The notes under the pieces: model-generated | The model's database searches: none | The model's input: only the letters and a program-made list of their open reading frames with translations | Told to the model about the DNA's origin: nothing | Program-made: the position numbers and the translations under genes | Assembly: GCA_025054575.1 (NCBI GenBank) | Contig: JANWZN010000014.1 | Location: forward strand, 1-34,954 | From: Geminicoccaceae bacterium | GTDB taxonomy: Bacteria; Pseudomonadota; Alphaproteobacteria; Geminicoccales; Geminicoccaceae | DNA length: 34,954 nucleotides | Direction: 5' to 3' | Part shown: positions 1 to 34,954 of the stretch, piece by piece | How the letters are laid out: each line of letters starts with the position of its first letter | Position numbering within the stretch: the stretch's first letter is position 1

Positions 1-826
1 GCTCGAGGGCCATTGCCAGCCAGCGGAGCTGACTGTCGAGCCGGCCGGACGACCAGTCGTCCGAACTGCCCACCATCAAGCGCTCGACGAAGTCGTCGCT
101 CACGAGGATCGTGTAGAGGGCGAGGGCAGCTGTTGCGCCGAGCGAGGCCAGTCCCAGGCGGCGGAAAGCGCGGTGTCGTTCCGGATCGCTGGCGACGTCG
201 AGCAACAGGTAACAGCCGAAGGTGACCAGGGCCGTTCGCGTGCCGGTCAACAGCACCATCAAAAGCGCGAGCAGAGCCGCGCCGCCGAGCAAAATGCGAG
301 CGGGCGCGTCGGCTCGCTCGCGCATTCGGCCGAGCGTGGCGAGGAGGAAGATCAGGCACAGGCCGGTGTGCGAGACGAGCGAGCCGGAAAAGTCGATCCG
401 AACGAGATCGGCGCGGCCCCGCACGAAGACCTCGGGCATCGCGACGAGGCCGACGAAAGCCGTGGCGAGGACGTAGCCGGCGAGCAAACGCCAAACGAGC
501 AGCGCGACCTCGACCGTTGCCAAAGCGGCCGTCAGGAGCGGGGCGGCGAGGAAGACGAGCAACAGCAGCGCGATTCTGTAGTCGCTCGGATCGACCTCGC
601 CGGCGAGCCCGTCGGTCACCACGATGGCCGTGAGCATGAGGGCCAAGAGGATCGGCACCGTCGGCTCGCGCGCCGGGAACCGCGGACTGCGCACCGCCGC
701 CCCCGTCAAGAGTGCCGCCAGCGCCACGAGAAAGGCCGCGGTTCGCAGCCCCTCGAGGCCGAGCAGACGCGCCGCCTCCGAGGACAGGAAAGCAAACGCC
801 AGCACGGCGCCCAACAGCGAGCTCAC
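1..826 (-). CDS. O-antigen ligase / polysaccharide polymerase-like membrane protein (partial, C-terminus off window)
   Basis: The leftward frame is open from about 826 to the window edge, about 275 codons, so the C-terminus is missing. The translation is strongly hydrophobic, with at least six likely membrane segments. It contains a GTRTALVTF stretch followed by a loop with SSGRLDSQLRW, which resembles the Wzy_C/WaaL O-antigen ligase core and its periplasmic Arg-rich loop. Such proteins join or polymerise lipid-linked glycans at the periplasmic face of the inner membrane. I chose GTG at 826 because GGAGG lies 4 bases upstream; an in-frame GTG at 856 is an alternative. It diverges from a glycosyltransferase unit at 869, which supports a polysaccharide role. 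The exact substrate cannot be read. Confidence 0.72.
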   Translation of the reverse strand, partial: MSSLLGAVLAFAFLSSEAARLLGLEGLRTAAFLVALAALLTGAAVRSPRFPAREPTVPILLALMLTAIVVTDGLAGEVDPSDYRIALLLLVFLAAPLLTAALATVEVALLVWRLLAGYVLATAFVGLVAMPEVFVRGRADLVRIDFSGSLVSHTGLCLIFLLATLGRMRERADAPARILLGGAALLALLMVLLTGTRTALVTFGCYLLLDVASDPERHRAFRRLGLASLGATAALALYTILVSDDFVERLMVGSSDDWSSGRLDSQLRWLAMALE

Positions 827-868
827 CCGGCCTCCGCCTTGCCGACCCGTTGCCACGAACTTCAACTT

Positions 869-1567
869 ATGATTGAAAATCGCTCGCGTCGAGACGGTTC
901 GACGAGGCCGGCCTTGTCGGTGCCGAAGGTCAAGGAATTCCCGATCGCGCCGCGACGGCCCTGGCTCGCGGCGATGCTGCAGAGCTGCCCCGTGATCCTC
1001 GCGATCAACTGGGTCTGCCAGGGCGTGCGCGGCATGGACCGCGGCGAGCTCGCCTTCCGGCTCGGTCTCGAGCTCGTGCTGGCGCTCGCTCTCGCGCCCG
1101 TGTTGGGCGCCCTCCCGGCGCTCCTCGCCGCCCACAGCTTCAACTTCACATTCAACGGCCAACTCTGGGTCTGCGCGCGCTATTGTCGGCCGTGGCGCCG
1201 CGATCCGGCCGCGCTCGACCGTTTTCTCGAGCGGGTCGCAGCCGAGCTGCGCAGCCTCCCGTGGCTCGCGGAAGCAGTCTGCATCGGATCGCGCGGCGCG
1301 CGCCCCGCAGCTGCCGGCCCGCGCTCGGACATCGACCTGCGCCTGATCGCGCCGCGAGGCTTCCTCGGATGGCTGCGGGTCAATCTCCTGCTGCTCGAGC
1401 TGCGTACGCGGGCGCTTCTCGGCCTGATCCCGCTCGACCTCTACGCCTACGACGACCCGATCTCGCTCGACCGTTTCCGGCAGGACGAGCCGCTGCTCGT
1501 CATCCTCGATCGCCACGGGCGGATCGCGCAGCGCTACGCGCATCGCAGGCTGGTGCCGTTCCCGTGA
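869..1567 (+). CDS. Membrane-anchored nucleotidyltransferase-fold protein
   Basis: This 232-residue protein has two hydrophobic stretches (about residues 31-50 and 60-88), then a conserved-looking AHSFNFTFNGQ segment. The C-terminal domain looks like a polymerase-beta-type nucleotidyltransferase: Gly140-Ser141, then Asp154 and Asp156 in SDIDLR, and a possible third acidic residue at Asp190 in PLDLYAY. This GS...DxD...D pattern is that of MNT/DNA polymerase beta superfamily enzymes, which transfer a nucleotide to a small molecule, protein or RNA. The start is the ATG at 869. Its stop overlaps the GTG of the next gene (GTGA), so it is probably translationally coupled to the PssD/PssE-like pair. 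Its acceptor is unknown; a role in glycan or glycolipid modification is inferred from context. Confidence 0.68.
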   Translation: MIENRSRRDGSTRPALSVPKVKEFPIAPRRPWLAAMLQSCPVILAINWVCQGVRGMDRGELAFRLGLELVLALALAPVLGALPALLAAHSFNFTFNGQLWVCARYCRPWRRDPAALDRFLERVAAELRSLPWLAEAVCIGSRGARPAAAGPRSDIDLRLIAPRGFLGWLRVNLLLLELRTRALLGLIPLDLYAYDDPISLDRFRQDEPLLVILDRHGRIAQRYAHRRLVPFP

Positions 1568-2034
1568 ACCGGATCCGACACGTCGAGCGACGACGCACCT
1601 GCCTCGCCTACTCGCCGGGTGGGCATCTCAGCGAACTCGAGCGGGCGTTGGAAGGGATCGACTTCCCCGATTGCTTCCACGTCACCTTCGGCGGCGGCCG
1701 GCCCACCCGCCTGCCGGCCCGGCGTGTCTACAGCCTGTGCCATCCGCGACGCTCGATAGCGCGGACCCTCCTCAACGCCTTCCAAGCCCTGCTCCTGCTC
1801 GCGCTCGAGCGACCGCGGCTCGTGATCTCGACCGGTGCCGACGTCGCCGTCCCGTGTGTCGTCCTCTCCAAGCTGGTCGGTGCGCGCGTGGTGTACATCG
1901 AGACGGCGGCTGCGCTCGAGGGGTCGTTGTCGGGTCGCATCTGCTACCGCGTCGCCGACTTGTTCGTGGCGCAGTGGCCCGAGCAGCGCGCGGTCTATCC
2001 GCGGGCGGTGATCGCGAGCGGTCCTTTGTTGTGA
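1564..2034 (+). CDS. PssD/Alg14-like glycosyltransferase membrane subunit
   Basis: The protein has 156 residues and starts with GTG inside the preceding stop codon (GTGA). The N-terminal YSPGGHLSEL (Gly-Gly-His at 19-21) is the glycine-rich loop of Alg14/PssD proteins, and a hydrophobic helix is followed by ISTGADVAVPCVVLSKLVGA. Alg14-type subunits anchor a separate catalytic Alg13-type subunit to the cytoplasmic face of the membrane and help form the sugar-nucleotide and acceptor sites. Length fits a stand-alone subunit (about 150-200 residues). The downstream gene encodes the Alg13/PssE partner, again with a GTGA overlap. The likely role is adding a sugar (often glucuronic acid or GlcNAc in known pairs) to a lipid-linked exopolysaccharide intermediate; the actual sugar is not determinable. 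Confidence 0.85.
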   Translation: MNRIRHVERRRTCLAYSPGGHLSELERALEGIDFPDCFHVTFGGGRPTRLPARRVYSLCHPRRSIARTLLNAFQALLLLALERPRLVISTGADVAVPCVVLSKLVGARVVYIETAAALEGSLSGRICYRVADLFVAQWPEQRAVYPRAVIASGPLL

Positions 2035-2570
2035 CGAACCGTTCGATCCTCGTCGCGGTCGGGACGTTCAAGGACGGCTTCGACGCGCTCGTGGCCGCAG
2101 CGGACGAGGCGGCCGAGCGGCTCGGCCTCGAGGGGTTCGCCCAGATCGGCGGCTCGCGCGTCGTCCCTCGACGCCTGCTCTGGGCACGCTGGCTGCCTCC
2201 CGATGTGCTCGTCGAGCGCATCCGGGCGGCGCGGGTGGTGGTGGTTCACGGCGGCGTCGGCCTCTTGGGCGAGGCGATGCGTGCGGGCCGTCCGATCGTC
2301 GCGGTGCCGCGCCGCGGGCCCACCACCGCCGTCAACCCGGCCGGCGATCAGCTTCGCTTTCTCCGGCGTTTGGCCGAGCGCTACCCGATCGTCTTGTGCG
2401 AAGACCCGCAGCGAATCGCGACTGCGATCGAGACCGCTCTCGCGGGACCTTCGAGCATCCTCTACCCGCTCGGCAGCGACGTTCCCGAGATCGTCGCAGC
2501 TTATCTGCGCGGTCGTTCGCTGATGGCCGAGTTCGCTCGGTCGGCACCGACGCGGCCGCCGAGCCGGTAG
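2031..2570 (+). CDS. PssE/Alg13-like glycosyltransferase catalytic subunit
   Basis: This 179-residue protein resembles the C-terminal half of GT28 glycosyltransferases. VAVGTF opens the first strand, VVVHGGVGLLGEAMRAGRP (His73) matches the UDP-sugar-binding loop, and VPRRGP...NPAGDQLRFLRRL matches the GDxQ-type donor contact. Alg13/PssE proteins are catalytic only when paired with Alg14/PssD, which is encoded immediately upstream and overlaps by 4 bases. The GTG at 2031 was chosen for that overlap. The last 70 bases run antisense to the 3' end of flhB, an unusually long convergent overlap. The N-terminal EPS cluster probably ends here. Confidence 0.85.
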   Translation: MTNRSILVAVGTFKDGFDALVAAADEAAERLGLEGFAQIGGSRVVPRRLLWARWLPPDVLVERIRAARVVVVHGGVGLLGEAMRAGRPIVAVPRRGPTTAVNPAGDQLRFLRRLAERYPIVLCEDPQRIATAIETALAGPSSILYPLGSDVPEIVAAYLRGRSLMAEFARSAPTRPPSR

Positions 2571-3613
2571 ACGTAGGCGATCAACTCGGCGACGGCCTGA
2601 TAGTGCGCGGGCGGGATCGTGTCGCCGGGCTCGAGCGCGGCATAGAGCGCCCGAGCGAGGGGCGGATTTTCGACCACCGGCACGTTGTGGCTCCGCGCGA
2701 TCTCGCGGATCTTGAGCGCGATTTGATCGACACCCTTGGCGACCAACTTCGGCGCCGCCATCCTCGCGCCATCGTAACGCAACGCGACCGCATAATGGGT
2801 CGGGTTCGTAACCACGACGGTTGCTTTGGGGACCTCGGCCATCATTCGGCGTCGCGCCCGCTCCATGCGGAGCTGACGCAGGCGATGCTTGACGATCGGG
2901 TCACCTTCGCTCTCGCGCAATTCCTCCTTGACCTCTTGGCGTGTCATACGCAACTGGCGGCGGTGCTGGTGGCGTTGCCAGATCCAGTCGAGTGCAGCGA
3001 GCCCGACCAAGGCCAGCAGCACGCCGCCCGTAAGTCGCATCGTATGGTCGAGAAGCCGATCCGCAAGCCCGATCGGCGAGAGCCAGGTGTAGTTCGCGAG
3101 CTCGCTCGATAGCCCACGGAAGAGGAAATATCCGATGCCGAGAACGAGGCCGAGCTTGACGAGACTCTTGGCGAGCTCGACGAGCGTAGACGACGAGAAA
3201 AGGCGACGCAGGCCAGCAATCGGCGAAATCCGCTCGAGCTTGGGAGCGAGCGGCGTCACGCTGAAGACGACGGCATGCTGAAGCAACGGTCCCGCGAGAC
3301 CGGCGAGGAGCAGACCGGCGAGCCAGGGTGCCAGCGCCAACGCTGTCTCGCCGAGCGCCGACGCGAAGCGGGTCGCGGGATCGAAACCGAGCCCCGTCGG
3401 CTCACCGGCATCGGCCAGCAGCCGTCGCAGGGCACCCACAACCTGCTGCGTGCTCCAGGGACCAGCCGCGACCAACAGGAGGAGGGCGCTGCCGAGGACC
3501 AGCACGTGGCCGACCTCGCGCGAACTCGCGACCTGACCGCGTTCGCGCGCCTGCTCGAGCCGTCGTTGCGATGGTTCTTCGGTCCGATCGGCCTCGTCGC
3601 GTTCCTCGGCCAC
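2501..3613 (-). CDS. flhB: Flagellar export protein FlhB
   Basis: FlhB is an inner-membrane component of the flagellar type III export gate whose cytoplasmic domain switches export from rod/hook to filament substrates. The 370-residue length is normal. The hydrophilic N-terminus contains EPSQRRLEQARERGQVASSRE, typical of the family, followed by four hydrophobic segments. The autocleavage motif NPTH lies at about residues 270-273, with the following KLVAKGVDQIALKIREIA and VVENPPLARALY as expected. The start is a GTG six bases after the fliR stop. It is the last gene of the flgB-flgC-fliE-fliQ-fliR-flhB run. The 3' end overlaps the PssE-like gene on the other strand. Confidence 0.97.
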   Translation of the reverse strand: MAEERDEADRTEEPSQRRLEQARERGQVASSREVGHVLVLGSALLLLVAAGPWSTQQVVGALRRLLADAGEPTGLGFDPATRFASALGETALALAPWLAGLLLAGLAGPLLQHAVVFSVTPLAPKLERISPIAGLRRLFSSSTLVELAKSLVKLGLVLGIGYFLFRGLSSELANYTWLSPIGLADRLLDHTMRLTGGVLLALVGLAALDWIWQRHQHRRQLRMTRQEVKEELRESEGDPIVKHRLRQLRMERARRRMMAEVPKATVVVTNPTHYAVALRYDGARMAAPKLVAKGVDQIALKIREIARSHNVPVVENPPLARALYAALEPGDTIPPAHYQAVAELIAYVYRLGGRVGADRANSAISERPRR

Positions 3614-3619
3614 CGCGGG

Positions 3620-4381
3620 TCACCCGGCCAGCCAGAGGGAGGTTCGATCGAGGAAGCGGAGGGCGATCGCCAAGCCCCCGGCCAAGCCGATGGCGAGCAC
3701 GGCGAGTGCCAAAATCAGCTGCAGCGGAAGTGCGACGAACAGGACCTGGAGGCTCGGGACCAGCCGAGCCAGGAGACCGAGCGCGAGATTGGCGAGAAAG
3801 GCGGCCAACAGCAGGGGCGCGGCGATCGCGAGGCCGGTTGCGAGCGCGGCGCTCCCGAGCCGCGTCGCGAGCTCGACGAGATCGCCCAGCGGCAACGGCC
3901 CACCCGCCGGCAGCGTCCCGTAGCCCTCGACGATCCGGCCCAACAGGACGTGATGCCCGTCGGTGGCGAAAAGCAGGACGAGAAACAAGATCGACAGGAA
4001 CGCGCCCGGAACGGTTCCTTGGGTGGCCTCGGAGGGGTCGAAATACGCGGCCGCAGCGAGCCCGGACTGCAGCGCCACGATCGACCCCGCGACGTGAAGG
4101 GCGGCGAGGGCGAGGCGAACGAGGGAGCCGATCGCGAGGCCCAGCACGACTTCGCCGGCGACCAACGCCACCCAGGCGGGCGGGCTCGTCGGTGGCGCGG
4201 GCAGCCGATCGCCCAAGGCTTGCGCCGCGAGCACGCTCGTGAGCAGCGAAACCCAGAGCCGCAAGCGCGGATCGACATAGCTCTCGCCGAAGCCGGGCAA
4301 GAGCATCACGATCGCGGCCAGTCGCGCGAACACGAGGAGGACGGCGAACAGCTCGTTCGCCAGGAGGTCGGTCGGGCTCAC
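3620..4381 (-). CDS. fliR: Flagellar export protein FliR
   Basis: FliR is part of the FliPQR export gate at the base of the flagellar motor. The protein has 253 residues with several hydrophobic helices, and contains LLPGFGESYVDPRLRLWVSLLTS near the N-terminus and AAYFDPSEATQGTVPGAFLSILFLVLLFATDGHH centrally, both characteristic of FliR. The start is a GTG. It lies between fliQ (gap 40 bases) and flhB (gap 6 bases), the usual order for these three gate genes. It is likely cotranscribed with the upstream rod genes. FliP, the third gate protein, is not in the window. Confidence 0.96.
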   Translation of the reverse strand: MSPTDLLANELFAVLLVFARLAAIVMLLPGFGESYVDPRLRLWVSLLTSVLAAQALGDRLPAPPTSPPAWVALVAGEVVLGLAIGSLVRLALAALHVAGSIVALQSGLAAAAYFDPSEATQGTVPGAFLSILFLVLLFATDGHHVLLGRIVEGYGTLPAGGPLPLGDLVELATRLGSAALATGLAIAAPLLLAAFLANLALGLLARLVPSLQVLFVALPLQLILALAVLAIGLAGGLAIALRFLDRTSLWLAG

Positions 4382-4421
4382 CGCCGAGGATCCGAGGCGA
4401 TGCAGGTGGGGCCGCGGTCGA

Positions 4422-4697
4422 TCACGGCCCGTCGGCCAGACCCGCGATCCGGCCGAACAGCCCGTGGGTGAAGCCGCGGAGCACCTCCAGGGTCCAGGGC
4501 ATGGTGACCACGAGCGTCAGCGCGACACCGAGGATCTTGGGGACGAACGCCACCGTTGCTTCCTGGACCTGGGTGAGCGCCTGAAGAACGGCGATCGAGA
4601 GACCGACGAGGAGGGCGGCGACCATACCGGGGGCGCCGATCAGGATCATCACCCAGATCGCTTCGCGGCCGATGGCGAGGATCTGCTCCGCGCTCAT
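4422..4697 (-). CDS. fliQ: Flagellar export protein FliQ
   Basis: FliQ is a small two-helix membrane subunit of the FliPQR gate. The 91-residue length matches the family (about 89). The translation has two hydrophobic helices with GAPGMVAALLVGLSIAVLQALTQVQEATVAFVPKILG in between, containing the hallmark ALTQVQEATVAFVPK. It begins with ATG nine bases after the fliE stop codon. Position between fliE and fliR supports the assignment. Confidence 0.96.
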   Translation of the reverse strand: MSAEQILAIGREAIWVMILIGAPGMVAALLVGLSIAVLQALTQVQEATVAFVPKILGVALTLVVTMPWTLEVLRGFTHGLFGRIAGLADGP

Positions 4698-4706
4698 CGG
4701 GCTCGC

Positions 4707-5018
4707 TCACACCGGCATCCGAACGATCTCTTGGTAGGCGGCCAGAATCCGATCGCGAACCGCTACCACCTTCTGGAGGGAAAGCTCGGCTGCGCTCACG
4801 GCCTCGACCACCTCTTGCGTGCTGGCGGCACCGGTCAGTCCGGCGACCGCGGTCGCCTCGCTCCGTCGCAAGACATCGCGCGTCGCCGCGAGCTCGTTGC
4901 GAACGAGATCGGCGAAACTCGACGGGTTCGCCCCTTGGCTTTCCGAGCTCGGCTCGGCGCGGCCCTGCAGGGCGGCTGCGGTGTAGGCGGCGAGCGCCCG
5001 ACCGGGAATCGTCTTCAT
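4707..5018 (-). CDS. fliE: Flagellar hook-basal body protein FliE
   Basis: FliE joins the MS ring to the proximal rod. The C-terminal half has SFADLVRNELAATRDVLRRSEATAVAG and the AELSLQKVVAVRDRILAAYQEIVRMPV tail typical of FliE. I chose the ATG at 5018, giving 103 residues (family about 104), because GGAG lies 8 bases upstream. A TTG at 5051 would add 11 residues and overlap flgC but has no conserved sequence. It is exported by the type III system and has no cleaved signal peptide. It follows flgC by 29 bases. Confidence 0.94.
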   Translation of the reverse strand: MKTIPGRALAAYTAAALQGRAEPSSESQGANPSSFADLVRNELAATRDVLRRSEATAVAGLTGAASTQEVVEAVSAAELSLQKVVAVRDRILAAYQEIVRMPV

Positions 5019-5047
5019 GTGCGTGCTCCGCGGGTTGGCTGTCGGGA

Positions 5048-5455
5048 TCAACGGAGGATGTCGAGGGTGCGCTGGATCATGCCGCGAGCCATCTGCATGG
5101 CGTTCAAGTTCGCCTCGTACGAGCGTTGCGCCTCGCGCATGTCGACGAGCTCGATCAGCGGGTTCACGTTCGGGAAGCGGACATAGCCGGCGGCATCGGC
5201 GGCCGGGTGGCCGGGTAGGTAGCGCAAGGGCAGCTCGCTGCGATCGGTCCCGTAGCGGCGGATCTCGACCAGCGTAGCGCCACTGCTCCGATCGCGCCGG
5301 CCGGTCACCTCGATGGTCTTGCGTCGGTACGGTTCACCTCCTGGCGTGCGGGCGGTGGATTCCGCGTTCGCCAGGTTCTCGGCGACCACTCGAAGCCGTG
5401 CGGATTGCACCTTCATCCCGGTGCTCGCCACGCGCATTGCCGTCTCGAGATTCAT
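5048..5455 (-). CDS. flgC: Flagellar proximal rod protein FlgC
   Basis: FlgC is a proximal rod subunit. The 135-residue protein starts MNLETAMRVASTGMKVQSARLRVVAENLANAEST, the conserved N-terminal rod/hook motif with the ANxxT pattern. It ends with YVRFPNVNPLIELVDMREAQRSYEANLNAMQMARGMIQRTLDILR, matching the FlgC C-terminal helix. A GAGGAG ribosome site lies just upstream of the ATG. It is preceded by flgB with a 72-base gap and followed by fliE. Confidence 0.97.
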   Translation of the reverse strand: MNLETAMRVASTGMKVQSARLRVVAENLANAESTARTPGGEPYRRKTIEVTGRRDRSSGATLVEIRRYGTDRSELPLRYLPGHPAADAAGYVRFPNVNPLIELVDMREAQRSYEANLNAMQMARGMIQRTLDILR

Positions 5456-5527
5456 GATCTTGGGCTCCTCGACGATGCTCGCTGGTTCGGCTCAAGGTTC
5501 GGCCGACCGACGTCGACCGCGTCCCTC

Positions 5528-5941
5528 TCAGCCGGTGGCGGTGCCCAGCGCGGTCTTGAGCAGGGCGATGTGACGACCGTAGAGGCTCGTGGCCAGCTGA
5601 TGATCGAGCTGGGTCCGGGCGAGCTTCTCCACCTGCTCCTCCAAGACGACCGCGTTGCCCGAGGGTGCGATTTCGTAAGCCCCGGTTCGCTTGGCCGCCG
5701 GATCCACCCCGGGAGCCGGTGCGCGGCCGGAAAGATGGCGTGCGTTCGTGCGCGACAGGCCGGGAAAAGGCACCGGCTCGCTCCGGCCCAGCGTCTGCTC
5801 GAACGGCACCAGATCGAGCGGCCGGTAGCCGGGGGTGTCGGCGTTGGCGATGTTCTGCGCGAGCACGCCGTGTCGGCTGCCGAGCCACGCCGCGCGTCTC
5901 GACAGCAGCGCGAACAGGGAGGAATGGACCGCCAGACTCAT
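5528..5941 (-). CDS. flgB: Flagellar proximal rod protein FlgB
   Basis: FlgB is a proximal rod subunit and is the first gene of this leftward operon. The 137-residue translation has RHGVLAQNIANADTPGYRPLD, the standard FlgB signature (NIANADTPGYKxxD), and a C-terminal helix including NAVVLEEQVEKLARTQLDHQLATSLYGRHIALLKTALG. GGAGAG precedes the ATG by about 6 bases. A CtrA-like TTGA-N7-TTAAC element is centred about 60 bases upstream of the start, suggesting cell-cycle/motility control of the operon. It diverges from csrA. Confidence 0.96.
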   Translation of the reverse strand: MSLAVHSSLFALLSRRAAWLGSRHGVLAQNIANADTPGYRPLDLVPFEQTLGRSEPVPFPGLSRTNARHLSGRAPAPGVDPAAKRTGAYEIAPSGNAVVLEEQVEKLARTQLDHQLATSLYGRHIALLKTALGTATG

Positions 5942-5993
5942 GGCTCTCTCCGCGGACGGTAACCGCTCTGGTTGCCAATCTAACCGGTGAGGG

Positions 5994-6009
5994 TTAACAA
6001 AACCTCAAC
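5994..6009 (-). promoter_or_regulatory. CtrA-like binding site upstream of flgB
   Basis: Read leftward, the sequence is TTGAGGTTTTGTTAAC, i.e. TTGA-N7-TTAAC. The CtrA consensus in alphaproteobacteria is TTAA-N7-TTAAC, so there is one mismatch in the first half-site. It lies 53-68 bases upstream of the flgB start, within the 121-base flgB/csrA divergent region. An adjacent TAACC-N6-GGTTA inverted repeat (about 5981-5996) overlaps it. Known CtrA control of flagellar operons supports the call, but no CtrA gene is in the window. Confidence 0.5.
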
Positions 6010-6062
6010 GCCGGCGAGCCTGCGCGCGCCGCGGTTCCCATGCTCGAAAGGGGTCGCGCCGC

Positions 6063-6317
6063 ATGCTCTATCTGACCCGCCGCGAAGGCGAGGCCGTGAT
6101 CATCAACAACGAAATCACCGTGCGCGTGGTCGAGCTGCGCGGGCGCACGGTCAAACTCGGCCTCACCTTCCCACGCGGCGCATCGGTGCTGCGCGAGGAA
6201 GTCTTTCTGCAGATCCGCTCGGCGAACGAGGCCGCCTCCCGCTCGGCGGCCGCACTCGATCCCCAATCGGAGGGAGAGACCGAGACCGGAGCACCGGCTG
6301 GAGCGCGCGAGCCGTGA
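6063..6317 (+). CDS. csrA: Carbon storage regulator CsrA/RsmA-like RNA-binding protein
   Basis: CsrA is a small dimeric protein that binds GGA motifs in mRNA leaders. This one has 84 residues: the first 55 align well to CsrA ([20 protein letters not shown], then REEVFLQI), with Leu4, Arg6, Arg7 and the key RNA-binding Arg44 all present. The last 30 residues form an acidic, Ala/Glu-rich tail, longer than in E. coli (61 residues). It diverges from the flagellar operon, as is common for csrA genes linked to flagellin or motility control. Its stop codon overlaps the GTG of purE, so purE-purK translation may be coupled to it. Confidence 0.93.
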
Positions 6318-6826
6318 GCGAAGGCCGAGCCCGCGTCGCCGTGGTCATGGGGAGCCGCTCGGATTGGGCGACCATGCGTCGCGCTTCGGAGATCCTGGAG
6401 CGGCTGCAGGTGCCGCATCTGGTTCGTGTGGTTTCGGCGCATCGCACGCCGGAGCGGCTCTACGCCTTCGCCCGGACCGCGAGCGAACGGGGCCTCGAGG
6501 TGATCGTGGCGGGTGCCGGCGGCGCGGCGCATCTGCCGGGCATGATCGCGTCCTTGACGACGCTGCCGGTGCTCGGGGTGCCGATCCAGAGTCGGGCCTT
6601 GAACGGCCTCGACAGCTTGCTGTCGATCGTCCAGATGCCGGCCGGGGTCCCGGTCGGCACGCTCGCGATCGGCGAGGCGGGGGCGACCAATGCGGCGCTT
6701 CTCGCTGCAGCGATCCTGGCGCTGCGCGATCCCGAGCTCGCCGCTCGGCTCGCGGCCTTCCGCGCCCAACAGACGGCGTCGGTCGCCGAGCATCCGGAGG
6801 AGACCGAGCCCGGAGAGCATGCGTGA
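6314..6826 (+). CDS. purE: N5-carboxyaminoimidazole ribonucleotide mutase PurE (class I)
   Basis: PurE converts N5-CAIR to CAIR in purine biosynthesis. The translation of 170 residues has [12 protein letters not shown] (with the phosphate/carboxylate-binding Ser-Asp), [32 protein letters not shown] and [19 protein letters not shown], all class I PurE signatures. The GTG at 6314 overlaps the csrA stop by 4 bases. Its own stop overlaps the purK GTG by 4 bases. PurE and PurK act in sequence, so purEK pairing is normal; the upstream csrA is the unusual part. Confidence 0.97.
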
Positions 6827-7902
6827 TCGCCCCCGGTGCCACGATCGGGATCCTGGGTGGCGGCCAGCTCGGGCGGATGACGGCGCTCGCCGCGGCCGAC
6901 CTCGGCTATGCCTGCCACGTCTACGCCCCGGAGCCGGACAGCCCGGCCTTCGCCGTCGCCCGTTCGACCTGCGCCGCCTGGGACGATCTCGAAGCGCTCG
7001 ACCAGTTCGCCCGGTCGGTGGCGGTCGTGACGCTCGAGTTCGAGAACGTGCCGGTGTTCGCGCTCGAACGGCTCGCCCGGCGCGTTCCCGTCCGACCGGG
7101 CCCGTCGGTGCTCGCCGTCACCCAGGACCGCTTGGCCGAAAAGGAGTTTCTGCGAACCAACGGCTTCCCGTTGGCTCCCTATCGCGGCGTCGATTCGGCC
7201 GAGGGGATCGGGCGCGCGCTGCGCGAGCTCGGCGGCCCGGGCGTCTTGAAGACCACCCGCCTCGGCTACGACGGTCGCGGCCAGAGGGTGATCGGGTCAC
7301 CGGAGGAGGTCGAGCCGGCGCTCGCCGCCCTCGGCACGCGTGCGCTCGTGCTCGAGGCGTTCGTCCCGTTCGAGCGCGAGATCTCGGTCGTCACCGCGCG
7401 CCGCGCCGACGGCGCCAGGGCCAGCTTCCCGCCGGTCGAGAACCGCCACGAGCATCACATCCTCAAGACCACGATCGCACCGGCACCGATCGCCGACGCG
7501 CTCGCGACCGAAGCGATGCGGCTCGCCGAGGCCATCGCGGAGCGGCTCGGGGTCGTGGGCCTCCTGGCCGTCGAGATGTTCGTCGTCTCCGGCGGCCGGT
7601 TGCTCGTCAACGAGCTCGCACCGCGGCCGCACAATTCCGGACACTGGACCCTGGACGCTTGCCCGGTGAGCCAGTTCCAGCAGCTCGTCCGTGCGATCTG
7701 CGATCTGCCCTTGGGCGATCCGACGCCGTTCGCCGGCGCCGTGATGGACAACCTCTTGGGCGAGGAGGTCGCGAGCTGGCCCGAGCTCCTGGCCGAGCCC
7801 GGCGCGCGCCTTCACCTCTACGGCAAGCGCGAGGTGCGGCCGGGCCGCAAGATGGGGCACGTCACCCGGCTGCGCCCGCTCGCGGGCGCGCTCATGCGAT
7901 GA
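6823..7902 (+). CDS. purK: N5-carboxyaminoimidazole ribonucleotide synthetase PurK
   Basis: PurK is an ATP-grasp enzyme that carboxylates AIR to N5-CAIR using ATP and bicarbonate. The 359-residue protein begins with [12 protein letters not shown], then has TLEFENVP, the ATP-grasp segment [14 protein letters not shown], and [21 protein letters not shown], followed by [15 protein letters not shown], the conserved metal/substrate-binding end of the domain. The GTG at 6823 overlaps the purE stop (GTGA). The 3' end overlaps by 11 bases with a convergent DUF465 gene. It completes the csrA-purE-purK unit. Confidence 0.97.
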
Positions 7903-8101
7903 TGTCGGGCAGCCGCTGGCGTTCGAGGAACGCGATTCGATCCTTGAGCGCGAGCTTCTGCTTCTTGAGCCGCTGCAGCTCCAGCATGTCGGTGGCGCCT
8001 TCGGCCACCAATTGTTTGATGCGCTCGTCGAGCGCCCGGTGGGCGGCCCGCAGCGTCTCGAGCCGCGTATCGATATCGGTCGGTGTCGTGTGCTCGCTCA
8101 T
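7892..8101 (-). CDS. DUF465 (YdcH-like) small coiled-coil protein, copy 1
   Basis: This 69-residue protein is predicted to form a helical hairpin. It has LETLRAAHRALDERI, then ELQRLKKQKLALKDRIAFLERQ, matching the DUF465 pattern H..LD..I..L......D...l..LKk.KL.LKD.I..L. The ATG at 8101 fits the usual family length; an upstream in-frame start would add 13 Arg/Gly-rich residues. Function is unknown for the family, which is widespread in Alphaproteobacteria. It diverges from the phosphofructokinase gene and converges on purK. A second DUF465 gene lies at 9901. Confidence 0.88.
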   Translation of the reverse strand: MSEHTTPTDIDTRLETLRAAHRALDERIKQLVAEGATDMLELQRLKKQKLALKDRIAFLERQRLPDIIA

Positions 8102-8200
8102 CGGCGCCCGCAGCCCTCGACCTCGACGCCGGCCTAGCACGGATGGCGGCTCGCTTCAGCCGGCTTTCGAGCGGTCCCGAGCGCGACGGGAGACGAGAGG

Positions 8201-9271
8201 ATGAGGATCGGTCTGTTGACCAGCGGGGGCGACTGCGCCGGGCTCAATGCGGTGATCCGGGCCGTGACGCTGCGCGCCGTGCTCGGCTACGGCTTCGAGG
8301 TCTGGGGCATCCGCGAGGCGACCCATGGCCTTCTCAAACGTCCGGTCGCGGCCGAACGGCTCACCCCCGACAGCGTCAAGGGCATCTTGAACCTGGGCGG
8401 AACGATCCTGGGTACGACCAATCGCGGCAACCCCTTCGCCTATCCCTCCGCCGACGGCGGGACGGTCGACCGCTCGGCCGAGATCATCGAGGGCTATCAC
8501 GCGCTCGGCCTCGACGCGCTGATCGGAGTGGGTGGCGACGGCAGCCTCTCGATCCTGCGCCGGCTCGCGCAGCAGGGACGCTGGAATCTGGTCGGGATCC
8601 CCAAAACGATCGACAACGATCTCGGCCACACCGAGCGGTCGGTCGGTTTCTCGACCGCGGTCGACATCGCCACCGAGGCGGTGGACCGGCTGCACGTCAC
8701 CGCGGCCAGCCACAATCGCGTCATGGTGCTCGAGGTGATGGGCCGCGACGCCGGCCACATCGCCCTCCATGCCGGGATCGCCGGTGGCGCCGACGTGATC
8801 TTGATCCCCGAGATCCCGTACACGATCGACAAGGTCTGCGCCAAGATCGAGGCGCGGCGCGCCTCCGGCCGCAATTTCAGCCTGGTCGTCGTCGCCGAGT
8901 CGGTGCGCGCTGCCGATGGCGAGGCGCAGACCTGGACCGACGCCCACGGCCAATCGCGCTACGGCGGCATCGGGCGGGTCATCGCCGAGGAGATCGCCCG
9001 GCGGACCGGTGCGGAGACCCGGGTCACGGTGCTCGGGCACGTCCAGCGCGGCGGTTCGCCCTCGGCCCTCGACCGCACGCTCGGCTCGGCGTTCGGCGTC
9101 CACGCGGTCGACCTCGTCGCCCAGCGCAAGTTCGACCGGGTCGTCGGCTGGCAGAACCGCCGCGTGATCGATCTGCCGATCGCCGCGGCCTGCGCCGCCT
9201 TCAAGGCGGTCGATCCGCAAGACCCGCTCGTGCTGACCGCTCGTGGCCTCGGCATCGCCTTCGGCGACTGA
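8201..9271 (+). CDS. 6-phosphofructokinase (PfkA family)
   Basis: PFK phosphorylates fructose 6-phosphate to the 1,6-bisphosphate. The translation of 356 residues has LTSGGDCAGLNAVIR at the N-terminus, GVGGDGS (111-115), PKTIDNDL (134-141, catalytic Asp in TIDND), MGRDAGHIAL and GHVQRGGSPS. The residue corresponding to E. coli Gly104 is Gly here (GGDGS, Gly114), which favours ATP over pyrophosphate; the residue matching Gly124 is Lys135. This Gly/Lys combination is typical of long-chain group III enzymes. GGGAG precedes the ATG by about 8 bases. Many Alphaproteobacteria lack PFK, so its presence is notable; phosphoryl donor is a prediction. Confidence 0.93.
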   Translation: MRIGLLTSGGDCAGLNAVIRAVTLRAVLGYGFEVWGIREATHGLLKRPVAAERLTPDSVKGILNLGGTILGTTNRGNPFAYPSADGGTVDRSAEIIEGYHALGLDALIGVGGDGSLSILRRLAQQGRWNLVGIPKTIDNDLGHTERSVGFSTAVDIATEAVDRLHVTAASHNRVMVLEVMGRDAGHIALHAGIAGGADVILIPEIPYTIDKVCAKIEARRASGRNFSLVVVAESVRAADGEAQTWTDAHGQSRYGGIGRVIAEEIARRTGAETRVTVLGHVQRGGSPSALDRTLGSAFGVHAVDLVAQRKFDRVVGWQNRRVIDLPIAAACAAFKAVDPQDPLVLTARGLGIAFGD

Positions 9272-9803
9272 GACGCCCGCCGGGGACGAGGGGCACCCGT
9301 TCCCGGTCTATGCCGCAGCGCTCTACGCTCGCCCGGGCGTGGCCGCTGCCTGCTTGACCCTCCAGGACGAGCTCGGCGCCGACGTCAATCTCCTGCTCTC
9401 GGCTTGCTGGCTGGCCGCGCGCGGGCGTCGCCTGGAGCCGCACGAGGCCGAGGGGCTGCGCGCGCTGGCCGCGGCCTGGCGGGAGCCCGTCCTGGCGCCC
9501 CTGCGGGCTGCCCGTCGGGCGATGAAGCCGCTCTTGGCCGGCCTCGAGGGAAGCCCTGAAGCCGCTCGCGCCGCGACCCTGCGGCGCGAGCTGGCGGCGC
9601 TCGAGCTCGAGCTGGAGCAGCTCGTCGAGCGGCTCCTGGAGGCGGCCGCGCGGGGATGCGGGCGTGCCGCCGCGGCCGGTCCGGAGACCGCGCGCGCCAA
9701 TCTGGGTCTATTGTGCGGGGCCGAGATCGCCCGTACCGCGCTCGCCGACGCGATCGTGGCGCTCGCGTTTCCCGCTACTGACCAAGGGTTTACGAAGCTT
9801 TAA
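9243..9803 (+). CDS. TIGR02444 (DUF2390) family protein
   Basis: This 186-residue protein has FPVYAAALYARPGVAAACLTLQDELGADVNLLLSACWLAA, the signature of the TIGR02444 family, followed by a helical, Ala/Arg/Glu-rich region. No enzymatic motif is visible and the family has no established function. The GTG at 9243 overlaps the pfk 3' end by 29 bases; later starts are possible, but none has a clear ribosome site. The C-terminal codons (GFTKL, stop) lie inside a possible CtrA-like box. It is most likely transcribed with the phosphofructokinase gene. Confidence 0.75.
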   Translation: MASASPSATETPAGDEGHPFPVYAAALYARPGVAAACLTLQDELGADVNLLLSACWLAARGRRLEPHEAEGLRALAAAWREPVLAPLRAARRAMKPLLAGLEGSPEAARAATLRRELAALELELEQLVERLLEAAARGCGRAAAAGPETARANLGLLCGAEIARTALADAIVALAFPATDQGFTKL

Positions 9804-9804
9804 C
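9789..9804 (+). promoter_or_regulatory. Possible CtrA-like site upstream of DUF465 copy 2
   Basis: The sequence TTTACGAAGCTTTAAC reads as TTTA-N7-TTAAC, one mismatch from the CtrA consensus TTAA-N7-TTAAC. It overlaps the last codons and stop of the TIGR02444 gene and lies about 97 bases before the DUF465 ATG at 9901. Position alone makes a regulatory role plausible; coding constraint on the overlapped codons lowers confidence. A T7 run at 9824-9830 lies between it and the gene. Confidence 0.3.
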
Positions 9805-9900
9805 CGCGTGCTACCTGCCGGTGTTTTTTTCCTCTGGCGAGGGCGCGGCGAGGTCACTAGACTGTCACAGCGTCGAACGATGCTGGGAGGTAGTGCGACG

Positions 9901-10098
9901 ATGCCGATGCAGGAGCACATCGAGAGCCTGCGCTCGAAGCACGCGCGCCTGGAAGAGCTCATCCAGGAGGAGCTGCACAGGCCGCTTCCCGATCAGGGCC
10001 TCATCTCCCGACTCAAGAAAGAAAAGCTGCGGATCAAGGAGGAGATCGAGCGCTCGCGAGCCGAGCTCGACCGCCCCGAGCGCCTCGCGACCCATTGA
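9901..10098 (+). CDS. DUF465 (YdcH-like) small coiled-coil protein, copy 2
   Basis: This 65-residue protein carries HIESLRSKHARLEELIQEEL, then ISRLKKEKLRIKEEIERSRAEL, matching the same DUF465 helical-hairpin pattern as the gene at 7892. GGGAGG is placed about 10 bases before the ATG. It has its own 97-base upstream region with a CtrA-like element. No function is known. A strong inverted repeat follows its stop codon and probably ends transcription from both sides. Confidence 0.88.
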   Translation: MPMQEHIESLRSKHARLEELIQEELHRPLPDQGLISRLKKEKLRIKEEIERSRAELDRPERLATH

Positions 10099-10113
10099 GC
10101 CCACGATCTCGGC

Positions 10114-10139
10114 CGGCGCCGGCGGTTCAGCCGGCGCCG
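10114..10139. terminator. Perfect 10-base inverted repeat at a convergent junction
   Basis: CGGCGCCGGC at 10114-10123 and GCCGGCGCCG at 10130-10139 are exact reverse complements with a 6-base loop. It sits between the DUF465 stop (10098) and the end of the leftward FAH-family gene, whose last codons and stop it overlaps. There is no T-tract in either direction, so a bidirectional but non-canonical terminator, or RNA-stabilising hairpin, is inferred. Confidence 0.5.
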
Positions 10140-11311
10140 AGGTGACCGCGGCGGGCGAGGTTCCGCATCAACGCGCCCGAGCCGAAGGTCCAGGCCTCGG
10201 CCCGCTCGCTCGTGGAGACCCGGTTGACGAGGCCGCCCAGCCGTTCCGAGCGGATCGTCACCACGTCGCCGATCGCGTGGGTGAACCCCATACCCGGGGC
10301 ACCGCGATCTTGGACCGGGGCGAACATCGTCCCGCAGAACAGCACCGCGCCGTCGGGGTAGCGATGGTGCGGGCCGATCATCTGAGCCACCAGATCGGCC
10401 GGGTCGCGGCTGATCTCGCGCATCGAGCTCGTGGCCTCCAGCCGGAAGCCGTCCGGCCCGTCCACCTCGAGCAGCAGCTCGGCCGTGCGGACCGCGTCGA
10501 GATCGAACGCGTCGTCGAACAGGCGGAGGAAGGGGCCGAGCGCGCAGGACGCGTTGTTGTCCTTGGCCTTGCCGAGGAGCAGGGCGCTCCGGCCCTCGAC
10601 GTCGCGCAGGTTGACGTCGTTGCCGAGCGTGGCGCCGACGATCTCGCCGCTCGCGGCCACGACGAGCACGATTTCGGGCTCGGGATTGTTCCAGGACGAG
10701 CGCGAGTGAAGGCCGACCTCGGCGCCGTGCCCGACCGCCGACATCGGCTGCGCCTTGGTGAAGATCTCGGCATCGGGGCCGATCCCGACCTCGAGATATT
10801 GCGACCACAAGCCTTCGCGCAGCAGTTCCTCCTTGACTCGCGCGGCCGCTTCCGACCCTGGCACGATCGAGCGCAGCGAGCCACCGATCGCCGCTTCCAC
10901 CCGCTCGCGGATCGCCTGGGCGCGGCTCGCATCGCCGCGCGCCTGCTCCTCGATCACGCGCTCGAGCATGCTTTTGACGAAGGTCACACCGGCGGCCTTG
11001 ATCGCCTGCAGATCGCAGGGGGCGAGCAGCCAAGGCGTGGGCGGTTGCCGGCGATCGAAGCGCGAATTGGCGAGCACGGCCGCGAGCTCGCCGATCCGCG
11101 GCGCGTCCGCCGTTCGCGCGATCGCGACCCGATCGGACCGCTCGAGGAAGAGGCTCATGGTCGGGCCGTAACGGGTGATGTCGAACAATCCGTCGCCGCG
11201 CACCGCGACGAGCGCCGGGCCCTCCTCGCTCGGCAACCACACCCGGCCGACGAGGGTCGCCTGGGCGCGATCGCGCGGAAGGGTGGCGTCGACGGTCAGC
11301 TTCTCGTCCAT
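10127..11311 (-). CDS. Fumarylacetoacetate hydrolase (FAH) family protein
   Basis: The 394-residue protein has a C-terminal FAH-like domain. Motifs include SSWNNPEPEIVLVVAASGEIVGATLGNDVNLRD, where the acidic residues resemble the metal-binding ExE of the family, then LLLGKAKDNNASCALGPFLRL and MFAPVQDRGAPGMGFTHAIGD. Members cleave or dehydrate 2-keto acids; some long members are sugar-acid dehydratases (2-keto-3-deoxy-arabonate type). The N-terminal 100 residues are not a recognised enzyme domain. GGGGAGAG precedes the ATG. It is monocistronic, with a divergent small gene at 11401. Substrate unknown. Confidence 0.78.
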   Translation of the reverse strand: MDEKLTVDATLPRDRAQATLVGRVWLPSEEGPALVAVRGDGLFDITRYGPTMSLFLERSDRVAIARTADAPRIGELAAVLANSRFDRRQPPTPWLLAPCDLQAIKAAGVTFVKSMLERVIEEQARGDASRAQAIRERVEAAIGGSLRSIVPGSEAAARVKEELLREGLWSQYLEVGIGPDAEIFTKAQPMSAVGHGAEVGLHSRSSWNNPEPEIVLVVAASGEIVGATLGNDVNLRDVEGRSALLLGKAKDNNASCALGPFLRLFDDAFDLDAVRTAELLLEVDGPDGFRLEATSSMREISRDPADLVAQMIGPHHRYPDGAVLFCGTMFAPVQDRGAPGMGFTHAIGDVVTIRSERLGGLVNRVSTSERAEAWTFGSGALMRNLARRGHLGAG

Positions 11312-11400
11312 GACGGCTCTCCCCGATCGGCTCTGGCCGCGGCATAGCTAGCCCGCAACAGGGCGTTCGCCCACCGTCGATCGGAGTGAGGCAGCGATCC

Positions 11401-11700
11401 GTGTCCGAGGAGCTCGCCCGTTTCGAAGCCACGCTCGGCGACCCGGCGCCGGCCCCGGGTCTCGCCCCGGCCCTCGCCGGCCTCTGGTGGGGTCTGCGCG
11501 GCGCCTGGGACCAGGCGCACCGCATCGTTCAGGCGCACGAAGACGACCCGGCCGCCTGCTGGGTGCACGCCTGGCTGCACCGCATCGAGGGCGATCTCGG
11601 CAACGCCGCCTATTGGTATCGGCGCGCCGGGCGCTCGATGCCGCGCGGCTCGACCGAGGAGGAAGGCCGCGCGATCGCGCGTGCCCTGCTCGCCGGCTGA
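11401..11700 (+). CDS. Small conserved protein of unknown function
   Basis: A 99-residue soluble protein with WWGLRGAWDQAHRIVQAHEDDPAACWVHAWLHRIEGDLGNAAYWYRRAGR, a motif seen in a conserved proteobacterial family of unknown function. It resembles a TPR-like helical repeat (HRIEGDLGNAAYWYRRAG). I chose the GTG at 11401; a GTG at 11386 would add five residues. It lies alone between the divergent FAH gene and the convergent acyl-CoA ligase gene. A short CCGGC-TGA-GCCGG repeat at the stop codon (11693-11705) may stop transcription. Confidence 0.68.
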   Translation: MSEELARFEATLGDPAPAPGLAPALAGLWWGLRGAWDQAHRIVQAHEDDPAACWVHAWLHRIEGDLGNAAYWYRRAGRSMPRGSTEEEGRAIARALLAG

Positions 11701-11708
11701 GCCGGGTG

Positions 11709-13355
<1,647 letters not shown>

Positions 13356-13533
13356 GCTGTCCTCCCCGCCCTCGGTCGACCGCCGCGCGATCCCGGCACG
13401 GCTGCGATCGGTCGATGTCGCAAGCCGGGGTGCGGGGTCAAGCAGCGCCTCGGGGTCCCTTGCGGCGACGGCCGCTATCCGACTATCAGGCGATCGACTG
13501 GACGGACGATTCAACTTTTGGCGAAGAGGGGTC

Positions 13534-14961
13534 GTGGAGCACGCAACCGAAAAGGGGGCGCTCGTCCCGGTGATTCTCGCCGGCGGCTCGGGGACCAGGC
13601 TTTGGCCCCTCAGCCGCGCCGCCTTTCCCAAACATCTGGTCGAGCTCGTGGGCGAGGAATCGCTCCTCCAGGCCACCGCCCGCCGGGCGCTCGCGGTGGC
13701 GCCGGCCGATCGCGTGGTCACGGTCGCGGCCGCCGGCCAGGCCGTGCTCGTGCGCCGCCAGCTCGCCGCGGTCGATCGCGCGCTTCTCGCCAACCTGCTC
13801 CTGGAGCCGGAGCCCCGCAACACCGCGGCCGCCGTCGGGCTAGCCGCGAGCTGGGCGGCACGCAGCTTCGGCGGTGCTTCGATCCTCTGGGTGTGCCCCT
13901 CCGACCATCTCGTGCAACGGCCGGACCGACTGCAGGAGACCCTCGCGCTCGCCCTGCCCGTGGCCGCCGATCGCCGCATCGTCACCTTCGGCATCGCGCC
14001 GAGCCGCGCCGAGACCGGGTTCGGCTGGATCGCCCGTGGCCGCGAGCTCGGCCCCGCGGGCGTGTTCGAGGTTCGCCGCTTCGTCGAAAAGCCGCCGCGC
14101 GCGGAAGCGGAGGCGATGCTGGCTTCGGGCGAGTACGTCTGGAACAGCGGCATGTTCGTGATGCGCGCGGATGTCCTGCTCGAGGAGCTCGCTCGTTTCG
14201 AACCCGAGCTCGCCCGCGGCCTCGAGGCCGTCCGGGCGAGCCTCGAGGAGGGCCCGGATCGGCTGGCGGATGCGGATCTCTTCGGCCGACTGCCGGCCTT
14301 GCCGATCGACAAGGCGGTCATGGAGCGCTCGGCGCGGATGGCCGTGATCCCTTGCGATCCCGGCTGGTCGGACATCGGCTCGTGGCAGGCGCTCTGGGAG
14401 CTCACGAGCAAGGACGAGGCGGGCAACGTCGCCACGGGCGACGTGGCCTTGGCGCGCGCCCGCGACAATCTCGTGCGAGCCGAGCATCGGCTCGTCGCCC
14501 TGGCTGGTGTCAAAGACCTCGCGGTGGTCGAGACGGCGGATGCGGTGCTCGTCGCCGATCGCACCGACGGCGAGGCGATCAAGGCGCTCGTCGGCGCGCT
14601 CGCCGGGCGCGGGCGGCCGGAGGCCGTGCGGCATGCGCGCGAGATCCGGCCCTGGGGTCGCTTCACCACGCTGGTAGAGCGGCCGGACTATCGGATCCGC
14701 GAGCTCGAGCTCGATCCCCGCGCGCAACTCGGCCCGGAACGTCATCTTGCCTGCGACGAGCACTGGCTCGTGCTGAGCGGCCGGGCCGACGTCCGGCTCG
14801 ACGAGGAGGAGCACCGGCTCGGGCCGGGCGAGAGCCTCGACGTCCCGCGCGGGACGTGCCATCGCCTCGCCAACGGTGGCGACGGACCGCTGCGCGTGGT
14901 CGAGATTCAGCTGGGTGGAACCGAGGAGGCAGGCGCGAGCGAGCGGAGCGGTGCCACATGA
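13534..14961 (+). CDS. manC: Mannose-1-phosphate guanylyltransferase / mannose-6-phosphate isomerase (type II PMI)
   Basis: This bifunctional cytosolic enzyme makes GDP-mannose for polysaccharides. The translation of 475 residues has VPVILAGGSGTRLWPLSR (pyrophosphorylase signature), FPKHLVEL, FGIAPSRAETGFGWI, FVEKPPRAEAEAMLASGEYVWNSGMFV and PGWSDIGSWQALWEL. A C-terminal cupin (about 368-465) is the isomerase part. Its metal-site segment, usually QxHxxRxEHW, reads ERHLACDEHW here, so the His, Glu and second His are kept but Gln and Arg are replaced by Glu and Cys. The GTG at 13534 is preceded by AGAGGGG. It may serve the polysaccharide genes at the left end. Confidence 0.93.
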   Translation: MEHATEKGALVPVILAGGSGTRLWPLSRAAFPKHLVELVGEESLLQATARRALAVAPADRVVTVAAAGQAVLVRRQLAAVDRALLANLLLEPEPRNTAAAVGLAASWAARSFGGASILWVCPSDHLVQRPDRLQETLALALPVAADRRIVTFGIAPSRAETGFGWIARGRELGPAGVFEVRRFVEKPPRAEAEAMLASGEYVWNSGMFVMRADVLLEELARFEPELARGLEAVRASLEEGPDRLADADLFGRLPALPIDKAVMERSARMAVIPCDPGWSDIGSWQALWELTSKDEAGNVATGDVALARARDNLVRAEHRLVALAGVKDLAVVETADAVLVADRTDGEAIKALVGALAGRGRPEAVRHAREIRPWGRFTTLVERPDYRIRELELDPRAQLGPERHLACDEHWLVLSGRADVRLDEEEHRLGPGESLDVPRGTCHRLANGGDGPLRVVEIQLGGTEEAGASERSGAT

Positions 14962-15095
14962 GCGCGCACGCCCGCTCCTCGCCATCGACGCCGCGGCTCG
15001 GCTGGGTTACACCCGAACGGGGACGGGGGCCGCGAGCGAGGTCGCGGCCGTGCGCACCGTTCCCTGTCGAGCGAGCGAGCGAGCCCGTCCGAGCG

Positions 15096-16325
15096 ATGAG
15101 AGAGCCCGAGTTCCACCGCATTCGTCGGTTGCCGCCCTACGTCTTCGCCGAGGTCAACGTGATGAAGGCGAAGGCGCGTGCCGCCGGCCGCGACGTCGTC
15201 GACCTCGGCATGGGCAACCCCGACAGTCCGACGCCCAGGCACATCGTCGACAAGCTCGTCGAGACCGTGCGCGACCCCAAGGCGCATCGCTATTCGGCCT
15301 CGCGCGGAATTCCGGGCCTGCGCAAGGCGCTCGCCGGCTATTATGCGCGCCGCTTCGGGGTGAAGCTCGATCCCGACAGCGAGGTCTGCGTCACCCTGGG
15401 CTCGAAAGAGGGGCTCGCCAACCTCGCCCAGGCGATCACCGCCCCGGGCGATACGATCCTCGTCCCGAACCCCTCCTACCCGATCCATCCCTACGGCTTC
15501 ATGATCGCCGGGGCCGCCATCCGCCACGTGCCGTTCGGTCCGGGCATCGATCTCGTCGCCGAGTTCGCCCACGCCTACGAGCATACCGTGCCGGCGCCCT
15601 CGGTGATGGTCTTGAACTTTCCCTCCAACCCGACCGCGCTCACCTGCGATCTCGCCTTCTACAAAGAAGCCGTGAAGTTCGCGCGCGAGCGCGAGATGTT
15701 CATCCTATCCGACATCGCCTACGCCGAGATCTACTTCGAAGGCCCGCCGCCGCCCTCGATCCTCGAGGTCGAAGGGGCCAAGGACGTGGCGGTCGAGTTC
15801 AGCTCGCTCTCGAAGACCTATTCGATGCCCGGCTGGCGGATCGGCTTCGCCGCCGGCAATCGCCGGCTCGTGGGCGCGCTCGCCCGGATCAAGTCCTATC
15901 TCGATTACGGCGCCTTCACGCCCATCCAGGTCGCGGCGACGGCCGCGTTGAACGGCCCGCAGGACTGTGTCGAGCAGATCCGCGCGCTCTATCGCGAGCG
16001 GCGCGACGTCCTGGTCGAAGGGCTCGCCAAGGCCGGTTGGCCGATGCCGAAGCCGGCGGCCACGATGTTCGTCTGGGCGCCCTTGCCGGAGCCGATGCGC
16101 GCGATGGGCTCCTTGGCCTTCGCCAAGCTTCTGCTCGAGGAGGCCGACGTCGCGGTCGCACCCGGCATCGGCTTCGGCGAGTACGGGGAAGGCTTCGTGC
16201 GCATGGCGCTCGTCGAGAACAAGCATCGGCTCCGCCAGGCCGTCCGCTCGATCCGTGCGGTCTTGGCCCGGCACGGCGTGAGCCCGCCCGCGCGGGCGAA
16301 GGCTCCCGCGCTCGCGGCTGCTTGA
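15096..16325 (+). CDS. Class I/II aminotransferase, AlaC / LL-diaminopimelate aminotransferase-like
   Basis: This PLP enzyme has 409 residues starting MREPEFHRIRRLPPYVFAEVN, then DLGMGNPDSPTP, LGSKEGLANLAQAI, NFPSNPTAL, and the PLP-lysine motif SSLSKTYSMPGWRIGF (Lys240). The pattern fits the AlaC/DapL-like group; the true substrate (alanine-pyruvate or another amino acid) is uncertain. I chose the ATG at 15096 because the conserved sequence starts there. An ATG at 14958, overlapping the manC stop, would add a 46-residue Arg/Pro-rich extension. Its stop overlaps the TTG of hom, in the order aminotransferase-hom-glpX-recJ. Confidence 0.87.
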   Translation: MREPEFHRIRRLPPYVFAEVNVMKAKARAAGRDVVDLGMGNPDSPTPRHIVDKLVETVRDPKAHRYSASRGIPGLRKALAGYYARRFGVKLDPDSEVCVTLGSKEGLANLAQAITAPGDTILVPNPSYPIHPYGFMIAGAAIRHVPFGPGIDLVAEFAHAYEHTVPAPSVMVLNFPSNPTALTCDLAFYKEAVKFAREREMFILSDIAYAEIYFEGPPPPSILEVEGAKDVAVEFSSLSKTYSMPGWRIGFAAGNRRLVGALARIKSYLDYGAFTPIQVAATAALNGPQDCVEQIRALYRERRDVLVEGLAKAGWPMPKPAATMFVWAPLPEPMRAMGSLAFAKLLLEEADVAVAPGIGFGEYGEGFVRMALVENKHRLRQAVRSIRAVLARHGVSPPARAKAPALAAA

Positions 16326-17623
16326 CGACCGTGCGCGAGCCGCTGCGGGTCGCCATCGTCGGGCTCGGCACCGTCGGCTGCGGCGTCGTCGACCTGTTGC
16401 GCCGCAACGCCGAGCTGCTCGCCCAGAGGACCGGGCGGCCGATCGCGATCGCCGCGGTCTCGGCCCGCGATCGCTACAAGGCCCGGTCGGTGGCAGTCGA
16501 CCAGCTGCCCTGGGTCGAAGATCCCCGGGCGTTGGTCCACGACCCGTCGATCGACGTCGTTTGCGAGCTCGTGGGCGGAGTCGAGGGGATCGCGCGCGAG
16601 CTCGTGACGCGCGCGCTGCAGGCCGGCAAAGCGGTGGTGACCGCGAACAAGGCCCTGCTGGCGGTGCACGGTGCGGAGCTGGCCGCGCTCGCCGAGTCGC
16701 GCGGCGCGGCGCTCGCCTTCGAAGCCGCGGTCGCCGGCGGGATCCCGATCGTCAAGGCCTTGCGCGAAGGTCTGGCCGCCAATCGGGTGAACCGTGTCTA
16801 CGGGATCTTGAACGGCACCTCGAACTACATCTTGACGCAGATGCGCGAGAGCGGCCGCGAGTTCGCCGCGGTCCTGGCGGAAGCCCAAGCACTCGGTTAC
16901 GCCGAGGCCGATCCGAGCTTCGACGTCGACGGCATCGATGCCGCGCACAAGCTCGCCTTGTTGGCGGCCCTCGCGTTCGGCGGCCGGCCGCGGTTCGACG
17001 CGATCCACATCGAAGGGATCCGCCACGTCGCACCGATCGACATCGCCTACGCCGACGAACTCGGCTATCGCATCAAGCTCTTGGGCGTCGCGCGCCTGAC
17101 CGAGCACGGGCTCGAGCAGCGGCTGCATCCCTGCATGGTGCCGAAGGACGCTCCGATCGCGCAGGTCGAGGGCGTCTTGAACGGTGTGGTCGCCGAATGC
17201 GGCGATGCCGGGCCGATGGTGTTCGAAGGCCGCGGCGCAGGTGCCGGGCCGACCGCCTCGGCCGTCGTCGCCGATCTGATCGACCTCGCGCGCGGCAACC
17301 GGGTGCCCGTGTTCGGTGTGCCGGCGGACGCGCTCGCCGATCCTCCGATCGCGCCGATGTCGGCCCATCGTGGCAGCTATTACATCCGCTTGATGGTGGT
17401 CGACCGGCCCGGGGTGCTCGCCGAGATCGCAGCCGTGCTCCGCGACCACGAGGTATCGATCGAGGCACTCATTCAACGCGGCCGCAACCCGGGCCAAGCC
17501 GTGCCGATCGTCTTGACCTCGCACGAGACGAGCGAGGCCGCGATGACCGCGGCGCTGGCCCGGATCGGCCGCCTCGCCTCGGTCCTCGAGACGCCGCGCA
17601 TGATCCGCATCGAGCGGCTTTGA
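16322..17623 (+). CDS. hom: Homoserine dehydrogenase
   Basis: This enzyme reduces aspartate semialdehyde to homoserine for threonine and methionine. The 433-residue protein has the Rossmann motif IVGLGTVGCGVV, TANKALLA, FEAAVAGGIPIVKALREGL, the family signature NRVYGILNGTSNYILTQM, GYAEADPSFDVDGIDAAHK with catalytic acidic residues, and a C-terminal ACT domain (from YYIRLMVVDRPGVLAEIA) that usually mediates threonine feedback. TTG at 16322 overlaps the previous stop (TTGA); a GTG at 16331 is an equally possible start. No recognisable ribosome site decides between them. Confidence 0.96.
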   Translation: MTTVREPLRVAIVGLGTVGCGVVDLLRRNAELLAQRTGRPIAIAAVSARDRYKARSVAVDQLPWVEDPRALVHDPSIDVVCELVGGVEGIARELVTRALQAGKAVVTANKALLAVHGAELAALAESRGAALAFEAAVAGGIPIVKALREGLAANRVNRVYGILNGTSNYILTQMRESGREFAAVLAEAQALGYAEADPSFDVDGIDAAHKLALLAALAFGGRPRFDAIHIEGIRHVAPIDIAYADELGYRIKLLGVARLTEHGLEQRLHPCMVPKDAPIAQVEGVLNGVVAECGDAGPMVFEGRGAGAGPTASAVVADLIDLARGNRVPVFGVPADALADPPIAPMSAHRGSYYIRLMVVDRPGVLAEIAAVLRDHEVSIEALIQRGRNPGQAVPIVLTSHETSEAAMTAALARIGRLASVLETPRMIRIERL

Positions 17624-17626
17624 GAG

Positions 17627-17646
17627 CGATCGACCTCGGTCGATCG
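17627..17646. promoter_or_regulatory. Nine-base palindrome between hom and glpX
   Basis: CGATCGACC at 17627-17635 and GGTCGATCG at 17638-17646 are exact reverse complements with a 2-base spacer. It starts 4 bases after the hom stop and ends about 10 bases before the glpX ribosome site GGGGAGG. It may be an operator for glpX or an RNA hairpin affecting its leader; the sequence cannot distinguish these. Confidence 0.4.
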
Positions 17647-17670
17647 GCTCGAGCCCGGGGAGGTGATGGG

Positions 17671-18663
17671 ATGGACGATTACCAGGTGAGCGATCGCAAC
17701 TTGGCCCTCGACAGCGTCCGTGTGACCGAGGCCGCAGCCCTCGCCTCGGCACGGTTGATGGGGCGCGGCGACGAGAAGGCCGCCGACCAGGCCGCGGTCG
17801 ACGCGATGCGCCGGGCGCTCAACGTGCTCGACATCGACGGCACGGTGGTGATCGGCGAGGGCGAACGGGACGAGGCGCCGATGCTCTACATCGGCGAGAA
17901 GGTCGGCACCGGTCGCGGTCCCAAGATCGACATCGCCCTCGATCCGCTCGAGGGCACCACCATCACCGCCAAGGGCGGCTCGAACGCGATCAGCTGCATC
18001 GCCATGGCCCCCGCCGGGAACTTCCTCAACGCCCCCGACATCTACATGGACAAAATCGCGGTCGGCGGCGGGCTGCCGGCGGGCCTGGTCGACATCACCA
18101 AGCCGCCGGCTTGGAACCTCGGGCGGCTCGCCGAGGCCAAGGGGGTCGCGGTCGAGGATCTGGTCGTCTTGATCCTCGACCGGCCGCGCCACCAGGAGCT
18201 GATCGCCCAGGTCCGCGCCGCCGGCGCCCGGATCCGCTTGATCAGCGACGGCGACGTCGCGGGCGTCATCGCCACCGCCCGGCCCGAGAGCGGGATCGAC
18301 ATCTACATGGGCATCGGCGGCGCGCCCGAAGGTGTGCTGGCCGCAGCGGCGCTGCGCTGCATCGGCGGCCAGTTCCAGGGCCGACTCGTCTACCGCAACG
18401 ACGACGAGCGCGCGCGCGCTCGGCGGATGGGCATCACCGACCTCGATCGGATCTACGACCTCGAGGATCTCGCCAAGGGCGACGTGATGTTCGCCGCCAC
18501 CGGTGTCACCGACGGCACGATGCTCAAAGGGGTGAAGCGGATCGGCCAGAAGGTCGTCACCCACTCGATCGTCATGCGCTCGAAGACCGGGACCGTCCGC
18601 TTGATCGAGGCCGAGCACAATCTGCCGCTCAAGGCCGGCGTCGTACCCGGCTTCGGCCGATGA
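17671..18663 (+). CDS. glpX: Class II fructose-1,6-bisphosphatase GlpX
   Basis: GlpX removes the 1-phosphate of fructose 1,6-bisphosphate, the reverse of PFK. The 330-residue length is typical. Motifs include GEGERDEAPMLYIGEKVG and DPLEGTT (metal and phosphate binding), then GGLPAGLVDITKPP and ATGVTDGTMLKGVKR. GGGGAGG lies about 8 bases before the ATG. It follows hom (47-base gap with a palindrome) and precedes recJ by 10 bases. A PFK gene lies about 8.4 kb upstream, so the organism probably regulates both directions. Confidence 0.96.
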   Translation: MDDYQVSDRNLALDSVRVTEAAALASARLMGRGDEKAADQAAVDAMRRALNVLDIDGTVVIGEGERDEAPMLYIGEKVGTGRGPKIDIALDPLEGTTITAKGGSNAISCIAMAPAGNFLNAPDIYMDKIAVGGGLPAGLVDITKPPAWNLGRLAEAKGVAVEDLVVLILDRPRHQELIAQVRAAGARIRLISDGDVAGVIATARPESGIDIYMGIGGAPEGVLAAAALRCIGGQFQGRLVYRNDDERARARRMGITDLDRIYDLEDLAKGDVMFAATGVTDGTMLKGVKRIGQKVVTHSIVMRSKTGTVRLIEAEHNLPLKAGVVPGFGR

Positions 18664-18673
18664 GCCGGGGCGG

Positions 18674-20431
18674 GTGCGATCGGGCCGCAGCGTGAACGTC
18701 GAGGGAACCGTCTCCGGTCGGAGCTGGCGGCTGCGTCCGGCCGATCCGGCGCGGGCGATCGCGATCGCCCAGCGTCACGGCCTGCCGGAGATCCTCGGGC
18801 GGGTCTTGGCCGCCCGCGGGCTCGAGCCCGCCGCGGTGCCCTCCTTCCTCGAGCCGCGGCTGCGCGACGTCCTGCCCGACCCCTCGCACCTGGCCGATCT
18901 CGATCGGGTCGCGGCTCGCCTGGCCGATGCGGTCGAAGCCCGCGAACGGATCGGGCTCGTAGGCGACTACGACGTCGACGGCGCCACCTCGACCGCGCTC
19001 GCCGCTTCCTGGCTCAGGGGCTTCGGCATCGAGCCCGAGATCGCCATTCCCGACCGCCTGAGCGAAGGCTACGGGGCGAGTGCCGCCATCCTCGACCGGC
19101 TCGCCCGCGCGGGCTGCCGGCTCGTGATGACCCTCGACAACGGCACGAGCGCGTTCGCGGCGCTCGCCGCGGCGGCGGCGCGAGGCCAGGAGGTGATCGT
19201 GGTCGATCACCACGCCGCCGAGGCACGCCTGCCTCCGGCCTTCGGCATCGTCAACCCGAACCGCCCCGACCAAGAGAGCCCGCTCGCGCATCTGGCGGCG
19301 GTCGGCGTGACCTTCGTCGTGCTCGCCGCGGCCGAGCGCGAGCTGCGGCGACGCGCCGTGGTCGCACCCCGGTCCGACCTCCTGGCGCAGCTCGACCTCG
19401 TGGCCCTCGGAACGATCTGCGACGTGGTGCCGCTCGACGGCGTCAACCGCGCCTTCGTCCGTCAGGGCCTCAAGGTCGCGGCGCGCAACGCCCGGCCCGG
19501 TCTGGCGGCGCTCGCCGTCGCGGCCGGGCTCGAGGCGGTCGAGCAGACCTGGCATCTGGGCTTTCTCTTGGGCCCCCGGTTGAATGCCGGCGGACGGCTC
19601 GGCGAACCGCTCTTGGCCACCCGCCTGCTCTTGGCCGAGCATCCCGAGGAAGCTCGGCTGCTCGCCGAGCGGCTCGACCGCCTCAACAGCCAACGCCAGG
19701 ACATCGAGCGGCGGCTGCTCGCGGCGGCGGAAGCGGCCGTCCAGCCCCAGCTCGACGCCGACGAGCCGATCCTGCTCGCCGCCGGCCAGGGCTGGCATCC
19801 GGGCGTGCTCGGGATCGTCGCGAGCCGGCTGGTCGATCGGTATGCACGGCCGGCCTTCGTCTTGAGCCTCGTCGACGGCGTCGCCAAGGGATCGGGGCGT
19901 TCGGTCGCCGGGCTCGATCTCGGTGCGCTCGTGATCGCCGCGAAAGAAACGGGGCTCCTGCGCGAGGGCGGCGGGCATCCGATGGCCGCCGGCCTCACGG
20001 CCGAGATCGGCCGGCTCGAGGCCTTCAAGGCGTTCGCCCGCGAGCGGGCGCAACCCGTCCTGGGCGAGGCGGAGGTCACGCCGCTCGAGCTCGACGGTGC
20101 GCTCGCCGTAGCCGGCGTCACGACCGAACTCGCCGCCTCGCTCGATCGCCTGTCGCCGTTCGGTCCGGGCAACGAGGAGCCCCGCTTTTGTCTCACCGAC
20201 GCGCGGATCGTCGAGACCCGCGAGGTCGGGCGCGGCCACGTCTCCTGCGTGATCGCCGGCACCGCAGCCGGCCGCATCCGCGGCATCGCCTTTCGCGCGC
20301 GCGACAAGGCCCTGGGCGGCGCGCTCGCCCGGCGTGGCGAGCCCGTCCGCCTGGCGGGCCGGATCAAGCTCGAACGCTATCGCGGCGAAGAGCGAGTGGG
20401 CTTCGAGATCGAGGACGCGGCCGCGGCATGA
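18674..20431 (+). CDS. recJ: Single-stranded-DNA exonuclease RecJ
   Basis: RecJ is a 5'-3' ssDNA exonuclease of recombination and mismatch repair. The 585-residue protein has the phosphoesterase motifs GDYDVDG (97-103), TLDNGTSAF, DHH (178-180) in VVVDHHAAEARLP, and TICDVVPL, followed by HPGVLGIVASRL, GSGRSVAGLDLGALV and EGGGHPMAAGL of the DHHA1 domain, and an OB-like C-terminal region. The start is GTG at 18674; a second GTG at 18692 would remove six residues. It is likely cotranscribed with glpX. It ends about 58 bases before a tRNA gene. Confidence 0.95.
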   Translation: MRSGRSVNVEGTVSGRSWRLRPADPARAIAIAQRHGLPEILGRVLAARGLEPAAVPSFLEPRLRDVLPDPSHLADLDRVAARLADAVEARERIGLVGDYDVDGATSTALAASWLRGFGIEPEIAIPDRLSEGYGASAAILDRLARAGCRLVMTLDNGTSAFAALAAAAARGQEVIVVDHHAAEARLPPAFGIVNPNRPDQESPLAHLAAVGVTFVVLAAAERELRRRAVVAPRSDLLAQLDLVALGTICDVVPLDGVNRAFVRQGLKVAARNARPGLAALAVAAGLEAVEQTWHLGFLLGPRLNAGGRLGEPLLATRLLLAEHPEEARLLAERLDRLNSQRQDIERRLLAAAEAAVQPQLDADEPILLAAGQGWHPGVLGIVASRLVDRYARPAFVLSLVDGVAKGSGRSVAGLDLGALVIAAKETGLLREGGGHPMAAGLTAEIGRLEAFKAFARERAQPVLGEAEVTPLELDGALAVAGVTTELAASLDRLSPFGPGNEEPRFCLTDARIVETREVGRGHVSCVIAGTAAGRIRGIAFRARDKALGGALARRGEPVRLAGRIKLERYRGEERVGFEIEDAAAA

Positions 20432-20452
20432 AGCCGGCCACCGCCGACCGCC

Positions 20453-20481
20453 TTGATCTCGCCACCGTTCGGCATTAGCTC
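20453..20481 (+). promoter_or_regulatory. Possible promoter of tRNA-Glu
   Basis: TTGATC (20453-20458) is spaced 17 bases from TAGCTC (20476-20481), ending 8 bases before the tRNA. The -35-like hexamer matches 4 of 6 consensus bases, and the -10-like hexamer is poor. Spacing and distance to the tRNA 5' end are appropriate, but evidence is weak. Confidence 0.2.
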
Positions 20482-20489
20482 AGCGCCGG

Positions 20490-20564
20490 GTCCCCATCGT
20501 CTAGAGGTCAGGACACCACCCTTTCAAGGTGGGAACACGGGTTCGAGTCCCGTTGGGGACGCCA
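20490..20564 (+). tRNA. tRNA-Glu (anticodon UUC)
   Basis: The sequence folds as a complete cloverleaf. The acceptor arm GTCCCCA (20490-20496) pairs with TGGGGAC (20554-20560). The anticodon stem CCACC/GGTGG encloses loop CTTTCAA with anticodon TTC. The T arm CGGGTTCGAGTCCCG contains the standard TTCGA. CCA is encoded (20562-20564). The D arm is short. It is a single gene with no duplicated 3' segment seen nearby, so no integrated element is apparent. Confidence 0.97.
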
Positions 20565-20593
20565 TCGGCGCCACGCTCTCGAGGAACGCTCGT

Positions 20594-21073
20594 TTGGACG
20601 CCGCCTCGTTGCCGAGCCTCGTGGCGTTCTTGGGCCTCAACTTCCTGGCTGCCCTGACAGGTGCTCTGTTCCGCCCCGGCAGCTGGTACGCGGGCCTCGC
20701 CAAGCCCAGTTGGCGGCCGCCCGATTCCCTGTTCGGCCCGGTCTGGGCCGTGCTCTACGTGAGCATCGCGGTCGCCGGCTGGCTCGTCTGGCAGCGCACC
20801 GGCTTCGGCACCGCGATCCTGGTCTATCTCGTGAGCCTCGTCTTCAACGCCGGCTGGTCGGTGATCTTCTTCGGCCTGCGACGGATCGACTGGGGCCTCG
20901 CCTGGATGATCGGTCTCTGGCTGTCGATCCTGGCGACGATCCTCGTCTTCGCGCCCGTCTCCACGACGGCCGCGCTGCTCTTGCTGCCCTATCTCGCCTG
21001 GGTGAGCTTCGCGGCCGCCCTCAATTTCGCGATCTGGCGGCTCAATCGCTCGCCCTCTTTCGCGGCGGGCTAG
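20594..21073 (+). CDS. tspO: TspO/MBR family tryptophan-rich membrane protein
   Basis: TspO is a five-helix membrane protein that binds porphyrins and is linked to tetrapyrrole/photosynthesis or stress signalling in Alphaproteobacteria. The 159-residue protein has PGSWYAGLAKPSWRPPDSLFGPVWAVLY, then FNAGWSVIFFGLRRIDWGLAWM and YLAWVSFAAALNFAIWRLN, the family signatures. I chose TTG at 20594 because GAGGA lies about 8 bases upstream and length fits the family (about 160). It starts 30 bases after the tRNA. Confidence 0.93.
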   Translation: MDAASLPSLVAFLGLNFLAALTGALFRPGSWYAGLAKPSWRPPDSLFGPVWAVLYVSIAVAGWLVWQRTGFGTAILVYLVSLVFNAGWSVIFFGLRRIDWGLAWMIGLWLSILATILVFAPVSTTAALLLLPYLAWVSFAAALNFAIWRLNRSPSFAAG

Positions 21074-21156
21074 CCGCGGCGCTGGCGCGCACCTCCGCGA
21101 CCGCCTATCTGGGCTCGCGCGCGGGCCGAGGAGGCTCGCGGCGGAGGAACAGCACC

Positions 21157-21834
21157 ATGCCCGGGCTCAAGGCCGCGATCGTCCCCGTCACACCGTTCCA
21201 GCAGAACTGCACGATCCTCTACGAGGAAGAGAGCAAACGCGGGGTGGTCGTCGATCCGGGTGGCGAGGTCGAGCGGATCGCCGCGGTCGTGGCCGAGCGC
21301 GGGATCGAGGTCGAGCGCATTCTCTTGACCCACGGCCACATCGACCACGCCGCCGGCGCAGCACCGCTCAAGGCGACGCTCGAGCGGTCGCTGCGGCCGC
21401 TCGGAGCCCCGCCGGTGCGCGTCCCGATCGAGGGTCCGCACGAGGCCGACCGCTTCCTGCTCGACGGGCTCGAGGAGCAGGGGCGGATGTTCGGTTTGCC
21501 GGGTGCACGCTCGGTGACGCCCGATCGTTGGCTGGTCGAGGGCGACACGGTCCGGATCGCCGATCGGGATTTCGCGGTCTTCCACTGCCCCGGTCACACG
21601 CCCGGCCACGTCGTCTTCTTTTCCGCCGAACTGCGCCTCTTGATCGGCGGTGACGTCCTCTTCGCGGGCTCGATCGGTCGGACCGATTTTCCTTATGGCG
21701 ACCACGACGCCCTCTTGGCCGCGATCCGCGACAAGCTCTATCCGCTGGGCGACGATGTCCGGGTGCTGTGCGGCCACGGGCCCTCGACCACGATCGGTCG
21801 GGAGCGGACGACCAATCCGTTCGTCCGCGGCTAG
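21157..21834 (+). CDS. Metallo-beta-lactamase-fold hydrolase, glyoxalase II-like (YcbL type)
   Basis: The 225-residue protein has LTHGHIDHAAGA (HxHxDH metal motif), HCPGHTPGHVVFF, GGDVLFAGSIGRTDFPYGDHDALLAAI and CGHGPSTTIGRERTTNPFV. These match YcbL/GloB-like thioester hydrolases, which bind two metals. The ATG at 21157 has GGAGG about 9 bases upstream. Substrate is unknown; S-lactoylglutathione or a related thioester is possible. The gene follows tspO by 83 bases and its stop overlaps the stop of the convergent DUF192 gene in the shared sequence CTAG. Confidence 0.9.
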   Translation: MPGLKAAIVPVTPFQQNCTILYEEESKRGVVVDPGGEVERIAAVVAERGIEVERILLTHGHIDHAAGAAPLKATLERSLRPLGAPPVRVPIEGPHEADRFLLDGLEEQGRMFGLPGARSVTPDRWLVEGDTVRIADRDFAVFHCPGHTPGHVVFFSAELRLLIGGDVLFAGSIGRTDFPYGDHDALLAAIRDKLYPLGDDVRVLCGHGPSTTIGRERTTNPFVRG

Positions 21835-22295
21835 CCGCCCGCGAAGATCCGGTGCCGGACCCGGTCGCCGGGCCGGATGCCGAGCCGGCGCGCGAGCCCG
21901 CCGTTGATCTCGAGGACCGCGCGAACCGGATAGCGCGAGGCGATCGTCTCTTCCGACAGCGGCACCGCGTTCTCGTGCAGGTGGCGGATCACCCCGTCCG
22001 CGCCGATGAACAACATGTCGAGCGGGATCAGGGTGTTGCGCATCCAGAAGCCGACATGTTGCTCGGCCAGGAAGTCGAACAGCATGCCTTGCCGCTCCGG
22101 CAGCTCGCGGCGGAACATGAGCCCGCGCGCGAGCTCCTCGGGGGTCTGGGCGAGCTCGACCCGGAATTCCTCGACCCCGTTGCGGGTCACGATCTGCAGC
22201 GGCTCGAGCGGGCGCGCCGGCTGGGCCCGCACCGGCGCGACGGCCACGACCGCGAGCGCGGCACCGGCCGAGAAAAGGCCGCGGCGGGTCGTCAT
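21831..22295 (-). CDS. DUF192 family exported protein
   Basis: A 154-residue protein with N-terminal MTTRRGLFSAGAALAVVAVAPVRAQ, a twin-arginine-type or Sec signal peptide ending near AQP. The rest is DUF192: RGLMFRRELPERQGMLFDF, GFWMRNTLIPLDMLFI and VLEINGGLARRLGIRPGDRVRH. DUF192 proteins have no fixed function but are often periplasmic. It starts 2 bases after the TPR lipoprotein gene, so it is likely cotranscribed with the gene string that starts at 26718. Its stop is within the CTAG shared with the MBL gene. Confidence 0.88.
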   Translation of the reverse strand: MTTRRGLFSAGAALAVVAVAPVRAQPARPLEPLQIVTRNGVEEFRVELAQTPEELARGLMFRRELPERQGMLFDFLAEQHVGFWMRNTLIPLDMLFIGADGVIRHLHENAVPLSEETIASRYPVRAVLEINGGLARRLGIRPGDRVRHRIFAGG

Positions 22296-22297
22296 GC

Positions 22298-23551
22298 TCA
22301 GCCTCCCTCGCGCCGCTTGCGGAGCCGCTCGAGCGCGGTGCGGGCGAGCTCGTAGCCGGGATCGTTCGCGAGCAGCCGGCGATACTCCCGCTCGGCCCGG
22401 TCGACCTCGCCGAGCTCCTCGAGCGCCCGGGCGCGATTGTAGACGAACCAAGGCTCGCGCACGCCCTCGCGGATCGCGCGGTCGAGGTCGAGGAAGGCGG
22501 CGCGCGCCTCCCCGCTCTTGAGCCGCGCCACGCCACGGCTGGCCCTCGCCTCCGACCGCTCGGGCTCGATCCGCAACGCCTCGGAGAAATCGCGGATCGC
22601 GCGGGCGTGATCCTCGAGCCGCATGCGGGCGAGCCCGCGCAGATGCCGCGCATCGGCGCGCTCGGGGGCGAGGGCGACGGCACGATCGTAAGCCGCGATC
22701 GCCCGCGCGGGCTCGCCCTTGGCCACGAGCGCCCGGCCGCGGCCGAGCAGGGCGTCGATCGAGTCCGGGTCGACCCGCAGGACCGCGTCGAAATCGGCCA
22801 GGGCGTCGTCCGCTCGGCCGGCGCGCAATAGCGCGTTGCCCCGCCCGAGCCGCGCCTCGTTCGAGCCGGGCTCGCGCCGCAACACTCCGTCGAAGACGGC
22901 GATCGCCCGCTCGATCTCGCCCGCGCGGACCAGCGCGCGTCCGAGCGCGTTGGCGAGATCGGATCGCTCGGGCGCACGGGCCGCGGCCGCCTCGAGATCG
23001 CGCGCCCCGCCCGCGGCGTCGCCCAAGGCGAGCTTGGCCCGGCCGCGGGCGGCGAGCGTGTCGACCTCCTCGGGTGCGGCCGCGAGCGCGGCATCGAGTT
23101 GCGGGATCGCCTCCTGATGACGGCCGGCGCGGACCAGGGTGCGACCGAGTGCGCCGCGAAGCTGCGGGTTCTCCGGGTCGCGGGCGAGGGCCGCGCGCCG
23201 ATCCTCGAGGGCGCCGTCGAGGTCGCCCGTGCGCTCGCGCACCCCGGCCCGCGCCGCGAGCGCGCCCACGTCTTCGGGGCGGAGCGCCAAGAGCGCGTCG
23301 AGATCGGCGCGCGCCGCTGCGAGGTCCCCCGCCCGTCGGGCGAGCTCGGCCCGCGCGCGCAGCGCCTCGACCCGCTGCGGCTCGGGCAGTTCCGGCTTGG
23401 CGAGCAAACGGCCGCAGGCGGCCGCGGCGGAGGCGGGATCGGGCGTGCGGGTCGAGCACAGCGCCAGGTCGGGGTCGGGGGGCGGCGGCTTCGGTGCCGC
23501 GGCACAGCCGGCCAGGGCGAGGAGCAGGAGGAAGAGGGGGCGCAGGCGCAG
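22298..23551 (-). CDS. TPR-repeat lipoprotein with a likely CTG start
   Basis: The protein has about 417 residues: a lipoprotein signal (RLRPLFLLLLALAGC, lipobox LALAGC, Cys16), then LALCSTRTPDP, then a long array of TPR helices (about ten repeats, e.g. ALGRALVRAGEIERAIAVFDGVLRREPG). It is probably anchored to a membrane facing the periplasm and scaffolds partners. No ATG, GTG or TTG occurs in frame between the stop at about 23586-23588 and 23407, which would lose the signal peptide. CTG at 23551 has GGAG 7 bases upstream, so I propose it as the start. It sits 73 bases after the OsmC gene and 2 bases before DUF192. Confidence 0.82.
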   Translation of the reverse strand: MRLRPLFLLLLALAGCAAAPKPPPPDPDLALCSTRTPDPASAAAACGRLLAKPELPEPQRVEALRARAELARRAGDLAAARADLDALLALRPEDVGALAARAGVRERTGDLDGALEDRRAALARDPENPQLRGALGRTLVRAGRHQEAIPQLDAALAAAPEEVDTLAARGRAKLALGDAAGGARDLEAAAARAPERSDLANALGRALVRAGEIERAIAVFDGVLRREPGSNEARLGRGNALLRAGRADDALADFDAVLRVDPDSIDALLGRGRALVAKGEPARAIAAYDRAVALAPERADARHLRGLARMRLEDHARAIRDFSEALRIEPERSEARASRGVARLKSGEARAAFLDLDRAIREGVREPWFVYNRARALEELGEVDRAEREYRRLLANDPGYELARTALERLRKRREGG

Positions 23552-23624
23552 AGGTCCGCTCCGAAACCGTCGAACGCGCGTCGTTCGCGACGGTTAGCGC
23601 GTTCGCCGCACCGGCAGAAGGGCC

Positions 23625-24134
23625 TCAGACCGTGCGAACGATGCGCGCCTCGGTCGGAACCGGTGCCCGAAGGCTCTGGAGCACCACACAATAACGCTCG
23701 GTCAGCGCCAAGAGCCGCTCGAGCTGGGCCTGGCTCGCATCCGTGTCGAGGGCGAAGGTGAGGCGGATCGCACGAAAACCGACCGGCGCTTCCTTGTCCA
23801 CCCCGAGGGTGCCGCGCACGTCGAGATCGCCTTCGGCCCGGACCCTGCCGGAGCGGATCGGGATCTGCAGCGCGGTCGCGACCGCCTTGAGCGTGACGCC
23901 CGCGCAGGCGGCGAGTGCCTCGAGCAGCATGTCGCCGGAGCAGGCCTGGGTGCCGGTGCCGCCGGTCGCCGGATGCAAGCCGGCCTCGACCAGCCCCTTC
24001 ACCGTTGCCACCCGGCAAGCGAGCCCCTCGCCGAGCTCGCCCTCGGCGCCGAGCGTGATCAACGCCGCATCCGGCGTTTCGCGGTAACGGCTCTTCAGCG
24101 GCGCTTGCAGCGCCTTGAGTTCGTCGGCGTTCAT
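23625..24134 (-). CDS. OsmC-family protein
   Basis: This 169-residue protein has VKGLVEAGLHPATGGTGTQACSGDMLLEALAACAGVTLKAVA and the late CVVLQSL, matching the OsmC/Ohr fold with conserved cysteines (in CSGD, LAAC and CVVL). OsmC-type proteins reduce organic peroxides or handle thiol-modified compounds. The typical OsmC pattern is a pair of peroxidatic cysteines; here the pairing cannot be assigned with certainty. The ATG at 24134 is the only close start. It follows the ABC ATPase gene by 22 bases, suggesting a role tied to the imported substrate. Confidence 0.87.
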   Translation of the reverse strand: MNADELKALQAPLKSRYRETPDAALITLGAEGELGEGLACRVATVKGLVEAGLHPATGGTGTQACSGDMLLEALAACAGVTLKAVATALQIPIRSGRVRAEGDLDVRGTLGVDKEAPVGFRAIRLTFALDTDASQAQLERLLALTERYCVVLQSLRAPVPTEARIVRTV

Positions 24135-24156
24135 CGGGTTCTCCGAGGGGCGGATC

Positions 24157-24900
<744 letters not shown>

Positions 24901-24901
24901 G

Positions 24902-25741
24902 TCACGCTCCGCTCCGGAAGGAGTCCTGCCAGGCCGTCGCGCGGCGGGTCGCGGCCACGAGGACGGCATCCGTGAGCTTGCCCATGAGCGCGAACAAGAA
25001 CAGGGCACCCAGGATGATCGCGGCATTGCCGCTCATCTGCCCGTCGAGGAGGAGATAGCCCAATCCCTCGGAGGCTCCCATGAGCTCGGCTGCGATCACG
25101 AACATCCAGGCGAGGCCGAGGCCGCCGCGGATGCCGGTGAGCCAGGAGGGCAGGGCACCGGGCAACAGGATGCGCAGGAGGATGCCGGGCCCGCCCAGAT
25201 GGTAGATCCGACCCACCTCGACGAGCTTGCGATCGACCGAGCGGATGCCGCTCTCGAGCCCGAGATAGACCGGAAAGAAAGCGCCGAGCGCGATCAGCAG
25301 CACCTTCGGCGTCTCGAAGATCCCGAACCAGAGGACGAAGAGCGGCACCCAGGCGATCGAGGGGATCGCGCGCAGTGCCTGGATGGTCGGGTCCAACAGC
25401 CGGCGCAGGAGATCGATGGTACCGGTCAGCGCCGCGAGCACGCTCGCCACGACGACGCCGAGCGCGAAGCCGATGGCGACCCGGCCGAGCGTGGCGGCCA
25501 CGTGGCGGGCGAGCTCGCCCGTTTCCCAGAGCTCGGTGAGCGTTGCCGCGACCATCGAGGGCGGCGGCAGGAGCCGCGGCGCGATCCACGCCTGTGCGGC
25601 TGCGATCTCCCACACGAGCGCCAGGCTCGCGGGCAACAACAGGCCGAGAAGCGCCGGCGGCAAACGGCGCAGACGCGGCCCCGGTGCCGCCGCCGGGGCC
25701 GCGAGCGGCGCCGCCGCGACCGGCTCGACCAGGCTCGCCAT
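24902..25741 (-). CDS. ABC transporter permease (SsuC/TauC-like)
   Basis: The 279-residue inner-membrane protein has about six hydrophobic helices and the EAA-like loop with RAIPSIAWVPLFVLWFGIFETPKVLL and GIRGGLGLAWMFVIAAELMGASEGLGYLL, typical of BPD-transp-1 permeases for sulfonates, taurine or nitrate. An Ala/Pro-rich N-terminus precedes the first helix. Its ATG overlaps the stop of the upstream binding protein by one base (TGATG), so these genes are tightly coupled. Confidence 0.94.
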   Translation of the reverse strand: MASLVEPVAAAPLAAPAAAPGPRLRRLPPALLGLLLPASLALVWEIAAAQAWIAPRLLPPPSMVAATLTELWETGELARHVAATLGRVAIGFALGVVVASVLAALTGTIDLLRRLLDPTIQALRAIPSIAWVPLFVLWFGIFETPKVLLIALGAFFPVYLGLESGIRSVDRKLVEVGRIYHLGGPGILLRILLPGALPSWLTGIRGGLGLAWMFVIAAELMGASEGLGYLLLDGQMSGNAAIILGALFLFALMGKLTDAVLVAATRRATAWQDSFRSGA

Positions 25742-26718
25742 CAGCCGACCGGCAGACCGGCTGTGAACCGACGCTCGAGGAGCGCGCTCGTCGCGGCCTC
25801 GACGTCGACCTCGGGCTTGACGATGCCCGCTGCTTGCAGCGCACGGCCGGCGGCCGCGATCGCGGCGAACTGGGCGTCGCCGACGCGCGGGTCGGCGAGG
25901 CTCGTCCGTTCGAGCTGGCGCGCGGCCACCGGCTCCGGGATCCGGGCCGCCTTGGCGAGCAGCGCGCGCAGCTCGTCCGGGTGGGCGAGCGCGTGTCGCC
26001 GACCGCGTTCGTAGAGGGCGACGATCCGCTCGATCAGCTCGGGATGTTGCGCGATCAGGCTCTCGGGCGCGTTGAGCACGCCCCAGCTGTTCGCCTCCGG
26101 GTCGCGGTAGAAGAGGCGCGCGCCGCTCTCGAGCTCGAGCTGGGCCATCATCGGATCGAGCCCGGCCCAGGCGTCGACGTCGCCGCGCTCGAGCGCGGCC
26201 TTGCCCTGGTCGTGCTGCAGCAGCACGATCTGGACGTCCTTGGGCCCGAGGCCGTGCCGGTCGAGCGCCCGCAGCAAGAAAATGTAGGGGTCGGTCCCTT
26301 TCGTCGCGGCGACGCGCCGGCCGCGCAGATCCTCGACCCTCGTGATCCCGGTGTCGGGCCGGGTGACGAGGGCTGTCCACTCGGGCTTCGAGAAGACGTA
26401 GACGGTTCGGATCGGGTTGCCGTTGAGCCGGCCCAAGAGTGCTGCCGCACCAGCGGTCGAGCCGAAGTGGAGCGAGCCCGCGTTCAAGAACTCGAGGGCC
26501 TTGTTCGAGCCGAGCGATTGGACCCAACGGACGCGCACACCCTCGCGGCCGAGCTCCTCCTCCACCCAGCCCTTCTCCTTGAGCACGAGACTAACCGGGT
26601 TGTAGGTCGCCCAGTCGAGAACGAGCTCGCGCGGAAGCGCGGACCTGGCGGCGGAGGCGAGCCCGGCGAACGGCAGCGCTGCCATAGTCGAAACGACGAG
26701 CCGTCGAGACAACCTCAT
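25741..26718 (-). CDS. Periplasmic substrate-binding protein, SsuA/TauA-like
   Basis: This 325-residue protein is the likely specificity subunit of the importer. The N-terminus LSRRLVVSTMAALPFAGLASA is a signal peptide with a Tat-like SRR motif. The mature part has DWATYNPVSLVLKEKGWVEEEL, VQSLGSNKALEFLNAGSLHFGSTAGAAALLGRLNG and PEWTALVTRP, resembling SsuA/TauA-type proteins for aliphatic sulfonates. The ATG at 26718 was chosen for GGGAGG 5 bases upstream, rather than the longer in-frame extension to 26886. It is the first gene of the leftward string and diverges from the sulfide dehydrogenase flavoprotein gene. Confidence 0.92.
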   Translation of the reverse strand: MRLSRRLVVSTMAALPFAGLASAARSALPRELVLDWATYNPVSLVLKEKGWVEEELGREGVRVRWVQSLGSNKALEFLNAGSLHFGSTAGAAALLGRLNGNPIRTVYVFSKPEWTALVTRPDTGITRVEDLRGRRVAATKGTDPYIFLLRALDRHGLGPKDVQIVLLQHDQGKAALERGDVDAWAGLDPMMAQLELESGARLFYRDPEANSWGVLNAPESLIAQHPELIERIVALYERGRRHALAHPDELRALLAKAARIPEPVAARQLERTSLADPRVGDAQFAAIAAAGRALQAAGIVKPEVDVEAATSALLERRFTAGLPVG

Positions 26719-26926
26719 GTCGACCTCCCACGAGCTGCCGAATCGGGTCCGGCAGCGACTTCGAGAAGCTGTGGGCCATCCGAGAGATCGTCTCGTTCTC
26801 GACGGAAGGCCCGCCGCAGCGCACGCACGGCGGGACGCCGGACGCTTTAGCTGCATTTCTAACGCGCCCGCAAGCTGTCTGCTCAAATCAGCGCGGCGCC
26901 TGCACAGTGATTTCTCCGAGCCGACC

Positions 26927-26932
26927 TGTCAA
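26927..26932 (-). promoter_or_regulatory. Possible -35 element for the ABC importer string
   Basis: TGTCAA on the plus strand gives a perfect leftward TTGACA. No convincing -10 hexamer follows at 16-18 bases (the 17-spaced hexamer is CACTGT), and the start codon is about 209 bases away. It is supported mainly by its position opposite the rightward TTGACA at 27001. Confidence 0.22.
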
Positions 26933-26976
26933 TAGCCAGAAAAGTACAATTGAAGTGTGTATTTAATCCCCGCTCA

Positions 26977-27007
26977 GCGAGCTTGGCAGGCGCGGCGAGC
27001 TTGACAG
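26977..27007 (+). repeat. Direct repeat pair GCGAGCTTGRCAG (possible operator)
   Basis: GCGAGCTTGGCAG (26977-26989) and GCGAGCTTGACAG (26995-27007) differ at one base and start 18 bases apart. The second copy contains the TTGACA hexamer of the possible rightward promoter, so a protein bound here could regulate the flavoprotein gene. No regulator gene is next to it. Confidence 0.4.
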
Positions 27008-27027
27008 CGCATGGCCCGGTCTATCAG
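27001..27027 (+). promoter_or_regulatory. Possible promoter for the sulfide dehydrogenase flavoprotein
   Basis: TTGACA (27001-27006) is followed after 15 bases by TATCAG (27022-27027), a 4-of-6 match to TATAAT. The spacing is shorter than the usual 17. Transcription would begin about 30 bases before the GTG at 27067, giving a short leader. Support is positional. Confidence 0.35.
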
Positions 27028-27066
27028 AAAATGCTCAAATGCTGTTCGACGAGGGAGGCCCGTGCC

Positions 27067-28317
27067 GTGACGAACGCGATCCGCATCCGCCGCCGTTCCC
27101 TGCTCGCGACCTCCGCCGCTGCGGTGGGGGCGCTGGCCGCACCCCGGATCGCCCGCGGGGCCGCCGCCAGGGTGGTGGTCGTCGGCGGCGGCTGGGGTGG
27201 ACTGGGCGTGCTGCGCGCGCTCGCGCGCAAGAGCGAGGTCGAGCTCGTCCTCGTCGAGCCGCACGCCGCCTTCTTCTCCTGCCCCTTGAGCATCCACTAC
27301 ATCGTCGGCGATCGGCCCTCGTCCGACTTCGAGCACGGCTACGCGGCGATCGACAAGCTCGGCATACGGCGCGTACCGGAGGCGGCGATCGCGATCGACC
27401 GCGACCGCCGCGAGGTCGTCACCGCGAGCGGCCGGATCGGCTACGATTTCCTCGTGCTCTCGCCCGGGGTCGAATATGCCGAGGAGGCGATCGCGGGTTA
27501 CGCCGAGGCGCGCGATCGCCTGCCGGTCGGGTTCCGGCCGTTCGAGCAGCAGGGTGTCAAGGCGCTCGTCGACCGCTTCCTCGCCGAGGGCGGTACCTTC
27601 CTCATCGCGGTGCCGAAGCCGCCCTATCGCTGCCCGCCCGCGCCCTACGAGCGCGCCTGCCTGATCGCCGAGCAGATCGCCAAGCGCGGGGTCAAGGGCA
27701 AGGTCGTCGTCGCCGACGCCAACCCGCAGCCCTTGCCGCCGCCGATCGCCAAGCCGATCCTCGAGGCCATGCGCGCCGCGCACGCCGAGCGGATCGAGTA
27801 TCTGCCCGAGCACGAAGCGAAGGCGATCGACCTCGCCAAGGGCAGCCTCGATTGCGGCATCGCCGACGTGCCCTTCACCCACGCCAACCTCGTTCTTCCG
27901 ATGCGTGCCCCCAAGCTGTTGCGCGAGGCGGGTCTCGCCGAGCGCTGGGCGGCCGTCCGGCTGCCGGATTTCCGCTCCCAGGCCGACGAGCGGATCTGGG
28001 TGATCGGCGATGCCGCGGGCACGCCTTTGCCCAAGAGCGGCCACGTGGCCTTCAACGCCGGTGGCGTGGTCGGCCGCGCGATCGAAACACGGATCGAGGG
28101 CAAGCCCGATGCGCCGGTCGGTCCGGCGGAGCTTCCGGCCGGCATCTGCTTCGCCGCCGTCACCCGGGATCGGGCGATCATGATCAGCGTCGATTCGGCG
28201 TTCGTGCCGGGCGAGGGGGCCAAGCTGCGCTTCCACGTCGATCCGGCGCCGTCCCGGGAATCGAGCGAGGCGGCCGCCAACTGGGGTCGCTCGATGTGGC
28301 AGAGCATGCTGGGCTGA
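27067..28317 (+). CDS. Flavocytochrome c sulfide dehydrogenase flavoprotein (FccB/SoxF type)
   Basis: This periplasmic FAD protein oxidises sulfide and normally passes electrons to a cytochrome c subunit (FccA). The 416-residue protein has a Tat-like signal (RIRRRSLLATSAAAVGALA), VVVVGGGWGGLG for FAD, then Cys72 in FFSCPLS (matching covalent-FAD Cys42 of the Allochromatium enzyme), Cys189 in YRCPPAPYERAC (Cys161) and Cys361 in GICFAAV (Cys337), which form the redox disulfide there. VIGDAA and the WGRSMWQSMLG end also match. I chose GTG 27067, with GGGAGG about 8 bases upstream. No cytochrome subunit gene is adjacent. Gene is divergent from the sulfonate-type importer. Confidence 0.88.
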   Translation: MTNAIRIRRRSLLATSAAAVGALAAPRIARGAAARVVVVGGGWGGLGVLRALARKSEVELVLVEPHAAFFSCPLSIHYIVGDRPSSDFEHGYAAIDKLGIRRVPEAAIAIDRDRREVVTASGRIGYDFLVLSPGVEYAEEAIAGYAEARDRLPVGFRPFEQQGVKALVDRFLAEGGTFLIAVPKPPYRCPPAPYERACLIAEQIAKRGVKGKVVVADANPQPLPPPIAKPILEAMRAAHAERIEYLPEHEAKAIDLAKGSLDCGIADVPFTHANLVLPMRAPKLLREAGLAERWAAVRLPDFRSQADERIWVIGDAAGTPLPKSGHVAFNAGGVVGRAIETRIEGKPDAPVGPAELPAGICFAAVTRDRAIMISVDSAFVPGEGAKLRFHVDPAPSRESSEAAANWGRSMWQSMLG

Positions 28318-28334
28318 GCCGGGGCGACCCCGGC
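28318..28334. terminator. Seven-base hairpin after the flavoprotein gene
   Basis: GCCGGGG (28318-28324) and CCCCGGC (28328-28334) are exact reverse complements around CGA, starting right after the stop codon. The convergent gspF ends at 28364, so the hairpin may terminate either or both. There is no T-tract. Confidence 0.42.
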
Positions 28335-28363
28335 GGCCCGCGGCGGGGCGTCGTTCCGGTCGA

Positions 28364-29566
28364 TCAGAAGGCGAGGTCGTTGACCGCGACCACCGCCGCC
28401 AGGATCGAGACCACGATTCCGCCGACCAGAAACCCGAGGGTCACGATCACGAGCGGCTCGATCAGGGCCACGAGCCGCGTCAGCCGGGTGGCCAGGCGCT
28501 CCTCGAACGCTTCGGCCAGATGTTCGGCGACCGCTGCGAGCCGGCCGCTCTCCTCGCCCACCCGTACGAGGCGCACGGCGAGCGGTGCTACGATCCCGGC
28601 TCCGGCGAGGCAGCTCCAGAGGGGCCGGCCCTGGCGAACTCCGACGATGACGCCTTCCATGGCCGCGCGCGCGGCGTGGTTGGCGAGCATGTCGCGGACG
28701 AGTGTCAGGGCGGCGGCGAGATCGAGGCCGCCCTTCAGAAGCGTCGCGAGGCCGCGCATGGCCTGTGCGGTCGCCCGCTCGCGGGCGAGCCGGCCGAGAC
28801 CCGGGGCGGCCAGCAGAGCGCGATCGAGCCGGAGGCGGATGGCAGGGCGCCGCGTCGCGGCGAGCCCGCCCAGGACGAGGAGCAGGGTCGCGAGCCCGAG
28901 CATCGCACCGTGCTCGCTCAAGAGCGAGGCGAGGGCGAGCGTGGCGCGCGTGCTCGCCGGCAGCGCCGCCCCGGCCTGGGCGAAAAGGGGGGCGAAGCGC
29001 GGCACCACGACGAGCAGCAGCACGAGGAGTGCTACGACCGAGGCCGCGAACAGGACCGCGGGGTAGATCATCGCGGAAGCGAGCTTGCGCTCGAGCTGCT
29101 CGCTGCGCTCGCGCAGGGCCACGAGCGCACGGAGCACCTCGGGCAGGGTACCGGCGGCCTCGCCCGCCCGGATCATCCCGACATAGGCCCGCGAGAACGC
29201 CTCGGGATGCGCGGCCATCGCCTCGCTCAAGGGCTTGCCGCCGCGCACCGCATCGCGGACCGAGGCCAGAATGGCGCGCAGGCGCGGTTGCTCGCCGGTC
29301 TCGAGCAAGAGCGTGAGTGCCGCCTCGACCGGTTGCCCGGCGCCCAACAGCGTGGCGAGCTCGCGGCTCGCCTCGGTCACCGCCCGGGCGAGGCGTCGGC
29401 TCGCGAGCGGTGCCGTGGCCGGCTTGAGCGCGACCGGTTCGGCGCTGATCGGGATCAGACCGAGGTCGTGCAGCCGGGCGACGGCGGCCCGCCCGTCCGC
29501 CGCCTCGATCTCGCCCGTGACCCGCTCGCCCGATGCCGTGAGGGCGCGATACGCGAAGAGCGGCAA
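28364..29566 (-). CDS. gspF: Type II secretion / type IV pilus-like inner-membrane protein GspF
   Basis: GspF is the polytopic platform protein of type II secretion and related assembly systems. The 400-residue protein opens with FAYRALTASGERVTGEIEA, followed by two T2SSF domains, e.g. LATLLGAGQPVEAALTLL and GLATLLKGGLDLAAALTLV, each followed by GESxG-like GEAAGTLPEVL and GEESGRLAAV, and hydrophobic helices at the end of each. It follows gspE by 9 bases. No pseudopilin, secretin or GspL/M genes are in the window, so the system is incomplete here. Confidence 0.93.
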   Translation of the reverse strand: MPLFAYRALTASGERVTGEIEAADGRAAVARLHDLGLIPISAEPVALKPATAPLASRRLARAVTEASRELATLLGAGQPVEAALTLLLETGEQPRLRAILASVRDAVRGGKPLSEAMAAHPEAFSRAYVGMIRAGEAAGTLPEVLRALVALRERSEQLERKLASAMIYPAVLFAASVVALLVLLLVVVPRFAPLFAQAGAALPASTRATLALASLLSEHGAMLGLATLLLVLGGLAATRRPAIRLRLDRALLAAPGLGRLARERATAQAMRGLATLLKGGLDLAAALTLVRDMLANHAARAAMEGVIVGVRQGRPLWSCLAGAGIVAPLAVRLVRVGEESGRLAAVAEHLAEAFEERLATRLTRLVALIEPLVIVTLGFLVGGIVVSILAAVVAVNDLAF

Positions 29567-29575
29567 GAGCGGCCC

Positions 29576-31345
29576 CTACCAGTCCTCGGTCACGCGGGTG
29601 ACCTCCTCGAGCGCGGTCACGCCCGCGAGCGCCTTGGCGATCCCGTCCTGCAGCATGGTGCGCATCCCCGCCGCGACCGCGGCCTGGTGGATCGCCTGGG
29701 TCGGCGCCCGTTCGCGGATCAAGGCCCGGATCGTGTCGTCGACCTCGAGCAGCTCGAAGATGCCGAGCCGGCCCACGATCCCCTGCCCGTCGCAGCGCGG
29801 GCAGCCCGGCGCGCGGAACAGGATCGGGGGCACCTCGCTCGTGATGCCGGCTGCGGCCAAGAACGCGCGCTGCGCCGGATCGGCCGGGTGCGGCTCGCGG
29901 CAGTGCGGGCAGAGCACGCCCACCAGGCGTTGGCCGACCACCGCGCGCAGCACGGAAGCCAAGAGATAGGGCTCGACCCCCATGTCCGACAGCCGTGCCA
30001 CCGCACCCGCGGCGTTGTTGGTGTGCAAGGTCGACAGCAACAGATGACCGGTCAGCGCCGCGTGCACGGCGATGTCGGCCGTCTCTGGATCGCGCGTCTC
30101 GCCGACCATGATCACGTCGGGGTCGTGGCGGACGACCGAGCGCAGCACGCGGGCGAAATCGAGACCGATCTCGGCGCGGACGTGGATCTGCGTCACCCCC
30201 TCGATCTGGTACTCGACCGGATCTTCGACGCTCACGACCTTGAGGGCTTCGCGGTCGAGGCGATGGAGCGCGGCATAGAGCGTGGTCGTCTTGCCCGAGC
30301 CCGTGGGTCCCGTCACGAGCAGCATGCCGTGCGGCGAGCGCAAGATCCGCTCGAGGCGAGCGACCCGGTCGGGATCGAGCCCGATCTCGTCGAGTGCCAC
30401 CCCGCGCCGGTCGGCCTCGAGCAGGCGGATGACGAGGCTCTCGCCGTGCACGCTGGGTGCCGTGGCGACGCGCAGATCGATGCGTCGGCCCTCGAGCTCG
30501 AGGCGGGCACGGCCGTCTTGCGGCAGCCGCCGCTCGGCGATGTCGAGCTTGGCCAGGATCTTGATCCGCGAGACCACGGCGGCGGCGTAGCGCACCGGCG
30601 GCGAAGCGATCTCCTTGAGCCGCCCGTGGATGCGGTAGCGGACCCGGAGCCGGTCGGGAAACGGCTCGATGTGGATGTCCGAGGCCTTGAGGTGGAGCGC
30701 ATCGGTCAGCAGCTGGCTCACGAGCCGGACGACCGGTGCTTCCTGGGCGCTGTCGATCAGCCGCTCGACCTCTTGCCCGCCACCGTCCGCCTGACCGTCG
30801 AGATCGGAGACCAATCGCCGCAGCGCCGCGGGCCCGCGATCGAACCAGCGGGCGAGCGTGGCCTCGATCTCCTCGAGCGTGGCGACGACCGCGATGGGCT
30901 CGAGGTCGGTCGCGAGCCGCAACGCGCGCAGCGGATACGCCTCGGCCGGATCGGCGACCGCGACCACGAGGCGCCCGCCCTCCGCGGCGATCGGCACGAC
31001 CTTGAAGCGGCGCAGAAACCGCGCCGACACCTGCTCGCCGAGCGGTGGGCTTTCGGGAAGATCTTCGGCCGCGACGCGCTCGAGGCCGAAGAGCTCGGCC
31101 GCGGCTTCGGCCCAGGCCGCGGCGGTCACCTCGCCTCCTCGCACGGCCGCGACGACGACCGGCTCGGCCGCGTCGGCCGCGGCCGCCATGGCGTCCCGGG
31201 CGGCGCGCGGATCGAGCCTGCCTCGCGTCACGAGATGGTGGAGGATCGGGTGGAGGAACGGCGCCGGCGGCGCACCGCCCTCGATCGGCCCGATCGGGTC
31301 GACGGCCGGCTCGCTCTCGGGCAGACGGGTCGAAGCGCGAGCCAT
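29576..31345 (-). CDS. gspE: Type II secretion ATPase GspE
   Basis: This hexameric cytoplasmic ATPase drives pseudopilus or pilus assembly. The 589-residue protein has an N-terminal T2SSE-N domain (to about 165), DIHIEPFPDRLRVRYRIHG, Walker A GPTGSGKT (346-353), VSVEDPVEYQIEGVTQI, the Walker B-type VIMVGETRDPETA, LLSTLHTNNA, and a CxxC...CxxC zinc site (479/482 and 515/518). The start is ATG 31345, with GGAG upstream. It is the first gene of a two-gene unit with gspF and diverges from a nucleotidyl cyclase gene. Confidence 0.95.
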   Translation of the reverse strand: MARASTRLPESEPAVDPIGPIEGGAPPAPFLHPILHHLVTRGRLDPRAARDAMAAAADAAEPVVVAAVRGGEVTAAAWAEAAAELFGLERVAAEDLPESPPLGEQVSARFLRRFKVVPIAAEGGRLVVAVADPAEAYPLRALRLATDLEPIAVVATLEEIEATLARWFDRGPAALRRLVSDLDGQADGGGQEVERLIDSAQEAPVVRLVSQLLTDALHLKASDIHIEPFPDRLRVRYRIHGRLKEIASPPVRYAAAVVSRIKILAKLDIAERRLPQDGRARLELEGRRIDLRVATAPSVHGESLVIRLLEADRRGVALDEIGLDPDRVARLERILRSPHGMLLVTGPTGSGKTTTLYAALHRLDREALKVVSVEDPVEYQIEGVTQIHVRAEIGLDFARVLRSVVRHDPDVIMVGETRDPETADIAVHAALTGHLLLSTLHTNNAAGAVARLSDMGVEPYLLASVLRAVVGQRLVGVLCPHCREPHPADPAQRAFLAAAGITSEVPPILFRAPGCPRCDGQGIVGRLGIFELLEVDDTIRALIRERAPTQAIHQAAVAAGMRTMLQDGIAKALAGVTALEEVTRVTEDW

Positions 31346-31428
31346 GCGCTTGGCTCCGAACAACGCTGAGGTGGCGGCGTGGGCCCCTTTGTGCCACGAG
31401 GAGCTCGCGCTGCCAAATCGGAGGCGTG

Positions 31429-32697
31429 ATGCTACCGCCCGAGCGCGAGGCCGACAGGCCGAAGCACGAGCTGGCGCAAGGCCTCGCGGGCCGGCTCGTC
31501 GAGCTCGCCCTGCGCAGCGTCGATCCGGCGGCCCTCGTGAGTGGGCTCGCCGAACAGTTGCGCGCCCAGGGGGTCGGGCTCGGGCGGCTCTGGGTCGGCG
31601 CCGACATCCTCCATCCGACGGTCGGCGCACGCACGGTGAGTTGGGCGGTCGGCCGTGGCGTCGAAGCGACCGGCTTCTCTCGCGCCGAGCGCCGCGATCT
31701 CGACAGCCCGCTCTGGCGCGCGACGCCGCTCAGGGTCGTGCTCGGCGAGCGGCTCCCGGAATTCCGTCGCCTGCTGATCGGTCCGACCTACCGTCCCGGC
31801 GAGTTCGCGATGCTCGACGAGCTGCGCTCGCGCGGCCTCACCGACTATCTCGCCTGCTCGGTCCCCTATCCGCCCGGCAGCGTGGTCGGCGACACCGCGG
31901 GCATGGTCGCCACCTTCGCGAGCGACGGCCCCGGCGGCTTCTCCGAGACCGAGCTCGCTTTGCTCCGTGCGAGCGTCCCGCCGCTCGCGCTCGCCTGGCG
32001 CTCGATCCTGCTGCTCGACGCTTTGCGTTCGGTGGCGGGTGCCTATCTCGGCGCCGGCCCCGCCGACCAGGTGCTCGCCGGCCGGATCGCCCGCGGCGAA
32101 GTCGAGACGATCCGGGCCGCGATCTGGTTCAGCGATCTCGAAGGCTTCACCGCGCTCGCCGACACGCTCCCGCGCGACCGGCTCGTGGCGCTCTTGAACG
32201 CCTACGCGGGCGTCGTGCTCGACACGATCGCCGGGCACGGCGGCGAGGTGTTGAAGCTCATGGGCGACGGGGTGCTCGCGATCTTTCCGATCGAAGGCCG
32301 TGAAACCGATGCCTGCGCCCGCGCGCTCGATGCCGCCCGGGCGACCCTCGACGCGGTCGAGCGGTTGAGCGCCGAGCGGCGCGCGGCCGGCGAGCCCGTG
32401 ACCCGACTCTTCGTCGGCCTCCATTTGGGCGACGTGCTGTACGGCAACATCGGCAGCCGCGAACGGCTCGACTTCACCGTGCTCGGTCCCGCGGTCAACG
32501 AAGCCTCGCGTCTGGAGCGCCTCTGTCGCGTGTTGGGCCGTGCGGCGCTCGTCTCCGAAAGCTTCGCCGCCGCGGCCATGGGCCTACGCGACCGGCTCGT
32601 CCCGCTCGGCCGCCACACGCTGCGGGGGGTGGCGCGGCAGCAGGAGCTCTACGGGCTCGCGCAGGGGTCGGCGGCCGGCTCGCAAGCGCTGGGGTGA
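31429..32697 (+). CDS. Class III nucleotidyl cyclase with an N-terminal sensory-like region
   Basis: Class III cyclases convert ATP to cAMP. The 422-residue protein has a C-terminal catalytic domain (about 227-410) with metal-binding Asp236 in WFSDLEGFT and Asp280 in LMGDGVLAIF, Lys276 and Asp348 in the purine-selecting positions, and Asn357/Arg361 in NEASRLERL for the transition state. All key residues are present, so it is likely an active adenylate cyclase. The N-terminal 225 residues lack membrane helices and may be a GAF-like sensor. GGAGG lies 4 bases before the ATG. It diverges from gspE. Confidence 0.91.
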   Translation: MLPPEREADRPKHELAQGLAGRLVELALRSVDPAALVSGLAEQLRAQGVGLGRLWVGADILHPTVGARTVSWAVGRGVEATGFSRAERRDLDSPLWRATPLRVVLGERLPEFRRLLIGPTYRPGEFAMLDELRSRGLTDYLACSVPYPPGSVVGDTAGMVATFASDGPGGFSETELALLRASVPPLALAWRSILLLDALRSVAGAYLGAGPADQVLAGRIARGEVETIRAAIWFSDLEGFTALADTLPRDRLVALLNAYAGVVLDTIAGHGGEVLKLMGDGVLAIFPIEGRETDACARALDAARATLDAVERLSAERRAAGEPVTRLFVGLHLGDVLYGNIGSRERLDFTVLGPAVNEASRLERLCRVLGRAALVSESFAAAAMGLRDRLVPLGRHTLRGVARQQELYGLAQGSAAGSQALG

Positions 32698-32791
32698 GCC
32701 CGCAACGGTTGCGCCCTCCGCCCGGCTCTGCCACCTGAGCCTCGCTCGGGTCGCACCGTCGCCCTGCCCGAGGCTCCGGGGGAGAGACGCC

Positions 32792-34000
32792 ATGCCGTTC
32801 GCCGACGCCGCCGGTATCCGCCTGCATTATCAACTGAGCGGCCCGGAGACCGCGCCGGTCGTGCTCTTCGCCAACTCGCTCGGCGCCGATCTGTCGATGT
32901 GGGCGCCGCAGGTCGAGGCGCTGTCCGGGCGGTACCGTGCGCTGCGCTTCGACATGCGCGGGCACGGCGCTTCCGACGTGCCGCCCGGCCCCTACCGGCT
33001 CGAGGATCTGGCGCGCGACGCCCTCGCCCTGCTCGACGCGCTGCGGATCCCCCGCGTCCACTTCTGCGGCCTCTCGCTCGGCGGTGCAGTCGGGCAGTGG
33101 CTCGGTATTCACCGGCCGGAGCGGCTCGCCTCGCTGACCCTCTGCGCCACCGCCTGCAGCTTCGGCCCGCGGACGAACTGGGACGAGCGGATCGCGGCGG
33201 TCGAACGAGGCGGCGTCGAGGCGATCGCCGACGCGGTGCTCGAGCGCTGGTTCACCCCCGCCTTTCGCGCGCAGCGGCCGGCGGAGCTCGCCCGCTTCCG
33301 CGCGATGCTGTGCGCCACCCCGGCCCGCGGCTACGCCGCCGCCGCGGCCGCGGTGCGGGACACCGATCTCTGCGGCGAGCTGCACCGCATCGCGACACCC
33401 ACCTTGCTCGTCGCCGGCAACGCCGATCCGGCGACCCCGCCCGGCCGGCTCGAGGAGCTGCGCGCCCACATCCCGCGCGCCGAACTGGTCGTGCTCGAGG
33501 CCGCGCACATCCTCAATGTCGAAGCGGCCGAAGCCTTCAACCACGCCTTGCTCGCGTTCCTCGAGGAGCAGGAGCGGGCCGCCTTCGGCACCCTCGGCGA
33601 GCTCTACGGCCGCGGCCTCGAGATCCGCCGCGCCGTGCTCGGCGACGCCTGGGTCGATCGCGCGCTCGCCCGCACCACCGAGCTCGACCGGTCCTTCCAG
33701 GAGCTGCTCACGACCTGGTGCTGGGGGGCGATCTGGGGTCGACCGGGCCTGCCGCGACGGACCCGCTCGCTCCTCAACATCGCCATGTTGGCGGCGCTCG
33801 GCCATCACGAGGAGCTCGCCCTGCATCTGCGGGGGGCTCTCCGCAACGGCGTGACGCAGAACGAGATCGCCGAGGTCCTGCTCCAGGTCGCCGTCTATGC
33901 CGGCGTGCCGGCCGCCAACAGCGCCTTCCGGATCGCCAAAGAGGTGCTGCACGAAGCCGGTCCGGACCGCGTGCCGGCGGATCGCGCAGCCAAGGAATGA
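32792..34000 (+). CDS. pcaL: PcaD-PcaC fusion: 3-oxoadipate enol-lactonase / 4-carboxymuconolactone decarboxylase
   Basis: This 402-residue protein fuses two steps of the protocatechuate branch of the beta-ketoadipate pathway. Residues 1-260 are an alpha/beta hydrolase with nucleophile Ser95 in GLSLGG, likely Asp212 and His239 in EAAHILNVE. Residues about 262-390 are a carboxymuconolactone decarboxylase domain (WCWGAIWGRPGLPRRTRSLLNIAMLAALG, HLRGALRNGVTQNEIAEVLLQVAVYAGVPAANSAF). GGGGGAGAG precedes the ATG. Fused PcaL is known in actinobacteria and some proteobacteria. No other pca gene is adjacent here. Confidence 0.92.
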   Translation: MPFADAAGIRLHYQLSGPETAPVVLFANSLGADLSMWAPQVEALSGRYRALRFDMRGHGASDVPPGPYRLEDLARDALALLDALRIPRVHFCGLSLGGAVGQWLGIHRPERLASLTLCATACSFGPRTNWDERIAAVERGGVEAIADAVLERWFTPAFRAQRPAELARFRAMLCATPARGYAAAAAAVRDTDLCGELHRIATPTLLVAGNADPATPPGRLEELRAHIPRAELVVLEAAHILNVEAAEAFNHALLAFLEEQERAAFGTLGELYGRGLEIRRAVLGDAWVDRALARTTELDRSFQELLTTWCWGAIWGRPGLPRRTRSLLNIAMLAALGHHEELALHLRGALRNGVTQNEIAEVLLQVAVYAGVPAANSAFRIAKEVLHEAGPDRVPADRAAKE

Positions 34001-34024
34001 ACCCTTGGTAGAGAAACGGCTGCT

Positions 34025-34071
34025 CGAATCGCGGCCGAGCCGCCCGTTCGGGCCGGAATTCCCGCGATTCG
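34025..34071. terminator. Nested stem-loop downstream of pcaL
   Basis: CGAATCGCGG (34025-34034) and CCGCGATTCG (34062-34071) are exact reverse complements, and the loop between them contains a second hairpin GCCCG-TT-CGGGC (34042-34053). It starts 25 bases after the pcaL stop. A terminator or stable 3' RNA end is inferred; there is no T-tract. Confidence 0.4.
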
Positions 34072-34146
34072 CCCCGTGGCGATGCGGCCTTGATCGGGTT
34101 CGCCTCACCTCGTCCACCGCGCCGCGCACAAACTCGTCCACCAATC

Positions 34147-34155
34147 TGTGGATAA
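34147..34155 (-). promoter_or_regulatory. Perfect DnaA-box sequence
   Basis: TGTGGATAA on the plus strand is the exact reverse complement of TTATCCACA, the strict DnaA-box consensus. It lies 59 bases before the cation-transporter ATG in a locally less GC-rich stretch. A single box is not an origin; it might be a DnaA-responsive site or chance. Confidence 0.35.
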
Positions 34156-34213
34156 ACCGCCATCGAGCCGTCACGAGATCGTCGCCTTCGACCAGACCGG
34201 GAGAGCCTTCACG

Positions 34214-34954
34214 ATGACGCCGAGCGAATCGGATCGGCTCAAGCGCATGGCGACGATCGCGAGCTTGGCGGTCGCGATCTCCCTCACCCTCGCCAAGCTC
34301 GTGGCCGCGATCGCGAGCGGCTCGGCCGCGGTCCTCTCCTCGCTCGTCGACTCGATGGCCGACATCGCCGCCTCGGCGGTCACCTATCTGGCGGTCCGGA
34401 TCGCCCAGCAGCCACCCGACCGCCGCCATCGGTTCGGTCACGGCAAGGCCGAATCGCTCTCCGCCCTCGGGCTCGCGGCCCTCGTGACCGGCTCGGCCCT
34501 GTTCGTGCTGGTCGAGGCGGCACGACGTCTGTGGGATCCGCAACCCTTGCGCGCGGGCTGGCTCGCGGTCGCGGTGATGCTGCTCTCGATCCTCGCCACC
34601 GCCGGGCTCGTCCTCTTCCAGCGCTACGTGATCCGCCGCACGCACTCGCAGGCCATCGCCGCCGATCGGCTGCATTATGCGAGCGACTTCCTCTCCAACC
34701 TCGCGGTCCTGGCCTCGCTCCTCCTGGTCGAGCGGCTGGGCTTGCTCTGGCTCGACCCGGTCGTGGCCGTGCTGGTCGCGGGCTGGCTGCTCAAGGCCAG
34801 CTGGACGATCGGCCGCCGGGCGGTCGACACGCTCATGGACCACGAGCTGCCTGCCGTCGACCGCGCCCGGATCGAAGCGATCGTGCGCGCCCATCCCGAG
34901 GTCGCGAGCTTCCACGACCTGCGCACCCGCGAGGCGGGTGGCGTGCGCTTCCTC
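34214..34954 (+). CDS. Cation diffusion facilitator transporter, FieF-like (partial, C-terminus off window)
   Basis: CDF proteins export divalent metals (Zn, Fe, Cd, Mn) by proton exchange. The 247 codons in the window include at least five hydrophobic helices. Metal-site residues are visible in SSLVDSMADI (helix 2) and HYASDFLSN (helix 5), and HRFGHGKAESLSAL is the FieF-type interhelical loop. DTLMDHELP and ASFHDLRTR begin the cytoplasmic domain, which runs off the end. The ATG at 34214 has GGGAGAG about 8 bases upstream; an in-frame GTG at 34148 would overlap the DnaA-box-like site. Metal specificity cannot be set. Confidence 0.93.
   Translation, partial: MTPSESDRLKRMATIASLAVAISLTLAKLVAAIASGSAAVLSSLVDSMADIAASAVTYLAVRIAQQPPDRRHRFGHGKAESLSALGLAALVTGSALFVLVEAARRLWDPQPLRAGWLAVAVMLLSILATAGLVLFQRYVIRRTHSQAIAADRLHYASDFLSNLAVLASLLLVERLGLLWLDPVVAVLVAGWLLKASWTIGRRAVDTLMDHELPAVDRARIEAIVRAHPEVASFHDLRTREAGGVRFL

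Follow-up and report, generated by a model that had tools for sequence, protein, structure and literature searches.

Why should an enzyme-like third membrane protein never be missing beside a glycosyltransferase that is described as having two subunits? In bacteria, split transferases of the Alg14/Alg13 type, described as two-subunit enzymes, are related to the second enzyme in the eukaryotic N-glycosylation pathway. In the Geminicoccaceae (Alphaproteobacteria), which are soil and hot-spring bacteria, the genes for such a pair are preceded by a gene for a nucleotidyltransferase-like membrane protein (NT). The locus considered here lies at the beginning of a contig stretch of 34,954 nucleotides (the window), and its layout, its proteins and its distribution each bear on what NT may do there.

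Gene coupling and the divergent promoter region

Three genes are found on the forward strand of the window. The first (869–1567) encodes NT and is supported by its open reading frame, an alignment of 20 sequences, an AF2 model and fold matches to nucleotidyltransferases. The second (1564–2034) encodes the PssD/Alg14-like half of a split GT-B glycosyltransferase, and the third (2031–2570) encodes the PssE/Alg13-like half, which carries an HGGVG motif and can be aligned with PssE of other genera. The first-pass annotation of this DNA had placed three genes here on this strand, joined by two 4-base GTGA overlaps, and the overlaps are indeed present at 1564–1567 (NT/PssD) and 2031–2034 (PssD/PssE). 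Among 20 loci, NT and PssD share 4 bases at their junction in 18 and a single base in the other two, and PssD and PssE share 4 bases in 18. Because the first overlap occurs in all 20 loci and the second in 18 of them, the coupling of the three genes is beyond chance.

All three genes are genuine, but a unit limited to them is too small, as a divergent wzy gene belongs to it as well. This gene (2–853, reverse strand; start codon uncertain) encodes the N-terminal part of a Wzy/O-antigen-ligase-type membrane protein, begins about 16 bases from the ATG at 869 and runs off the end of the contig. The window fragment alone scores 24.8 bits with Wzy_C, under the cut-off of 31.7, whereas complete orthologues score over it (48.7 bits in L022 and 37.7 bits in L021). 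The missing C-terminal part was found at the end of another contig of the same genome (C111:80266-80655 of 80656), and wzy is thus split by a contig boundary, with its N-terminal part ending contig C55 and its C-terminal part ending C111. In one genome of the same genus (G003:C259:26514-27692), wzy contains an in-frame TAG, either as a pseudogene or through a sequencing error.

The divergent order, with wzy on one side and NT–PssD–PssE on the other, is retained in 22 of 22 loci. The surroundings of this block differ by genus (flagellar genes, ABC transporters or sugar transferases), so that the four genes are kept together while their context changes. In the window, the block is followed on its 3′ side by unrelated flagellar genes for FlhB, FliR and FliQ (named from their sequences), and a mannose-1-phosphate guanylyltransferase-like protein, called by eye from the motif VPVILAGGSGTRLWPLSR, is encoded at 13354–14961 (forward strand) and is possibly the product of another polysaccharide gene. 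In two genera, Bac_transf-type initiating sugar transferases are encoded a few kilobases from the NT block (L025:14024-15496 and L035:12754-14289), which fits a lipid-linked exopolysaccharide pathway. Other neighbors include a large protein with a papain-like domain, close to the block in the window's genus (L022:4153-7011 and L163:3663-6572), and, in several genera, a beta-helix protein resembling pectate lyase, whose gene follows that of a small conserved protein (L025:6363-8681, L026, L027 and L029).

The region between wzy and NT contains a palindrome rich in A+T, of the form TCAAY-N5-RTTGA (862–876; TCAACTTATGATTGA). Ten of 20 loci match it exactly, and 18 of 20 do so when up to one mismatch is allowed, against 0.02 and 0.25, respectively, in dinucleotide shuffles. 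It occurs as a single copy in the window (0.00 expected). A −35-like hexamer, TTGCCA (850–855, forward strand; a consensus match only), is followed after 17 nt by the palindrome half TTGAAA (873–878), and TTGNNN stands at exactly this distance in over half the loci. A sigma-70 scan of the promoter, at the scan's own stringency, found nothing. The palindrome is probably a shared operator for one regulator acting in both directions. The strict pattern occurs eight times in the same genome, including sites at G000:C222:27431, C222:46296, C383:4070 and C88:12294. One site is upstream of a gene for an RTX-repeat protein, and two, one close to glmM and one where a GT2 gene starts, recur at corresponding positions in another species of the genus (G005). 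A coherent polysaccharide regulon was not established from the eight genomic sites.

The transferase pair and the nucleotidyltransferase protein

The second and third genes had been taken for a PssD/PssE-type pair, an assignment with which the domain searches agree. PssD passes the Alg14 model PF08660 (47.5 bits vs. a cut-off of 27). It also matches NF041549 (E = 1.9e-27, 96.5 bits; equivalog cut-off 110), and PssE matches NF041548 (E = 1.1e-14, 54.6 bits; equivalog cut-off 120), both under their cut-offs, scores that indicate homology to the NCBIfam equivalogs rather than establishing the same activity. For this reason, no sugar is assigned. In Rhizobium leguminosarum, PssDE is a glucuronosyl-beta-1,4-glucosyltransferase that adds glucuronic acid to lipid-linked glucose (PMC7589315), and in eukaryotes Alg14 is the membrane anchor of Alg13 (PMC4973528). 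The pair described here shares with both systems the split GT-B architecture, with N-half and C-half in adjacent genes, and an exopolysaccharide context (PMC7589315, PMC4973528). It differs in that an overlapping NT gene always precedes PssD, whereas the sampled alphaproteobacterial PssDE pairs from outside the Geminicoccaceae have none. In the alignment, PssD is without an N-terminal membrane helix, and a search of the same alignment for an acceptor tyrosine conserved family-wide found none.

NT had been read as a protein of 232 residues starting at ATG869, a start that is probably wrong. Because this ATG lies inside the conserved palindrome and the homologues align only from about residue 19–20, TTG914 or GTG920 is the more likely start, which would give a protein of about 215–217 residues. 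In the window's genus (L002–L006), the NT start codon lies at a constant 9 bases past the TTGAxx half-site, a spacing that would suit a leaderless mRNA; the window species has GCG in place of this codon.

The protein consists of a membrane hairpin (about residues 58–95) and a pol-beta-type nucleotidyltransferase domain (about 113–227), in keeping with the membrane segment and polymerase-beta-type domain described in the first-pass annotation. The AF2 model (pLDDT 86, pTM 0.80) places the hairpin helices at 58–79 and 81–95 and the nucleotidyltransferase core at 113–227. The hairpin is hydrophobic, its loop is without charge and its flanks are basic, features from which both ends of the hairpin, and with them the enzyme domain, are predicted to be cytoplasmic, where NTPs are. 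The intact GS...DxD motif and possible third aspartate that had been noticed in the single protein are invariant throughout the 20 homologues (44–74% identity to the window protein): G140, S141, D154 and D156 (GSX12DXD) and D190, which lies in strand 189–194 of the model as the third metal-binding carboxylate on the following strand. Of 33 invariant positions in total, 17 fall in the N-terminal membrane part, and these include K20, N47, Q51-G52, R54-M56, E60, R64, H89, N96-Q98 and R104-Y105. Thus, as judged from the alignment, the membrane half and the enzyme half of NT are both under strong constraint.

Sequence searches place this protein poorly. The window protein matches no Pfam and no NCBIfam model; PF01909 (NTP_transf_2) has no match to it or in its own genome, and weakly matches three of the 20 NT homologues (best E 0.007). 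A PDB search with the single protein gave nothing useful, and the NT profile gave weak nucleotidyltransferase matches. With the model as query, the top 15 Foldseek matches are all chains of MNT proteins or other nucleotidyltransferases, at a best E of just 8e-3. In VIA-align, LinB comes first for residues 113–227 (Z 8.6, rmsd 2.7 Å, 111 residues), ANT(4″) reaches a Z of about 6.7, others 6.3–6.7 and MNT proteins 4.1–5.7. By motif and modeled fold, the NT core is a member of the pol-beta nucleotidyltransferase superfamily.

The two kinds of relatives differ from NT in different ways. LinB and ANT(4″), whose nucleotidyltransferase core aligns best with that of NT, both modify hydroxyls of sugar-containing small molecules, but they carry an extra C-terminal domain, whereas NT ends right after the core; they also have no membrane part, and their identity to NT is 13–14%. 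MntA and other MNT antitoxins share with NT the minimal pol-beta fold, the GSXnDXD motif and the third aspartate (D71 in MntA) (PMC7641770). MNT proteins, however, are soluble single domains of less than 150 residues with GSX10DXD, whereas NT has GSX12DXD, about 215–232 residues, an N-terminal membrane part of about 100 residues and, unlike HEPN–MNT (the type VII toxin–antitoxin), no HEPN partner. For a GtrA-like N-terminus (GtrA/DPMS, PF04138), profile comparison was weak, with a probability of 15–38% over 27–30 columns; the faint likeness to GtrA/DPMS_TM is to the second hairpin helix of NT and its N-F-x-x-N end.

Distribution among genomes

NT is encoded in 22 of 31 Geminicoccaceae genomes from nine genera, in one copy each; named relatives in the family include Geminicoccus harenae and G. 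flavidas, both of which have the locus, Geminicoccaceae bacterium KatS3mg117 and others. Full-length PssD is found in the identical 22 genomes and in none of the other nine, and a Wzy search returned the same 22 and no others, so that all three are jointly missing from nine genomes. The chance of one such set identity, counted over the choices of 22 from 31 with shared ancestry ignored, is about 1 in 20 million. The identity of the sets is no sampling accident, and the kinship of the genomes means that the count overstates the number of separate events. Sequence identities of NT and PssD also correlate (Pearson 0.77, 17 loci). The first-pass annotation had proposed looking for a repeated NTase–PssD–PssE order across genera, and this order is found in all 22 NT-bearing genomes, in nine genera of one family. 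NT was never found away from PssD/PssE, and neither a match to an unrelated known family nor a HEPN partner was seen.

Profile searches of two overlapping samples, 385 class genomes and 398 phylum genomes with some Geminicoccaceae among them, returned no full-length NT from outside the family. The short matches from outside that were inspected are soluble MNT-type proteins, and one match in G069 (31% identity, residues 57–144 only, E 5.5e-5) was treated as chance. No match was found in plasmids or viral contigs. The better PssD homologues outside the Geminicoccaceae adjoin genes for Wzy, a flippase, a deacetylase, UDP-glucose dehydrogenase or other genes, and no NT. As far as sampled, the NT–PssDE module is limited to one bacterial family. 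A literature search, with subscription papers mostly outside its scope, returned no paper combining PssD, PssE and a nucleotidyltransferase, and none that links minimal nucleotidyltransferases with glycosyltransferases and polysaccharide. The view that a nucleotidyltransferase is not a standard part of Alg13/14 systems accords with both the sampled alphaproteobacterial pairs and the papers covered.

Possible roles of the nucleotidyltransferase

The favored reading, given a probability of roughly 0.55, is that NT, PssD and PssE together make up a glycosyltransferase unit docked at the membrane, part of a Wzy-type exopolysaccharide pathway, and that NT is catalytic in it. The three proteins would be produced close together from one coupled mRNA. 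The NT hairpin would insert into the inner membrane from the cytoplasmic side and set the nucleotidyltransferase domain beside the PssD–PssE pair, itself without an N-terminal membrane helix. NT would then act as a Mg2+-dependent enzyme, transferring NMP from NTP to a nearby hydroxyl, and the three-part membrane unit would feed a Wzy-type polymerase or ligase. The physical complex, the catalysis and the target are what we infer. No genome of the family keeps PssDE without NT, which speaks for an integral component over a dispensable regulator, and the invariance of the active site speaks for catalysis over a scaffold. Held more tentatively, at somewhat less than even odds, is the proposal that NT is an obligate third subunit of the Alg14/Alg13-type transferase and puts NMP on a lipid-linked sugar, a polyprenyl carrier or the transferase. 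To our knowledge, nucleotidylation of this sort has not been described in any known Wzy-type polysaccharide pathway.

Among the candidate targets, the lipid-linked sugar or the polyprenyl carrier on which PssDE works is ranked first as a provisional choice, favored by LinB as the best fold match, by a membrane part rich in conserved polar residues and by the absence from PssD of any conserved acceptor tyrosine. Second, as a more doubtful candidate, comes one of the proteins of the complex (PssD, PssE or Wzy), favored by the MNT proteins, which likewise are without a substrate domain and modify a partner protein (PMC7641770). Several points count against the favored reading as a whole: NT lacks a C-terminal substrate domain like that of LinB and ANT, PssD presents no family-wide tyrosine as an obvious nucleotidylation site, and PssDE pairs elsewhere function without NT (PMC7589315).

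NT may instead be a post-translational switch that nucleotidylates PssD, PssE or Wzy and thereby turns polymer synthesis on or off. Precedents for modification of a protein exist, in that GlnE adenylylates glutamine synthetase and MntA AMPylates HepT. A switch would suit a protein whose smallest fold neighbors, the MNT proteins, are modifiers of a partner protein (PMC7641770), that has no separate small-molecule-binding domain and that is tightly gene-coupled to its would-be target. It is nonetheless less likely than the favored reading, as a mere regulator would be expected to have been lost from some PssDE genomes, whereas NT is kept in 22 of 22, and the absence of a conserved acceptor tyrosine in PssD weighs against it too. 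An improbable explanation is that NT serves mainly as a membrane anchor or assembly factor for PssDE, with the nucleotidyltransferase fold as a scaffold whose chemistry is dispensable. The missing PssD helix, the strongly conserved hairpin part and the anchoring of Alg13 by Alg14 in eukaryotes (PMC4973528) would agree with such a role, but a scaffold has no need of GS, DxD and a third aspartate that stay invariant in 20 of 20 sequences down to 44% identity, and other PssDE pairs manage without such an anchor.

Co-occurrence is no proof of physical contact, and a cassette whose surroundings vary from genus to genus is evidently kept as a block. The four genes could therefore share no more than a common promoter and a conserved adjacency, with NT acting on a different surface-polymer step elsewhere in the envelope. 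Little probability is given to this arrangement, as a stop–start overlap in 20 of 20 loci exceeds the needs of a loose cassette. Least credible of all is an MNT antitoxin that came to lie beside polysaccharide genes by chance. Despite the resemblance in fold and motif, this identity was rejected: NT neighbors PssD and Wzy in 22 of 22 loci with no HEPN partner between them, it carries an N-terminal membrane hairpin, and the window protein lacks any PF01909 match.

Beyond the favored catalytic unit, NT is very probably a working part of surface-polysaccharide building in these bacteria. Its association with PssDE, closer than the first-pass annotation could tell, is obligate in the 31 genomes examined, translationally coupled and accompanied by a shared conserved promoter element, and the module is best described as a PssDE/Alg14–Alg13-type polysaccharide system with an unclassified membrane nucleotidyltransferase as its constant third member. 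As no Pfam or NCBIfam model recognizes the window protein, the NT family is invisible in current annotation. If NT does act on the glycan, the carrier or the transferase, a nucleotidylation step would be added to polysaccharide assembly, either as a new modification or as a new control point.
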